Origin: Hallerella succinigenes
GTDB taxonomy: Bacteria; Fibrobacterota; Fibrobacteria; Fibrobacterales; Fibrobacteraceae
Assembly: GCF_002797675.1 (NCBI RefSeq)
Contig: NZ_PGEX01000001.1
Location: forward strand, 2,852,001-2,916,000
Direction of reading: 5' to 3'
Length of the DNA: 64,000 nt
The translations under genes were made by a program, and so were the position numbers. Positions 1-64,000 of the stretch are shown piece by piece (position 1 is the stretch's first letter; each line of letters begins with the position of its first letter). The notes under the pieces were generated by a model, which saw nothing but the letters and a program-made list of their open reading frames with translations, made no database searches and had not been told where the DNA came from.

Positions 1-1537
1 TCTTCATACGTTCGATTTCGTCTTCGGAAAGGCCACTGGAGGTCGTAATCTTGATGGACTGTTCCTTGCCGGTTTCCTTGTCCTTAGCGCTCACGTGCAC
101 AATGCCGTTTGCGTCGATGTCGAAGGTGACTTCGATCTGTGGCACGCCACGCGGCTTCGGGCTGATACCCGTCAAGTCGAAGTGGCCGAGGGTGCGGTTG
201 TCGCGAGCGTAAGTACGTTCACCCTGAAGAACGTGAATCGTCACAGCGGACTGGTTATCTTCTGCGGTCGAGAACACCTGGCTCTTCTTGGTCGGAATCG
301 TCGTGTTGCGGTCGATGAGCTTCGTCATCACGCCGCCGAGGGTTTCGATACCGAGGGAAAGCGGGGTCACGTCGAGGAGAAGGACGTCCTTCACGGAAGA
401 GTCACCGGAAAGAACTGCACCTTGGACAGCTGCGCCGATCGCGACAACTTCGTCCGGGTTCACGCCCTTGTTCGGTTCCTTGCCGAAGAATTCCTTCACC
501 TTCGCCTGGACTGCCGGGATACGGGTAGAACCGCCGACGAGGAGAACTTCGTCGATGTCGGAAAGGCTAAGGCCAGAGTCTGCCAAGCACTTCTTGCACG
601 GTTCAATCGTACGTTCGACAAGTTCAGCGGTGAGCTGGTCGAACTTGGCGCGGCTGAGGGTCAGGTCCAAATGCTTCGGACCGGTAGCGTCTGCCGTAAT
701 GAACGGAAGGTTAATGTTCGTGGAAGTGGTGGCGGAAAGGTCGATCTTCGCCTTTTCTGCCGCATCCTTCAAACGTTGGAGAGCCATCTTGTCGCTCTTC
801 AGGTCGATGGAGGGATTTTCCTTCTTGAATTCGTCGTTGATCCAGTCGATGATGACTTCGTCGAAGTTGTCACCGCCGAGCATGGTATCACCGTTCGTAG
901 CCTTCACGGAGAACATACCGTCGTCGATTTCGAGGATCGAGATATCGAATGTACCACCGCCGAGATCATACACGGCAACCTTTTCGCTCTTCTTGGAGTC
1001 AAGGCCGTAGGCGAGGGCAGCAGCCGTCGGTTCGTTCACAATGCGGAGAACGTCGAGACCGGCGATCTTGCCTGCATCCTTCGTTGCCTGACGCTGGGAG
1101 TCGCTGAAGTAAGCCGGAACCGTAATCACAGCCTGTGTCACCGGCTGGCCGAGGTAATCTTCAGCGGTCTTTTTCATGGACTGAAGAACCATGGCGGAAA
1201 TTTCCGGAGGTGCGAATTCCTTGTCGCCGATCTTCACGCGGACAAGATCGTTGCCCGAACCGATGAGTTTGTACGGCATGTGCTTTTCTGCATCGGAGCA
1301 TTCGCCGGCATGACGGCCCATGAAACGCTTGATGGAGTAAATCGTGTTTTCAGGATTGGTAATTGCCTGACGCTTTGCGACGTGGCCGACGAGGCGTTCG
1401 CCGTTCTTGCCGAATGCAACGATAGACGGGGTGGTGCGGAAACCTTCCGGGTTTGCGATCACGACCGGCTTACCGCCTTCCATCACGGCGACGCAACTGT
1501 TCGTTGTACCGAGGTCAATACCGATAATCTTGCTCAT
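1..1537 (-). CDS. dnaK: DnaK (Hsp70) molecular chaperone, 3' end cut by window
   Basis: ATP-dependent Hsp70 chaperone of the cytoplasm, working with DnaJ and GrpE. About 512 N-terminal residues are present. The start shows the phosphate-binding [12 protein letters not shown] motif, so the ATPase domain (about 1-385) is complete, as is most of the substrate-binding beta domain; the C-terminal lid (roughly 120 residues) lies beyond the window edge. The start is ATG at 1535-1537, preceded on the minus strand by a good AAGGAGATT ribosome site. It follows grpE by 113 bp and has its own -24/-12 promoter (1581-1596). Identity is certain; only the end is missing. Confidence 0.97.
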
Positions 1538-1580
1538 AACTGTAATCTCCTTAAACTTTTTTATTTCCGACCTAGTTTTA

Positions 1581-1596
1581 GCAAAATGCGTGCCAA
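1581..1596 (-). promoter_or_regulatory. sigma-54-type (-24/-12) promoter of dnaK
   Basis: Read on the minus strand: TTGGCACGCATTTTGC. The GG and GC doublets have the exact 12-position spacing of the RpoN consensus TTGGCAC-N5-TTGC. The predicted start of transcription is near 1569, giving a leader of about 32 nt before the dnaK ATG. The same element in the same orientation precedes grpE and groES. This is a sequence match; use by sigma-54 is inferred. Confidence 0.72.
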
Positions 1597-1647
1597 ACTC
1601 GTCAGATGCTTAAATTTGTTGAATTTCGCGGGCTTCTCACACCCTGT

Positions 1648-1662
1648 GTTTCATTTTGAAGC
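1648..1662. promoter_or_regulatory. 15-bp palindrome upstream of dnaK promoter (candidate activator site A)
   Basis: GTTTCATTTTGAAGC is an inverted repeat (GTTTCA-N3-TGAAAC with one mismatch). Its centre (1655) is 74 bp upstream of the -12 GC of the dnaK promoter. It overlaps the grpE stop codon. Two related palindromes occur at grpE and groES at spacings that differ by 10 bp. Confidence 0.6.
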
Positions 1663-2304
1663 AGAACCGGACGAAACGATTACCTTGGCGGTCTTCAAAA
1701 GCTTGTTCTTGAGCTTGTAACCTTTCTGGAAAACCTGCACCACGTGGGATTCCGGAACGGTATCCGATGGCTGGTTCATCAGGGCTTCTTGTTCGTTCGG
1801 GTCAAATTCCTGGCCGACCGGGTCGATTTGCACGAGGCCAGCGTCCGTGAGGATTTTATAGAACTGGTCGTGGATCATCTGGATGCCCTTGGAGAATGCG
1901 TCAAAGTCTTTCTGTTGGTTGTTTTCCGGAGCCGCGGCGCGTTCGAAGTTGTCGAGTACTTCGGAAAGCTTTTCGAGGAGTTTTCCGTTTGCGGTTTCGA
2001 TCAAATCGAGCTGTTCCTTGGCGGTGCGGCGGCGGAAATTGTCGAATTCCGCCATCAAACGGACGAACTTATCTGCTGCAGCATTTGCCTGTTCCTTCAG
2101 CGCGGCATTTTCTGCCTGGAGCTTCTGAAGTTCTGCGTCCTTTGGATCGATTGGCTGAGCTTCTTCTGCCTTTGCTTCTTCGGCGGCTTTTTCTTCTGCT
2201 GCCGGAGCTTCTTCCGGCTTAATGCCGGCAATCTCTTCTGCCTGCTTCAGAATGTCGTCGTTTGCTGCGGATTCCTGTGGGTTCTTTTCCTGTTCTTCTG
2301 CCAT
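1651..2304 (-). CDS. grpE: GrpE nucleotide exchange factor
   Basis: Nucleotide exchange factor that releases ADP from DnaK. It has 217 residues. The first ~75 residues are Glu/Ala-rich, low complexity and probably disordered. A long helix follows, with the typical AEFDNFRRRTAKE segment, and then the compact C-terminal beta domain with the family-typical FDPNEQEAL stretch. The N-terminal extension is longer than in Escherichia coli GrpE. It lies directly upstream of dnaK in the same direction. hrcA is not next to it; the upstream gene is groEL, separated by the groEL terminator and a separate -24/-12 promoter. Confidence 0.95.
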   Translation of the reverse strand: MAEEQEKNPQESAANDDILKQAEEIAGIKPEEAPAAEEKAAEEAKAEEAQPIDPKDAELQKLQAENAALKEQANAAADKFVRLMAEFDNFRRRTAKEQLDLIETANGKLLEKLSEVLDNFERAAAPENNQQKDFDAFSKGIQMIHDQFYKILTDAGLVQIDPVGQEFDPNEQEALMNQPSDTVPESHVVQVFQKGYKLKNKLLKTAKVIVSSGSASK

Positions 2305-2361
2305 GATTTTATTTAAGCCTTTATGTTAAAAATCGTTTTGTAAAAGTTCGCATTTCTAAAT

Positions 2362-2377
2362 GCAAAATCCATGCCAA
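2362..2377 (-). promoter_or_regulatory. sigma-54-type (-24/-12) promoter of grpE
   Basis: Minus strand reads TTGGCATGGATTTTGC, a -24/-12 element with perfect GG/GC spacing. Predicted initiation is near 2350, about 46 nt before the grpE ATG (2304). It is the second of three copies in the chaperone block. Confidence 0.7.
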
Positions 2378-2418
2378 AGCGAAAAATGGGGGATTTGAAG
2401 CGTTTTGAATCTTTAGGT

Positions 2419-2433
2419 GTTTCGTTTTGAAAC
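2419..2433. promoter_or_regulatory. 15-bp palindrome upstream of grpE promoter (candidate activator site B)
   Basis: GTTTCGTTTTGAAAC matches the inverted repeat GTTTCA-N3-TGAAAC with one change. The centre (2426) is 64 bp upstream of the -12 GC of the grpE promoter. It is embedded in a longer interrupted palindrome (2420-2437) and abuts the groEL terminator stem. Confidence 0.6.
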
Positions 2434-2436
2434 GAA

Positions 2437-2462
2437 AAAGACCGTGCGTTAGCACGGTCTTT
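2437..2462 (-). terminator. Intrinsic terminator of groES-groEL
   Basis: Perfect 11-bp stem AAAGACCGTGC / GCACGGTCTTT with a 4-nt loop, starting 24 bp after the groEL stop. On the minus strand the second arm is followed by a T-rich run (TTTTTCGTTT), so it terminates groEL transcription before grpE. Confidence 0.85.
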
Positions 2463-2485
2463 CAAAGTCTTGAGCTTTGGAACGA

Positions 2486-4126
<1,641 letters not shown>

Positions 4127-4161
4127 CTAATTCTTGAAATATTTTGAGGTCTGTCCGTGTA

Positions 4162-4443
4162 TTAGAGGATTGCGAAAATATCGCTTTCACGAACGATCAG
4201 ATATTCTTTGCCATCGACGGTCACTTCCGTACCGCTGTACTTGCCATAAAGAACCTTATCGCCGACCTTGACGTCCATGGCGATAGCCTTGCCATTTTCG
4301 TCCTTCTTGCCCGGACCAGCGGCGATAACGGTGCCCTGCATCGGCTTTTCTTTAGCGTTATCAGGAATGTAAAGTCCGCTGACGGTCTTATCTTCTGCCG
4401 GAGCCGGTTCAATGAGAACTCTGTCTGCAAGTGGCTTAATCAT
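4162..4443 (-). CDS. groES: GroES (Hsp10) co-chaperonin
   Basis: Ten-kDa lid subunit for GroEL, 93 residues. It begins [12 protein letters not shown] and contains the mobile-loop region ([10 protein letters not shown]) and the [14 protein letters not shown] strand typical of the family. It is first in the groES-groEL operon. A GGTACACCC-like sequence precedes the ATG on the minus strand. Its leader is about 55 nt from the predicted -24/-12 promoter at 4510-4525. Confidence 0.97.
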
Positions 4444-4509
4444 AGTGGGTGTACCTCTTTGTTGAAATGTTTCTCAGCTTTCGCTGCCTTTGTTCAGTCA
4501 AGGACTATG

Positions 4510-4525
4510 CAAGAATCGTGCCAAA
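4510..4525 (-). promoter_or_regulatory. sigma-54-type (-24/-12) promoter of groES-groEL
   Basis: Minus strand reads TTGGCACGATTCTTGC followed by A, a textbook RpoN -24/-12 match with correct spacing. Predicted transcription start is near 4498. This is the best match to consensus of the three chaperone promoters. Confidence 0.75.
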
Positions 4526-4586
4526 GCATAAAACGGGATTTTTTAGGGCTTTTTGGGGATATTTTGGGAAAAGTGTTTCACGGAAT

Positions 4587-4601
4587 GTTTCAAAATGAAA
4601 C
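4587..4601. promoter_or_regulatory. Perfect 15-bp palindrome upstream of groES promoter (candidate activator site C)
   Basis: GTTTCAAAATGAAAC is a perfect GTTTCA-N3-TGAAAC inverted repeat. Its centre (4594) is 84 bp upstream of the -12 GC of the groES promoter. Extra half-sites lie nearby: GTTTCA at 4575-4580 and TGAAAC at 4623-4628. It is also in the upstream region of the divergent IMP cyclohydrolase gene. Confidence 0.65.
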
Positions 4602-4676
4602 AAAAAGCAAAATGGCGAAAAATGAAACGAAAACGGCGTTCCTTTTCTATATTTGCCGCAAAACAACGAGGTCATG

Positions 4677-5408
4677 ATGAGCTATCAGTCTAAAGCAGAA
4701 GAAAATTTCCAGAATCTTTCCAAGAATCCGTATCCGGGTCGCGGAATCGTTCTCGGCACGTCTCCGGATGGAAAGTCCTTTGTTCAGGTCTACTGGATCA
4801 TGGGCCGCAGCGTCAATAGCCGCAACCGTGTTTTCGAACTGGAAGATACGGGCTTTGTGAAGACCAAAGCTTTTGATGAAAGCAAGCTCACCGACCCGCA
4901 TCTCATCATTTACTATCCGGCTCGCCACCTGCCGAATTCCCACATCATCACGAACGGCGACCAGACGGACACGATTTTTGACGGCATCCGCTTGGGCGGT
5001 TCTTTCGAAAGCGCTCTCGCCACCCGTGAATACGAAGATGATGCTCCGAACTTCACCCCGCGCATTTCCGGCGTCACGTACCGTTCCGCAAGTCCGTATG
5101 TGTACCAGCTTTCGGTCCTCAAGTCCGAAGACAATTCCGAAGATGCAGGCTGCATTCGCGAAACGTTCAGCTATGAAAAGGCTCTTCCGGGCCTTGGCCA
5201 CTTCGTCTCGACCTATGTGACGAATGGCAGCCCGATTCCGTCTTTCGCAGGCGTTCCGCAGTGGATGCCGATTTTTGACACCGCAGAAAAGACTCTGGAT
5301 GCTTATTGGAAGGCTCTCGACGCAGACAATAAGGTTTCTTTGCTTGTGAAGTGGATTGACCGCGACACGTTCGCCGCGAAGACTTTGATTGTGAACAAGC
5401 TAGGCTAA
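4677..5408 (+). CDS. IMP cyclohydrolase (PurO/PF07826-like)
   Basis: Predicted to close the ring of FAICAR to give IMP, the last step of purine synthesis. The protein (243 residues from this start) resembles the archaeal PurO-like IMP cyclohydrolase family, not the PurH domain: NPYPGRGIVLG near the start, an N-terminal SVNSRNRVF segment, the ITNGDQTDTI motif and a REYEDDAPNFTPRI block. It is longer than archaeal PurO (about 200). ATG at 4677 was preferred over 4674 because GAGG (4668-4671) is better spaced. It is transcribed divergently from groES and ends at a strong terminator. Confidence 0.82.
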   Translation: MSYQSKAEENFQNLSKNPYPGRGIVLGTSPDGKSFVQVYWIMGRSVNSRNRVFELEDTGFVKTKAFDESKLTDPHLIIYYPARHLPNSHIITNGDQTDTIFDGIRLGGSFESALATREYEDDAPNFTPRISGVTYRSASPYVYQLSVLKSEDNSEDAGCIRETFSYEKALPGLGHFVSTYVTNGSPIPSFAGVPQWMPIFDTAEKTLDAYWKALDADNKVSLLVKWIDRDTFAAKTLIVNKLG

Positions 5409-5448
5409 GCCTTTTAGTGAACACGGCTAAACGCGCCTTTTGAAGATG

Positions 5449-5480
5449 CCCGAAAGTTGGTGACGACTTTCGGGTTTTCT
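5449..5480 (+). terminator. Intrinsic terminator after IMP cyclohydrolase gene
   Basis: A 9-bp stem CCCGAAAGT / ACTTTCGGG with an 8-nt loop, followed by TTTTCT, 40 bp after the stop codon. Confidence 0.85.
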
Positions 5481-5516
5481 ATTTGAATGAAAAACAAAGA
5501 CTTTAGGGGAGAATGC

Positions 5517-5930
5517 GTGTATCAGATTTCCACGTTGAACGCATTACCGCTGGGTTATACCCGAAAGGTCGTTACCGTTGCGGACCTTTTGGCGCATGGC
5601 GATACGGGCCTTGGTACTTTTGAAAATCTGGATGGGGAAATGATCGTTTCGACGGGAGTGCCTTTTGCATCGGTTGGATGGTTGAAAGGCTTTGGTCTGA
5701 ACAGCATGCACATTGTGCGAATCGACTGTTTCTTTGAAAAGGTGGATGCCCGTTCGGAAAACGGTCTAAGAACCCAGCACGTGGAACTGAAAGAGCTGCT
5801 CGGGATGAATCAAAAAGCCTTTACTTTTGAAAGAAACTTACTCCCTGAACAAGGCGTCCTAGAAGGACATCAAGCAGGTGGAGCAGGGAAAGGGTTAATT
5901 TACTTTTTTAACGCTGAAAGAAATTCCTGA
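5517..5930 (+). pseudogene. Decayed alpha-acetolactate decarboxylase (AlsD/BudA) remnant
   Basis: Acetolactate decarboxylase makes acetoin from acetolactate. The first ~45 residues match the family closely (YQISTLNAL, LLAHGDTGLGTF, LDGEMI). The family is normally about 240 residues; here only about 137 remain. The stretch between LDGEMI and PFASV is shortened by about 20 residues, and the zinc-binding HxHF region and C-terminal beta domain are missing. A short AGG-containing piece (HQAGGAG) near the end may be a leftover of the later AGGH motif. GTG at 5517 follows AGGGGAG at good spacing; ATG 5487 is in frame upstream. The 3' end overlaps the opposite ABC ATPase gene. Probably non-functional. 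Confidence 0.7.
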
Positions 5931-6646
5931 AGGCGGGCATCCTTGGGGTGGTCGAAAATTTCTTCCGGAGAACCGTCTTCCTTGATGATTCCATCCGAGA
6001 AGAAGAGCACGCGATTGGCGACTTCTTTGGCGAAATTCATTTCGTGGGTTACGACGAGCATGGTCATGCCGGATAGGGCGAGTTCCTTCATGATTTTGAG
6101 AACTTCTCCGACCATTTCCGGATCGAGCGCGCTTGTGGGCTCGTCGAACAGGAGCACTTCTGGATTCATGGCAAGAGCGCGTGCGATTGCGATGCGCTGC
6201 TGCTGTCCACCGGAAAGTTGTGCCGGATAATGATCGGCCCTGTCGGAAAGTCCTACGCGCGCTAAAAGTTCGCGAGCTTTTGTTTCGGCTTCGGCTTTGG
6301 AGAGGAGACCGAGCTTTGCCGGGGCAAACTGGATGTTTTTGAGGGCGGTCATGTTCTTGAACAGGTTGAACTGTTGGAAGACCATTCCTACGCGCTTTCG
6401 GATGTCCGGCTTAGAAGTCTTTTTTTGAAGAATGCTTTCTCCGTCAAGGAGAATGTCGCCACTTGTCGGATTTTCGAGAAGATTCAGCTGGCGTAAAAAA
6501 GTGGATTTTCCACAACCTGAAGGCCCGATGATTGCAATGACATCGCCTTTGTGAACATCCAAGGAGACGTTCTTGAGAATCTGCTTTTCGCCATAAGCTT
6601 TGCAGAGATTCTTGACCTGAATCAAAATTTCACTATTAGCGTTCAT
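5900..6646 (-). CDS. Polar amino-acid ABC transporter ATPase (GlnQ/HisP type)
   Basis: Cytoplasmic ATPase that powers amino-acid uptake. It has 248 residues with Walker [10 protein letters not shown] (~40-48), Q-loop, the signature [15 protein letters not shown], Walker [13 protein letters not shown] and a switch His (VTHEM). The sequence groups with the GlnQ/HisP/ArtP family. Its start overlaps the end of the upstream binding-protein/permease gene by 11 bp, so the two form an operon. The exact amino acid cannot be read from the sequence. Confidence 0.93.
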
Positions 6647-8129
6647 TTTTCTTCATCCTCTTTTCAAGCTTAGAGACGACGGTAGAAAGGCCCGCAACGA
6701 GTACAAAATAAATTGCGGCGACGGCAAGAAGCGGGAGCATGGCTTCGTATGTCATGCTGCGGATAATGTCTCCGCCACGGGTTAGGTCGGTGAGACCAAT
6801 GTAGCCGACAATCGAAGTTTCCTTGATGAGGGAAACGAATTCGTTTGTCAGGGCGGGCATGGAATTTTTAAAGGCTTGCGGATAGACGATGTAGAAGAGG
6901 ACTGTGCGGAATCGGAGACCGAGGCTGCGACCCGCTTCGATTTGCCCAGGATCCACACCCTTGATGCCGCTGCGGATAATTTCGGAAACGTAGGCTCCGG
7001 AATTCAAGCCGAATGCGATGATGGCGACAAGAATCTTGTTGATGTTGACGGATGAAAATACGACATAGTAAATGATCAAAAGTTGGACCATCATCGGGGT
7101 TCCGCGAATGACGGCGAGATAAACTTTGCCGATGGCGTTAGGAATTTTGTAACGTCCGTTGTATTCGTTGTTCACGCGGAACATGGCGATGAGGAAGCCG
7201 ATGACAATGCCAAGAAGGGCTGCGAAGAAGGAAATGAGGAGCGTGTTTCCGAGGCCTTGGACGATAAATTTCCAACGGGCATCCTTGATGAAATTCTTGT
7301 AAAAGTGTTCGGAGAAACTTTCTTCAAGCTCGTCGTTTTTTTCTCCGCGGACGATGACGACGATTTTGGAAAGCGTGTAATTGTCTGTAAAATGGATGGA
7401 TTTTTTGCGTTCTTCGGTCACGGAGAATCCGGCAAAACCCATGTCGGCCTTGCCTGAGGAAACGGCGTTGATGATCGCGTCGAATTCAATATCCTGGATT
7501 TCAAGGGTGCGCCCGAGGAAATCGGCGATATAATAGCAGATGTCGATGTCTAAACCGATGATTTGGTTGCCTGCGTGATATTCGTATGGAGGAAATTGCG
7601 CGTTGGTCGCGAGAACGAGCTTCGGACCGTTCTGGACTTTTGGCGTGTAACGGAATTCGCTTGTGCGGTTGATGTATCGGTTGAATAGGGAATCGTAAAT
7701 TCCGTTCGCCTTCATCTCTCGGATGGCGAGGTTGACGCTGTCGAGAAGGCTTTTATTTTCCTTGGCGATGACTCCGGCGTAGAATTCTTCGACAAAAACT
7801 TCGTCGAGGATGCGAAGCGATGGGTTTTGCTTGACAAAAGCCTTTGCCGGTTCGTCGTCGCTCATAACGGCATCGATTTTTCCTTGACGGAGAGCCTGGA
7901 TCGCATCGGCGAGTTTGGTATAGCGTTCCACATCGATCTTGGCAGTGTCTCCTCCGAAGTCCGATGCATAGATGTCGGCGGTGTTGCCGATCTGGACGCC
8001 TACTTTTTTGTGGCCTAGGTCTTGGATGGAAAAAACGCGGTTCTGGAGGGCGTTTTGGGAATTTTCGCAGGCGGTGATGGCGAGCGAGATAAACAAACTT
8101 GTAAGGAATAGAAGTGTGTTCCGGATCAT
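6636..8129 (-). CDS. Amino-acid ABC transporter fused binding-protein/permease lipoprotein, permuted binding domain
   Basis: Fusion of a periplasmic family-3 binding domain with a HisM/GlnP-type permease (497 residues). Residues 1-21 form a lipoprotein signal with lipobox ITAC (Cys21). Residues ~31-155 match the second lobe of the binding fold ([21 protein letters not shown]). Residues ~168-262 match the first lobe ([24 protein letters not shown]). The lobe order is therefore reversed, a circular permutation. Ligand-contact residues of both lobes (Arg241, Asp91/92 region) are kept. Residues ~285-490 are the permease with the EAA-type loop ([10 protein letters not shown]). ATG at 8129 was chosen because the signal peptide begins there. 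Operon with the ATPase gene. Confidence 0.88.
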
Positions 8130-8260
8130 CTGTTTCGATTTGTTTAATGGGTTCTGCTTTAAATTTAGTTTATATTTAACAGAGATTTTTTGAAAAAGTG
8201 GGTTTATGAAGGAAATGAGCGTTATTCTAAGCGTGTAATTCAAAATCCTGTGAGGCGAAA

Positions 8261-8551
8261 ATGAAATTGCGCAAAATTCTTTTGGGTATCTCGGTCCTTC
8301 TCGCGATGGGAAGTGTGAGCTATGCGGCAACGGCAAGCGAAACCGTTGACAAGGCTGCCGCCGGAACCGAAAAAGGCATTAAAAAGGGTGCTGCCGGAAC
8401 TGAAAAAGGTGTCAAGAAAGGTGCCGCCGGTGCTGAAAAAGGTGTCAAAAAAGGGGCTGCCGGAGCCGAAAAGGGAATCACGAAGGCGGCAGAAGGCACC
8501 GAAAAAGGTTTGACCAAGGCTGCGAACGCGGTTTCGAATTTTTTCAAGTAA
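8261..8551 (+). CDS. Small exported 11-residue-repeat protein (LEA/synuclein-like repeats)
   Basis: A 96-residue protein with a clear Sec signal peptide (1-22, cleavage after SYA). Residues 33-87 are five tandem 11-residue units of the form AAGTEKGIKKG, alternating Ala/Gly, Glu-Lys and Lys-Lys positions. Such 11-mers typically form amphipathic 11/3 helices, as in LEA group 3 proteins and synucleins; that is an analogy of pattern, not homology. The corresponding DNA (8357-8521) is a 33-bp tandem repeat. It is transcribed divergently from the transporter gene. Function unknown. Confidence 0.8.
   Translation: MKLRKILLGISVLLAMGSVSYAATASETVDKAAAGTEKGIKKGAAGTEKGVKKGAAGAEKGVKKGAAGAEKGITKAAEGTEKGLTKAANAVSNFFK
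8357..8521 (+). repeat. 33-bp tandem repeat (about 5 copies) inside the 11-mer repeat gene
   Basis: Five in-frame 33-bp units, each encoding a GTEKGIKKGAA-type 11-mer with mostly synonymous or conservative differences. The middle three units are the most alike. Such repeats can change copy number by slippage or recombination. Confidence 0.75.
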
Positions 8552-8703
8552 TCAAGCTTATTCGTATTCTAAAAGTCCAGAGGGAATCCTTTGGGCTTTT
8601 TGGAACTTTTCTCTTTTTAACACGACTTTAACACGTTTTTTGCCCATAAAAAGGCTTTCTTTTTCCATCTCAGAATATTTTAATTCTAAAAAGGAGATGG
8701 GCT

Positions 8704-10977
8704 GTGAAAAAGGTCTTGATTTCTACGGCGATGGTCGTGTTAGGATTCGGTTCTGCGTTTTCGCAAACTTGGAGTCCGGTTTGTGAAGCGAAAGGGCATA
8801 CGCTGATCGCTTCGTCGGATCATTTTGAAATTTGCAAAAAGGCGACTTTTGACGACGGGACTGCGAACAATGTAAGCGTATCATTAAGCGATGCAGAGAC
8901 CGCCTTGAAAACGCTTGAATATATTTTTTCCGTTTACCATGATTCCTTAAAATGGATGCTTCCGCAGCCAAGCTCTGCCAATCTGAAGTGCAAGAGCGTT
9001 GCTTATATTTTTGAAAATTCAAAAATGGGAGCTTTATATGGTGGGTCGAATTCGGAAGCCTGCCTGAATGGAGAATGCTCCCCGGGGCTTTGGCTTGGAA
9101 ACGGCGCCTTATCGGATACCTGGGGGCTTGCGCATGAATATGCGCATGGCATGCAGGGCGTGGCAGGATGGATGGGGAATAATTCCCACACGGGCTGGAT
9201 TGCGGAATCCCATGCAAACTGGATGGCGCATCAGGTTTACCCGACAGATGCGCATTACTGTTCCGAGGCTCTGATCAATTTTCCGTACCTGTATTACGGT
9301 TCTACCCGAGACCGCTACTGCAACTGGCAATTTATGGAGCATTTGAAGGAAGAATTCGGGGGTGGCTATGCTGGCGCCATGGAATTCAATCGGATCTGGA
9401 TGGAATCGGTGGGGGACGACGGAACGGAAGCGCGTATGTTGCAGACTCCGTTCACCGCAATGATGATGGTGTATGGCTGGAGCCTCGATTCTCTAAACAA
9501 ACAGTTTGGAAAGTTTGCCATGAAAAATGCGACCCTTGAATATGCGCCGGCAAAGAAGGCTCTTTATCAAAAAACTTGGGGCGATTATGAATTCGAAACA
9601 CGCCGTGCGACAGGTTGGGGGGACATTTATCGCAGACATCCCCGTGTGACCATGATGAATCGCTTGGATTCGGCAAATAATCGCTATATCTCCCCAAGTT
9701 ATTGGGCTCCGCAGCGTTTGGGATACAATTTGGTGCGCATTTATCCGGATTCAACAGGAAAGGTGACGGTAAAATTCCGTGGCATTGTACAGCATGAAAA
9801 AGTGGTCAGCGGCTATACCTGCTTTGGCGATAATACGGATTACTACGACAAAGTTTATCATTGGTGCAATTATTCGCCGGATACGATTCCCGAAGCGGCG
9901 AGCCAGTGGGCTTTTGGACTTGTTGCCGAAGGCTCGGACGGATCGCCGCGTTACAGCGAAATGAAGCTCGATACGGCGGGAAATATTTCGATTGAGGTGC
10001 AGAATTCTGATAAGGCGCTTTGGCTTTCCGTAACCGCGGCTCCTTCGAAAATGCATACGATCCTTTGGGACCAGTTCTATTACAGCATTTATCGATACCC
10101 TTATATGATTGAAGTGGAAAACGGTAAACCGGAAGGATTCCAGGAGAACGCCTGGGTTCCGAGTAGTACTGCGAATTATTCCAGACATTCCAATGGAGGT
10201 GGCTGGGTTAGCAATAGCGCAAGCGTGGCTTCGACGGTTTATGTGGGCCCGAATGCCGTGGTAAACGGCGGAAATATCAGCGGCAATGTGCGGATAGAAG
10301 ACTTTGCCGTGGTGAATGGTGGAACGATTAGCGGAAGTGCGGTCCTTCGTGGACGTGCTTTGGTTACCGGAGGAACGATTTCCGATAATGTAATCCTAGA
10401 AGATGACGCTTGGCTTATCAGTGGAAAAATATCCGAAAATGCGAAAGTCGGCGCCTTGTCGATGATCGTCAACAGTACTATTGGAGGGAGTGCAGAAATC
10501 TACGGCGTGATGTGGGCTGTTGCCGATAAGACGGTGAACGGAACGGCTCAGCTTCGTGGTGATTTGGAAAATAATTTTACGTCGACGATTTCGAAAGGCG
10601 TGTTTTATGGCGTGGTCGATGATGGTATGCTGACCTTGGACAATTACGGAGCGAACCGTACGGAAGCGGTTCCCGAAGTGACGGCAAGTATTGAAAATGC
10701 GGCTTGGTATGAAATTGAAGACGACAAGACTTCGGTCAAGGATCGGACCCCTGTGGCGGAAAAGCTTTCGGCGGTGAAAATCGGAGAAACTCTAGTGGTG
10801 AAGCTCCCGACAGGCTCCAAGATGCTTTATGTAACGGATTTTCGCGGTAAAGTTCTGAAAAGCCAAAAGGTGGATTCTCGTTCGGTGAATGTGGAAATTC
10901 GAGATTTTGCGAAGGGAAATTACATCTTGATGGTGAAATCGTCCGAGGGACTCCATAATGTCCGCTTTACAAGGTAA
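8704..10977 (+). CDS. Exported gluzincin-like protein with beta-helix region and C-terminal sorting tail
   Basis: A 757-residue secreted protein starting at GTG, with AAGGAG in good position. Residues 1-20 are a signal peptide (cleavage after AFS). The N-terminal half resembles DUF6055-type putative metallopeptidases: HEYAH at 144-148 and a Glu at 168 (AESHANW) give the HExxH-x19-E arrangement of gluzincins. Residues ~500-625 are repeated short units (ASVASTVYVGPNAVVNGG, ISGNVRIEDFAVVNGG) typical of a left-handed beta-helix. The last ~70 residues look like a Por-type type IX secretion tail (ends NYILMVKSSEG...). Several paired Cys suggest disulphides. Substrate unknown; peptidase activity is inferred from the motif. 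Confidence 0.8.
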   Translation: MKKVLISTAMVVLGFGSAFSQTWSPVCEAKGHTLIASSDHFEICKKATFDDGTANNVSVSLSDAETALKTLEYIFSVYHDSLKWMLPQPSSANLKCKSVAYIFENSKMGALYGGSNSEACLNGECSPGLWLGNGALSDTWGLAHEYAHGMQGVAGWMGNNSHTGWIAESHANWMAHQVYPTDAHYCSEALINFPYLYYGSTRDRYCNWQFMEHLKEEFGGGYAGAMEFNRIWMESVGDDGTEARMLQTPFTAMMMVYGWSLDSLNKQFGKFAMKNATLEYAPAKKALYQKTWGDYEFETRRATGWGDIYRRHPRVTMMNRLDSANNRYISPSYWAPQRLGYNLVRIYPDSTGKVTVKFRGIVQHEKVVSGYTCFGDNTDYYDKVYHWCNYSPDTIPEAASQWAFGLVAEGSDGSPRYSEMKLDTAGNISIEVQNSDKALWLSVTAAPSKMHTILWDQFYYSIYRYPYMIEVENGKPEGFQENAWVPSSTANYSRHSNGGGWVSNSASVASTVYVGPNAVVNGGNISGNVRIEDFAVVNGGTISGSAVLRGRALVTGGTISDNVILEDDAWLISGKISENAKVGALSMIVNSTIGGSAEIYGVMWAVADKTVNGTAQLRGDLENNFTSTISKGVFYGVVDDGMLTLDNYGANRTEAVPEVTASIENAAWYEIEDDKTSVKDRTPVAEKLSAVKIGETLVVKLPTGSKMLYVTDFRGKVLKSQKVDSRSVNVEIRDFAKGNYILMVKSSEGLHNVRFTR

Positions 10978-11022
10978 AAACGGGATTTTTCTGAAGTTCC
11001 ATGTTGGAATAAGGGAGAGGAC

Positions 11023-11051
11023 TTGAAGCCTTTCCGAAAATTTCGTAAATT
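11023..11051 (+). promoter_or_regulatory. Candidate sigma-70-type promoter of ssrA
   Basis: TTGAAG (11023-11028), 17-bp spacer, TAAATT (11046-11051). Mature tmRNA begins 17 nt further on at 11068, consistent with a short 5' leader removed by RNase P. Confidence 0.45.
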
Positions 11052-11067
11052 GGAAATGTGATTCTGC

Positions 11068-11421
11068 GGGGGTGCTCTGGTTTCGACAGGGCTGCTGAAG
11101 CGTGAGTTGCGTGCCGAGGGTCTGGCTGGCCTCGTAAAAAAGCCGGAAAACAATAAGTGCTAACGAAGATTACGCACTCGCTGCTTAATTTATAGCAACG
11201 CTGGAACTGGAGCCCCTCCCACGGGATTCAGACCTCCAGTCGCAATGTGGGATAGGATGGCGTCATGCTCTGGGGCGACTTCCAAAATTTACAGAGCTGG
11301 CTGGAACCTGCGCCGACCTTCTTGGGCGTAGAGACCGGTGAGACCTTAAATACGAAGGGAACGCACGTAGGAATGAACGGGGACGTGGTTTTGGACAGGA
11401 GTTCGACTCTCCTCACCTCCA
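11068..11421 (+). ncRNA. ssrA: tmRNA (transfer-messenger RNA)
   Basis: Rescues stalled ribosomes by trans-translation. The 5' end GGGGGTG pairs with CACCTCC at the 3' end (one G-U pair). The conserved TGGTTTCGAC segment follows the 5' strand, and a T-arm GAGTTCGACTC lies near the 3' end. The tag reading frame at 11159-11188 encodes ANEDYALAA and a TAA stop; the upstream bases TAAGT before the GCT resume codon are typical. The terminal CCA is not encoded (CACCTCC is followed by ATC), so it must be added by CCA-adding enzyme. Confidence 0.95.
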
Positions 11422-11427
11422 TCTTCG

Positions 11428-11458
11428 AAAAGCGGTCGCTCTAGGAGCGACCGCTTTT
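11428..11458. terminator. Bidirectional terminator between ssrA and trpCF
   Basis: A 14-bp perfect stem AAAAGCGGTCGCTC / GAGCGACCGCTTTT with a 3-nt loop. It has A-runs on one side and T-runs on the other, so it can end ssrA (+) and trpCF (-) transcription. Confidence 0.85.
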
Positions 11459-11483
11459 GCATTTTAAAGATTCTGTATAATCT

Positions 11484-12959
11484 TTAACGGATTGCCTTAA
11501 AGAAGGCGCGGAGCTTGTCTGCATCCTTCTTTCCGTGGGTAGCTTCGAGGGATGTCGAAAGATCGACGAGTTCCGGTTCAAAGCGCTTAACGATTTCTGC
11601 GATGTTTTCCGGGGAAATGCCTCCGGCCATCCAGAGAGCTTCCTGGGCACGCACGGCGTCCACAAGAGCGTCATCGATGCGTTTTCCCGTTCCGCCGACA
11701 ACATCGGGCACGTAAGCGTCGATCAGAGTACGCGGAAGGCTGTGCTTGGAAGCTGCAATCAGAGCTTCGACTTCGGACATGGACTGCAGACGGACTGTGG
11801 AGTAGTAGCCGATGTTTGCACTTTCTGCTTCTGCAGGAATCGCTACGCCGTGGAACTGGACCGCGTCCAAAACGCCTTCGGATGCAAGTGCAATCGCGGT
11901 CTTTTCTTCGGCGGTGCCGTGGTCTGCAACGACGCCCACGCAGAGAGGCGCCTGCCCTTTGAATTTTTCTTTCAAGCTCTGGACGATCTTTCGCGTGTCG
12001 GCTTCGTTTGTGTTGCGCGGGCTTTTGCTGTAGAACATAAAGCCGAGCATGTTTGCTCCGAGTTCCGCTGCGAGAAGCGCGTCTTCGACGTTCGTAATGC
12101 CGCAGATTTTAGCGAGAGGCTTGCCGGGGAAGTTCTTGCGGATTTCTTCACGCTTTTCGGCGTATGCTTTCCAAAATTTTCCGTAGCCGTTTGGTTCTGC
12201 GCCGAGGAAGGCGCTGACGAGATTCTTGGCGGAGTCTGGCGACTTTGCCGCTGCTTCTCCGATGAGAATGCCTTCAAAGCCCAGACGGCGGGCGAAAGCG
12301 GCATCGCTGGGTTCCTTGACGCCGCTTTCGAAAACGGCGCGAGGTCCGAGTTCTTTGCGGAATGCGGCTGGGATCAGCGGATCGATGTGGAAGTTGCGCA
12401 GGTCGCGGGCGTTCACGCCGGCGACGCATTCACCGTCTTTTTGTACAAGCTTTAACTTGCGAAGATCGTCTTCGGTGCGGACTTCGACAAATGGAGTCAT
12501 GCCGAGTTCTCGTGCGCGGTTCGCCATGGCGCACAAGGTAGAATCGTCGAGAATGCGGGCGATCAAAAGGACTGCATCAGCACCAAAGTCGTAGGCGACG
12601 TCGATTTCTTCTGGGGAAAGGAGAAAATCCTTGCGCAGAATGGCACAGTTCGGAGCCGCAGCGGCGACTTTCAAAATATCGGCGAGGGATCCGTTAAAGT
12701 AATTGCCTTCTGTGAGAACGGAAATCGCGCTGGTACCGGCTTCGGCATACTTGCGAGCGGTTTCGACCGGGTCGAGTCCCATGGCAATGTTTCCTTTGGA
12801 CGGAGAGGAACGCTTGACTTCAAGAATGGTTCCCGGCTTTGCGATAAACGGGTGCAGTGGGCGAGTGCGTTTGGGACGTTCGAATCCAAAACAGATTCCC
12901 AGACGTTCGATATCCGCTTTGCGCTTGGCTACGATTTCTGCTAGAATGTCTCGACTCAT
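11484..12959 (-). CDS. trpCF: Bifunctional indole-3-glycerol-phosphate synthase / phosphoribosylanthranilate isomerase (TrpC-TrpF fusion)
   Basis: Catalyses two consecutive steps of tryptophan synthesis (PRA to CdRP to indole-3-glycerol phosphate). It has 491 residues. The TrpC domain (1-~255) shows ILEVKRSSPSKG, LRKDFLL and the phosphate-binding FESGVKEP. The TrpF domain (~280-491) shows AKICGITNVEDA with the catalytic Cys, VQFHG, and DAYVPDVVGGTGK. The fusion resembles the enterobacterial TrpC(F) arrangement. No other trp gene is next to it. A terminator separates it from rpoZ upstream, so it probably has its own promoter in the 67-bp gap. Confidence 0.95.
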   Translation of the reverse strand: MSRDILAEIVAKRKADIERLGICFGFERPKRTRPLHPFIAKPGTILEVKRSSPSKGNIAMGLDPVETARKYAEAGTSAISVLTEGNYFNGSLADILKVAAAAPNCAILRKDFLLSPEEIDVAYDFGADAVLLIARILDDSTLCAMANRARELGMTPFVEVRTEDDLRKLKLVQKDGECVAGVNARDLRNFHIDPLIPAAFRKELGPRAVFESGVKEPSDAAFARRLGFEGILIGEAAAKSPDSAKNLVSAFLGAEPNGYGKFWKAYAEKREEIRKNFPGKPLAKICGITNVEDALLAAELGANMLGFMFYSKSPRNTNEADTRKIVQSLKEKFKGQAPLCVGVVADHGTAEEKTAIALASEGVLDAVQFHGVAIPAEAESANIGYYSTVRLQSMSEVEALIAASKHSLPRTLIDAYVPDVVGGTGKRIDDALVDAVRAQEALWMAGGISPENIAEIVKRFEPELVDLSTSLEATHGKKDADKLRAFFKAIR

Positions 12960-12974
12960 AAGAACCTCTCAAAC

Positions 12975-13005
12975 AAAAAGGCAACTCGAAAGAGTCGCCT
13001 TTTTT
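12975..13005 (-). terminator. Intrinsic terminator after rpoZ-like gene
   Basis: On the minus strand GGCGACTC-TTTC-GAGTTGCC is an 8-bp stem (one G-U pair) followed by TTTTTG. It lies between the omega-like gene and trpCF. Confidence 0.8.
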
Positions 13006-13026
13006 GATAAACTGAATTTTTCAGGA

Positions 13027-13350
13027 TTAGATGCCGAAAGCGTCGTTTGCTGCATCAAGAGTGCTTGCGCTGTCTTGAGCCGGAGCTTTTGCATTTGCCT
13101 GCTGAATTTCGGCAACCTTAGCATTTTCGCGGGCTTCAGCTTCTTCCTTGGAAAGGATCGTAAGCTTGTTGTCCTTGAATTTGTCCATTGCAATCGTCGT
13201 CGGCTTCATTTCAAGCGTCAAATAGCCAGATCTGGCCTGTTCGTTGATGAAGCGTGCTTCATGAGCCATCATGACAACAGCACGAAACGTGGAGCCTTTG
13301 CAAGCTTCGCTAGCGTAGATATCGTCAAGGTAAACACGATGATTAGACAT
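13027..13350 (-). CDS. rpoZ: RNA polymerase omega subunit-like protein
   Basis: 107-residue protein. The central part fits the RpoZ/Rpb6 fold: FRAVVMMAHEARFIN corresponds to the family helix normally written as xxAVVxAAKRARQIN, and TTIAMDKFKDNKLTI corresponds to the later IAxEEIxxGK strand-helix. If correct, it binds the beta' C-terminus and aids polymerase assembly. The last ~35 residues are Ala/Gln-rich and probably disordered. ATG at 13350 has AAGGTGG upstream. It lies 23 bp after tRNA-Ser in the same direction and is probably co-transcribed. The N-terminus is divergent, so an alternative small-protein identity is possible. Confidence 0.68.
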   Translation of the reverse strand: MSNHRVYLDDIYASEACKGSTFRAVVMMAHEARFINEQARSGYLTLEMKPTTIAMDKFKDNKLTILSKEEAEARENAKVAEIQQANAKAPAQDSASTLDAANDAFGI

Positions 13351-13373
13351 AAGCCACCTTGTTAGGTTTTTAG

Positions 13374-13458
13374 AAGAGGGAGAGGGATTCGAACCCTCGT
13401 TACAATTAAGTAAACACGCTTTCCAAGCGTGCGCCTTCAACCACTCGGCCATCCCTCC
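13374..13458 (-). tRNA. tRNA-Ser (anticodon GGA)
   Basis: Minus strand folds as a type II tRNA: acceptor GGAGGGA, D-arm GGCCGAGTGGTTGAAGGC, anticodon stem CACGC/GCGTG with loop TTGGAAA (GGA reads UCC/UCU), a long variable arm (TTAC-TTAATT-GTAA) and T-arm GAGGG-TTCGAAT-CCCTC. CCA is not encoded. The first acceptor pair is G-U and the discriminator reads U, which is unusual for serine. Confidence 0.93.
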
Positions 13459-13487
13459 AAAGGATGCGTGTCAAATATAACTAAAAT

Positions 13488-13513
13488 GGGCGCTTCGTCA
13501 AGACGAAATGCCC
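13488..13513. terminator. Hairpin between pepF and tRNA-Ser
   Basis: GGGC-gc-TTCGTC / GACGAA-at-GCCC, about 10 paired bases with an internal 2x2 mismatch. It lies 43 bp past the pepF stop and is followed on the minus strand by only ATTTTAG, so it is a weak candidate pepF terminator. Confidence 0.4.
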
Positions 13514-13555
13514 AAAAAAGTGAATTTTTTTTGAAAAATCCAAAAAAAAGTGAAA

Positions 13556-18151
<4,596 letters not shown>

Positions 18152-18153
18152 AA

Positions 18154-19509
18154 ATGACTCCTTTTTTGGAAAAGGCTTTGGCGGTTTTTGAATCGGGAAA
18201 ACTTTTCGATGTCGAATATCGCATTCAGAATTTGAAAGCGCTTTACGCTTGGATTCAAGAACAGGAATCGGAAATAGAAAAAGCTCTTTTTGCTGATCTT
18301 GCAAAGTCGAATCACGAAGCGTTCATGACGGAAATAGGGATAGCCCTTTCGGAAATTTCCTATGTGAAAAAACATTTGAAAAAGTGGGCTCGCCAACAGC
18401 CTGTGAAAACGCCGCTTTCGCTTTTTCCGGCGAAGAGTTACAAGCTTTATAGGCCTTACGGTCCGGTGCTCATTCTTTCGCCGTGGAATTATCCATTTTT
18501 ACTCGCTGTGGAACCTTTGATATCGGCGATTTCGGCAGGGAATTCGGCGGTCGTAAAACCTTCTTTTAAAACGCCTCATGTGTCGAATTTGCTTTTGAAG
18601 CTTGCGGAAGAAGTGTTTCCGAATGGGGATGTGCAAGTTGCTTTGGGAAATCACGCGCTAGCCGATACGCTTTTGTCGGAACCTTTCCGGTTGATTTTCT
18701 TTACGGGAAGTCCAAATGTGGGACGCCACGTGATGGAACTCGCTTCTCGGAATTTGACTCCGGTCGTGTTGGAACTGGGTGGCAAAAGTCCTTGCGTTGT
18801 CGATGAATCGGCAAATCTTGAACTCGCCGCTCAAAGAATTACTTTTGGAAAACTCACGAATGCAGGGCAAACCTGCATTGCACCGGATTTTCTTTATGTG
18901 CAAAAATCGATGAAGCAAAAGTTGGAAGCTCTGCTCGTGAAAGCCTTCAAAGCGTTTGCCCCGCAAGGCGCGAACACGGAAACGCTTGCCAATATAATCG
19001 ACTTTCCGCATTTACAGCGTTTGCAAAATTTAGTGCAGAATGAAAAGGTGCTCCTCGGCGGAAAAGCTTCCGGTAAAAAGTTTGCCCCGACCCTTCTTTC
19101 GGATGTCGCCTGGGATTCTCCGGTGATGCAACAGGAAATTTTTGGTCCGATACTCCCGATCCTTTCATTTGAATCCGAAGCGGAAATGCTTGCGAAACTC
19201 CAAACGCTTCCGCATCCGCTGGCGTTTTACGTTTTCACGTCGAATAAAAAGCGCGTTCAAAACATTCAACGGGAATTGCACTTTGGCGGTATGTGCGTGA
19301 ACGATACGCTGATGCAAATCGGTTCTCCGGAACTTCCTTTTGGCGGAGTCGGGAACAGTGGAATGGGGCGTTACCATGGGGAAGCGGGATTTAAAACCTT
19401 TTCGCACGAGGAAAGCGTTCTAGAACGGGGGACCTGGCTGGATTTGGATTTCCGCTATCCGCCGTTTACGGATGCGAAAAAGAAACTGGTCCATTTCTTT
19501 TTGAAGTAG
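18154..19509 (+). CDS. Aldehyde dehydrogenase, class 3-like
   Basis: NAD(P)-dependent oxidation of an aldehyde to an acid. It has 451 residues, typical of ALDH3-type enzymes. Key features are the LSPWNYPF substrate/cofactor loop near residue 110, FFTGSPNVG, the catalytic Glu in LELGGKSP (~205), the catalytic Cys in NAGQTCIAPDF (~235) and the C-terminal PFGGVGNSGMGRYHGEAGF block. No signal peptide. Substrate unknown. Flanked closely by an exported protein gene and a DUF763 gene. Confidence 0.93.
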   Translation: MTPFLEKALAVFESGKLFDVEYRIQNLKALYAWIQEQESEIEKALFADLAKSNHEAFMTEIGIALSEISYVKKHLKKWARQQPVKTPLSLFPAKSYKLYRPYGPVLILSPWNYPFLLAVEPLISAISAGNSAVVKPSFKTPHVSNLLLKLAEEVFPNGDVQVALGNHALADTLLSEPFRLIFFTGSPNVGRHVMELASRNLTPVVLELGGKSPCVVDESANLELAAQRITFGKLTNAGQTCIAPDFLYVQKSMKQKLEALLVKAFKAFAPQGANTETLANIIDFPHLQRLQNLVQNEKVLLGGKASGKKFAPTLLSDVAWDSPVMQQEIFGPILPILSFESEAEMLAKLQTLPHPLAFYVFTSNKKRVQNIQRELHFGGMCVNDTLMQIGSPELPFGGVGNSGMGRYHGEAGFKTFSHEESVLERGTWLDLDFRYPPFTDAKKKLVHFFLK

Positions 19510-19513
19510 AAAG

Positions 19514-20773
19514 ATGCCGAGAAGAACGGGTGTTGCGGATTTGCCTTTGCATTCGGGGACAGTTCCCCGGTGGCTTGCCGATCGCATGCGTGACATGGGG
19601 CGGTTGATCGCAGAATCAATCGTTGAAAATTACGGGAAAAAAGAATTCTTGGTACGCTTAAGCGATCCGCTGTGGTTTCAGTCGTTTGGCGCTGTCCTTG
19701 GCATGGACTGGCATTCGTCGGGAATTACGACAAGTGTGATGTATGCGCTCAAGAGAGGCTTGAATCCGATAGCAAAGGAACTCGGTATTCGCGTTTGCGG
19801 TGGCCGTGGCAAGTATTCTCGGGAAACGCCGCAAGAACTTTGGGAAGTCGCAAACGCCACAGGCCTAGACGGGTACGCTTTGGAACGCACGAGTAAACTT
19901 TGTGCCAAAGTGGACAATACCGCCGTCCAGGACGGCTTTCAACTTTACCAGCATAACTTCATCGTAACCGATGAAGGAGACTGGGCCGTAGTGCAGCAGG
20001 GCATGAACTCCGGAGCGAAATCTGCCAGACGTTACCACTGGTGTTCTTCAAATTTAAGATCCTTTGTAGAGGATCCGCATACCGCCGTGATTGGCGAAAA
20101 TCGCGGACAAATTTTGAATTTGACGGCAGAGAAGGCTCGGCGCACCCGGTCTTCGATTTTAGATTTTTCCCACGAAGATCCCGGGCGTATGATGCGCGAA
20201 ATAGTGCAGATTGTACAGCCGAACGCATCCATCATCGTTCCGGCTCAGACCGACCTGTTCTTACCTACACCCGATCCGATTATCGTGAGCACGAACCGTG
20301 ACTGCCGAATGCCTGCACACCATGAGGTTCGCCCGGAAGATGTGGACTTAAAACGCTTGGGCGGTGTCCTTGCGACTGCTTACGAATCTGAACCGAAGGA
20401 CTTTGAAAGTTTACTGCTCACGCCGGGTCTTGGACCGCGTACCTTACAGTCGCTGACGCTTGTGAGCGAAGTAATCAACGGCACTCCTTCCCGCTTTCAT
20501 GACCCGGCCAGGTTCTCCTTTGCGCACGGCGGAAAGGACGGTCATCCGTTCCCCGTACCGACCCGGGTTTACGACGAATCGATCCGCGTTCTCGGGGATT
20601 CCATTGAAAAGGCAAAGTTGGGCGACCGCGATAAAATGGAATGTTTGAACCGTTTGTATCAAACACAGCTCGCTGTGGAAAGGAACTGTTCTCCTCTAGC
20701 CGATTTCGACAAGACGATTGCGCATGAAAAAGCCCACTCCGAAGAATGGGGTGGGCGAACGGTGGGCGATTAA
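19514..20773 (+). CDS. DUF763 protein
   Basis: 419 residues matching the DUF763 family along most of its length: RRTGVADLPLHSG at the N-terminus, HSSGITTSVMYALKRGL, GGRGKYSRETP, and a central WAVVQQGMN segment. The family is known mainly from archaea and thermophilic bacteria and has no established function. No signal peptide or membrane segment. It starts 4 bp after the aldehyde dehydrogenase stop and its stop codon overlaps that of the opposing rdgB gene. Confidence 0.85.
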   Translation: MPRRTGVADLPLHSGTVPRWLADRMRDMGRLIAESIVENYGKKEFLVRLSDPLWFQSFGAVLGMDWHSSGITTSVMYALKRGLNPIAKELGIRVCGGRGKYSRETPQELWEVANATGLDGYALERTSKLCAKVDNTAVQDGFQLYQHNFIVTDEGDWAVVQQGMNSGAKSARRYHWCSSNLRSFVEDPHTAVIGENRGQILNLTAEKARRTRSSILDFSHEDPGRMMREIVQIVQPNASIIVPAQTDLFLPTPDPIIVSTNRDCRMPAHHEVRPEDVDLKRLGGVLATAYESEPKDFESLLLTPGLGPRTLQSLTLVSEVINGTPSRFHDPARFSFAHGGKDGHPFPVPTRVYDESIRVLGDSIEKAKLGDRDKMECLNRLYQTQLAVERNCSPLADFDKTIAHEKAHSEEWGGRTVGD

Positions 20774-21393
20774 GTTAAATCCGCCTGCAAGGCTCGAATC
20801 GCATTTCCGCGGTGGCTGATGGGCTTTTTTTCTGCGAGTTCCATCTGGGCGAATGTACGGGTTTCTCCATTTGGAACAAAGAGCGGATCGTATCCGAAAC
20901 CCTTATCGCCGATCGGGGCGAAGTTGATTTGTCCACGGCATTCGCCTTCATAGATTTTAGGTTTGGAAATTTCGAATTTTCCATCTGCATTTTGCGAAAC
21001 GGTCTGGTACGAAAGGACGCAGAAGTAACGGGCGCTGCGGTCGGTTACGCCTTCGAGCTTTTTCATAAGCTTGACGTTGTTCGCTGCGTCGTCATCATGG
21101 TGACCGCAGTAGCGAGCGCTGTAGATTCCCGGTTCTCCGTTCAGGGAAAAGACTTCTAAGCCGGAATCGTCGGCGAGGACGGTCGCTTCGATCCCTTTTT
21201 TCGCGAGCCATTCGGCTGTGGTATTGGATTTGATAATCGCGTTTGCGGCAAAGGAATCTCCGTTCTCGTCGATATCTCCGTCAAAACCGATATCTTTTAA
21301 AGTTTTGAACTCGTTGTGTTCCGTTCCGAGAATGAAGGCGAAGTCGCGGATCTTGCCCGGATTGCCTGTGGCGATCACAAATAAGCGTTTCAT
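20770..21393 (-). CDS. rdgB: XTP/dITP diphosphatase (RdgB/HAM1 family)
   Basis: House-cleaning pyrophosphatase that removes XTP and (d)ITP. The 207-residue protein begins VIATGNPGKIRDF, the family N-terminal substrate loop, and contains LADDSGLEV, GIYSARY, and the C-terminal GFGYDPLFVP and ISHRGNA motifs. Start ATG at 21393 is set by these motifs. It converges on the DUF763 gene with overlapping stop codons. Confidence 0.95.
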   Translation of the reverse strand: MKRLFVIATGNPGKIRDFAFILGTEHNEFKTLKDIGFDGDIDENGDSFAANAIIKSNTTAEWLAKKGIEATVLADDSGLEVFSLNGEPGIYSARYCGHHDDDAANNVKLMKKLEGVTDRSARYFCVLSYQTVSQNADGKFEISKPKIYEGECRGQINFAPIGDKGFGYDPLFVPNGETRTFAQMELAEKKPISHRGNAIRALQADLT

Positions 21394-21449
21394 TTTGTTT
21401 CGACCGTGTCTTGTTTGGGTTCGGGCGCAACGATAGCTTTTTTTAAGGC

Positions 21450-21478
21450 GAGAGCCTCTCCATTTCGAAGAGGCTCTC
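21450..21478. other. Strong hairpin between rnpB and rdgB
   Basis: GAGAGCCTCT / AGAGGCTCTC, a 10-bp stem with a 9-nt loop, 6 bp past the mature 3' end of RNase P RNA. On the minus strand it is followed by an A-run (GCCTTAAAAAAAG), not a T-run, so it may be a processing or stability element or a non-canonical terminator. Confidence 0.55.
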
Positions 21479-21483
21479 ATAAA

Positions 21484-21851
21484 AGGGACGACTATAAGCC
21501 GGGTTTTGTGCCGGCCAAAGGTCGGCGATGACCATCTATCTGGATCCGCTATTACTAGCGGCCTCAAGCAACCTACCCGAATTCCAGCTGGAAAAGGCTA
21601 CCCAGGCACTCCGAAGAGTACGGAACTCTGCTTGGTCTTGCACCGGATGGGGCTTGCCGTGCCGTTCCTGTCACCAGAAACGCGGTGAGCTCTTACCTCG
21701 CCTTTTCACCCTTACCTCTTGCGAGGCGGTATGTTTTCTGCTGCGCTATCCGTCGTATTTCTACGCCTGGACGTTATCCAGCATCCTGCCTTGCGGTGCC
21801 CGGACTTTCCTCCCTCGTTTTCACGAGAGCGGCCATCCGTCGTCCCACTTC
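21484..21851 (-). ncRNA. rnpB: RNase P RNA (bacterial type A)
   Basis: Catalytic RNA that matures tRNA 5' ends. On the minus strand it starts near GAAGTGGGACGAC and pairs with GTCGTCCC at the 3' end (P1). The conserved GAGGAAAGTCCGGGC (CR I) occurs just after the 5' strand, and the ACAGAAA-type and GCTTATAGTC 3' elements are present. Length about 368 nt. End positions are estimated from the terminal helix. Confidence 0.93.
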
Positions 21852-21857
21852 AAATGT

Positions 21858-21863
21858 AGCATA
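21858..21863 (-). promoter_or_regulatory. Candidate -10 element for rnpB
   Basis: TATGCT on the minus strand, ending about 7 bp before the predicted 5' end of RNase P RNA. No convincing -35 box is visible. The element lies within 25 bp of the divergent gene start at 21883. Confidence 0.35.
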
Positions 21864-21882
21864 ATTTTCTATCCTTTTAAAT

Positions 21883-24150
21883 ATGAAAAAAGCGCTTCGT
21901 CTCGTCGGAATTGTGGCTGCGATCCTGGTTGTTTTAGTGATAGCGGCCTGTTTTACCGCTCCCAAGATCGCCAAGGGCTATATAGAGGACCACTCCAAGG
22001 AACTCGTAGGCCGTCGACTGCAGATCGGGGACATTTCTTTTAACCCGTTGCGCTTTACGATTTCCGTCGACGACTTTACGCTTTTCGAAAAGGACGATTC
22101 AGCAAAGTTCGTCGCCTTCAAACAGTTCTATGTGAACATCGACCCGTCTTGCCTCTTGATCGGGGACATCTGTCTTTCGGAAGTGAAGATCGATTCTCCT
22201 TATGCGAGAGTGATGAAAAATGGCGGAATCTTTAACTTTACCGATATTTTGAACAAGTTTGCCGCTTCGGCGGATTCTGCGAAGGCAGAGGCTGTCCCTG
22301 CCGTTCCGGTGGATACTCTTGCGGCAGATTCGGCAAAGGTGAATGTGGCGGAACAGGTGAATGCGCTACCGTTCGGCATTTCGATCCAGAAAATCGCAAT
22401 CCTTTCGGGTGACGTGATCTTTATCGATCAGGAAGTGAATTCGAATATTTCGATTCGAGACTTCTCGGTCAAGATTCCTGAAGTTTATTTCTCGAATCAG
22501 AATACATCGGCAGGCGTGAACCTGGAATTTGTAAGCGGCGGATCGCTCGGTGTGAATGCAGACTTGAATATGGAGAAGGGCGACTTTGCGGTGAACGTAA
22601 AGCTGAACCAGTTTGCCATCGGAATGGTCAAGCCTTATCTTGAAAGTGTCTTGAACTTTAAGGATCTTTCGGGTGTCGTCTGTGCGGATATTTCCGTTGC
22701 AGGCAATCTCTCCAATGTAATGGCTTCGACGGCGAAGGGTACGGTCGTCGTGGACGATGTCGTGCTGACTGAAAATTCAGGCAAGACGATCGGCGTTGCG
22801 CATATGGGCGTGGGAATCGCCGAGGCGAATCTGAACGAAAACCGTTTTGTCATCGACTCGGTCATGGTGAAAGGCGCATACGCCCACTTTGACCTGAATC
22901 AAAATTCGAACAACATCAAAGTGCTGCTCTCCGCAAAGGCGAAGACCCCGTCGAAGGATTCTGCCGCCGTTGCCGATTCGGTTTTGATGGCTCTTCCGGA
23001 TACGGTTCAGACCGCCGTTTCTGCAAAAGAAGATTCTGCGGATGCTCCGGCGAAAAAGCTCGATGCTCTGCTGAAACTTCTTTCCGTTTCGGACACCAAG
23101 TTTACGTTCAACGATAACACGATCAAGGGAGGCTTTAGCTACACGGTTTCGGGCATTTCTGTGAACGCTTCGAATGTGGCATTCGACAGGCAGGCGAGCG
23201 TGAATGTAAGCGCCACCCTTCCGCATGGAGGTTCTGCAAAAGTTTCGGCAAAGCTCATGCCGGCAGACCAGACTTCTTTGAAAGCAAACATCGCCGTGAA
23301 GAATGTGAACATGGTGGATTTCTCCAAGTATTCCGAACATTATACAGGTTATCCGCTGACCGCAGGATCCTTTGGCTTTGCGTCGGATAACGTCATTCAG
23401 AATTACAATATCGACAGCAAGAACATGATCGATATCTACAATTTGACGGTGGGCGATAAGCCTTCGGATGCAGAGCCGGAATACATGGTTCCGATGAAGA
23501 TAGGCCTTTACATTTTGAAGGATAAAGATGGAAAAATTTCGTTCGACGTTCCGGTGAAGGGGAACTTGCAGGATCCAGAATTCTCTTACGGTAAAATTAT
23601 TTGGCAGACCGTGATGAATTTGATGATCAAGGTGGCTCTTTCTCCGGCGAAGCTTCTTTTAGGATCTTCCGTTCCGAGTGATTTTGCCTTTGACATCGCT
23701 GCAGACGACTTTACAAGTGAACAGTACGGTGTAGCTTCGGAATGGACAAAGGTCTTGTCGAAAAAGCCGGGAGCCAAGCTGACGGTTCTTCAGGTTTACA
23801 ATCCGAAGAAACAGATCGAAGCCTTTGCGCTTGGCCAGCAGAAGATAGCCTATTACAAGTCTCATACAGGCAAAACGAGTTTGACCCCGGTCGATATGAA
23901 GGCCGCACTTGAAACCGCAGAAGATGAAGGTTTTAAACAGTTTGCCGCTACATGGAAGCGCCCCAGTGATGAAGCTTTGATGGCTCAGTTGAACGCCCTT
24001 GCCGAAGATCGCAACGCAACGCTTTTGAAGGCGCTGAGCGCACAGCCCGGTGTGACCGCTAAGAATTTGAAGGTGCGTTTGGCAACGCCAGCTGAACGAG
24101 GCTCGATTGGTAAAAAATCTGAATTCCGTATGTCGGTGGAACTTCCGTGA
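21883..24150 (+). CDS. AsmA-like DUF748 inner-membrane protein
   Basis: 755 residues. One N-terminal membrane anchor (about 5-26) is followed by a long periplasmic region with the AsmA/DUF748 pattern: GRRLQIGDISFNPLRFTISVDDF near residue 40 (split motif: GRRLQIGDISF), repeated short beta strands, an Ala/Asp-rich linker and a C-terminal part resembling the OmpA-like end of DUF748 proteins. Related AsmA/TamB proteins form bridges for lipids or beta-barrel assembly between membranes. It overlaps the next gene (outer-membrane barrel) by 4 bp (GTGA), so the two are coupled. No Shine-Dalgarno is visible. Confidence 0.8.
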   Translation: MKKALRLVGIVAAILVVLVIAACFTAPKIAKGYIEDHSKELVGRRLQIGDISFNPLRFTISVDDFTLFEKDDSAKFVAFKQFYVNIDPSCLLIGDICLSEVKIDSPYARVMKNGGIFNFTDILNKFAASADSAKAEAVPAVPVDTLAADSAKVNVAEQVNALPFGISIQKIAILSGDVIFIDQEVNSNISIRDFSVKIPEVYFSNQNTSAGVNLEFVSGGSLGVNADLNMEKGDFAVNVKLNQFAIGMVKPYLESVLNFKDLSGVVCADISVAGNLSNVMASTAKGTVVVDDVVLTENSGKTIGVAHMGVGIAEANLNENRFVIDSVMVKGAYAHFDLNQNSNNIKVLLSAKAKTPSKDSAAVADSVLMALPDTVQTAVSAKEDSADAPAKKLDALLKLLSVSDTKFTFNDNTIKGGFSYTVSGISVNASNVAFDRQASVNVSATLPHGGSAKVSAKLMPADQTSLKANIAVKNVNMVDFSKYSEHYTGYPLTAGSFGFASDNVIQNYNIDSKNMIDIYNLTVGDKPSDAEPEYMVPMKIGLYILKDKDGKISFDVPVKGNLQDPEFSYGKIIWQTVMNLMIKVALSPAKLLLGSSVPSDFAFDIAADDFTSEQYGVASEWTKVLSKKPGAKLTVLQVYNPKKQIEAFALGQQKIAYYKSHTGKTSLTPVDMKAALETAEDEGFKQFAATWKRPSDEALMAQLNALAEDRNATLLKALSAQPGVTAKNLKVRLATPAERGSIGKKSEFRMSVELP

Positions 24151-25901
24151 TCCTTTTCTTTGTCTTGTTTCTTGCCGCATTTGCTGTTGCGGATATTTTG
24201 CCCGAACCGGCGTTTACCCGTCCGAGTGCGGACTCTCTCAAATATTTTAGTGTGGATTCCATTGTGGTCATCAACGGGGATGCCTTTGACGATTCCAAGG
24301 CTTACTCGTGGGCTGACCGCACGCTTTACGATATCGGAAATACGATTCACATTGAAACGCGCAAGTCCGTGGTGAAAAAGCTCTTGCTCTTTGACAAGGG
24401 CGACAAGGTGAATTTGTATGAACTTATCGAAAGCGAAAAGAACTTGCGAAGCCAAGCGTATATCGCCGATGCGCATATTCATCGCAAGGTGACGCCCGAC
24501 GGCAAGAATATTCTTTATGTGCAAACGAGCGATAACTGGACGTTGTCTCCTGCCGCCTCTTTAGACCGTCCTGATGATGGCGGTTTTAGTTACGGCATCG
24601 GCATCTGGGAAAACAACTTCCTTGGATTCGGTCAAACGATCGGTGTTTATTATTCGCACGACCCGTTCCGTGACAAGTTCATGGGCCTGTATAACAACAG
24701 CAACTTCCTCTTCCGCAACAACCGTTTTGAATTTTCCATTTCGGAAAATACGGATGGCTACACCCACTACGCGACGATGTACCTCCCGTATCTTTCCCGC
24801 AAAAAGAATGAATGGGCTTATACCATTGCGGGCTTTGTAGATAAGCAGGATACGAAGTACTATTGGACAGGGGAGCTTCCGTCGAAAAGAGTTTCTCTGT
24901 CTGTTGCGGACTCGGTCAAGGATCAGCTTCCGATTTATAACCGCGAGCACGGCAATGCGGTCTTGCGTGTGAACGAAATGGAAGAGGATTCTGCTTCGTT
25001 TCGACTCGGACATTCTTTTGGCGGAGAAGAATTTAAAATTTACCTCGGCGCAAGCTATGACTACCATCGCCTGGGACGCTCTTACAAGTCTGTGTCGCGA
25101 TACCGCTTTATCGATGAAGACGACGATCGGGTTTACGCCTTGAATTCCGCGGCTGTAGAAGATTGGGTTCCGGAACAGCTCGATTCCCGCTTGGGATTGA
25201 ACATCACCCTTTCGCGCATTCGCTACGACCGTTTAACGAACTTTAAGCATGCGAAGTGGACAGAAGACATAGAAAAGGGTTATAGCCTTAAAGTGGGCAT
25301 TTCCAAGAACTGGAAAGCGCTCGGAGCGATGGACAACGATGCTCGTTTAGATTATAAGATTTATCTCGCTTTGGGATCGCGTATGCATCATTTGATGCTG
25401 AACGCCAAGTCGTATTTTTACTTTAACTCGGACACACGCAGGGACATTTACGAATTCGCTTCGCTCGAATACATCTGGCGTTCGAATGAATGGTTTTCGA
25501 CGCAGCTCGCCGGGTACATGGATACTTACAAGCGTGCCGCTTACGGTCGACAGCTTTCGCTCGGCGGTTTAGCGGGGCAGGAATTCTACGGTTTTCCGAC
25601 TTACCTCTACACGGGCCAGGCCCGTTTCTACGGTCAGCTGGAAGAGCGCTTCTTTCCGCACTTTGAACTCGGTACGGTTGCGCCTGTCTTTGCCGTATTC
25701 TTTAAAGCGGGGGAAACTTCCGCTAGCATACACGAATTTGAACCGAGAGACTTGACTTATATCGCAGGCTTTGGCGTCAGATTCGTCATGACGAAATCCG
25801 TTTCGGGTCTCGTGAATCATATCAATCTCAGCTGGCCTTTGAATGGACCGTTGGTCAGTAAAACTCCTAGGTTCAGCCTTGTCGCACTACTTTCCCTTTA
25901 G
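24147..25901 (+). CDS. Outer-membrane beta-barrel protein, BamA/TamA-like
   Basis: 584 residues starting at GTG inside the previous stop. A signal peptide (about 1-16, ending AVA) is followed by a POTRA-like segment (~60-125: FDKGDKVNLYELIESEKNL) and then an amphipathic strand-rich barrel of about 400 residues. The POTRA-plus-barrel layout fits the Omp85/TamA class; strong Omp85 end motifs are not obvious, so family assignment is tentative. Coupling to an AsmA-like gene suggests a TAM-like envelope module. Confidence 0.7.
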   Translation: MILFFVLFLAAFAVADILPEPAFTRPSADSLKYFSVDSIVVINGDAFDDSKAYSWADRTLYDIGNTIHIETRKSVVKKLLLFDKGDKVNLYELIESEKNLRSQAYIADAHIHRKVTPDGKNILYVQTSDNWTLSPAASLDRPDDGGFSYGIGIWENNFLGFGQTIGVYYSHDPFRDKFMGLYNNSNFLFRNNRFEFSISENTDGYTHYATMYLPYLSRKKNEWAYTIAGFVDKQDTKYYWTGELPSKRVSLSVADSVKDQLPIYNREHGNAVLRVNEMEEDSASFRLGHSFGGEEFKIYLGASYDYHRLGRSYKSVSRYRFIDEDDDRVYALNSAAVEDWVPEQLDSRLGLNITLSRIRYDRLTNFKHAKWTEDIEKGYSLKVGISKNWKALGAMDNDARLDYKIYLALGSRMHHLMLNAKSYFYFNSDTRRDIYEFASLEYIWRSNEWFSTQLAGYMDTYKRAAYGRQLSLGGLAGQEFYGFPTYLYTGQARFYGQLEERFFPHFELGTVAPVFAVFFKAGETSASIHEFEPRDLTYIAGFGVRFVMTKSVSGLVNHINLSWPLNGPLVSKTPRFSLVALLSL

Positions 25902-25910
25902 AGAGGATCT

Positions 25911-26192
25911 ATGCATCAGAAACGTTACCTTGTGGAAATTGCAATCGGCTTCATTGCCATGATTCTCGGGACGTGGATCAGCATTCTCGTGTGGCTGGAA
26001 GGCTATTATCTCGGAGCGTTGATGCTCGTGGTGACGGGGATGATTACAGTTGTGCTCGGCATCAAGGAGTATACAGGAAAAAAAGGACCCCTGCTTCAGG
26101 AATCCTTTTTAAAGATCTTGCGTCGAACGATGCTGTTTCTGAACTTGATGCTTTCGGTCGTCGTTGCAGGAACTTTGGTTTCGATGCTTTAA
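25911..26192 (+). CDS. Small integral membrane protein
   Basis: 93 residues with three hydrophobic segments (about 9-28, 32-49 and 70-91) separated by a basic loop (EYTGKKG...LRR). GAGAGGATCT precedes the ATG at 25911. It follows the barrel gene by 9 bp, so it is probably the last gene of that operon. No recognised family. Its end overlaps the opposing lipoprotein gene by 4 bp. Confidence 0.7.
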   Translation: MHQKRYLVEIAIGFIAMILGTWISILVWLEGYYLGALMLVVTGMITVVLGIKEYTGKKGPLLQESFLKILRRTMLFLNLMLSVVVAGTLVSML

Positions 26193-26554
26193 TTATTGGG
26201 TACAGCCGGCTGAAGCTTCTTGTAAATGCTTTCGTAAGTGCTCGCGTTGATTCTCTTGTACTTAGAAATAATTGTACCGAACTGGTAGAAGGCGGAGTCG
26301 CCTTTGACGCGCATATAGAAAGGCATGTCGAGGGAATTCTTGCCCGTGAGAACGGAATCGCCTTCGATGCTTGCAAAGAGATCGCCGTTGATGTTGCGGA
26401 TCGTATAATTGTTTTCGCCAGCCTTCGTTTGGAAAACTTCAAAAATCATATCGTCTTCGCCCTGCCAATGTCCGGTAAAAACCGGCTTTTCTTTGGAGCA
26501 GGAAGAGAGAGTTGCAAGAGCCGCAAGGGCGCCAATCCAAAAAAGTTTTTTCAT
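26189..26554 (-). CDS. Predicted lipoprotein, unknown function
   Basis: 121 residues from ATG 26554, which has GGAG at the right distance; an in-frame ATG lies 12 bp upstream. The signal ends in lipobox LSSC (Cys about residue 19). The mature part (TGHWQGEDDMIFEVFQ...) looks like a small beta-rich domain. No family recognised. Convergent with the small membrane protein gene. Confidence 0.7.
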   Translation of the reverse strand: MKKLFWIGALAALATLSSCSKEKPVFTGHWQGEDDMIFEVFQTKAGENNYTIRNINGDLFASIEGDSVLTGKNSLDMPFYMRVKGDSAFYQFGTIISKYKRINASTYESIYKKLQPAVPNN

Positions 26555-26619
26555 AAGGTTCTCCATGACTTTCTTTAAAATAATAAAAAGTCGTGCAAAA
26601 AAAATTATCTTTTGCGTGT

Positions 26620-27042
26620 ATGCGAAAGACTCTTCTCTTTCTGCTCTCTCTTTGCACTTTTGCTTGTGCGGAATGGGGGCCGAAAGATGTTCACCGTCTG
26701 CTCATCCAACGGACGAATCAGAAACCTGGGGTTTATACTGGAAAACTCGAATCGGTGATGGACACCGCTGGATTAATTGTCGTGGCGGAATTTCATAAGG
26801 TGATGGGAGATCATTACCGACCGACGATCACCAGTGCGAACGATTTCAGCTGGCACGCCCGATTTTCCAAGCATTATCTGAATCTCGCTCTGGATTTTCG
26901 CATTTCCGATGTTCCCAAGCACAAACGTTCGGGATTGGTTTCCGCTATCAAAAAAGCGCTGGAGAAGCGCTTTTTCGTCTTGTGGGAAGATGTGGGTCGT
27001 TCAAATGAACACTTGCATGTCGAGTTTCTCGGTGAACCCTAA
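26620..27042 (+). CDS. Exported protein, possible M15/D-Ala-D-Ala-type peptidase fold
   Basis: 140 residues with a signal peptide (about 1-16, ending ACA). The pattern SKHYLNLALDFRI followed later by NEHLHVEF resembles the zinc-binding H-x(6)-D and final HxH of the M15/hedgehog peptidase fold, which cuts peptidoglycan peptides; the family is normally longer. ATG at 26620 fits the signal peptide better than a start 27 bp upstream. Assignment is a motif-level inference. Confidence 0.5.
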   Translation: MRKTLLFLLSLCTFACAEWGPKDVHRLLIQRTNQKPGVYTGKLESVMDTAGLIVVAEFHKVMGDHYRPTITSANDFSWHARFSKHYLNLALDFRISDVPKHKRSGLVSAIKKALEKRFFVLWEDVGRSNEHLHVEFLGEP

Positions 27043-28272
27043 TTACGGCTTTGCGTCGGCGCAGCAACGGAATCCGACGAAGTTGTACTGGTTCTGCGGA
27101 TAGAAGCTGTACTTGGTATCTGTGCACTTACTCTGATTCTGCGTATCCCAAGCGCCACCGGCGACGATGTAACGGTTTGCTGCCCCTTCGGCCGGAGAAT
27201 CTGTCCATTCCCAGAGGTTTCCGTTCATGTCGTACATGCCGTACCAGCTGCGGCATTGTTCCTTGCGACCGGCTCGGCGAGCCTTGGAAGAATTCGTATT
27301 GCACTTGGCAGGCTTGTAAGAAGATCCGTAAGAGTAGCGTAAATTGTCCTTGCCCTTGCAGGCGGCAGACCATTCGTCGAATTGACAAAGGCGCTTTCCG
27401 GCATTTGCGCAAAGGGTCTTTGCCTGTTCATGGGAAACCATATCTTTAACAACAGCGTCAGGCTGGTTCGGATATTCATAAGCGTCCACGCAAACGGTCT
27501 TGCCGTTGACGGGAACTGGATAGGCGTTCTTGCCACAGACGTTATCGCTTGCCATATCGTAATGGACTTTTTGCCATGCGGTTCTGTTGCCTGCAGAGTC
27601 TTCTGCAAGATAATAGACGTCACCCGTTTTGTTGTATTCCACAGCTTTCGTGAGTTCCTGGATGTGGTTTGTGTCGCCGATCGAGTAATAGGTTTTGCAC
27701 TTGTATTCGTCGCACTTGACTTTCAGCTGAATCGGGTCGTAGTAACGGCCTTCCGGCGGGACGATCGTCGCTTCTGGCGGAATCGAGTCGCGGTTCGCGT
27801 AGGCGATGCAGTCGGCTTTGCGGATGCTGTCAGCACGGGCTATGCTATCGGCAACGGCTGCACGTGCCTGCTTGAGGCTGTCTTCCAATGCCTTCTTTTC
27901 GCGTTCGAGGCTGTCGCGGATTTCTTTGCGACGCTTGGCGATGCTGTCCTGGTGCGCCTTTTCTTCTGGTGAAAGTTCCTTGGGCTGTTGGATCGCAAGG
28001 CTATCGTTGTAACGCGCGATGCTGTCTGCACGGGCTGCTTCAAGGCTGTCGTTGTAACGCTTTAAGCTGTCCAAACGGAGATTGTCATAAGTCGAGATGC
28101 TGTCGAGCATGGCTTCTCGTTCGGCGAGCATGTCGGATTGCATTTTGGAAAGCTCGCACTGCACCACAAAGAGCGTTAACAAAAGCAGAACCATCAAAAT
28201 CAAGATGGTCAAATGGTATCGGCGTTTTCTTTGACGGATGCGATCGGATACTTTCTTTTCGTTTTCGGTCAT
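27043..28272 (-). CDS. Membrane-anchored coiled-coil protein with SUMF1/FGE-like domain
   Basis: 409 residues. A basic N-terminus and one membrane helix (about 21-41) anchor it. Residues ~45-160 form a highly charged coiled coil with repeated DSIARYNDSL-like units. Residues ~165-225 resemble a chitobiase C-terminal/Fn3-like domain (PPEGRYYDPIQLKVKC). The C-terminal ~170 residues are a formylglycine-generating-enzyme (SUMF1) fold with GKRLCQFDEWSAACKG, GMYDMNGNLWEW and FVGFRCC, here with many Cys. It begins 10 bp after cdaA, in the position where a CdaR/YbbR partner is often found. No sulfatase is nearby, so a structural or lectin-like role is more likely. Confidence 0.8.
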   Translation of the reverse strand: MTENEKKVSDRIRQRKRRYHLTILILMVLLLLTLFVVQCELSKMQSDMLAEREAMLDSISTYDNLRLDSLKRYNDSLEAARADSIARYNDSLAIQQPKELSPEEKAHQDSIAKRRKEIRDSLEREKKALEDSLKQARAAVADSIARADSIRKADCIAYANRDSIPPEATIVPPEGRYYDPIQLKVKCDEYKCKTYYSIGDTNHIQELTKAVEYNKTGDVYYLAEDSAGNRTAWQKVHYDMASDNVCGKNAYPVPVNGKTVCVDAYEYPNQPDAVVKDMVSHEQAKTLCANAGKRLCQFDEWSAACKGKDNLRYSYGSSYKPAKCNTNSSKARRAGRKEQCRSWYGMYDMNGNLWEWTDSPAEGAANRYIVAGGAWDTQNQSKCTDTKYSFYPQNQYNFVGFRCCADAKP

Positions 28273-28282
28273 GATGTCTCAC

Positions 28283-29092
28283 TTACTTTTTACTGGAATC
28301 GCCTTCAAAAAGGTCGTGCCAATGGCGCTTGATTTCTTCTTCGACTTCCTTGACGCTGAGCTTTCGGCGAAGGGAAGCTCGATATGCAATCGAGATGTAA
28401 CCGGTTTCTTCGGAAACGACAATCACCATGGCGTCGCATTCGGCGGCAAGGGCTTTTGCTGCGCGGTGACGCATGCCGTAGCCGGAATCCTGCTCCGAGG
28501 TAATTGCCGGGAGCGGAAGAATACAACCTGCCGCCACAATGCTATGGCTGTTCAAAATCACGGCGCCATCGTGCAAAGCAGAATTCGGAAAGAACAGCGC
28601 ACGCAAAAGGCGCGAACTGATGCGGGCGTTCAAAAGTTCACCGGTATCCGCATAATTGCGAAGACCCACACGGTTTTCCAAAACGATCAGCGCACCGAAT
28701 TGGTTCTTCGCCAAGTCCTGCACAGCCGCGCCGATTTCTTCTGCGATCAGTTCAAGACCGCTCTGGTGAAAGAAAAGATTCTTCAGGTTCATCTTTCCCA
28801 CCGATTGACCGATACGCGTCAAGGCTCCGCGGATTTCCGGCTGGAAAAGAATCACGATCGCGATAATGCCGAGGGTAGCAAGATTGCTCAACAGCCAAAC
28901 GACCGTATGCAGATCCCACCACTGCGCAAGGATCCAGCCGATCAGCAGCAGGCCACCGCCGACAAACATCTGCACGGCGCGTGTTCCGCGGAAGAGCAAA
29001 AACACGTAATAGGCGACAATCGACACAAGGAAAATGTCGAGAATGTCGGCAAAACGGACATCGATGACTCCAAACAGCTTAAACAGATTCAT
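28283..29092 (-). CDS. cdaA: Diadenylate cyclase CdaA (c-di-AMP synthase)
   Basis: Makes c-di-AMP from two ATP at the inner membrane. It has 269 residues: three N-terminal membrane helices (about 15-100), then a DisA_N (DAC) domain with the catalytic HDGA (LHDGAVI) and RHR (GMRHRAAKAL) motifs. It overlaps folP by 4 bp and lies downstream of ftsH, a common bacterial gene order. c-di-AMP usually controls potassium and osmolyte balance and wall integrity. Confidence 0.95.
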   Translation of the reverse strand: MNLFKLFGVIDVRFADILDIFLVSIVAYYVFLLFRGTRAVQMFVGGGLLLIGWILAQWWDLHTVVWLLSNLATLGIIAIVILFQPEIRGALTRIGQSVGKMNLKNLFFHQSGLELIAEEIGAAVQDLAKNQFGALIVLENRVGLRNYADTGELLNARISSRLLRALFFPNSALHDGAVILNSHSIVAAGCILPLPAITSEQDSGYGMRHRAAKALAAECDAMVIVVSEETGYISIAYRASLRRKLSVKEVEEEIKRHWHDLFEGDSSKK

Positions 29093-29964
29093 TTGCGGAA
29101 TGCCTTTAAGAGTTGAAGGGATTCCACAGCTTCCTTGACATCGTGAACGCGGATTACCGTGGCACCGCTCAGGGCCGTGAAAATTCCAGAGATGACTGTC
29201 GGAATCAGACGGTCGCTTTTTTCAAGCCCCGAGATTTTTCCGATATAGGATTTGCGGGACATCCCGTAGAGAACGGGGAAGCCCGTTTGTACAAACGTTT
29301 CCACGCTTGCGATCAAATCGAGATTGTTCTGCAGGTCTTTTCCAAAACCGATGCCCGGATCGAGGCAGATTGTTTTTTCATCGACGCCCAGGTCGATTAA
29401 TTTCTGAGCGGCAAAAAGAAGTTCACGTTCCACGTCAGCGACAACATCCTGATACGGAGCATAGTCCTGCTGCATCGTTCCAAAGTTGCCACGCATGTGG
29501 TTGAGCACGCTTGCGGCTTCGGTATCCGCAATGGTCTTTGCCATGTTTGGATCGTGCGAAAGGGCGCTGATGTCGTTGATGATGTGCGCACCTGCCTTCA
29601 TGCTTTCCAAGGCGACTTCGGATTTAATCGTGTCGATCGAAATCCAGAATTTTCGGGAGGAAAGGAGCGGAACGAGTTTTTTCACCAGCGGCACGACGCG
29701 GTCGATTTCTTCTTCAGCTGAAACCGCAGCGGCTCCGGGGCGAGAACTTTCGCCTCCGATGTCCAAGATTTCGGCGCCTTCGTCGAGGAGCTTTAAGGCG
29801 TGTTCGTAAGCGGCGTCGAGCGTGTTGTGCTTTCCGCCGTCAAAAAAACTGTCCGGTGTTACGTTGACAATGCCCATGACCGCCGCGACAGGCGATCCTG
29901 CAATGATAGAGTCTTTTACCGTCCACGGATTCGCGTGGGATTTTGCCAAGTAATCGCGGAACAT
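29089..29964 (-). CDS. folP: Dihydropteroate synthase
   Basis: Condenses p-aminobenzoate with dihydropterin pyrophosphate in folate synthesis; target of sulphonamides. It has 291 residues with MGIVNVTPDSFFDGG, the pterin-binding GAEILDIGGESSRPGA, IINDISA, LDPGIGFGK and the C-terminal IRVHDVKEAV. It starts 4 bp after ftsH and overlaps cdaA. Confidence 0.96.
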   Translation of the reverse strand: MFRDYLAKSHANPWTVKDSIIAGSPVAAVMGIVNVTPDSFFDGGKHNTLDAAYEHALKLLDEGAEILDIGGESSRPGAAAVSAEEEIDRVVPLVKKLVPLLSSRKFWISIDTIKSEVALESMKAGAHIINDISALSHDPNMAKTIADTEAASVLNHMRGNFGTMQQDYAPYQDVVADVERELLFAAQKLIDLGVDEKTICLDPGIGFGKDLQNNLDLIASVETFVQTGFPVLYGMSRKSYIGKISGLEKSDRLIPTVISGIFTALSGATVIRVHDVKEAVESLQLLKAFRK

Positions 29965-29967
29965 ACT

Positions 29968-32067
29968 TTACGCCTTTTCTCCTTCGGCCTTATTAGCGAC
30001 GGGAGTTTCTGGAACCACTTGTGTCGGAACAGGAGTCGGACGGCCCGGATCAGGAGGCGGCTCTTCTGCCTTCTTTTCTTCTTCGCGCTTCTTTGCCATC
30101 ATTTCTTGGAACAGGTAAGTACGGCTCTTTTTGGTGCTTTCGAGCTTTTCGCCGGCGATGACTCGGTCAATTTCTTCGCGGTCGAGCACTTCGTTTTCAA
30201 AAAGCGCTGTGCCGAGAAGGTCGAGCTTTTCGCGGTTTTCGATCAAGAGCGCCTTTGCCTTTTCGGAAAGACTTTTGACCAAGCTGTTGATGGCTCCATC
30301 AATCGCTTCTGCCATCTTTTCGGACATTTCCTTCGGTTTGCTGATTTCACGACCGAGGAAGATTTCGCCGTCGTTACGCGTGTAGCAGAGTGGTCCAATC
30401 GTTTCGTCGAAGCCCCATTCGGTAACCATGCGACGGGCGAGTTCCGTGGCACGGGCAATATCGTTCGAGGCTCCCGTGCTCAGATGGTTGAAGCAAATGA
30501 GTTCGGCAAGACGGCCCGACATCAAAATCATGATGTTTTCTTCCGCCGCTTCCTTGGACATGGAAACGCGGTCCATTTCCGGGAGCGACATGGTCACACC
30601 GAGGGCGCGGCCACGCGGAATAATCGTAATCTTGTGGAGCGGATCTGCGTGCTTGCAAAGAAGGGTCATCAAAGCGTGACCGGCTTCGTGGAAGGCGGTG
30701 TGACGCTTTTCTTCGTCGGACATGAGAAGTGTACGTCGTTCTGCACCCATGGCGAGCTTGTCGCGTGCTTCTTCAAAGTCTTCCTTCGTCACCTTCTTGT
30801 TGTCGAAACGAGCGGCGAGGAGGGCAGCTTCGTTGATCAGGTTTTCAAGGTCTGCACCGGCAAGTCCTGGAGTTCCACGGGCGATGTCCTTTACGTTCAC
30901 GTCGTCTGCGAGAGGAACCTTGCGCTTCTTCAAATGCACGCGGAGAATTTCTTCACGGCCCTTCAAGTCCGGAAGACCCACGGTGATCTGACGGTCAAAA
31001 CGTCCCGGACGGAGCAAAGCCTTGTCGAGAACGTCCGGACGGTTTGTCGCCGCAATCAAAATGACGCCTTCGTTTGCATTGAAGCCGTCCATTTCGACGA
31101 GCAGCTGGTTCAAAGTCTGTTCGCGTTCATCATGACCGCCACCGAGACCTGCACCACGCTGACGACCGACTGCATCGATTTCATCGATGAACAAAATGCA
31201 AGGTGCGTTCTTCTTGCCCATTTCGAACAAGTCGCGGACACGAGCCGCACCGACACCGACGAACATTTCCACAAAGTCCGAACCGGACATGCTGAAGAAC
31301 GGAACGCCTGCTTCACCTGCAACCGCACGGGCGAGAAGGGTTTTACCTGTACCCGGAGGACCGACGAGCAAAGCGCCCTTCGGAATGCGTCCACCGAGAT
31401 TCGAGAACTTCTTTGGATCCTTCAAGAACTGGACGATTTCTTCGAGATCAGCTTTTGCTTCATCGCAACCGGCGACATCCTTGAAGGTGGTCTTCGTCTT
31501 TCCGCTTTCGTTCAGCTGGCGAGCCTTGCTCTTGCCAAACGAGAACATTCCCATTCCGCCCTTGCTTCCGCCGGTCTGACGCGCCATCATATACCAGAAG
31601 AAGGCGATTAAAAGGATGGCCGGGAGGAAGGCGAAAATGCGGTCAATCCAGCTGGTGGTTTCGTGCTGCACACGAACTTTGATGCCCTTGTTCTGTTCCC
31701 ACGCGTCGATCTGATCGCTGGTAAGGTCCAGAACATGGCTTGTGAAGGCGACCGTATGGTTCGAATTTGTCGATCTGCGGGCGAGCTTCGAAAGCAGACC
31801 TTGCTGCTGTGCTTCTTCCGCCATTTCTTCGGCATTCATCGCACGGGTGCCTTCGACCATAATGCCGTCGAGGGTGCGCTGGAGTTTTAAACTCTTGATC
31901 TCCGTCGTGGAGTCGTTCATCATGGCGAAGAAATCCGTTCTTGTCAAATCCAAGGACGTATCGTCGTTATAAAGGCGCATAAAGAAAAGCACCATTAGGA
32001 GCATCGTCGCAATCAGGAAAAAGTTCCTGTTGTGGAATGCCGATGGAGCTTTAGGCTTATTACTCAT
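29968..32067 (-). CDS. ftsH: ATP-dependent zinc metalloprotease FtsH
   Basis: Membrane-bound AAA+ protease for membrane-protein quality control. It has 699 residues: two membrane helices (about 14-30 and 140-160) flank a periplasmic domain; the AAA domain has Walker A GPPGTGKT and Walker [12 protein letters not shown]; the protease domain has HEAGH. The C-terminal tail is Pro/Glu-rich. It overlaps tilS by 8 bp, giving the common tilS-ftsH order. No chaperone-type -24/-12 promoter is visible upstream. Confidence 0.97.
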
Positions 32068-33283
32068 AGGTTTCCTTTATTCGAGGTGGAATTCCGTAAA
32101 TTTGCAGGATTTGCTTTCCGTCGGAAAAAACGGGGAAGCAATCTCTGACAAAAGCCGGAACTCCATTGTCTTCGAACCATTTTTTGAGCGATTTGGATCT
32201 TCCGCTCGGAGGTGTATAAACATCTCCATCTAAACGAAAGCGCCATTCGCCCAAAGGGGCTCGTTTTTTTTCAAAAAGATACAAATTGTGGACTTTGGAA
32301 TCCTGCAAGGATCTGCAAAACCAAAGGATATGGCGCGATTTTTCAAAAATCAGGGATTTATTCCGATTTGCAAAATTTGATTTGAAATCGACTGTATTGG
32401 GATACTCGAATCCGAGGTTCTGTAGCCAGATTCTTAAAAGTTCTGCGGCGCCCTTTTCGCTTTTTTGACTCAAGGCGTCCCAAGCGGAATCGTGCAGAGC
32501 TAAAATGTGCTCGTAAGGCGCAATTTCTTCGGGGAAAGGCCAAAGGGAAGGGGGAACGATTTGCGGTTCGAACTCTTGCTCGATTTGGCAAAGGATTTTC
32601 TCGTAGATGCGAGAGCCGACTTGGGCGATCCGGCACAGCTGTTTTACCGCTTGTACATTTTCTGCTTCGATCCGAGGCAGGATTGCGTGGCGGATAAAGT
32701 TGCGTTCAAAGGCTTTGTCCGCATTGGTTTCGTCTTCACACCAGCTTAAATGATTCTTGACTGCGTACGCTTCGATTTCGGATCGAGGAATGTTTAAGAA
32801 TGGGCGGTAAACGCCGTCGTTACGAATAAATTGAATTCCGCGAAGCCCTTTGAGGCTCGTGCCGCGGCGAAGGCGCATGAGAAGCGTTTCTGCTTGATCG
32901 TTTGCATGGTGCGCGGTCAGAATAGCGTCTGCACGGCAGTTTGAACGTGCGGCGATTTCGAAGAATGCCTTGTAACGGGCTTTCCGCGCATTTTCTTCAA
33001 CAGAGCCGGATGCTTTTAAGGATTCACCGTCTAAATGGTGAATAAAAAGCGGAACGTTCAGCAGTCGGGCGAGTTCCTTGACGAAGGCTTCGTCCCGGTC
33101 TGCGGTTTCTTTGCGAAGCCCGTGGTGAACGTGGGCAAATGCAATCCAGTCGAGCCCCAAATCCTTTTGATTTTGTACAAAGTAATGGGCAAGGCAGACG
33201 GAATCGACTCCTCCGGAAACGGCAAGAAGCAGTCGTTTCCAGCCACGCCTTTGAAGTTGTCTGAGAATGCTTACTTGTCGCAC
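32060..33283 (-). CDS. tilS: tRNA(Ile)-lysidine synthase
   Basis: Adds lysine to C34 of tRNA-Ile(CAU), allowing AUA decoding. About 407 residues with the PP-loop ATP-binding motif AVSGGVDS, the HVHHGLR motif and the C-terminal TilS substrate-binding region. The start is uncertain: GTG at 33283 overlaps hisI by 13 bp; a TTG at 33319 is also in frame. Neither has a clear ribosome site, suggesting coupling to hisI. Confidence 0.93.
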
Positions 33284-33621
33284 TTTTTGAAGAAGCAGGA
33301 GCGGGCGCCGGTATGGCAAGCGACCTGTGGCCCTTGCATGCGGACTTCAAAAAGGAGTGCATCACTGTCGCAGTCCGCGTACCAGTTCACAACGGTCATC
33401 ACGTTGCCGCTCGTATCTCCTTTGTGCCAGTATTCCTTTCGGCTACGGCTCCAAAAAACCATTTCGCCGCATTCATTTGTACGTCGAAGCGCTTCTTCGT
33501 CCATCCAAGCCATCATCAGCACGTCGTGCTTGTCGGCATCCTGAACGATTGCCGGGGCAAGTTTCTTATCGCCGAATTCCACTTCAAACTTGACGTCTTT
33601 CATTAAATCTTCAAACTTCAT
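33271..33621 (-). CDS. hisI: Phosphoribosyl-AMP cyclohydrolase
   Basis: Third step of histidine synthesis. It is a 116-residue stand-alone HisI without the HisE domain. Key motifs are VLMMAWMDEEALRRT, FWSRSRKEYWHKG and the metal-binding ADCDSDALLF plus ACHTGARSCFF cysteines. It sits between proA and tilS in one minus-strand run; no other his gene is nearby. Confidence 0.95.
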   Translation of the reverse strand: MKFEDLMKDVKFEVEFGDKKLAPAIVQDADKHDVLMMAWMDEEALRRTNECGEMVFWSRSRKEYWHKGDTSGNVMTVVNWYADCDSDALLFEVRMQGPQVACHTGARSCFFKKCDK

Positions 33622-33630
33622 GCAAATTCC

Positions 33631-34896
33631 TTAGGAACGGATCTGACCTTCGCCAATCAAAACCCATTTGTAAGTGCAAAGGCTTTCGACGCCCATCGGG
33701 CCGCGGGCGTGAATCTTGTCTGTTGAAATGCCGACTTCTGCTCCGAGACCGTAAACGCCACCGTCTGCAAGACGGGTGCTTGCGTTCACCATTACGCTCG
33801 AAGAATCGACGTGCGCAAGGAAGTATTCCTGCACCGCCTTGTCTTCGGCAATCACGGATTCCGTGTGACGGCTCGAATTCTTTTCGATGTGGTCGCAGGC
33901 TTCTTCCACATTCTTCACAAAGCGAATGCTGAGCTTGAAGGCGAGATATTCGTGATGGTAACCGTCTTCTTCTTCAAAGTCCTTGACGTCGGAAAGACGA
34001 GTCTGAGTTTCCTTGTCACCAAAGAATTCCACATTCTTTGCGCGAAGCGGATCGAGAATTTTCTTGACATCGGCGTCGGAAAGGGCGCTGTCCAAAAGAA
34101 GGGTTTCCATGGTGTTGCAAGTACCGCAACGCTGAGTCTTCGCGTTTTCGACGATCTTTGCAGCCATGTCGATGTTTGCGGATTTGTCCACGTAAATGTG
34201 GCAAATGCCGTTAAAGTGCTTGATCACCGGAATAGAACTCTGATTGGTCACAGCGCGAATCAGGTTTTCACCTCCGCGAGGAATGACGAGGTCCAGGTAG
34301 TCGCGCATTTTGAGAAGCATACCGACGATGGAGTGGTCCGCATATTCTACGAGCTGAACCGCATCTGGATCGACGCCGAACTTTTGCAGAGCGTCACGGA
34401 AAATATTTGCCAAAATCTTCGAAGAGTAAAGCGATTCCTTACCGCCACGGAGAATGACCGCATTGCCAGCCTTAAAGCAGAGCGCGGCACCGTCAATCGT
34501 CACATTTGGACGGCTTTCGTAAATGAAGAAAACGCATCCCAGCGGAACACTTACACGGGAAATGTCCACGCCGTTATCAAGCTTGCGCTGTTCCAAAACC
34601 TTACCGAGCGGATCGGCAAAAGTGGCGATCTGCTCCACGCCTGCCGCGATTCCTTCGAGACGTTCATGGTTGAGTGTCAGACGGTCATACTTGGCCGGGG
34701 AAATCTTGTCTTTGAAAGCTGCGAGATCCTTTGCGTTTTCTTTGAGAATGAGTTTCTCGTTTTCACGCAAAGACTTGGCCACTTCGAGAAGGACCTGGTT
34801 ACGGACATCCGCACGGACAGTGCGGATACGGGCAGATGCGGATCTTGCCTTTTTAGCAAGTCCGAGAGCGTATTCATGAATTTCTTCTGAAGTCAT
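33631..34896 (-). CDS. proA: Glutamate-5-semialdehyde dehydrogenase (gamma-glutamyl phosphate reductase)
   Basis: Reduces gamma-glutamyl phosphate in proline synthesis. It has 421 residues with the family blocks VPLGCVFFIYESRPNVTID (split: IYESRPNVT), ILRGGKES, VIPRGGENLI and the catalytic Cys in QRCGTCNTMETLL. It heads the long run proA-hisI-tilS-ftsH-folP-cdaA. proB is not adjacent. Confidence 0.96.
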   Translation of the reverse strand: MTSEEIHEYALGLAKKARSASARIRTVRADVRNQVLLEVAKSLRENEKLILKENAKDLAAFKDKISPAKYDRLTLNHERLEGIAAGVEQIATFADPLGKVLEQRKLDNGVDISRVSVPLGCVFFIYESRPNVTIDGAALCFKAGNAVILRGGKESLYSSKILANIFRDALQKFGVDPDAVQLVEYADHSIVGMLLKMRDYLDLVIPRGGENLIRAVTNQSSIPVIKHFNGICHIYVDKSANIDMAAKIVENAKTQRCGTCNTMETLLLDSALSDADVKKILDPLRAKNVEFFGDKETQTRLSDVKDFEEEDGYHHEYLAFKLSIRFVKNVEEACDHIEKNSSRHTESVIAEDKAVQEYFLAHVDSSSVMVNASTRLADGGVYGLGAEVGISTDKIHARGPMGVESLCTYKWVLIGEGQIRS

Positions 34897-35037
34897 ATCG
34901 TCAAATTAGCAATTTTTAAGCACCGCGTTTTTATTCAAAAAAGAATGTCCTTTTTTTCGGACGACAATTGGAAAGTGTATGTGTTTTTTTTATAATTCGC
35001 CGAAAAATTGAAAATTGCAATCCATCGTGGAGGAAAT

Positions 35038-35451
35038 ATGAAAAAAATGATGTTGCTCGCAGCTTCTCTTGGTGCTTTTGCTTTGACAAGCTGTTCCAAT
35101 TATTCGCGTAGACCCTATACGGAAATCCCTCTCGCCGAAGGGGAAGAAGAGGTCGCTCCGAACGAATTCTGCGCTTTCGAAGATTTCCCGAAAGATGTCC
35201 CGTTCAAATATGTCCACGTCGTTAAAGCTTCGAAGATGCTTTATGCCGATCCGAAATCCTTGCGCCCAGCGATTGAAAAAATGGTGCGTAAGAGAGGAGG
35301 AAACGCCGTCGCCAATTACCATGAAAATATTCGCTTCGGCGCCTTCTCGCTTACCATAGTGCGCCCGGTTGCTAGCGGGGATGCCATCACCATTTTGAAT
35401 ACGCGAGGCAAGACTTGCGAAGAAATGGGTGGCCAATCTTTTACCAAGTAA
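35038..35451 (+). CDS. Predicted lipoprotein with GGNAVAN motif
   Basis: 137 residues from ATG 35038, which follows GGAGG at good spacing. The signal peptide ends in lipobox LTSC (about residue 18). The mature part contains MVRKRGGNAVANYHENI, reminiscent of small envelope lipoproteins with a GGNA turn (YbjQ- or DUF4156-like), but I cannot assign a family. It is divergent from proA and overlaps the end of the Wzi-like gene by 11 bp. Confidence 0.7.
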   Translation: MKKMMLLAASLGAFALTSCSNYSRRPYTEIPLAEGEEEVAPNEFCAFEDFPKDVPFKYVHVVKASKMLYADPKSLRPAIEKMVRKRGGNAVANYHENIRFGAFSLTIVRPVASGDAITILNTRGKTCEEMGGQSFTK

Positions 35452-36862
35452 CGCCGAGGTTGCCGCTCATGCGGTATCCCTCGTAATCGCCGAGGTAAAA
35501 GCTTTGGCTGTAATTCGCCCAGAGCCATTCAAGCGGGGTGAATTTGATGCCGAAGCCGAGTTCGCGGTAGTGGAGGGTCGTTTTGTCGGCGAGATAGGTT
35601 CTGTCTGTCGGATCGTACGGCGTATGGATGTCGTAAAGGTTTCCACCGAATGCGGTATCCTTTGCGACGTTTGACGCAAAGAGCTTCATTTCCAGATCCT
35701 TGTACGCGGCGCGGACTTCCGTGTAGAATTCGCGAGAGTTCGGTCCAAGATTCGATCCAAAGCTTTGTCCGTAATGCGTGTACGTGTATCCGGCTCCCTT
35801 GTGATGCGTATAGACCCAAGGCTCTATCCAGGTAAATTCAGAGTAGTACGAAAGCAGGATCGGTCCGATTTGACGGTTGTCCGTTCCAAGGCCGAGACTT
35901 GCCGCCCATTTGTTGCCCCACCAGGAATCGTTGAACATGCTGGTGGGCGTTTTCATGTCGTCCCACAAAAGTTCGCCGTAGATTTCCCAGTTCGGAATCG
36001 TTTTGACGCTTATATCAAACGAAATGCTCGTATTTTCCAAGTCCCCGGTGTAATGTTCGCAGAAGAGGTACGGAATAAACGGAGCCGCATAGATCCATTC
36101 AAAGCCTCGGTTCGTACTGTCGGCATCTTCGTTCGGATTGGAATCTTTGGCTTCCACGGTGGAACCGTAAACGATTGTTTCGCTTAAGCCGAAATCAATG
36201 TTCCAGGGGAGTTCCAAGTTCAAACGGTGCGCATGGAAATATTTTCCCTTGTGTTTGTCGTGGTAAAGCTTGCCTGCGTACTGCGTGTATGTCACCGGTC
36301 CAATTTCGAATTCATAGCCAAAGTAAGGCGTTGGAGCAGGAATCGCAATACGGTCGGTGGAATCCATCCACGGACGGTAATTGTGGTCTGCGCCACGGAG
36401 CGTTAATTTGTTACGACGCGCCGGTCCCCAGGAAAGATAATCGACGCCACCCATCATGCGGATGTTTTCGTTAAAGCGGTATTCGCTTGCTGCAGTAAAG
36501 GTGTCCCAGGTTCTGGAACTGGGGCTTTGTACGTTGTAAGGAATGCCGTTGTATGGATTGTAAGCCTTGTCTTCGTAAGTGCGAGTGGTGCGGTCGCTCA
36601 TCACGCTCGCACTGGCGTGGAAGGTAAAATTCTGGGTGATCGCTCCGTTGATGTACAAATTCACAAACAGGCTGTTTTCCACATGCTTGTCGTCTTGATC
36701 GGTATTTGTAAAACGCGAAACGGAAACGGAATCGCCGAGAGTACCGCGAATTCTGAAGTAGGCGGAGGAATCTCCAAAACCGATATGTCCCGGTTCCACA
36801 GCAAAAGCTGAAAGCGCACAAATGGCAAAACTCAAAAAAGCAAATAAGAATGAACGTTTCAT
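35441..36862 (-). CDS. Outer-membrane barrel, capsule assembly Wzi-like
   Basis: 473 residues with a signal peptide (about 1-20, ending AFA). The mature protein is an amphipathic-strand barrel, with a WGPARRNKLTL segment typical of Wzi-like capsule assembly proteins (PF14052 type) and a closing aromatic C-terminus (GNLGVTW). Wzi helps attach capsule to the outer membrane. The adjacent glycosyltransferase genes support a surface-polysaccharide role. ATG at 36862 is chosen for the signal peptide; it overlaps the upstream glycosyltransferase gene by 4 bp. Confidence 0.72.
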   Translation of the reverse strand: MKRSFLFAFLSFAICALSAFAVEPGHIGFGDSSAYFRIRGTLGDSVSVSRFTNTDQDDKHVENSLFVNLYINGAITQNFTFHASASVMSDRTTRTYEDKAYNPYNGIPYNVQSPSSRTWDTFTAASEYRFNENIRMMGGVDYLSWGPARRNKLTLRGADHNYRPWMDSTDRIAIPAPTPYFGYEFEIGPVTYTQYAGKLYHDKHKGKYFHAHRLNLELPWNIDFGLSETIVYGSTVEAKDSNPNEDADSTNRGFEWIYAAPFIPYLFCEHYTGDLENTSISFDISVKTIPNWEIYGELLWDDMKTPTSMFNDSWWGNKWAASLGLGTDNRQIGPILLSYYSEFTWIEPWVYTHHKGAGYTYTHYGQSFGSNLGPNSREFYTEVRAAYKDLEMKLFASNVAKDTAFGGNLYDIHTPYDPTDRTYLADKTTLHYRELGFGIKFTPLEWLWANYSQSFYLGDYEGYRMSGNLGVTW

Positions 36863-37785
36863 TTTAAAATTCCTTTCCCATTCAAAGAAAAGAGAAGAAG
36901 TTTCCAATGGATTCTGGCGTTATCCCGAGCCGATTTCTTGAAAAGTGCAAAAGGAACGAGCATTCCCAGGCGCAAAAGGCTGCGGACAAATCGGAAGATA
37001 CGCGAGAGAACCGCTCCACCATATCCAAAATGCTTGCGGTAAAAGTATAGCTGGGAAGAGTCGTGTTGCAGACTCCGCGAAAGCACGTTCTTTGCTGAAC
37101 CACCGCCCAAGTGAACAATCGGAGCTTCCGCATTCAAAAGAAAGCGGTAACCGAGCTTGCGCGCTCGATATGCAAAATCCTGATCCTCGTAATACATGAA
37201 AATTTTTTCATCAAACATGCCCACGTCGAAAAACGTTTGAACGGGCATCATCCAGCAGACGGCATTGATCCAATCATTCGAAAGAAAATGCGTTTCTGCT
37301 ACAGCCTTCAATTCGCCGTGAAGCCTTTTGTCTGCGCCACGGACCGTGCGGAAGGCGTTCAAAAAAAACTCTGCGTGCGAAAGAAAACGGTAATCCGTCC
37401 GTTGTAGACTTCCGTCCCGATTTTTGACGAGAGGGGCAAAAATCGTTTTGCCAGAATCTTTTTCGGCGTCTTCCCGAAGCTTTTCCATCGCTTCGACGGT
37501 CACAATTGTATCGTTGTTCAAAAAACAGACGAAGTCAAAGTTTTCATTTTTAAGACTTCGGCAAAGTGCTTCGTTGTTTGCAAACCCAAAGCCTTTGTTC
37601 TTGGAAAGCGCGTAGACTTTTGCCTGAGGAAAATCGACTGCGAGTTTTTGAGGCGACCCATCGGAACTCGCATTGTCTGCAATCGCAATTCTCCAGTGCT
37701 CGGACGGGAGCTTGGAAAGAACCGATAGGCAGTCCTTTGTCATCGCGTATCCGTTGTAAGTCACAAGGACAATCAGCGTTTTCAT
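36859..37785 (-). CDS. Family 2 glycosyltransferase (rhamnosyltransferase-like)
   Basis: 308 residues. The N-terminus shows the GT2 nucleotide-binding pattern IVLVTYNG and ADNASSDGS, and the metal-binding FLNNDT motif near residue 100; a later YYEDQDFAYRARK block is typical of rhamnosyl/N-acetylglucosaminyl GT2 enzymes. Cytoplasmic, acting on a lipid-linked glycan. Overlaps both neighbours by 4 bp in the same operon. Confidence 0.92.
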   Translation of the reverse strand: MKTLIVLVTYNGYAMTKDCLSVLSKLPSEHWRIAIADNASSDGSPQKLAVDFPQAKVYALSKNKGFGFANNEALCRSLKNENFDFVCFLNNDTIVTVEAMEKLREDAEKDSGKTIFAPLVKNRDGSLQRTDYRFLSHAEFFLNAFRTVRGADKRLHGELKAVAETHFLSNDWINAVCWMMPVQTFFDVGMFDEKIFMYYEDQDFAYRARKLGYRFLLNAEAPIVHLGGGSAKNVLSRSLQHDSSQLYFYRKHFGYGGAVLSRIFRFVRSLLRLGMLVPFALFKKSARDNARIHWKLLLFSLNGKGILK

Positions 37786-38882
37786 TTGGCCTCCGCGTGG
37801 AGCTTTTCGAAAATCGCTTTCAATTTTTTGGCGGCGTGTTCCCAGGAATATCGCTTGATGACAGACAGACGCTTTTTATTTTCCTTTTCGGAATAGGAAA
37901 CTTTTTCGGGATGCGCGTAAAGGTCTTCAATCGCCTGGGCAATGCTTTCGGGATTGTTCGGGTCAAAATAGATGCCGAGCGTCCCTAAAAATTCTTGCAT
38001 CGGCGAATCCTTGGAAACGAGAACGCGGGCTCCGTTTTGCAAAGCTTCGAGGGCAGGAAGTCCAAAGCCTTCGTAAAGCGTGGGGAAGACAAAGCCTTTG
38101 CAGGTCCTGTACAGTTTCTGCAATTCTTCAGAGCAGACAAAACCGAGAATCTCAATGGAATCTTGAACGGGAGAATTCTCTAGCAAATCGTGGAACGCCT
38201 TGTTGTGCCAGCCTGCGGGACCTGCGATTTTAAGCTTGGGCGAAACTCCCTTGGCGTGTAGAATTTCAAGCGCTTGGATTAAGCGGGGGAGATTCTTACG
38301 CGGTTCCATGCTGCCCGTGAAGAACAAGAAGTCTTCTTTAGGAAGGGGTTCCTGGATCGTGTTTTGGCTGGAAATGCCGTTCGGAATAATGCGGAGCTTT
38401 TGCTTCGGGATCGACGGGTAGAATTTTTTGAGTTCCCGTGCAGTGAAGTTCGAAATGCAGAGAAGAATGTCGGATTTGGAAAGCGAACGTGTGCCGTAGT
38501 ACTGTGTAATCGTTCGTACACTGCGTTCCATCGTTTTCGGGAATCGGCGATAGACAAAATCGTGAACGGTCAGAATTTTGCAAATGCCTTTCGGTCTGCG
38601 CAAAAAAAGCGTCTGTTCCGGTCCCCAGCAAACATCGATCTTATGTTCTTTGGCAAGGCTCGGCAGTTCGAACTGTTGCCACAGGATTCCCGGCAATTTC
38701 GTCTTGGAAATATGGTACGAAAAGTTCGTCGCAAAAAGACGGTAAGCGACCGGCGACGGAGAAAACAGAATGTATTCGTTCGTGTAATCGATCTTCTGCA
38801 ATTCGTCGAGCAGGCTTTCCAAATAGACTTTGAGCCCTGCGGAATTCGAACGTAACAATTTAACGTCAATACCGATGCGCAT
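37782..38882 (-). CDS. Family 4 (GT-B) glycosyltransferase
   Basis: 366 residues with a Rossmann N-domain (RIGIDVKLL) and the GT4 C-domain showing LRIIPNGIS, FFTGSMEPRKNLPRLIQA and the E-x7-E motif in YEGFGLPALEAL. It uses a nucleotide sugar donor of unknown type. It overlaps the downstream GT2 gene by 4 bp and the upstream GT2 gene by 1 bp. Confidence 0.93.
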   Translation of the reverse strand: MRIGIDVKLLRSNSAGLKVYLESLLDELQKIDYTNEYILFSPSPVAYRLFATNFSYHISKTKLPGILWQQFELPSLAKEHKIDVCWGPEQTLFLRRPKGICKILTVHDFVYRRFPKTMERSVRTITQYYGTRSLSKSDILLCISNFTARELKKFYPSIPKQKLRIIPNGISSQNTIQEPLPKEDFLFFTGSMEPRKNLPRLIQALEILHAKGVSPKLKIAGPAGWHNKAFHDLLENSPVQDSIEILGFVCSEELQKLYRTCKGFVFPTLYEGFGLPALEALQNGARVLVSKDSPMQEFLGTLGIYFDPNNPESIAQAIEDLYAHPEKVSYSEKENKKRLSVIKRYSWEHAAKKLKAIFEKLHAEAK

Positions 38883-39832
38883 CAGGATTTCCCCAACAGG
38901 TGCTTACAAATCGGATATCCGAGCGAGGCTCCCAAAATCTTTTTCACTCGCTTCCAAGGTGTACAACCCGGATACAGCGCTTCTTGATTTTTCCAGAGCC
39001 AGGGAATAGCGGAAAAGTTCGGAGAATGTTCGAGGCTTGTCTTCAAAAATTCCCGGTAGCGTTCCACAAAAAGGATTTCTTGCGTCGAAAGATCCAAACG
39101 GTCTGCTACAGCCAGCAAACCTTCTGCAACAGCCTGATTGATCTTTAACGATTCCGACATGGAAATTTTAGGAGCGATTCCGACGGAATTTTGATCGTGG
39201 ATTCGGTAATTTAAAACCGCTTCCGGAATCGCTTGGACGCTTCCGTTTTTAGCGGCGCAAAGGGTAATCCATTCGTCGTAAACCGGAATCCATTCCGGGA
39301 TCGGCAAAATCCGGGAAAGAAGGGATGCCTTAAAAAGCGAAAGGCAACCGTTTGCGTTGTTCGTTCCCGAAAGTCGTGCGCAGACAGGAATCTCTAAAGG
39401 AATGCCCGCCAAGTCTCTCCAGGATTGCGCGATTTGCTTCCCTTCGGCATTGATCACGTGGGCGTCGCCAAAAACAAAGATCGGTGCGTCTTTCAAAAGA
39501 AAGGCTTTTTCCAAAACTTCAAATTTATGCGGAAGCCAAATATCGTCCTGGTCAGCGATGGCGACGAGGTCGTTTTTTTCAGCGACTTTTTGGATTTCTT
39601 TCAGCGCATCCGAAAAAGCTTGCCGATGCCCGCCGTTTTTTGGGCGTACAAGAATTTGCATGGGAAGTTTCGAAGCGTATTCCTGGAGGATCGAAAGGGT
39701 GTTGTCATTCGAGGCGTCGTCGACAGCAACGATACGGTCGGCTTGGCGATTCTGCGTCAGCAGAGAATCGAGCATCGGAGCAAGGAACCGTTCTCCGTTA
39801 TAAGTGGCGAGTGCGACGAAAATTTTAGACAT
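38882..39832 (-). CDS. Family 2 glycosyltransferase
   Basis: 316 residues with VALATYNGERFL, AVDDASNDNT and AIADQDDIW, a pattern typical of GT2 rhamnosyltransferase-type enzymes. It is the first gene of the four-gene minus-strand polysaccharide operon ending in the Wzi-like barrel, and is separated by 33 bp from the divergent GT4 gene at 39866. Confidence 0.92.
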   Translation of the reverse strand: MSKIFVALATYNGERFLAPMLDSLLTQNRQADRIVAVDDASNDNTLSILQEYASKLPMQILVRPKNGGHRQAFSDALKEIQKVAEKNDLVAIADQDDIWLPHKFEVLEKAFLLKDAPIFVFGDAHVINAEGKQIAQSWRDLAGIPLEIPVCARLSGTNNANGCLSLFKASLLSRILPIPEWIPVYDEWITLCAAKNGSVQAIPEAVLNYRIHDQNSVGIAPKISMSESLKINQAVAEGLLAVADRLDLSTQEILFVERYREFLKTSLEHSPNFSAIPWLWKNQEALYPGCTPWKRVKKILGASLGYPICKHLLGKS

Positions 39833-39865
39833 AATTTTTAATAAAATAGTATAAATTAGGGCTAT

Positions 39866-41011
39866 ATGGTACCAAAGAAGAAAGTCGTTATTGTCTGTGA
39901 CAAGAACTCGAGAACCAGTTTCGGGCGTTTAACGCTCGATTTGGAACATACGCTATTCGCGGATTTTGATGTTTCGATTCTTTGGTTGAAGACTCCCAAG
40001 TATTTTCCGGACGACGACAAGGCGCTCCCGGAAGAACGCGGAACCAAGAGCTCTTCGATTTGGGCAAAGTCTTTGCACATGGGTTTTTACAAATTTCGCG
40101 AACCGTTTGTGGAATATTTGCAAAAGCTTGACCCGACGATTGTCTTTTTCATTCGCCCGGAACTCGGCTTTTTGGTGCCAGTCGCCAAAAAGGTTTGCCC
40201 GAAGTCGAAAACGGTCGTGCTGATCCATGACACCTTTGCGGAAACGCTTTATCCGTTCAGCGTCAAGTTCAAACTGATTTCCATGTTCTATGCGAAACCG
40301 ACTGCCAAGGCGGACGGCTTTGTGTACAACTCCCGTTATTCCAAAAGGGAAGCGGAAAAATATTACGGTATCGCCGGCCGCCCGAATGCGGTGACGGGAC
40401 TTCCGCTGAATTCGCTTTACTACAATCAGAATTCCGACCGGATGCTCTACCGCTCCATGCGCAAATCTTTCCGTGAAGATTTGGGCATCAAATCTTTTAA
40501 GGCGATGGTCTTGAACGTGAGCCTGCCCGAAAAGCGCAAGAATATCGCGACCTTCTTTGACATGGCAAAGGCTCGTCCGGATGTCGCTTTTGTGCGTATT
40601 GGAAAGGTGAACCGTTACGTTCAAATGCTTTTGGAAGAACGTCACTTGAAAAACGTATTCCATTTCACAAGTCTTTCGGTGACGAACCTGCGAGAATTCT
40701 ATCGCCATGCGGACCTGTTTGTGCAACCGTCCTTTCAGGAAGGTTTCGGCCTGCCTCCGCTTGAAGCGATTGCCTGTGGAACTCCTGTTGTTTGCGCGAG
40801 GACGACCGCCTTGGCCGAAATCTTTTCGGACGTATGCCCGACCGTTTCTCCGGCGACGGATGTGCAGGGTTACTTGGACGTGTTGCAGTCGGTGATGGAC
40901 GGCAAGTATGAATATAATGCTGAAAAGGTCTCTGAGCTGCTTGCGCGTTACAGCATCAAGACGATTGCAGATAAATTAAGCGCCTTCTTCTATTCGATTC
41001 TCGACCGCTGA
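39866..41011 (+). CDS. Family 4 (GT-B) glycosyltransferase
   Basis: 381 residues. The C-domain has the E-x7-E motif in QEGFGLPPLEAI and a preceding HADLFVQPS segment. It contains several basic patches but no signal or membrane segment. It is divergent from the minus-strand glycosyltransferase operon and convergent with 41015-41743 (3 bp apart). Confidence 0.9.
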   Translation: MVPKKKVVIVCDKNSRTSFGRLTLDLEHTLFADFDVSILWLKTPKYFPDDDKALPEERGTKSSSIWAKSLHMGFYKFREPFVEYLQKLDPTIVFFIRPELGFLVPVAKKVCPKSKTVVLIHDTFAETLYPFSVKFKLISMFYAKPTAKADGFVYNSRYSKREAEKYYGIAGRPNAVTGLPLNSLYYNQNSDRMLYRSMRKSFREDLGIKSFKAMVLNVSLPEKRKNIATFFDMAKARPDVAFVRIGKVNRYVQMLLEERHLKNVFHFTSLSVTNLREFYRHADLFVQPSFQEGFGLPPLEAIACGTPVVCARTTALAEIFSDVCPTVSPATDVQGYLDVLQSVMDGKYEYNAEKVSELLARYSIKTIADKLSAFFYSILDR

Positions 41012-41014
41012 GTT

Positions 41015-41743
41015 TTAACGCGTCGAAACCTTTTCAAACATTTCTTTTGAAAAACGAGAAAGCTCGGTTACCGCTAAGGATTTTGCATTGAGCTGTTTTC
41101 GATTTTTAAACAGGGCGTTCAGCGCTGCGGGATGGCGCAGGGCGAACTTCAAATACTGGATGATGTCCAGGTCTTTGTAATAGACGCGTCCGAGTTCGCG
41201 GATGCGGTCCGGCTTGGAATATTGCTTGGCGGCGACGGATTCGATTTCGATGCGCGGTGTGGCAAAGAGGTTCGCTCCCAAATGCAAAGCGCGAAGTCCC
41301 AGATCAAAAAAACGGATGTCGGTTTTGAACTCGGGGTCAAAGCCGTGTAACGCGTGGAGAAGGCGTGTAGAATAAATGCCGCATTCCGGAGAAACGCTTG
41401 CAATCGGACGGATTTCTCGGTCTCTGTTACTGCGGAATTCTTCTTCGAGTCCGCGCTTTTGATCGATTAAAAATCCTGACGAAAATACCTGGTGCGATTC
41501 AGCATGAAGGACGCGCGGAGCAAAGGCGTCTGCGTAAGGAAACTCCACGCAGATGTCGGCGACCGCATTCAGAAAATCGCGCGTCATGCGAATGCCTGGG
41601 GAAACGAGGATCGTCCATTCCGCATCCAGTTCCGGTAGAACTTCCGAAAAATTTTCGGCAAAAAACCATCCAAGAGCACGGTCCTCGATTGAAGGACAGA
41701 GCCTTTCCTTGGAAAGCACGATGATATCAAACTGTTTTTGCAT
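41015..41743 (-). CDS. Glycosyltransferase-like protein (reduced GT2 fold)
   Basis: 242 residues. The pattern WTILVSPGIRMTRDFLNAV, then FAPRVLHAESHQVFSSG, ECGIYSTRLLHALHGFDPEF and IRFFDLGLRALHLG matches the second half of GT2 enzymes. The usual N-terminal nucleotide-binding block is short or missing, so the donor site may be altered. It overlaps the upstream barrel gene by 1 bp. Confidence 0.65.
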   Translation of the reverse strand: MQKQFDIIVLSKERLCPSIEDRALGWFFAENFSEVLPELDAEWTILVSPGIRMTRDFLNAVADICVEFPYADAFAPRVLHAESHQVFSSGFLIDQKRGLEEEFRSNRDREIRPIASVSPECGIYSTRLLHALHGFDPEFKTDIRFFDLGLRALHLGANLFATPRIEIESVAAKQYSKPDRIRELGRVYYKDLDIIQYLKFALRHPAALNALFKNRKQLNAKSLAVTELSRFSKEMFEKVSTR

Positions 41744-42753
41744 TAGAAACGAAGTCCAAGCCCTACGCGATGTTCCATACCGAGATTCTGTGGCAGGTAA
41801 GAGAAGGCGTAGTCAACGGAGAAGCTCGATCCCGCATAGCCGAGACCGAGGCTGAAAAGACGGGCGTTGTTCGTTTCATTAGGACGGTCTGCAGAAGAGA
41901 AAAGTTCTTTAAAGTCGCGAGAGAGATCGAGCCACGTCCGGGAGAAGCCCGCTCTTACAAAAAGGTTCGATCCGATGACGTATTCCGCACCGAGTGCGAC
42001 TGCCGGTTCTGCATAACGGGGGAATGTCAGCTCCGAATAAAGCGAAAGGCGCGGGAGAGCTCCTGGAATGTAAAAGCCCGAAAGCGCAAAAACTTCTTCA
42101 AGACCGTAATCGGTATCGCCTTTGTCCACATAAGCGCGGATCATCTTACCGAAGTTGCGGGCAGCAAAACCAAGACCGTATTTGCGGGACGAGGACTGCC
42201 AAAGAACGCCCCAGTCAAAAGCGAGAGCCATGGCTGTTTGGTCTGTTCCATCGTTTGCCAAAAGGTCGGTTGCAAACTTGATTGTGGAACCGAATTGGAA
42301 ATGGGGGAACGGAAGGGAAAGGGATAGAGCGGTGACAGAACTCTGCGGACTGTAGGTTTTGCCGGTCTCGTTACCCAGGTCGTCGTAACCGTCGACATCT
42401 CCATAGCGAATCCAACCGTAGCTCAGCTCCGCGACCATCGCGCCGACTCGCCTTGCGTAAGCGATGTATCCTTGGTTTTCGGCGAGTTCACTCGTTTGCC
42501 AAGAAAAGGAAACCGCATTTTTTTGATTGGAGTCTAAAACGATTGCTGCAGGATTCTGTAAAACGGATCCTGGGTTCGAGGACGGCTTTGCGGCATTCGC
42601 ATTTTCCATGGCTGCACTGCGTGCGCTGTAGAAGGACCCGAGGAACGCAAAAGCTTCTTCACCGGTATCGTTTTTTTTGAAGTACGCCTGTGAAGCGGTT
42701 ATGGTGAAAAGAACCGTTAGAACGAAAATGAAATTTTTTTTCAAAAAAAACAT
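41743..42753 (-). CDS. Outer-membrane beta-barrel, PorV/PorQ-like
   Basis: 336 residues with a signal peptide (about 1-23, ending SQA). The mature N-terminus (YSARSAAMENANAA...VLQNPAAI) has the pattern found in PorV/PorQ and FadL-like barrels, and the protein ends with a strand closing in F (VGLGLRF). PorV proteins are shuttle components of type IX secretion. The coupled GT-like gene suggests a link to surface glycans. The exact subfamily is unsure. Confidence 0.62.
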   Translation of the reverse strand: MFFLKKNFIFVLTVLFTITASQAYFKKNDTGEEAFAFLGSFYSARSAAMENANAAKPSSNPGSVLQNPAAIVLDSNQKNAVSFSWQTSELAENQGYIAYARRVGAMVAELSYGWIRYGDVDGYDDLGNETGKTYSPQSSVTALSLSLPFPHFQFGSTIKFATDLLANDGTDQTAMALAFDWGVLWQSSSRKYGLGFAARNFGKMIRAYVDKGDTDYGLEEVFALSGFYIPGALPRLSLYSELTFPRYAEPAVALGAEYVIGSNLFVRAGFSRTWLDLSRDFKELFSSADRPNETNNARLFSLGLGYAGSSFSVDYAFSYLPQNLGMEHRVGLGLRF

Positions 42754-42799
42754 GCTTATAATTTACAAAAAAGAGAATCTTTACTAAATTATGTCCGTC

Positions 42800-42872
42800 G
42801 GGCTAATAGCTCAGTTGGTAGAGCAACGCCCTTTTAAGGCGTGGGTCGAAGGTTCGAGCCCTTCTTAGCTCA
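42800..42872 (+). tRNA. tRNA-Lys (anticodon TTT)
   Basis: Cloverleaf with acceptor GGGCTAA/TTAGCTC (one G-U), D-arm AGCTCAGTTGGTAGAGC, anticodon stem CGCCC... with loop CTTTTAA (TTT) and T-arm GAAGG-TTCGAGC-CCTTC. Discriminator A. CCA not encoded. It is followed within 3 bp by a terminator hairpin. Confidence 0.96.
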
Positions 42873-42874
42873 CG

Positions 42875-42915
42875 AAAACCGACCGTGTTACATGTAATGC
42901 GGTCGGTTTTTCGTT
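42875..42915 (+). terminator. Intrinsic terminator of tRNA-Lys
   Basis: Stem AAAACCGACCG / CGGTCGGTTTT with a 14-nt loop, followed by TTCGTTTTT. Confidence 0.8.
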
Positions 42916-42923
42916 TTTAAAGC

Positions 42924-42952
42924 AAAAAAACGCCTCGATATCGAAACGTTTT
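42924..42952 (-). terminator. Intrinsic terminator of mqnE
   Basis: On the minus strand AAAACGTTTCG-ATAT-CGAGGCGTTTT gives an 11-bp stem (two G-U pairs in RNA) followed by TTT. It lies 28 bp past the mqnE stop. Confidence 0.7.
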
Positions 42953-42980
42953 CAAATTTTTGGGGTAAGCTAGGGCGAAT

Positions 42981-44027
42981 TTACGGGGAAACGGAGATGA
43001 CGTCGTATAGGGCGTCGCGTTCCACGGGAATGAGTCCTTCGTTCTGGATGAGTCCGCGCATTTTTTCGGGGCTCATGCCGACCCAGGTGTCGGCTCCTGC
43101 GGCATGGGTAATCTTCTCTTCCATAATCGTACCGTCGAGGTCCGAAGCACCGGCATGGATCGCTTTCATCGCTGTCGGAATGCCTGTCTGGATCCAGTAG
43201 GCTTTGATATGGGGGAAGTTGTCCATAAACAAACGGGACACGGCAATTGTGCGCAGAACGTCTTCTTCGGAGGCCTTATGCCCGACTTTGTGACCGAGCG
43301 GATTGTTTTCCGGATGGAAAACGAGCGGAATGAAGGCAAAGAATCCCGGCGCCTCATCCTGCAATTTTCGTAAAAGCGACATGTGCTCGATGCGGTCTTC
43401 GATCTTTTCGATATGGCCAAAAAGCATGGTTGCATTGGTCGGAATGCCCATCAGGTGCGCTTCCTTGTGCACTTCGAGCCATTCTGCGCCGGTTTCCTTT
43501 TTACCGCAGATCTTGTGGCGGATTTCTTCGCCGAGAAGTTCCGCGCCTCCGCCCGGCAAAGCGTCGAGACCAGCGTTTTTTAAGTCTTGAAGAACGTCAC
43601 GCACGTGACGCCCGGCGAGCTTTGCAAAGTGGCAGATTTCGACTGCGGTAAAGGCTTTGAGGTTTACCCCGGTGAACATCTTGCGGAGCGTGGCGAGCAT
43701 GTTCAGGTAATATTCAAAAGGATGGTCGGGATGCAGACCGCCGACGATATGGAGTTCCTTCGCACCGCTTTGGACTGCGGCCCTTGCCTTGGCGATGATT
43801 TCTTCTAAAGTCCAGTCGTAGGCGTTGGAATCCGTTTTTTTGATTTTGGAAAAGGAACAGAAGGAACATTTGAGAACGCAGACGTTTGTGTAATTGATCT
43901 GCCGATTATTGACCCAAAAAACATTCTTGCCGTGACGCGCTTCTTTTTTTGCATTTGCCATGGCGCAGAGTTCATCCAATGGAGTTTTGAGGAATAGGTC
44001 CAAAGCTTCCTGTTCGGAAATTCTCAT
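42981..44027 (-). CDS. mqnE: Aminofutalosine synthase MqnE (radical SAM)
   Basis: Radical SAM enzyme of the futalosine route to menaquinone. About 348 residues. The cluster motif is CVLKCSFC (CxxxCxxC) after INYTNV. ELHIVGGLHPD, LKAFTAVEICHFA and LPGGGAELL distinguish MqnE from MqnC. ATG at 44027 follows AAGGAA and gives the normal N-terminus. No other mqn gene is adjacent. Confidence 0.93.
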   Translation of the reverse strand: MRISEQEALDLFLKTPLDELCAMANAKKEARHGKNVFWVNNRQINYTNVCVLKCSFCSFSKIKKTDSNAYDWTLEEIIAKARAAVQSGAKELHIVGGLHPDHPFEYYLNMLATLRKMFTGVNLKAFTAVEICHFAKLAGRHVRDVLQDLKNAGLDALPGGGAELLGEEIRHKICGKKETGAEWLEVHKEAHLMGIPTNATMLFGHIEKIEDRIEHMSLLRKLQDEAPGFFAFIPLVFHPENNPLGHKVGHKASEEDVLRTIAVSRLFMDNFPHIKAYWIQTGIPTAMKAIHAGASDLDGTIMEEKITHAAGADTWVGMSPEKMRGLIQNEGLIPVERDALYDVISVSP

Positions 44028-44057
44028 GTCGGCATTCCTTTCTTGTAGTTCACTTTT

Positions 44058-44087
44058 GCCCAAAAATATAAAATTTGGGCCTTTTTT
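44058..44087 (+). terminator. Terminator-like hairpin in the leader region of the EAL gene
   Basis: GCCCAAA-(9 nt)-TTTGGGC followed by CTTTTTTC, oriented to stop plus-strand transcription, 109 bp before the EAL gene start. No plus-strand gene lies upstream within the region after tRNA-Lys, so it may act as an attenuator or a guard against read-through. Confidence 0.5.
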
Positions 44088-44195
44088 CATATTAAAGAGG
44101 CTAAAATAGTTGATGAATGTAAATATTTTATTAGTATTGCTGTAGATGGGGAGATTAAACCCTGGATCGCTGTTTTATTTGGTGGTTATTTATTT

Positions 44196-46148
44196 ATGAG
44201 ATTTTTGTTGACAGACTCGTGCTTTTATATCTGTTCATTGATGATCATGCTGAGCTGTAGCATCTATTACTATAGCCATAAAACTCCGCAGAAAGATCGT
44301 AGCAAGGTTTTTGAACTCATCATGTTCAATATACTTTTCACGTCGATTGCCTCTTTGATCGCTACGTCGATGGAGCCGCTGGTGACGACTGACATGAATT
44401 TTTACAATTATGTGCAACAGTTTGCAGAGACCATCTATTTCGCCCTCCATGTGCTACTCGCTCCGCTTTTTGCCCTATATGTCGTTTTTGTGAATAATTG
44501 GGGGGATAATCATTCTACAAAAAGCATCTTTTTATTCCTTTCTCCGGCACTCCTTCTTGAACTCTTTGTGCTGACGAATCCGCTGACGGGTTTGATCTTC
44601 TATTATCAGGACAATGTTCTTTTTACCCGTGGTCCGATGGAACTTTTGATTTATGCGGAATCGGCGGGGTATTTGCTTTTTATGATTCAGCAGCTTTGGC
44701 TCTACCGTTCGATTCTTTTGAAGACAGCGGCTGTTGTCCTTTGGATTTTTATCGGGTGCGGTCTTTTCGGCATGGTGGTGCAGCTCCTGTTTCCGTGGTT
44801 AAAACTTGAACTTTTCTGCGAAGCGATTTCCCTGATGGGCGTAATGCTCTTGATCGAAATGGACGATTTCCATACCGATTCGATGACAGGGGTTTACAAC
44901 CGCCACATGTTCATCGCGGACAACGATCGCTATATCCGTTCCAATCGCAAGTACATGGTAATGGTGATTACGCTTTTGAACTACAATAGCTTTCTGCGTA
45001 TGCTCAAGAACGAAGACTTGGAAGAGATGGTAAGAAACATCATCCATTGGGTCATCAAGAATTCGCGAGGCACCGTTTATCGCATCGCGCGCAATAAGAT
45101 CGGTATCATCACGAATCAGGGTCGCATGGAATGTAACCAATTTGCCATGTTCTTCAAGGAATGCACGCACAGCAGCGATGTGCATCTGAACATGCTCAAC
45201 AATGTCTCGCTTTCGCTGTCCGCTTCTATCGACATCGTATGCGTTCCAGATGAAATTTCCAAGCCTGAACTTTTGATAGAACTCAGCGAAGAACTGCATG
45301 ATGCAATCAAGCCGGGCTTGATCGTTCACTGCGAAGAAGATGTTGAAAAAGTCAAGCGTCGCGTGGAACTGGAACAGATTCTGAAGAAGGCGATCCAGGA
45401 AAAAAGCTTTGAAGTGAATTACCAGCCGATTTGGAACGTGGAAACTTCTTCATTTGACTGTGCAGAAGCACTGGTGCGCTTGCACGATCCGGTCTTTGGA
45501 AGTATTCCTCCGATGGAATTCATTCCGATTGCGGAACAGAACGGCATGATCAATGACATCGGACGCATCGTCTTTGAAAAGGTTTGCCTGTTCTTACACG
45601 ACAATGAGCCGAATCGCTATGGTTTAAAAGAAATCGAAGTGAACTTGAGCATTTTCCAGCTGTATGTGGAAAATACGGATGTGATGTTCCGCAACATCAT
45701 GGAAAAGTACGGGGTGACTTCGAAACAGATCAATTTGGAAATCACGGAATCGTCGGCTTTGAACGAAAATGGCATCGTCAAGGAACACTATGAAAAGTTG
45801 CGCCGCCTCGGATTTACATTCTCCCTGGACGACTTCGGTACGGGCTACTCGAATTTGATCCAGGTGATTAGCAACGATTTCAAGAACATCAAGCAGGACA
45901 AGGGTCTCCTTTGGGATACCAAGAATCCGAACTCGCACAAGTTCCTGGTGGAATCCATCAACATGATTCGCAAATTCCGCTTGGACGTGATCCAGGAAGG
46001 CGTCGAAACCAAGGAACAGCTCGAACTTGTTCTGAATGCAGGCGCAAACAAGATTCAGGGTTACTACTTCTCAAAGCCGTTGGACGCGCCGTCCTTCTTG
46101 GACTTTATCCGTTCTAGAAACGCTTCGACAAATCCGGTACATGCTTAA
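44196..46148 (+). CDS. Membrane protein with degenerate GGDEF and EAL domain (c-di-GMP phosphodiesterase)
   Basis: 650 residues. The N-terminal ~215 residues hold about seven hydrophobic segments. A GGDEF-like domain follows (~230-390, DSMTGVYNRHMF) but the GGDEF motif itself is not conserved (RIARNKIGIIT), so cyclase activity is unlikely. The EAL domain (~395-640) keeps the catalytic set: CAEALVRL (Glu ~424), NLSIFQ, EITES, DDFGTGYSN, KQDKG, QEGVET and QGYYFSKPL. Predicted to degrade c-di-GMP, affecting motility or surface traits. Confidence 0.9.
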   Translation: MRFLLTDSCFYICSLMIMLSCSIYYYSHKTPQKDRSKVFELIMFNILFTSIASLIATSMEPLVTTDMNFYNYVQQFAETIYFALHVLLAPLFALYVVFVNNWGDNHSTKSIFLFLSPALLLELFVLTNPLTGLIFYYQDNVLFTRGPMELLIYAESAGYLLFMIQQLWLYRSILLKTAAVVLWIFIGCGLFGMVVQLLFPWLKLELFCEAISLMGVMLLIEMDDFHTDSMTGVYNRHMFIADNDRYIRSNRKYMVMVITLLNYNSFLRMLKNEDLEEMVRNIIHWVIKNSRGTVYRIARNKIGIITNQGRMECNQFAMFFKECTHSSDVHLNMLNNVSLSLSASIDIVCVPDEISKPELLIELSEELHDAIKPGLIVHCEEDVEKVKRRVELEQILKKAIQEKSFEVNYQPIWNVETSSFDCAEALVRLHDPVFGSIPPMEFIPIAEQNGMINDIGRIVFEKVCLFLHDNEPNRYGLKEIEVNLSIFQLYVENTDVMFRNIMEKYGVTSKQINLEITESSALNENGIVKEHYEKLRRLGFTFSLDDFGTGYSNLIQVISNDFKNIKQDKGLLWDTKNPNSHKFLVESINMIRKFRLDVIQEGVETKEQLELVLNAGANKIQGYYFSKPLDAPSFLDFIRSRNASTNPVHA

Positions 46149-46166
46149 AATTGGATGAACTAAAAA

Positions 46167-46199
46167 GAAAACCCGTCAGAAGCCTGACGGGTTTTCTCG
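46167..46199. terminator. Bidirectional terminator between EAL gene and metK
   Basis: Perfect 13-bp stem GAAAACCCGTCAG / CTGACGGGTTTTC with a 4-nt loop, placed between two convergent genes. Confidence 0.85.
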
Positions 46200-46217
46200 T
46201 AAAAAGTTTGATTTGAA

Positions 46218-47408
46218 TTAGACCTTGAGAGTCTTCTTGAGAGCAGCAACCTTGTCGGTCTTTTCCCAGGTGAAGCGTGCGCCGGTGCGACCGAAGTGAC
46301 CGAGAGCGGCAGTTGCCTGGTAGCCCGGCTTCTTCAGGTCGAGCATCTTCACGATGCCGGCCGGGGAGAGGTCGAACGTCTTGGAAACGACTTCTTCGAT
46401 CTTGCGATCGTCCACCTTCCCGGTGCCGAAGGTGTTCACGAGAATGGAAACCGGCTTCGAGTAACCGATGGCATAAGCGAGTTGCACTTCGCAACGGTGT
46501 GCGAGCCCTGCTGCCACGATGTTCTTTGCCACGTAGCGGGCTGCGTAAGCGGCACTGCGGTCGACCTTGCTCGGGTCCTTGCCGCTGAATGCGCCGCCTC
46601 CATGGCGGCCCATGCCACCATAGGTGTCTACGATGATTTTACGACCGGTAAGGCCGCAGTCGCCGTGCGGACCGCCGACGACAAACTTGCCGGTCGGATT
46701 CACAAGGTAACGGGTCTTTTTGTCGAGGAGCTTCGCCGGGATCACCTTCTTGATGAGCTTTTCGACGATTTCCTTTTCGATCTGGGAATGCTTCAGTTCC
46801 TTGCCCTTCACGAATTCGTCGTGCTGGGTGCTAATGACGATCGTGTCAACGCGGACCGGATTGTCGTTTTCGTCATATTCGACGGTGACCTGCGACTTGG
46901 CGTCCGGACGAAGCCACTTGATCTTGCCCGATTCGCGAAGGTTCTGGATTTCTTCCATAAGCTTGTGGGCAAGAGAAATCGGGAGCGGCATCAATTCCTT
47001 GGTTTCGTTCACGGCGTAGCCGAACATCATGCCCTGGTCGCCGGCGCCCTGCTTGTCGTCTTCCTTGCCATCGGCTGCCTTGGCATCCACCCCCTGGGCG
47101 ATGTCCGGAGACTGCTTGTCCATGGCGACGAGAACGGAGCAACCCTTGTAATCAAAGGCGAGTTCCGGATTCACATAGCCGATGCTCTTGATTGTTTTGC
47201 GGGCGATCTGCTGGTAGTCAATGACAGCCTTGGTGGTGATTTCGCCGGAAATGACGACGAGACCTGTATTGACGAGGGTTTCGCAAGCGACGCGGCTATT
47301 CGGGTCCTGAGCGAGGCAGGCGTCGAGGATTGCGTCCGAAATCTGGTCGCAAACTTTGTCTGGGTGTCCTTTGGACACGGATTCGGAAGTAAAAAGATAG
47401 TGGGCCAT
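46218..47408 (-). CDS. metK: S-adenosylmethionine synthetase
   Basis: Makes SAM from methionine and ATP. It has 396 residues with [17 protein letters not shown], the family signature [12 protein letters not shown] and the P-loop-like [16 protein letters not shown] (split: GGAFSGKD). AGGAACC lies 8 bp before the ATG and overlaps the palindrome CCTGTACAGG (47417-47426). I could not fold a known SAM riboswitch in the 135-bp upstream gap. Confidence 0.97.
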
Positions 47409-47543
47409 AAAGGTTCCTGTACAGGTGTGTTTTTGTTTATCTATGCGTAAATTTATAAAAACGCATAATGTGTGGCAATGGATTTAGCGGTTTTTTTGGA
47501 GTATTTCGCTAGGGCTTTGTGACTTTTGACCTAAATTTAGGAT

Positions 47544-48305
47544 ATGAAACTCAAAGATTTCTCAAATTGGCTGGATAAGTTACTCGACCCGAAATCCTTT
47601 AAGGATTATTGCGTGGACGGGCTCTGCATTGAAGCGAATGATCAGGTGACGAAGGTCGTGACAGGCGTGAGCTTTCGCGATCGCTTGATCGATGCTGCGA
47701 TAGAAGAAAAAGCGGACTGCATTCTGGTGCATCATCCGAATGGATTTTGGAAAAACGAAGATCGTATTCCGGTGGGGCATTACGGCGAGCGTCTTCGCCG
47801 CATGTTCCAGAATGGCATTTCTCTTTACGGTTACCATTTGCCGTTGGACGGCCACATGGACATTGGCAACAATGCCCTGATCGCGAAAGCGATGGGCTTG
47901 AGCGTAGTGGACGGCTTTATGTTCGAAGGCGAAAAGCCCGTGGCCGTCATTGCGGAATTTGACACTTGTGTTTCGAAGGAAGAATTTCTTGCTTGTGCCG
48001 AAAAGGCTTTTGAGCATGGAGTCCAGAATGCTCTGTTGTACGGTTCAAATCAAATTCACCGTGTTGCTATCTGCAGCGGCTCGGGCGCAAGCGGCATTGA
48101 AGAAGCTCTGGACTTGGGATGTGACGCTTTTATTACCGGTGAAATCAAGGAAGCGGTTCCCATCACCTGTGAAGAGCTCAAATTCAACCTGATCCACTGT
48201 GGACATCATCGCACGGAAATCTTTGGCGTGCGAGCCTTGGCGGATAAAATTCAAAACGAACTACACATTCCGGCGAAGTTCGTTGATTTGGATAATCCGA
48301 TTTAA
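47544..48305 (+). CDS. Nif3/YbgI family dinuclear metal-centre protein
   Basis: 253 residues matching the Nif3-like family: VDGLCIEANDQVTKV, the metal-binding ILVHHPN, GYHLPLDGHMDIGNN, CSGSGASGIEEAL and the C-terminal HCGHHRTE. The family binds two metals and includes GTP cyclohydrolase-like members (described function debated). A 12-bp palindrome CCTAAATTTAGG (47530-47541) sits directly upstream of the ATG and includes the AGGA ribosome site. Confidence 0.9.
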   Translation: MKLKDFSNWLDKLLDPKSFKDYCVDGLCIEANDQVTKVVTGVSFRDRLIDAAIEEKADCILVHHPNGFWKNEDRIPVGHYGERLRRMFQNGISLYGYHLPLDGHMDIGNNALIAKAMGLSVVDGFMFEGEKPVAVIAEFDTCVSKEEFLACAEKAFEHGVQNALLYGSNQIHRVAICSGSGASGIEEALDLGCDAFITGEIKEAVPITCEELKFNLIHCGHHRTEIFGVRALADKIQNELHIPAKFVDLDNPI

Positions 48306-48312
48306 GAGCTTA

Positions 48313-48888
48313 TTACTTCAAAGAATTAAATTCTGCACACTGGAGTTCTTCGAGGCGGTTACCCATAGCCTGGTTACGGGTACGGGCGTTGCCGAATTTT
48401 TCCGGGATGCGGAAGCAGTATTCATATTCGTTGCCGGCATCGGTCGGAATTGTGAGCTTGAACGCGCGGACTCGGTTCTCGCGTTTTTTGCTTGTGCCGC
48501 GGTAACCTTCGTGGTACTCGTAGCGGTTGCGAATTTTCTTTAAGCGGGATTCCTGGTCAAAGCGCAATTCTTTGGTGATAGGTCCGGAAAGTTCGACGGG
48601 GAAGTTTCCCGGAATGCGAAGTTCTAGACGGTCTTCTGCCATGACGATTTTCGCGTCTTTCGGAGCAATCAGGTAGCGTTCTTTGGCAATGTTGCGGTAG
48701 GACCTAAAGCGGACGGTGCGGACACCGCAGAGTTCTTTCATGTCCGGTTGTTCGACGAAATCGATTTCGCGGCATACGGGTGGCATGTTGTCTGGCATTT
48801 CCAGGTTACTGCCGTCGGATGTTCCTCCGCAGGCATTCAGCAGGCATAAGAACAAACAGCAAAATCCCAACGCAATTTTAAAATTCAT
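48313..48888 (-). CDS. Predicted lipoprotein, unknown function
   Basis: 191 residues from ATG 48888. The signal peptide ends in lipobox LNAC (about residue 19). The mature region includes several Arg/Glu-rich segments and a YEYCFRIPEKFGN part but no recognisable family. Convergent with the Nif3 gene, 7 bp apart. Confidence 0.7.
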   Translation of the reverse strand: MNFKIALGFCCLFLCLLNACGGTSDGSNLEMPDNMPPVCREIDFVEQPDMKELCGVRTVRFRSYRNIAKERYLIAPKDAKIVMAEDRLELRIPGNFPVELSGPITKELRFDQESRLKKIRNRYEYHEGYRGTSKKRENRVRAFKLTIPTDAGNEYEYCFRIPEKFGNARTRNQAMGNRLEELQCAEFNSLK

Positions 48889-48947
48889 AGTTTTAATATA
48901 ATTCCAAGAGTTATAAAATGCTTGCAAAAATCTAAAAATGTTGAATT

Positions 48948-51641
48948 TTATTGGATTTTTAAGAGCAGAGAATCCAAACGGACGGTGAGCTTTTTTGCAC
49001 CTGAAAGACCTAGATGGTCATCATTTGCAAAATCTTCGGATTCGTAATCGTTTTTGCCATTCTTGTATTCGTCCAAGATGTAGAAATTGTCTTTGACTTT
49101 TGCGATGGAATCGAGTGTGTTCAAAAGCATTTTGGCGTCCGAAAGCGAAGGTCCGTAACGTCCCCAGATGTTTTCCTTGGAAATGTAGAGCGGGTTTTGC
49201 GGGAAGACGATGCCGACAACGTTGACCCCATAGGTCCTAGCGACGTCGATAATTGAGCACAACTTCTGAATATTGTACTCGGCGCTTGTTTTGTTGTATT
49301 TCGAAAAATTCACTTCGGGATTTTCGCTGTAGCCGGTGGAATGAGACTTGTAAAGTCCGCGGTTATAGGCGTAAGTCCCGTATTCATTTGGATCTGGGGA
49401 AATGTTGTCCACGACATATTTTCGCATAAAGGCAGGCACGCCGTCGCTCCAGAAATCATGATGGGCATCGTAGAGGTAACCTGGGACGCTATGATAGAGT
49501 TCTAAGAAATCTTCATCTGTAAAGATCCAGCGGTCGATATCCAGGGCAATCGCAATCGTTTTGATCTTTGGCTCGTGCGGCAGGTAATAATGGCTGATAA
49601 AGAATTCCGTGCCAGCCATGTCTTGTGCGGAATAAGAATGGTTGACCGCATAGCCCGCCGAAATCAGGGTGGGGTCGATGCCGGAGAAGGAACGGGAAGA
49701 TCCGGTGATGATCACTTCCGCATAGGAGCGCGTTGTCCAAAACAGATCCATTTTGACTTTAAGAATGCGGCTTGCGAGATTGGACGTTTCGAGCATGTAC
49801 ACGCCAAGACTGTCGATAGAAAGGGTCGTATCAACAGGGAACATGTTTCTTCCTTGTTCGATCCAAAGGGCTGGATGCCAAAGCTCGTTTCCTTCAACGA
49901 GGGTCAGAACACTGGAATCACGGATATCGACGAGAACGATTTTGGAATGGCGGCCTTCGGAATCGGTCAATGTGGCAAGGATCAGGTTCGGATTGGTGGT
50001 CCATTCGGTGTGGTCAAAGGCGTATCCGTCCGGGGAGGGGATTGCTTGGATCAGTTTGCCGAGACTGTCGGCGATGAGAATGCGTTCGTGGGCAGAATAA
50101 TTTTCATCTGCGAACTTGCGACCGGTTTCGCTGCCAAAATCTAAGAAGAGAGTGCGCTTGGAAGAATCTTTGGAAAGCGATGCGTTGCAAGCCTGCTCGC
50201 CGTTGTACCAGATTGTGTCTGAGTCGTCCGAGTGAACGCGCAAAAGCTTGGATCCGGTGACGGCAAAATTCTTGTCGTAGGAAATCCCTCCGTGATAAGA
50301 GCCGTCAAAAAGCTGAGTCAAGCTGCCGAATTCTTTTTTGTTGAATTGAAGCTCATATGTTTTTTCTTGGAAGAAGGTTCCGTCGCTTTCATTGTTTCCG
50401 CCCGAAGTTCCAAAGATTAGGCTTGTGTCCGTGTAATTGGTGACATGCCAGCGGGGCTCTGCGGCAGAGACTTTCTTGTAGCGGAAGAAGGTCGTGTCTG
50501 CAGCGTTGAAGGCTTGAATGTAAAGAGTATCAAAGCCAGAAATACCTTCCGGTTGCGTCGAATAGGCGATCCATTGGCCGTTCGGTGAAATAGTGAGATG
50601 GTAAGGTTCTCCGCGTTTTTTCGGTTCGAAAACCGCATTGTTTCCACAGGCATATTCAATGACGATGATTTTTCCCAGGTCGTCGTCGCGGAAGGCGAGT
50701 CTCGCATGGGTCGTGCCAATCTTGGATTTTAGAGCCTGTGCGGAAGCGACCGGGATGATGGTTGAATTTGTCGTGCCTTCGCTGTTGAAATACTGGGCAT
50801 TTGGAATGGCTCCGACGGCGAGGCGGAATCCGACGTAATTGGTTTTTGTGGAAGATGTGACCGTGTAAACATCACCGCGGGAATACACCTTCATGTTTTC
50901 TGGTTTGTTCTGGTAGCTTCCGCCTTTGAGAATCCGTTCTCCGAGGGCTCCTCCGTTGGGGGATCCGATGTAGTTCGCAATGGTCGTATCCTTGAAATTG
51001 CCGAGCCAATCATTGACCCATTCCATGGCGTTGCCCGCCATGTCGCAGAGAGTTGTGGAAGATTCCGTGGTGCAAACCGGGTGCAGGGAGTCGTTAGAAT
51101 TTTTTGAATTCCAGGATCCGTCGGGGGTAAAGCCTCCGAATTCCGCTGCGTAGACCCATTCCGCTTCTGTCGGAAGTCGATAGCCATTGGACGATGGGAA
51201 AAAGCTGAGCGCTTCGATACTTGTGCAGTTTCCGTCTACGAACGTCGCTTTGGAGTAAGAATAAGCGGTGTCGAGCTTTTCTTTTTTGCTGCGGGCGTTG
51301 GCGGCGAGGATCGCGTCGTAGTAGGTGATGTTTGTCATCGGCAGGGAATCTGCTTTTTCGATGTCCTTGCCGGTCCATTCCGCATATTCTTTGCGGGTGA
51401 CTTCGTGCTTTCCAATGGAAAAGGCGTAGTCGAAGGAAACCTGCATGGCTGGGGTTTCCGACGAGGAACCTGCCTCATTGGTTCCGAGTGTCGTCGAGTT
51501 GGATTTGGCGGGGATTGCAATCATGCCGACATGGAGTGTGTCTGCATTGGGATCTTCTTCATGGCTAGAGCTTCCGCTTGAAGAATCCGAACAGGCGCAT
51601 ATGAGAAGAAACAAAAGACTGATAAGAATTAAATGAGGCAT
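48948..51641 (-). CDS. TIGR02171-like Fibrobacter lipoprotein: SUMF1 domain, beta-propeller, SGNH-like end
   Basis: 897 residues, matching in length and layout the Fibrobacter paralogous family TIGR02171. Signal with lipobox ICAC, then a Ser-rich linker. Residues ~35-270 are a SUMF1/FGE fold (GYRLPTEAEWVYAAE, DMAGNAMEWVND, YVGFRLAVG). Residues ~290-620 have short repeats typical of TolB/WD40 propellers (PYHLTISPNGQWIAYST). The C-terminal ~230 residues resemble an SGNH hydrolase: ITGSSRSFSGIDP (Ser block) and NDDHLGLSGA (Asp/His block). Surface or periplasm-facing; substrate unknown. No Shine-Dalgarno is visible. Confidence 0.82.
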   Translation of the reverse strand: MPHLILISLLFLLICACSDSSSGSSSHEEDPNADTLHVGMIAIPAKSNSTTLGTNEAGSSSETPAMQVSFDYAFSIGKHEVTRKEYAEWTGKDIEKADSLPMTNITYYDAILAANARSKKEKLDTAYSYSKATFVDGNCTSIEALSFFPSSNGYRLPTEAEWVYAAEFGGFTPDGSWNSKNSNDSLHPVCTTESSTTLCDMAGNAMEWVNDWLGNFKDTTIANYIGSPNGGALGERILKGGSYQNKPENMKVYSRGDVYTVTSSTKTNYVGFRLAVGAIPNAQYFNSEGTTNSTIIPVASAQALKSKIGTTHARLAFRDDDLGKIIVIEYACGNNAVFEPKKRGEPYHLTISPNGQWIAYSTQPEGISGFDTLYIQAFNAADTTFFRYKKVSAAEPRWHVTNYTDTSLIFGTSGGNNESDGTFFQEKTYELQFNKKEFGSLTQLFDGSYHGGISYDKNFAVTGSKLLRVHSDDSDTIWYNGEQACNASLSKDSSKRTLFLDFGSETGRKFADENYSAHERILIADSLGKLIQAIPSPDGYAFDHTEWTTNPNLILATLTDSEGRHSKIVLVDIRDSSVLTLVEGNELWHPALWIEQGRNMFPVDTTLSIDSLGVYMLETSNLASRILKVKMDLFWTTRSYAEVIITGSSRSFSGIDPTLISAGYAVNHSYSAQDMAGTEFFISHYYLPHEPKIKTIAIALDIDRWIFTDEDFLELYHSVPGYLYDAHHDFWSDGVPAFMRKYVVDNISPDPNEYGTYAYNRGLYKSHSTGYSENPEVNFSKYNKTSAEYNIQKLCSIIDVARTYGVNVVGIVFPQNPLYISKENIWGRYGPSLSDAKMLLNTLDSIAKVKDNFYILDEYKNGKNDYESEDFANDDHLGLSGAKKLTVRLDSLLLKIQ

Positions 51642-51732
51642 GAATTTACCGAATTTACTTCAAAATAGCAAAAAAGGCTCTTTGTTTCTATTTTCTTTAC
51701 AGGTTGGACTGCAAAATTGTGCCCCTGTTTAT

Positions 51733-51738
51733 TATAAT
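51733..51738 (+). promoter_or_regulatory. Candidate -10 element (TATAAT) of the exonuclease III gene
   Basis: A perfect TATAAT 37 bp before the ATG at 51776. No clear -35 box at the standard distance. Confidence 0.4.
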
Positions 51739-51775
51739 TGGCACGGCTCGATCTGTTAGGAGATTGAAATTAAAC

Positions 51776-52585
51776 ATGCGTATCTATAGCTGGAATGTGA
51801 ACGGTATCCGCTCTGCAGAAAAGAAGGGGTTCAATGACTGGTTCAAGAAGACCCAGCCAGAACTGCTCTGTTTGCAGGAAACTCGTGCCGAACTGAATCA
51901 GGTCCCCGAAGAAATTCAGGCCCCGGAAGGCTATTTCTGCTATTGGAACGCTTGCCAGAAAAAGAAGGGCTACAGCGGAACGGCGATCTTGAGTCAGATA
52001 GAACCGGACGCTGTGGAATATGGCTTTGGAATCGATGAATTTGACGAAGAAGGCCGCGTGGTCCAGCTCATTTTCCCAGATTGGGTTTTGAACTCCATCT
52101 ATTTCCCGAACGGTGGACAGGGCGAAGATCGTGTGGACTACAAGCTCCGCTTTTACGACGCTTACCTCGACAACTGCATGGACTGGATCAAGCGCGGACG
52201 CCACGTGGTGACTCTCGGCGACTTCAACACCTGCCATCAGGAAATCGACATTGCCCGCCCCAAGGAAAATTCCGGCATCAGCGGATTTTTGCCGGTGGAA
52301 CGCGCCTGGATCGACAAATTTATCGCCGCTGGTTTTGAAGATTCCTTCCGCCTCATGCATCCGAATCTGGCAGATTCTTACACCTGGTGGTCCAACCGAG
52401 CCAATTCCCGCGAACGGAACGTCGGCTGGCGCATTGATTACGCCTTTGTGGATTCCGCCCTCAAGAGCTATGTGACGGACGCTTCGATTTATCCGGAAGT
52501 ACAAGGCTCGGACCATTGCCCGATCAGCGTCGATCTTGAACTTCCGTTCCCGCCGATCGATACGAGTAAGGACGAATCTTTTTAA
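51776..52585 (+). CDS. xth: Exodeoxyribonuclease III / AP endonuclease
   Basis: Cuts abasic sites and removes 3' ends in base-excision repair. It has 269 residues with the AP endonuclease family-1 motifs: SWNVNGIR at the start, LLCLQETR (catalytic Glu), GDFNTCHQEIDI, and the C-terminal RIDYAF and GSDHCPI (catalytic Asp-His). The start is set by MRIYSWNV; AGGAG lies upstream at slightly long spacing. Confidence 0.96.
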   Translation: MRIYSWNVNGIRSAEKKGFNDWFKKTQPELLCLQETRAELNQVPEEIQAPEGYFCYWNACQKKKGYSGTAILSQIEPDAVEYGFGIDEFDEEGRVVQLIFPDWVLNSIYFPNGGQGEDRVDYKLRFYDAYLDNCMDWIKRGRHVVTLGDFNTCHQEIDIARPKENSGISGFLPVERAWIDKFIAAGFEDSFRLMHPNLADSYTWWSNRANSRERNVGWRIDYAFVDSALKSYVTDASIYPEVQGSDHCPISVDLELPFPPIDTSKDESF

Positions 52586-52597
52586 CGTTAATATGAG

Positions 52598-52626
52598 AAA
52601 AGCTCCGCGATTGATGCGGAGCTTTT
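52598..52626 (+). terminator. Intrinsic terminator after exonuclease III gene
   Basis: Stem AAAAGCTCCGC / GCGGAGCTTTT with a 7-nt loop, followed by CTTG. Confidence 0.8.
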
Positions 52627-52640
52627 CTTGTATGTATTCA

Positions 52641-52665
52641 AACCCGCCGGCTAGGCCGGCGGGTT
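52641..52665. terminator. GC-rich hairpin at the end of the rsh operon
   Basis: AACCCGCCGGC / GCCGGCGGGTT, an 11-bp stem with a 3-nt loop, 14 bp past the stop of the minus-strand gene at 52680. Only a short T-run follows on either strand. Confidence 0.6.
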
Positions 52666-52679
52666 CCTTTTGAAAGAAA

Positions 52680-53264
52680 TCAGTAGAAGTGCTGGACTTC
52701 TTGCAGTGTCCCGAACAGTTCGTTTCCGATTTCAAAGCGCGCCTTGATATGCGTATGCAGATCGCGGAATTCTTTTTCGGTGGCGAGGTTCAAAGCATTC
52801 AAGTTTTTGTGCATGTTCGAAATAAAACCGGAAACATAGGCACCGCTCTTTTTCGTTTCCATTTCGGAGTCTATATTCTGCAGTTCCTTGTCCGTTTCGA
52901 TGCGGGAAATCAGGTAACGGGTGGTGGACTGCAGTTCGCTCAAGAAGTAAACGAGCAAGAGTTCTTCCTGGAGAATGCCGCGCGGATTTTCCGTGGAATA
53001 CCGCCCAATCTTTTCGATTTTTCCGAAGAAAACGGATGCCTGCGCGTATTCGAGACAAGCGGCGAGAGACGTTTCGCACACGCTCATCTTTTCGCCGATG
53101 GCGGCAAACCATTCCCGTCGATCTGTCACATTTGCCTGTGTGATAATCGGGGAAAGGGCGCTGAAAGCATAGAAGACTTCTTCGTAACGGCGGTTGCGCA
53201 TACGGCAGTTGAAGGCGCGGTTTCGAACCGTCTGGTCTTCGACTGGGTGGGTTAAAGTAATCAT
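52680..53264 (-). CDS. Hypothetical protein coupled to rsh
   Basis: 194 residues, mainly helical, no signal or membrane segment and no family I recognise. Its ATG overlaps the rsh stop by 4 bp, so its translation is coupled to the stringent-response enzyme. Two cysteines and a cluster of aromatic residues occur in the middle. Confidence 0.72.
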   Translation of the reverse strand: MITLTHPVEDQTVRNRAFNCRMRNRRYEEVFYAFSALSPIITQANVTDRREWFAAIGEKMSVCETSLAACLEYAQASVFFGKIEKIGRYSTENPRGILQEELLLVYFLSELQSTTRYLISRIETDKELQNIDSEMETKKSGAYVSGFISNMHKNLNALNLATEKEFRDLHTHIKARFEIGNELFGTLQEVQHFY

Positions 53265-55408
53265 AGACGGGTCACCTCGTGGACGCCGGAAATCTTGCGG
53301 ATTTCTTCGATCAAGTGATCGAGCATGTCACGGCGAGCAATGCGGAATACCAGTCGAACGCGACCGTTCTTTTTGCCGGAAACGACACTCATGCGTTCGA
53401 TAAAGACCTTGGCACGGGCTGTCGCGTCCATGATGTCGGTCGTGATTCCCTTGCGGTCATCGGTGATGATCTTCAGATGGACCAAGAATTCCTTCTTTGA
53501 ATCGCGATTCCATTCCATCGAAATGCGACGGGATTCCGGAATCATCGGCAGATGCGGACAGTCCTTGCGGTGAATTTCAATACCGTGCTTCGGCATCAAG
53601 GCGCCGACAATCGGTTCGCCCGGAATCGGGGAACAGCAGTTTGCAAAATGGATAAGCAGACTCGATTCATTGCCCACTTCCACGGGGAGCTGCGATTCGT
53701 CCGCCTGGTCCGTCACAAAGAGCTTCACCGGGGAAGTCGGGTCGGCTTCCTTGAATTTTTCCGGATGGATTTTTTGGATAAACTTTTCAAGTTCCGAAAG
53801 GGCCATTTCGCCCTGACCGAGCTTTTCGTAAAATTCCTCAATCGTTTTGACGTTGAAGAATTCGCAGATTTCTTCCGTTTTCGGCTGTTCTTCGGCCTTG
53901 GTAATCTTGAAAATGCGCAGTTCGCGCATCCAGAGTTCCTTGCCGAGGATCTGAGCTTCTTTGACGATGCTCGTGCGCATCCAGCGGCGCAGTTCCTGCT
54001 TCGCCTTTTCGGTGCGGACGATTTCGAGCCATTCCGGAAGCGGGTTCTGATTGTGGCTGGTGAGCACCTGGATCGTGGCGCCGTTCTTGACGGTGCGGGT
54101 TGCGCTGATCACATCGTTGTTGATGCGGGCGCCGACACAGTGCAAGCCGAGCTGGGTATGTACGGCAAAGGCGAAATCGAGAACGGTACTGCCTTCCGGA
54201 AGTTCAATGGAATCTCCCTTCGGCGTAAACACGGTGATGCCTTCGTCTTTCAAGTCCACATGGAGGAAGTTCAGGTATTCCGTCGAATCCGGAATTTCCG
54301 CCTGGAGCTTTGCCAAACGGTCGAGCCATTCGAGTTCTTCACCGCTGCGCTGCGTTTCGAGCTTATAAGCCCAGTGTGCGGCAAAGCCCTTTTCGGCGGT
54401 CAGGTCCATGTCCTTGGTGCGGATCTGAACTTCGACCATCTTGTTTTCGGGGCCGATGACCGTCGTGTGAATACTCTGGTAAAGGTTCGGCTTCGGAGTT
54501 GCGATGTAGTCTTTGAAAAGACCCTGGATCGGAGTCCAAAGGTTGTGCACATAGCCAAGAGCGAGATAGCATTCCGGGATCGTATCGACAATGATGCGGA
54601 TTGCGAAGATGTCGAAAATTTCATCGAGCGAACAGCCTCGGCTGAGCATCTTTCCATAGATGCTATAAATGTTCTTTGTTCGACCGGAAATTTTACAGTC
54701 GAAATCTTCGAGGACCATTTTAATCTGGAGCGGTCTTACGACGGACTTGATGTAGCGTTCACGCTCTTCCTTGGTAGAAAGCAAATGATCAACGATACGC
54801 TTGTATTCGACTGGATTCAGGTATTTGAACGCCAGGTCTTCAAGTTCGGATTTGAACTGGTAAAGACCGAAACGGTGGGTGAGCGGCGTGTAGATATCGA
54901 GCGTTTCCTGCGCGATGATCTTTCGCTTTTCGGGCTTCATGTATTGAAGCGTGCGCATGTTGTGCAGACGGTCCGCGATTTTCGTCATGATGACGCGAGG
55001 ATCCTTTGCCATCGCGTTGATGAATTTTCGATAGGTTTCGGCTTTCTGTTCTACCTTGTTTCCCTGCTTTTGTGCAGCGGAAATTTTGGTTACAGCATCG
55101 ACCATGAAAGCGGTATCTTCACCAAAACGAGACTTGATTTCTGCAAGCGTATGCGGAGTGTCTTCAACGACATCATGCAGAAGTCCAGCGAGGACAGAAG
55201 ACGTGTCGAGCTTCATGTCCGCGATGATTTTCGCGACTTCGTAAGGGTGTTCCGTGTACGGCATGCCGCTTTTGCGGAATTGGCCCTTGTGGGCTTCTGC
55301 GATAAAGGAGACAGCACTGCGGAGCTTCTGCTCGTCAAGAGCAGGATTTTTTTTCATGAGCACGTGAATGATGTGCTCTTGTGCAAGTTGTAATTGTTCC
55401 GTAGCCAT
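53261..55408 (-). CDS. rsh: RelA/SpoT homologue, bifunctional (p)ppGpp synthetase/hydrolase
   Basis: Controls the stringent response. It has 715 residues, the usual long RSH length. The N-terminal HD domain keeps HDVVEDT (hydrolase active). The synthetase domain has SGRTKNIYSIYGKM and YQSIHTTVIGP. TGS (~385-445) and a C-terminal ACT domain (~640-715) are present. In the RxKD/ExDD discriminator position the sequence reads LFKD (GLFKDYIATPK), so the Arg is replaced but the Lys is kept. A two-gene operon with the hypothetical protein at 52680. Confidence 0.95.
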   Translation of the reverse strand: MATEQLQLAQEHIIHVLMKKNPALDEQKLRSAVSFIAEAHKGQFRKSGMPYTEHPYEVAKIIADMKLDTSSVLAGLLHDVVEDTPHTLAEIKSRFGEDTAFMVDAVTKISAAQKQGNKVEQKAETYRKFINAMAKDPRVIMTKIADRLHNMRTLQYMKPEKRKIIAQETLDIYTPLTHRFGLYQFKSELEDLAFKYLNPVEYKRIVDHLLSTKEERERYIKSVVRPLQIKMVLEDFDCKISGRTKNIYSIYGKMLSRGCSLDEIFDIFAIRIIVDTIPECYLALGYVHNLWTPIQGLFKDYIATPKPNLYQSIHTTVIGPENKMVEVQIRTKDMDLTAEKGFAAHWAYKLETQRSGEELEWLDRLAKLQAEIPDSTEYLNFLHVDLKDEGITVFTPKGDSIELPEGSTVLDFAFAVHTQLGLHCVGARINNDVISATRTVKNGATIQVLTSHNQNPLPEWLEIVRTEKAKQELRRWMRTSIVKEAQILGKELWMRELRIFKITKAEEQPKTEEICEFFNVKTIEEFYEKLGQGEMALSELEKFIQKIHPEKFKEADPTSPVKLFVTDQADESQLPVEVGNESSLLIHFANCCSPIPGEPIVGALMPKHGIEIHRKDCPHLPMIPESRRISMEWNRDSKKEFLVHLKIITDDRKGITTDIMDATARAKVFIERMSVVSGKKNGRVRLVFRIARRDMLDHLIEEIRKISGVHEVTRL

Positions 55409-55527
55409 ACTCTAAATCTATCAAAAAAAGCCTAAAACGAACGGATGATTGCGTTTTATATGGAAAAGATATTATTTTTTTTGAGCCGGACAGGTTTATT
55501 TTTCTGAACTCGTTTTGGAGCGGTTTT

Positions 55528-56169
55528 ATGCTAAAATTTGGGATGGTGCTTTGTGCGCTTCTTCTTGTCGCTTGTGGGAGTGACGGATCGAATACGGCGA
55601 ATGCAGATGTGGATGATGATGTCTTGCTGGATTCCCGTGACGGTCGCACCTATAAGACGGTTCAAATCGGTTCACAGGTTTGGATGGCGGAGAACCTGAA
55701 TTATAAGACCGATGGCAGTTACTGTTACGAAGATGACGCCTCGAATTGCAAAATCTACGGACGGCTTTATACTTGGGAAACCGCCATGAAGGTTTGCCCG
55801 AAAGGCTTCCACTTGCCGAGCCGTGCCGAATTCGATACGCTTTTCCAAGCTGTCGGCGGAAAAAAGAACGCAGCGACGTTGTTGAAATCGACTTCCGGTT
55901 GGGAAGGTTATGACGGCGAGGATGGTAATGGAACGGATGCCTATGGATTTTCCGCACTTCCTGCCGGGGAGCGCAGTCGCGCAGAAAAGTATTACTCTCT
56001 TGGATATGATGCGATGTTCTGGAATTCATCCGACGATAATGAATATCTGAACGCACAATTTCCCAGAGTATTTGCTGGCGATATGATCCTCATGAACAAA
56101 TATTCGAATGCAAGTCAGGGCGACGTTTACAAAGAGTATGCCTGTAGCGTCCGATGTGTGAAGGATTAG
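55528..56169 (+). CDS. FISUMP-domain lipoprotein (Fibrobacter major paralogous domain)
   Basis: 213 residues. The signal ends in lipobox LVAC. The mature protein is a FISUMP domain (TIGR02145 type): DGRTYKTVQIGSQVWMAENL (20 residues), YTWETAMKVCPKGFHLPS, then AYGFSALPAGE and a C-terminal SVRCVKD. This domain family is expanded in Fibrobacter and found in some Bacteroidetes; its role is not established. Confidence 0.9.
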   Translation: MLKFGMVLCALLLVACGSDGSNTANADVDDDVLLDSRDGRTYKTVQIGSQVWMAENLNYKTDGSYCYEDDASNCKIYGRLYTWETAMKVCPKGFHLPSRAEFDTLFQAVGGKKNAATLLKSTSGWEGYDGEDGNGTDAYGFSALPAGERSRAEKYYSLGYDAMFWNSSDDNEYLNAQFPRVFAGDMILMNKYSNASQGDVYKEYACSVRCVKD

Positions 56170-56173
56170 AACT

Positions 56174-56202
56174 AAAAAGGCTCGCATTGCTGCGAGCCTT
56201 TT
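56174..56202. terminator. Bidirectional terminator between FISUMP gene and asd
   Basis: AAAAGGCTCGCA / TGCGAGCCTTTT, a 12-bp stem with a 4-nt loop, between convergent genes. Confidence 0.85.
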
Positions 56203-56222
56203 GAATTTTGAAAAGATGACGA

Positions 56223-57233
56223 TTACAGAAGTTCGCCAATTTGGACTGCGTTGAGAGCGGCGCCCTTACGGATCTGGTCACCGGTGAGCCACAGCGTGTT
56301 GCTGTTTTCATCGGCGAGGTCTTTACGGATACGGCCCACATAGACGTTGTCGTGGCCTGCGCTTTCGAGCGGCATCGGATAAACGTAGTTCTGCGGATCG
56401 TCCTTGAGGGTCACGCCCGGAGCGTTCTTCAAAGCTTCGCGGATCTGTTCCACGGAAACCGGTTGTTCGGTTTCGAACCAGACGGATTCGGAGTGGGAAC
56501 GAAGAGAACTCACGCGAACACAAGTTGCACTGGTGCGAACATCGGAGTGCATAATCTTGCGGGTTTCGTTGAACATCTTCATCTCTTCCTTCGTGTAATC
56601 ATTTTCCGTCATCTTGTCGATCTGCGGAATGACGTTGTAGGCGAGCTGATGCGGGAATTTGGCAATATGAGTCGTCGTACCCGTTTCGATGATGTCCTTG
56701 TACTGCTGCTTCAACTCTTCCATGGCAACGGCACCGGCGCCGCTTGCGCTCTGGTAAGAAGAAATGTGGATCTTCTTGATCTTCGAAATCTTGTTGATCG
56801 GATTCAAAACGACAACCATCATGATGGTCGTGCAGTTCGGGTTTGCGATGATGCCCTTACCGCCGAATTCCGGTTTGTAAAGCTTGATGTCTTCCGGATT
56901 CACTTCAGGAACGACGAGAGGAACGTTCGGATCCATGCGGTAGAAGCTAGTGTTGTCGATGCAGACAGCACCGGCCTTCACTGCGGACGGAAGGAATTCC
57001 TGGGAAATGGCGGCTCCTGCGGAGGAGAACACGATGTCCACACCCTTGAAGGAATCGTGAGTGAGTTCTTCAATAGTCAATTCTTCACCGCGGAACTTGA
57101 CCTTACGGCCAGCGCTACGCTTGGATGCGAGAAGCTTCAAAGAATCCAGCTTGAAGTTGCGTTCTTCAAGGATGGAGAGGAGTTCTTGTCCTACTGCGCC
57201 CGTGGCACCGACTATTGCAACATTACGACTCAT
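56223..57233 (-). CDS. asd: Aspartate-semialdehyde dehydrogenase
   Basis: Branch-point enzyme for lysine, threonine, methionine and diaminopimelate. It has 336 residues with GATGAVGQELLSIL, the catalytic Cys in NPNCTTI and QSASGAGAVAMEEL. It lies third in a minus-strand run ssb, membrane protein, asd; the gap upstream is 42 bp. Confidence 0.97.
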   Translation of the reverse strand: MSRNVAIVGATGAVGQELLSILEERNFKLDSLKLLASKRSAGRKVKFRGEELTIEELTHDSFKGVDIVFSSAGAAISQEFLPSAVKAGAVCIDNTSFYRMDPNVPLVVPEVNPEDIKLYKPEFGGKGIIANPNCTTIMMVVVLNPINKISKIKKIHISSYQSASGAGAVAMEELKQQYKDIIETGTTTHIAKFPHQLAYNVIPQIDKMTENDYTKEEMKMFNETRKIMHSDVRTSATCVRVSSLRSHSESVWFETEQPVSVEQIREALKNAPGVTLKDDPQNYVYPMPLESAGHDNVYVGRIRKDLADENSNTLWLTGDQIRKGAALNAVQIGELL

Positions 57234-57275
57234 AATTTGCCTTTGATTTGTTTTTGTGAGTTGAGAAGGGTAAAA

Positions 57276-58013
57276 CTATTTGACGATGACGTTTCCGAGT
57301 GCCGTTTTGTATAAGGTGATTGCCTTGGCTGCGGAAACAGCTTGTCGCTTACTTTGTTCGAACTGGGTCTTGCGGTCTTCTGCGTTTTCAAGCGTCGTGT
57401 AGGCGTGAAGCGCATAACCGGCGAGCCTTAAACTTTCCGTAGCGCGAATAAGCTGCTGGTGTAGTTCACTTAAGCTGCGCGGATGGAAAAGGGTCGTCGC
57501 CTTGCCATTGACTTTGGCTGTCGAATTGCGAATTGCAAGCGCCTTGCTTTCTGCCTTTTCGCGGTTCGGTTCGGAAATGTCGTTCGGAAGCGCATCGATG
57601 TCGCCGATCTGGGCTGCGAGGTCGAGCGCTTCGTCTGCAATCTTTTCCGCATGCGAAACGTAACGTTCTACGGAATTGAGAGCTTCTTTTTTTGCAGAGG
57701 AAGAAAGTTCGATGGTCGCAGGCTTCGCATCGAAGGAAACCTTTGCACTATCTGCTGCGCGCTCCTTTGCCATAGCTTCGTTCGCAGCAATATTTGCGGC
57801 GATGATGGCCGAAGGCGAAAGTTCGCGGGAGAGAAAAGTCCCGTAACCTTCGACTTTGAGGAACGAGAAGAATATCGCCATCAAGAAGATGATGACGGTG
57901 ACAATTCCGGAAATCGCGGCTTTAATCGCGCCGGTCGCATTTAACGTCTGGATCAAAGCGAGAAGCGCAATGCTCCAGAGAATTGCGAGGCTGATGAGAT
58001 CAAAAGCAGGCAT
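57276..58013 (-). CDS. Membrane protein with helical soluble domain, unknown function
   Basis: 245 residues. Two N-terminal membrane helices (about 6-24 and 28-53) precede a long Ala/Glu/Lys-rich helical domain, probably coiled coil, with a C-terminal tail. No family recognised. It starts 17 bp after ssb and precedes asd. Confidence 0.75.
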   Translation of the reverse strand: MPAFDLISLAILWSIALLALIQTLNATGAIKAAISGIVTVIIFLMAIFFSFLKVEGYGTFLSRELSPSAIIAANIAANEAMAKERAADSAKVSFDAKPATIELSSSAKKEALNSVERYVSHAEKIADEALDLAAQIGDIDALPNDISEPNREKAESKALAIRNSTAKVNGKATTLFHPRSLSELHQQLIRATESLRLAGYALHAYTTLENAEDRKTQFEQSKRQAVSAAKAITLYKTALGNVIVK

Positions 58014-58030
58014 GGAACCCTAGTTTGAAA

Positions 58031-58519
58031 TTAGAACGGCAGATCGTCTTCAACGTCCGGACCGACGTCCACCGGTGCCGAGGCGATTCCCTGGTTTATG
58101 GAAGGAGAGCGACCGTAGCTCGGGGTTGCGGACTGCGGACGGTTGAAGTTACCGCCCCCCTGGAACGAAGAACCGCCCTGACCGCCCCTCGGGGTAAGAA
58201 GCTGGAAGGTGTCCATGTTCACGTCGGTAGCGTAGCGCTTTTGACCATTCTGGTCATCCCAGGAACGGTAGGTGAGAGTGCCTTCCACATAAAGGGTCAT
58301 TCCCTTGTGGACGCCGAGTTGTTCGATAATGTCGGCAATCTTGCCCCAGCCGACGATATTATGCCAATCGGTCTGCTCTCTGGTTTCACCGCTTGCGTCG
58401 CGATAACGGCGGGAGGTAGCGAGGGAGAAGGAAACGCGCTTTCGACCACTTGGGGTAACTTTGGTTTCCGGATCCTTGCCGATGTTTCCGATGAGCATGA
58501 CTTTGTTCAGATAAGGCAT
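58031..58519 (-). CDS. ssb: Single-stranded DNA-binding protein
   Basis: Binds single-stranded DNA in replication and repair. It has 162 residues: OB-fold (about 1-108: NKVMLIGNIGKDPETK, WHNIVGWGK, VEGTLTYRSW), a Gly/Gln-rich linker and the acidic tail ending DDLPF that recruits partner proteins. ATG at 58519 (MPYLNKV) is chosen for the OB-fold start. Confidence 0.96.
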   Translation of the reverse strand: MPYLNKVMLIGNIGKDPETKVTPSGRKRVSFSLATSRRYRDASGETREQTDWHNIVGWGKIADIIEQLGVHKGMTLYVEGTLTYRSWDDQNGQKRYATDVNMDTFQLLTPRGGQGGSSFQGGGNFNRPQSATPSYGRSPSINQGIASAPVDVGPDVEDDLPF

Positions 58520-58596
58520 TTGGTATTTCCTAGTGAGTTTTTTTTTGTTTTGATATAACAACTATATTTTAGGTACACCTTAAAATATAAAAAATA

Positions 58597-59697
58597 ATGA
58601 CAGTTAAACTCGCTCTTTCTCATTTTGAAGAATTTTATCCGCAAGAGTTGCGCGGAAAGCGTCTCGGAGCTCTTTTGCACCCGGCGTCTATCGACTCGAA
58701 TTTGCACCATACGCTGGAAACGCTCCGCCGTTATGACGGAAAACTGTTCCAGTTGTCGGCTCTTTTCGGCCCGCAGCACGGGATCAAGGGGCATACCCAG
58801 GACAATATGATCGAATGGGAAGGCTCCGTGGATCCCGAACTGGGAATTCCGGTTTACAGTCTTTACGGAAAGACGCGCGAACCATCCCCGGAAATGCTTT
58901 CCCATATCGATGTACTCTTTGTGGACATGCAGGATGTAGGCGCCCGCTATTACACGTTCATCTGGACGCTTTACCTTTGCATGAAGGCTTGCGAAAAAGC
59001 GAACATTCCGGTCGTCGTTCTCGACCGCCCGAATCCGCTCGGCAATACGGTTGAAGGCCCGACTTTGGACCTTGGTTACACAAGCTTTGTCGGCCTTTGG
59101 AAACTTCCGATTCGCCACGGAAAAACGATCGGAGAACTTGCGAAGCAGTTCCGCGAAGAATGCTTCCCGAAGTGCGAACTGCACGTGATGGATATGGACG
59201 GTTACGATCCGAAGATGTGGTTCGATGAAACCGGACTTCCTTGGGTGATGCCGTCACCGAATATGCCGACTCTCGATACGGCGATTGTTTACCCGGGCAT
59301 GTGCCTTTTTGAAGCGACGAACGTGAGCGAAGGCCGCGGTACAACGCGTCCTTTTGAAATTTTTGGCGCTCCATTTATCGATGCACCAAAGCTTTGCAAG
59401 TACCTGAATGACTTAAAACTTCCGGGCGTTTACTTCCGCGAAAATTATTTCCAGCCCACGTTCCACAAGGGTGCAGGCCAGATCTGCGGCGGTGCACAGA
59501 TCCATGTGACGGATCGCAACGTCTATCGCTCTTTCGACATGGCAATTCGCATTTTGCGTTATTTGCACCATGAATATCCGAAGGATTTCGCATGGAAGCT
59601 GCCTCCGTACGAATACGAATATGAAAAGCTACCGATTGACATCTTGCTCGGTTCGGGAACTTTCCGTAGTGAATTTATTGAAAACGGAGAGCTTTAA
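58597..59697 (+). CDS. DUF1343 protein, NamZ-type exo-N-acetylmuramidase family
   Basis: 366 residues with the DUF1343/NamZ blocks: LFGPQHGIKG, VDMQDVGARYYT, LDRPNPLG, PSPNMPT, NVSEGRGTTRPFE and HKGAGQICGG. Characterised NamZ enzymes remove MurNAc from the ends of muropeptide glycans. No signal peptide is seen, so it would act in the cytoplasm, unlike secreted members. Its stop overlaps the start of the MurU-like gene by 1 bp, which supports a role in MurNAc recycling. Confidence 0.85.
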   Translation: MTVKLALSHFEEFYPQELRGKRLGALLHPASIDSNLHHTLETLRRYDGKLFQLSALFGPQHGIKGHTQDNMIEWEGSVDPELGIPVYSLYGKTREPSPEMLSHIDVLFVDMQDVGARYYTFIWTLYLCMKACEKANIPVVVLDRPNPLGNTVEGPTLDLGYTSFVGLWKLPIRHGKTIGELAKQFREECFPKCELHVMDMDGYDPKMWFDETGLPWVMPSPNMPTLDTAIVYPGMCLFEATNVSEGRGTTRPFEIFGAPFIDAPKLCKYLNDLKLPGVYFRENYFQPTFHKGAGQICGGAQIHVTDRNVYRSFDMAIRILRYLHHEYPKDFAWKLPPYEYEYEKLPIDILLGSGTFRSEFIENGEL

Positions 59698-60575
59698 TGC
59701 GTATTCTCGTTCTTGCGGCAGGCCTTGGAACGCGCTTGCGCCCATTGACCCTTCAGATGCCAAAGCCTCTGGTGCGCGTTGTGGACAAGACGATTTTGGA
59801 GCATCAGGTAGAACTCGCGAATACGGTTCCAGAAGCGCACTTGCATGTGAATGCGCATTATCTGTCGGAGAAGCTATCCGCTGCGGCTCTGTCGTTTGGC
59901 TTTGAAAAGGTCTGGGACGAACAGCCGGAGGCCTTGGGAACGGGCGGTCCGCTCTATCGTATGAATCGGGAAGATCCGGTTGATGAACTGCTCGTGATGA
60001 ATTCGGATTGCTATTGCAAATTCGACCTAAGATCTTTTTTGCGCCTTTCACGTTCTTCGGGAGCTCCGTGTTCTTTGCTCGCGGTGGACAATCCGATGGT
60101 GAACTCGATTTATGTGCGTGACGGTTTAATGTCGGGCATCCAGAATCGCTTTGGCCATCAGACGCGGGAACGCGTGACTTTTTCGGGAATTTCCTGGTAT
60201 TCAAAACGGGCTTTGCAGGACATACGCGAATCTGAAATGGATATTCGTGAATACTGGAAACGTTTGCTCTTGAACGGCGACGCTCCGTTTATCGACGTGA
60301 GCCAAAAGTATTCGCTTTGGATTGACATGGGAACTCCGGACGGTTTGATGCGCGCGAGCGATTACCGTCGCAAGGAACTCGGCGTGGGAAATTACGGCGT
60401 TCCTCCAGAAATCGCTAAACAAGCGAAGGCGACCGTGATGATGCCTGAGCTTGAAATTCCCTCAAATGCGACTTTTGACCATGCGATTATTTTCTCTGGT
60501 GCAAAAATTGAAGATGGCGAATGCGTGAAAAACGAAATCCGTGGAAAGGATTTTAGCTGGCCCATAGGAAGATAA
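59697..60575 (+). CDS. Sugar-phosphate nucleotidyltransferase, MurU-like
   Basis: 292 residues with the nucleotidyl-transfer signature LAAGLGTRLRPLT, MPKPLVRV, LGTGGPL and a WIDMGTPDGLMRAS block. Coupling to a NamZ-family gene suggests MurNAc-1-phosphate uridylyltransferase (MurU type), the last step of MurNAc recycling; other sugar-1-phosphates cannot be excluded. The amgK kinase needed for this route is not adjacent. Confidence 0.78.
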   Translation: MRILVLAAGLGTRLRPLTLQMPKPLVRVVDKTILEHQVELANTVPEAHLHVNAHYLSEKLSAAALSFGFEKVWDEQPEALGTGGPLYRMNREDPVDELLVMNSDCYCKFDLRSFLRLSRSSGAPCSLLAVDNPMVNSIYVRDGLMSGIQNRFGHQTRERVTFSGISWYSKRALQDIRESEMDIREYWKRLLLNGDAPFIDVSQKYSLWIDMGTPDGLMRASDYRRKELGVGNYGVPPEIAKQAKATVMMPELEIPSNATFDHAIIFSGAKIEDGECVKNEIRGKDFSWPIGR

Positions 60576-60613
60576 ATAGAAGGTAAAGGCCGGAAGATAG
60601 GAAGACTTGAAAG

Positions 60614-61387
60614 ATGCTGAATTTTAGAATTGTTCTTTGCGAACCGGAACATCCGCATAACGTAGGCTTTGTCGCCCGCGCCATGCACTGCAATGCGATT
60701 CAGGACCTTTACATTGTATACCCGAAACGGGATACCGTGAATCCGGAATCTTACCGGACTGCGCATAATTCTGCCGAAATTTTGGACAATGCGAAAGTCG
60801 TGCATACGCTAAGCGAAGCGCTTTCGACTGCCCAATACGCAATCGCTTTTTCGCGACGCCGCTTTGACACGGTGATTCCGCATACGTCGCTTCCGAATAT
60901 AACGGAAAAGCTTCCAAAGGATGGAACGGTGGCGCTTGTCTTTGGACGTGAATCCTGTGGACTTTCGCTCGATGAAATCGATCACTGTGCCATCATTTGT
61001 GAAATTCCGGTTCCGGGGCAGATGAGCTTGAATCTTGCACAGGCTGTGACGACGGCTTGTTATGAACTTTGTCGCAGCGGGCTTCTCGACAATGCGGGAC
61101 TTCGCACGGACCGTGTTCCGCTGAAGCGCGGTCGCGTTGAAAAGGCGAACATGGGTCAAATCGAAAACTTCTTGAAGTACCTGAGTTCCAATTTAACGGG
61201 CCGTTACCAGAACAATACCTGGACGGAATCGGCGGTGCGCGAATTTTTGCAGCGTCTTGAACCGACCCGTTTTGAAATGAGCGCTTTGCTTGGACTTGTG
61301 AAAAGTTTGGTGATGCGAGGTCAGGAAGACGCCCGCCGAATTGTACAGAAAAAAGAAGCCGAGTGGAAGGCTAAAGGACTGATGTAA
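60614..61387 (+). CDS. trmJ: SpoU-family tRNA (Nm32) methyltransferase, TrmJ-like
   Basis: 257 residues with the SPOUT fold: an N-terminal FRIVLCEPEHPHNVG, ALVFGRESCGLS (motif 2) and VPGQMSLNLAQAV (motif 3, SAM-binding knot), plus a C-terminal helical extension typical of TrmJ. Predicted 2'-O-methylation of tRNA position 32. The 3' end overlaps the opposing esterase gene by 17 bp. Confidence 0.88.
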   Translation: MLNFRIVLCEPEHPHNVGFVARAMHCNAIQDLYIVYPKRDTVNPESYRTAHNSAEILDNAKVVHTLSEALSTAQYAIAFSRRRFDTVIPHTSLPNITEKLPKDGTVALVFGRESCGLSLDEIDHCAIICEIPVPGQMSLNLAQAVTTACYELCRSGLLDNAGLRTDRVPLKRGRVEKANMGQIENFLKYLSSNLTGRYQNNTWTESAVREFLQRLEPTRFEMSALLGLVKSLVMRGQEDARRIVQKKEAEWKAKGLM

Positions 61388-62027
61388 TCCCTTTGGCAAG
61401 CCTCTTGTCGGCTTCAAAAAAGTGATTCCCTGAAAATTCGGTGAATGTCGCCGTGACGCCGCTTTCTTGAAAAATGCTTTGGATTTCAAGCGTGTTCGTT
61501 TTAACCGTCGCATAGACAGGATTTTGGCTCAAGGATTCTTTATCGCCAAGGGAAAAAGAAATCCGGTCTATTTTTGCGGAAGGTTCATAAGCCTTGCAGA
61601 ATTCCAAAAATCCCGGGTACCAAAGGGATCCGGAAGCGCAGACGATACGTTTGAACGCGTTCGATGTAAAAGCAGCGTAAACAGCAAAGAGTCCGCAGAG
61701 GGAGTATCCCGCGAGTATGGAAAAGCTGGGGGCGGGAATCCGCCTTTGAATTTCCGGTAAAATCTTTTCGGTTAGCTCAGAAAGATAAGCTTTTGCCCCG
61801 TCGCCAAAGTCCGGTTCTTTTTTGCGCAGGGCGGAGCATTTCCACGGCGTGAGTTCCGTGCAGCAGTTGATTCCATGAATCGCGGCAAAGGAAAAGTCCT
61901 TGTCCGTTTGACTTTGGACTTGACGATAAATAGTTTCGCCTTCGTCTTCAAAACAGTTGACGATTACGAGTGGAGCATTTTCCGATTTTGCGGCAAAAAT
62001 TTCAAGTTCTTTGTTTGCAATTTGCAT
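61371..62027 (-). CDS. Alpha/beta hydrolase, esterase-like
   Basis: 218 residues with the nucleophile elbow in AGYSLCGLFA (G-x-S-x-C-G variant), followed by ASGSLWYPGF and a late SGNHFFEA with the candidate catalytic His. It resembles the putative esterase (PF00756) family. No signal peptide. It starts 7 bp after the RNA methyltransferase stop, probably the same transcript. Confidence 0.78.
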   Translation of the reverse strand: MQIANKELEIFAAKSENAPLVIVNCFEDEGETIYRQVQSQTDKDFSFAAIHGINCCTELTPWKCSALRKKEPDFGDGAKAYLSELTEKILPEIQRRIPAPSFSILAGYSLCGLFAVYAAFTSNAFKRIVCASGSLWYPGFLEFCKAYEPSAKIDRISFSLGDKESLSQNPVYATVKTNTLEIQSIFQESGVTATFTEFSGNHFFEADKRLAKGITSVL

Positions 62028-62033
62028 GGGAAC

Positions 62034-63197
62034 CTATAAAAAGAAAACACTCACATCAATTCCGCCGTTGATCGATTCAATACGGCGTTTGGGCGTAAGG
62101 TTTAATGCGTTTTCCGCCTCCTTGCCGGGGACGATCAATGCGATATGGGAATTCTTGAAGTCTGCACGGACCTTCTTTCCGATTTCCCGGTAAAGTCGCG
62201 GAATATCGGCGGTAATCCGTTTGCCGTAGGGTGGGTTTAGTGCAAGCAGGGAATTTTCCGAAGCTTTCGGCAGATCAAAAAAGTTCGCCTGGTATATCTG
62301 CAAAGTATCGCTCTTTAAGGTTTGCAGATAAGGGGCTGCCGCAGAAGTCTTTAAATTGTATTGGACCGTCGCCAAGGCTTTACTCGAAAGATCGCTTGCA
62401 AAAATTTGAAGTTCAGGCAAAAGATCAAGGCCCGGTGTATGGTTCACCATAAAGTTCCATGCAGCCGGTCGAAAGCTCGGGGCATTCTGCAACGCAAAGC
62501 TTCGGGTTTTCCAAAGGTTCGCATGCGCTTTGACAAGAGCCGCTTCACTGGAAAAAGTGCCGCTTCCCGACATCGGATCGAACAGCCTTTGCGACCGCAG
62601 AAGACCTCCTTCAAGGAGCATTGAAGCGGCGAAGGTGTCGCGGACGGGCGCTTCTTCCACATGGCGATTGAAACCCCTTTTGTACAGAGGTTCGCCGGCG
62701 AGATCCACACTGAGCGTGCAACGGTCATTTTCAAAGTGCACAAAGAGCGTTTGAACGGGATCCTTTTTGTCCGTTTCCACGCCACAGGCATTTAAGGATG
62801 CGTAAACGATCTTTTGCAAGCGTTCGGCAATTGCATCGGAATGATAGAGCCTGGATTTTTTACAGGTCACCTTGATTTCTGGCAGTGGAGTTTTTGGAAA
62901 AAAAAGCTCCCAGGGAACTTCCAAAGCCTTTTTTTCTAAACGGCCAAAGTTTTCGGCGGTAAAACTGTCGATGCGCATCACGATTCGTGTACAGGTTCGT
63001 GAAAAAGCAATGAGTTTCCAAGCGTCTTCGAGTTTTGCCGTAAAATCCACCGCACCAAAAGAGGTTTGCAGGGGTACTTTCACGCCGAGAAGGGTGAATT
63101 CCGCCGCACAGGTCGCTTCAAATCCCGGATGGCAAATCGCCCGAAATTCATGCGGAACGGCTGTAATGTGTCGTTTGACGCGCTTGGAAAGATCCAT
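62034..63197 (-). CDS. THUMP-domain class I RNA methyltransferase (RlmL/YpsC-like)
   Basis: 387 residues from ATG 63197 (a TTG lies 6 bp upstream). N-terminal ferredoxin-like/THUMP region (about 10-160), then a methyltransferase with DPMSGSGTF and the catalytic LNPPYGKR (NPPY). The family methylates 23S rRNA guanine at N2. Divergent from the membrane protein gene at 63222, only 24 bp away. Confidence 0.88.
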   Translation of the reverse strand: MDLSKRVKRHITAVPHEFRAICHPGFEATCAAEFTLLGVKVPLQTSFGAVDFTAKLEDAWKLIAFSRTCTRIVMRIDSFTAENFGRLEKKALEVPWELFFPKTPLPEIKVTCKKSRLYHSDAIAERLQKIVYASLNACGVETDKKDPVQTLFVHFENDRCTLSVDLAGEPLYKRGFNRHVEEAPVRDTFAASMLLEGGLLRSQRLFDPMSGSGTFSSEAALVKAHANLWKTRSFALQNAPSFRPAAWNFMVNHTPGLDLLPELQIFASDLSSKALATVQYNLKTSAAAPYLQTLKSDTLQIYQANFFDLPKASENSLLALNPPYGKRITADIPRLYREIGKKVRADFKNSHIALIVPGKEAENALNLTPKRRIESINGGIDVSVFFL

Positions 63198-63221
63198 ATT
63201 CAAAAGATAGAATATAGATTA

Positions 63222-64000
63222 ATGGGTATGGAACTGAGTACGTTTTACAGACTCGCGTGTGCACTTGCAATCGGTTTGATCATCGGTTTGCAACGTGAAA
63301 ACACATACCCGACGGAAGAGGAAATTCGCTCTGCCGGTATTCGTACGTTTTCGATTACGAGCGTTTTAGGGGCGCTGGCCGCTTTGATGTCAATCCAGAT
63401 GGGATCCGCGGCGCCTTTTGTCGGCATGTTGATTGTACTCGGTCTTGTGCTGGCGGCGATGCATATTTCATCTTCTTCGCGTTTTCAGGGCGGTATCACG
63501 ACGAGCGTTTCGATGATTGCGGTCTTTATGCTTGGTGGACTTTGCCAGTATGGGAAAATTTTAGAAAGCGTAGCGGTCGCTGTAGGTGTTCTTGGCCTTT
63601 TGGCATTGAAGGATCCGTTGCATTCCTTTGCGCATCAGGTTTCCAAGGAAGACATCCTTGCGACTCTCAAATTCGCGTTGATTTCGGCGGTTATTTTGCC
63701 AATCCTTCCGGAGAAGGCTTATGGGCCTCCGGGATTGGAAGTGCTTTCGCCATATAAAATCTGGATTTTTGTCTGCTTGATTTCGGGCATTTCCTTTATC
63801 GGTTATTTTCTAATCAAATGGATCGGTCCGGGAAAAGGGATTGGCCTGACGGGTTTTTTGGGCGGTCTTGCGTCGAGTCTTGCTTTGACGTTGAATCTTT
63901 CACAAAGGAGCAAGCAGAATCCGGAATTTTCAAGTTCGCTGACGACGGGAATTGTAATCGCCTGGTCGGTGATGTATTTGCGCATTTATCTGATTTGCAT
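63222..64000 (+). CDS. MgtC/DUF4010-family membrane protein, 3' end beyond window
   Basis: About 259 residues are visible and open to the window edge. The N-terminus (CALAIGLIIGLQRE) resembles the MgtC-type membrane helix and is followed by IRTFSITSVLGALAAL and a series of hydrophobic segments as in DUF4010 proteins (integral, about 8+ helices). Members may transport or sense ions; function is not settled. ATG 63222 or 63228 are both possible. Confidence 0.82.
   Translation, partial: MGMELSTFYRLACALAIGLIIGLQRENTYPTEEEIRSAGIRTFSITSVLGALAALMSIQMGSAAPFVGMLIVLGLVLAAMHISSSSRFQGGITTSVSMIAVFMLGGLCQYGKILESVAVAVGVLGLLALKDPLHSFAHQVSKEDILATLKFALISAVILPILPEKAYGPPGLEVLSPYKIWIFVCLISGISFIGYFLIKWIGPGKGIGLTGFLGGLASSLALTLNLSQRSKQNPEFSSSLTTGIVIAWSVMYLRIYLIC

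Follow-up and report, generated by a model that had tools for sequence, protein, structure and literature searches.

The window, by which we mean the whole stretch of 64,000 nucleotides of Hallerella succinigenes DNA that was analysed, contains a gene for a TIGR02171 family lipoprotein whose C-terminal part is predicted to be an SGNH domain. We consider it rather probable that this protein is a lipid-anchored SGNH serine acyl-esterase or acyl-transferase acting on a polymer of the cell envelope, both the activity and the substrate being predicted. The evidence comes from structure models, from the conservation of the putative active site and from the genes found next to members of the family.

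The gene and its predicted domains

We compared the translated gene with the NCBIfam model TIGR02171 and obtained a full-length match (residues 3-896, 966 bits against the curated whole-protein cut-off of 544.35). This confirmed that the gene is real and encodes a TIGR02171 family lipoprotein. Frame 1 of the plus strand was interrupted by stops across 48948-51641, and a plus-strand ORF of 189 codons nested within the gene (49575-50144) was taken as spurious. Two further full copies of TIGR02171 were present in the window genome, in tandem (G000:C1 3015432-3020704). Immediately downstream of the gene in the window there is a gene for a protein of 204 aa (48313-48927). It was rejected as a specific partner of TIGR02171, as it was present in 105 of 111 genomes of the family code f1, which is taken as Fibrobacteraceae, including the TIGR02171-free genomes G045 and G051.

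In the literature searched, no paper named TIGR02171 and none joined an SGNH domain with formylglycine-generating and propeller domains. The passages of two Fibrobacter proteome papers found by term search did not treat the family (PMC6851124, PMC4619616).

The sequence-only reading had proposed a lipoprotein of three parts, with a SUMF1 fold, a propeller and an SGNH hydrolase. This architecture was borne out by the AlphaFold2 model of the whole protein (101 relatives, pLDDT 91.1, pTM 0.86), which consisted of three domains, and by the lipobox Cys17. Positions of the gene and of its features are collected in Table 1.

Table 1. Location of the TIGR02171 gene and of its predicted features in the window.
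Feature	Residues	Position	Strand	Evidence
TIGR02171 lipoprotein gene	897 aa + stop codon	48948..51641	minus	ORF list, translation, TIGR02171 match
Signal peptide and lipobox (MPHLILISLLFLLICAC), predicted lipid-bearing Cys17	1-17	51591..51641	minus	Sequence; Cys17 in 172/173
FGE/SUMF1-like domain without the FGE cysteine pair	~38-280	50802..51530	minus	PF03781, structure matches
TolB-type beta-propeller	~300-597	49851..50744	minus	TolB structure matches, weak PD40
SGNH domain	610-897	48951..49814	minus	Model pLDDT 96.3, pTM 0.94; SGNH structure matches
Block I GSSR, predicted nucleophile Ser649	647-650	49692..49703	minus	G647 and S649 in 173/173
Asn667, end of second strand (Block II region)	667	49641..49643	minus	172/173 sequences
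Block V NDDH, predicted catalytic His876; Asn at acid position 873	873-876	49014..49025	minus	H876 in 173/173

The lipobox Cys follows a signal peptide, as in bacterial lipoproteins, and its lipidation is predicted. The next residue is Ser in the window protein and in 99 of 172 sequences, and Asp in 14 of 172. According to the sorting rule for E. coli lipoproteins, Ser after the Cys would favour the outer membrane; this is an E. coli rule and may not apply in Fibrobacterota. We infer that TIGR02171 proteins may be located at the cell surface.

The first domain was matched by Pfam FGE-sulfatase (PF03781) at residues 51-275 with E of 1.8e-25. When residues 31-278 were compared with solved structures by VIA-align, Treponema TvpA was matched at Z 27.5 (2y3c, 236 residues, 2.7 Å), and FGE, PvdO and PorK were all matched at Z 21-22 (FGE 1y1e Z 21.4, PorK 9mzu Z 21.1). 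The fold of residues ~31-281 is common to FGE, TvpA and PorK. The active-site Cys pair of FGE sits near the C-terminal end of the FGE domain. The TIGR02171 protein differs from FGE in the absence of this pair: residues 240-275 of the window protein contain no Cys, and across 173 sequences any Cys was found in this region in 31, and two or more in 4. A formylglycine-generating enzyme was rejected because of the missing pair. A GldK/PorK ring protein of the T9SS was also rejected, as the TIGR02171 protein scored far under the cut-off of the GldK/PorK model (TIGR03525, 32.7 bits against 350). PorK itself is a precedent for a repurposed, non-enzymatic FGE fold that lacks the cysteine pair, as described in the relevant passages of PMC12421860.

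The second domain resembled TolB both by VIA-align (residues 295-596, 2w8b, Z 22.3 over 260 residues, 3.4 Å) and by Foldseek (1crz, 1.5e-9). A PD40 repeat within it was below the Pfam cut-off (E 0.041).

The C-terminal fold and its putative active site

The SGNH fold that had been expected for the C-terminal region was present at high confidence in an AlphaFold2 model of residues 610-897 alone, built with 87 relatives. The VIA-align matches of this model were almost wholly acetylhydrolases, GDSL esterases, DltD and PatB. Platelet-activating factor (PAF) acetylhydrolases ranged from Z 14.3 to 14.9 (1wab, Z 14.8, 190 residues, 3.2 Å), and they were accompanied by a sialate O-acetylesterase (7pzg, Z 14.3, 186 residues, 3.4 Å), an acetyl xylan esterase (7ddy, Z 13.2) and PatB (7tjb, Z 12.4, 171 residues, 3.3 Å). 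Of all the chains listed, those of DltD overlapped the domain furthest, over 241-246 of 288 residues at Z 13.3-14.1 and rmsd of 3.8-4.4 Å (3bma, Z 14.1, 243 residues, 3.8 Å; 6o93, Z 13.8, 246 residues, 4.3 Å). Foldseek returned a putative acylhydrolase (4iyj, 1.7e-5) and PatB (7tjb, 1.7e-4).

The single best entries carried other names. For Foldseek it was the crocagin protein CgnD (8a2n, 1.6e-5), which was also in the VIA-align list, and for VIA-align it was a designed scaffold (9hi5, Z 15.3), with the designed scaffolds 9hi4 and 9hi6 also listed. A Pfam scan with the C-terminal domain alone gave no family at E up to 10, a search in which the HMMER filters discard most weak matches. Solved structures searched by sequence with the C-terminal profile and with a set of standalone relatives gave nothing convincing.

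The model supports the assignment of the predicted domain to the SGNH superfamily. We filed it at the superfamily level by the fold and the Ser and His only, because known members without a Block V Asp exist.

We assessed conservation in 173 non-redundant full-length sequences, with the window protein included and its other copies removed. Each was a complete ORF in which the domain was preceded by more than 300 aa and the hit extended past model position 275 of 297. They were de-duplicated on the last 320 residues, and ORFs without the C-terminal end could not enter. We classed 27 of the 173 as distant; of these, five (G044, G146) belong to two further genera that share the family code. Five of the 288 columns in residues 610-897 were invariant (Y615, G647, S649, P814 and H876), and two of these five are the predicted nucleophile and the predicted catalytic His. 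D725, like N667, was kept in all sequences except one (172/173). In the whole-protein model the Block I Ser lies between a strand (643-646) and a helix that starts at 649. Among 184 ORFs with the propeller, counted over redundant loci, 179 had the C-terminal domain, 3 were cut by the locus end and 2 were internal and lacked it.

The motifs quoted in the sequence-only reading were found in the protein, GSSR at 647-650 followed by SFSGIDP to 657, and NDDH at 873-876. The expectation of conserved Ser and Asp/His positions held for Ser649 and His876 but not for the Block V Asp, which is Asn in the window protein and belongs to a mixed column (N in 92, D in 76, G in 4 and S in 1 of the 173 sequences). 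On a FastTree tree this column switched between Asp and not Asp no fewer than 19 times. A shift of the acid from 873 to 875 was rejected: a comparison of independent pairs on the tree did not favour it (median p 1), and Asp875 showed no coordinated change with column 873. In the raw table, Asp was lacking at both positions in just 5 of 173 sequences.

We observed no conserved Gly at 668-675 (Block II) and no conserved Asn at 694-711 (Block III) in the alignment. Column 672, where the Block II Gly would be expected, contained P in 60, G in 47, A in 22 and others in the rest. Because both residues are unconserved, the predicted oxyanion hole does not look canonical. As regards the acid, many CE2 enzymes and EcNanS lack the Block V Asp, and Ser-His dyads work without an acid, according to the sections of PMC9487903 on these enzymes. 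Since such dyad enzymes exist, Asn at 873 does not exclude activity.

PatB, a peptidoglycan O-acetyltransferase, resembles the domain in its SGNH fold and in the replacement of the Block II Gly. It differs in having a Block III Asn and a Block V Asp, whereas TIGR02171 has no conserved Block III Asn, and Asn873 in the protein studied here (PatB as given in the relevant part of PMC12148441).

Relatives and gene neighbourhood

The C-terminal profile also found seven distinct short ORFs (310-508 aa) without the first two domains, a count that omits TIGR02171 ORFs cut by the locus end, duplicates and one fragment of 177 codons. Five of the seven were adjoined or overlapped by an MBOAT-like ORF (L148, L177, L204, L208, L209). 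For the other two, L176 and L178, there was no MBOAT within the stretch examined, which for L178 was a short contig. Pfam confirmed MBOAT for both neighbour ORFs that were scanned. Three further weak matches to DUF1574 (L207, L210, L211) had an MBOAT-like ORF in the locus. We compared profiles of 88 C-terminal domains and of six standalone proteins and obtained a probability of 99.4% (E 2.3e-21, 243 columns), a value raised by one of the six, L176, whose own match to TIGR02171 is fairly strong (2.5e-22). The control with an unrelated family gave 0.2%. The standalone set had seven invariant columns (G, S, N, P, H, G, A), among them the residues of Block I and Block V, the Asn and the Pro. When four of the short ORFs were scanned with Pfam, three matched DUF1574 below the cut-off, each with a weak match also to GDSL_2, DltD or SGNH, and L176 gave none. 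One TIGR02171 protein (G091, L203) matched DUF1574 weakly as well (E 0.006).

The profile kinship, the MBOAT adjacency and the DUF1574 matches together indicate, at the level of sequence comparison, that the TIGR02171 C-terminal domain stands close to those SGNH proteins that partner MBOAT proteins. The DUF1574-related proteins of Fibrobacterota (PF07611, below cut-off) share with it the long profile match, and they differ in being standalone and mostly next to MBOAT. The passage on DUF1574 in a review from 2022 gives no known activity for it (PMC9487903). TIGR02171 genes themselves seldom adjoin MBOAT genes: an MBOAT-like ORF was absent from all 73 loci of the relative search, each of which covered at most 12.9 kb. 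Among other TIGR02171 loci we saw one with an MBOAT-SGNH pair within 2 kb (L148), and the window genome has two MBOAT genes elsewhere.

The resemblance to "DltD/AlgX blocks" that had been proposed was upheld for DltD, by the structural overlaps, but not for AlgX. DltD (PF04914), the partner of the MBOAT protein DltB, has an SGNH fold with the Ser block before the His block, and the parallel that we propose is acyl transfer outside the cytoplasm. The TIGR02171 protein departs from DltD in its two extra domains, in having Asn873 instead of the Block V acid, in the lack of a Pfam DltD match for the C-terminal domain and in the MBOAT-free loci described above. AlgX and AlgJ belong to the same superfamily and, in the passages of PMC9487903 that deal with them, are circularly permuted, with the order H-S-G-N and a DxH motif. 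The TIGR02171 domain is unpermuted, as Ser649 precedes NDDH. An SGNH domain of the AlgX type (PF16822) was ruled out by this motif order, and there was no Pfam ALGX match. An AlgX-like protein is instead a partner of TIGR02171 in the gene module described below.

TIGR02171 had been known only as a Fibrobacter paralogous family, a scope that proved too narrow. We found matches above the cut-off in 86 of 167 genomes of the phylum, with E of about 1e-180 in other family codes (G022, G154). Fourteen control genomes gave three weak signals, none above the cut-off. Of the 167, we took 67 that lie outside genus codes g1 and g6, and the C-terminal profile matched 25 of these; in G006, G025 and G036 the match came solely from ORFs of the standalone type. 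In a co-occurrence sample of 60 f1 genomes at least 90% complete, TIGR02171 was present in 50, with 1-11 matches each (median 7) and a peak in genus code g6, which is probably Fibrobacter.

In f1, TIGR02171 genes often form part of a module of four genes that recurred together, and we labelled them X (AlgX-like SGNH), t (transglutaminase-like), T (TIGR02171) and M (a polytopic protein). X matched PF16822 in the window genome (4.6e-16). For t, the transglutaminase assignment is a weak suggestion, as the Pfam match had E of just 0.27, but Cys116 and His142 were conserved in at least 95% of 24 sequences. T was represented by one to four genes in the stretches examined. M is about 500 aa long, and the two M proteins that we tested had nine hydrophobic segments each. 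Among 15 M proteins, any given Pfam family matched one at most (best E 0.031), and there was no convincing solved relative by sequence. Profile comparison did not support M as an MBOAT (hhalign 0.1%, against a small set of 9 rows) or as a GT-C protein of the PMT_2 type (1.6%, against a small and heterogeneous set of 6 rows).

In the 73 loci, which are short stretches and some of which come from one contig, X was found in 20; t came immediately after X in 20, T after t in 20 and M after T in 28. One locus had the order t, M, T, as in the window genome. The TIGR02171 copy in the window lies outside the X-t-M module. Among the 60 f1 genomes, 49 had T, X and M together, ten had none (G045, G051, G055, G056, G073, G074, G088, G133, G147, G152) and one had T alone (G150). 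M gave a weak, split match in G146 and was incomplete in G144. The co-occurrence of T and M gave a Fisher p of 1.5e-10, a value that overstates independence as the genomes are related. The absences are spread across four genus codes and so probably do not reflect one event.

We observed no X, M or tandem array in 32 other loci of the phylum; locus L174 carries all four genes (X, t, M, T), is of the same family code and was set apart from these. In other family codes, T adjoined a Lipase_GDSL_2 gene in the same direction in four of the 32 loci (L163, L164, L169, L171), and a fifth such gene, in L162, was not adjacent to T. Gene order suggests that T has a second SGNH protein as its companion in two settings, the AlgX-like X in f1 and the GDSL neighbours elsewhere.

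The neighbourhoods also bear on the possibility that the protein is a carbohydrate esterase for plant fibre at the cell surface. The SGNH domain would then remove acetyl or other acyl groups from hemicellulose, and the FGE-like domain and the propeller would be glycan-binding modules. SGNH acetylesterases were among the structural matches (7ddy, 7pzg), the peak of up to 11 matches falls in the probable Fibrobacter code, and T is adjoined four times by a gene of neighbour cluster 1, probably an endoglucanase as judged from one sequence. The genes that recur next to T, however, encode AlgX-like, transglutaminase-like and polytopic proteins; TIGR02171 is found in other family codes of the phylum as well, and the usual SGNH oxyanion-hole residues are not conserved. 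We regard this explanation as unlikely.

Proposed function

The main evidence against an acyl-enzyme is the labile acid and the non-canonical oxyanion residues. These features would suit a lipoprotein with a purely structural role and an inactive SGNH fold, a PorK-like scaffold (9mzu) in which an FGE fold without its cysteine pair has been repurposed for assembly (as in the PorK passages of PMC12421860). We find this very unlikely. An inactive site should diverge, whereas Gly647, Ser649 and His876 are invariant in 173 of 173 sequences against a mean column identity of 38% in the domain (88-row alignment). That no sequence examined has lost the Ser or the His is what speaks most strongly against a dead fold.

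We keep to the acyl-esterase or acyl-transferase, for which we propose the following mechanism. TIGR02171 would be an exported, lipid-anchored protein of three domains, with the C-terminal one working as an SGNH serine acyl-enzyme. Ser649, activated by His876, would remove an acyl group (acetyl being the likeliest) from a hydroxyl of an envelope polysaccharide or place it there. The other two domains, one of the FGE/TvpA type and one a TolB-type propeller, may tether the protein to the polymer or to partners and would be non-enzymatic. In Fibrobacteraceae, TIGR02171 may work with the AlgX-like SGNH, transglutaminase-like and polytopic membrane proteins as one envelope-modification module, and its multiple copies may supply variants.

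A doubtful extension of this proposal would posit a new Fibrobacterota envelope-acylation machine, X-t-T-M, with TIGR02171 as its variable, lipid-anchored enzyme for the terminal acyl transfer. In this machine the polytopic M would take the place of an MBOAT, and the SGNH site would have become independent of Asp.

In summary, TIGR02171 is a multi-copy family, and our proposal supplies it with an active site that can be tested (Ser649/His876) and with a module of linked genes. The hypothesis concerns how Fibrobacterota bacteria may modify their envelope or substrate, and it predicts that knock-outs of the module genes would share one phenotype.

Genes accompanying the TIGR02171 lipoproteins

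We scanned the 204-codon lipoprotein-like gene beside the TIGR02171 gene of the window against Pfam and NCBIfam, and no convincing family was obtained. It was present in 105 of the 111 genomes of family code f1 (taken as Fibrobacteraceae), almost always as one match each, and genomes of this code without TIGR02171 also carried it. Fib_succ_major, detected elsewhere in the window, is a further Fibrobacter paralogous family.

The transglutaminase-like gene immediately followed the AlgX-like gene in all related loci showing the latter (20/20). In other family codes of the phylum, a gene for a GDSL-lipase protein adjoined TIGR02171 in four loci (L163, L164, L169 and L171). PKD domains scored above the cut-off in the GDSL-lipase proteins of L164 and L171, where this gene and the TIGR02171 gene shared one base (with the first start codon taken as the beginning of each gene).

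L129, a contig of 4373 bases with Bacteroidales in its title, carried the gene for M, the polytopic protein of the module, and two TIGR02171 genes, arranged in Fibrobacter order. This contig is possibly misbinned.

Coordinates of accompanying genes and partial relatives (L, locus; G000:C1, own genome)
Feature	Position	Strand	Remark
204-codon lipoprotein-like gene	window 48313-48927	-	20 bases downstream of TIGR02171 gene
Lipoprotein-like gene with Fib_succ_major domain	window 55528-56169	+	PF09603, 3.4e-29
M protein gene	L179:12906-14528 = G000:C1 3020905-3022527	-	own genome
Gene for membrane-anchored protein, Cys and His of transglutaminase-like type	L179:14528-15262	-	weak Pfam support
FGE-like-domain ORF	L189:3375-4202 = G000:C1 1643374-1644201	+	own genome; resembles TIGR02171 N-terminal part
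358-codon internal ORF	L081:9949-11022	+	propeller without C-terminal SGNH domain
358-codon internal ORF	L102:243-1316	+	propeller without C-terminal SGNH domain

Partial and shortened relatives

The FGE-like-domain ORF of the own genome was found to be without a propeller. The two 358-codon ORFs would be TIGR02171 members shortened or in decay.

The terminal ~40 residues of the own-genome M protein are similar to the last part of the TIGR02171 propeller (KIAVLDIRDSSVHVLASGNDILHPDLW). In the M alignment, nearly all remaining rows have gaps in this region. The tail looks like a remnant of a vanished TIGR02171 copy, which would once have stood between M and today's array.
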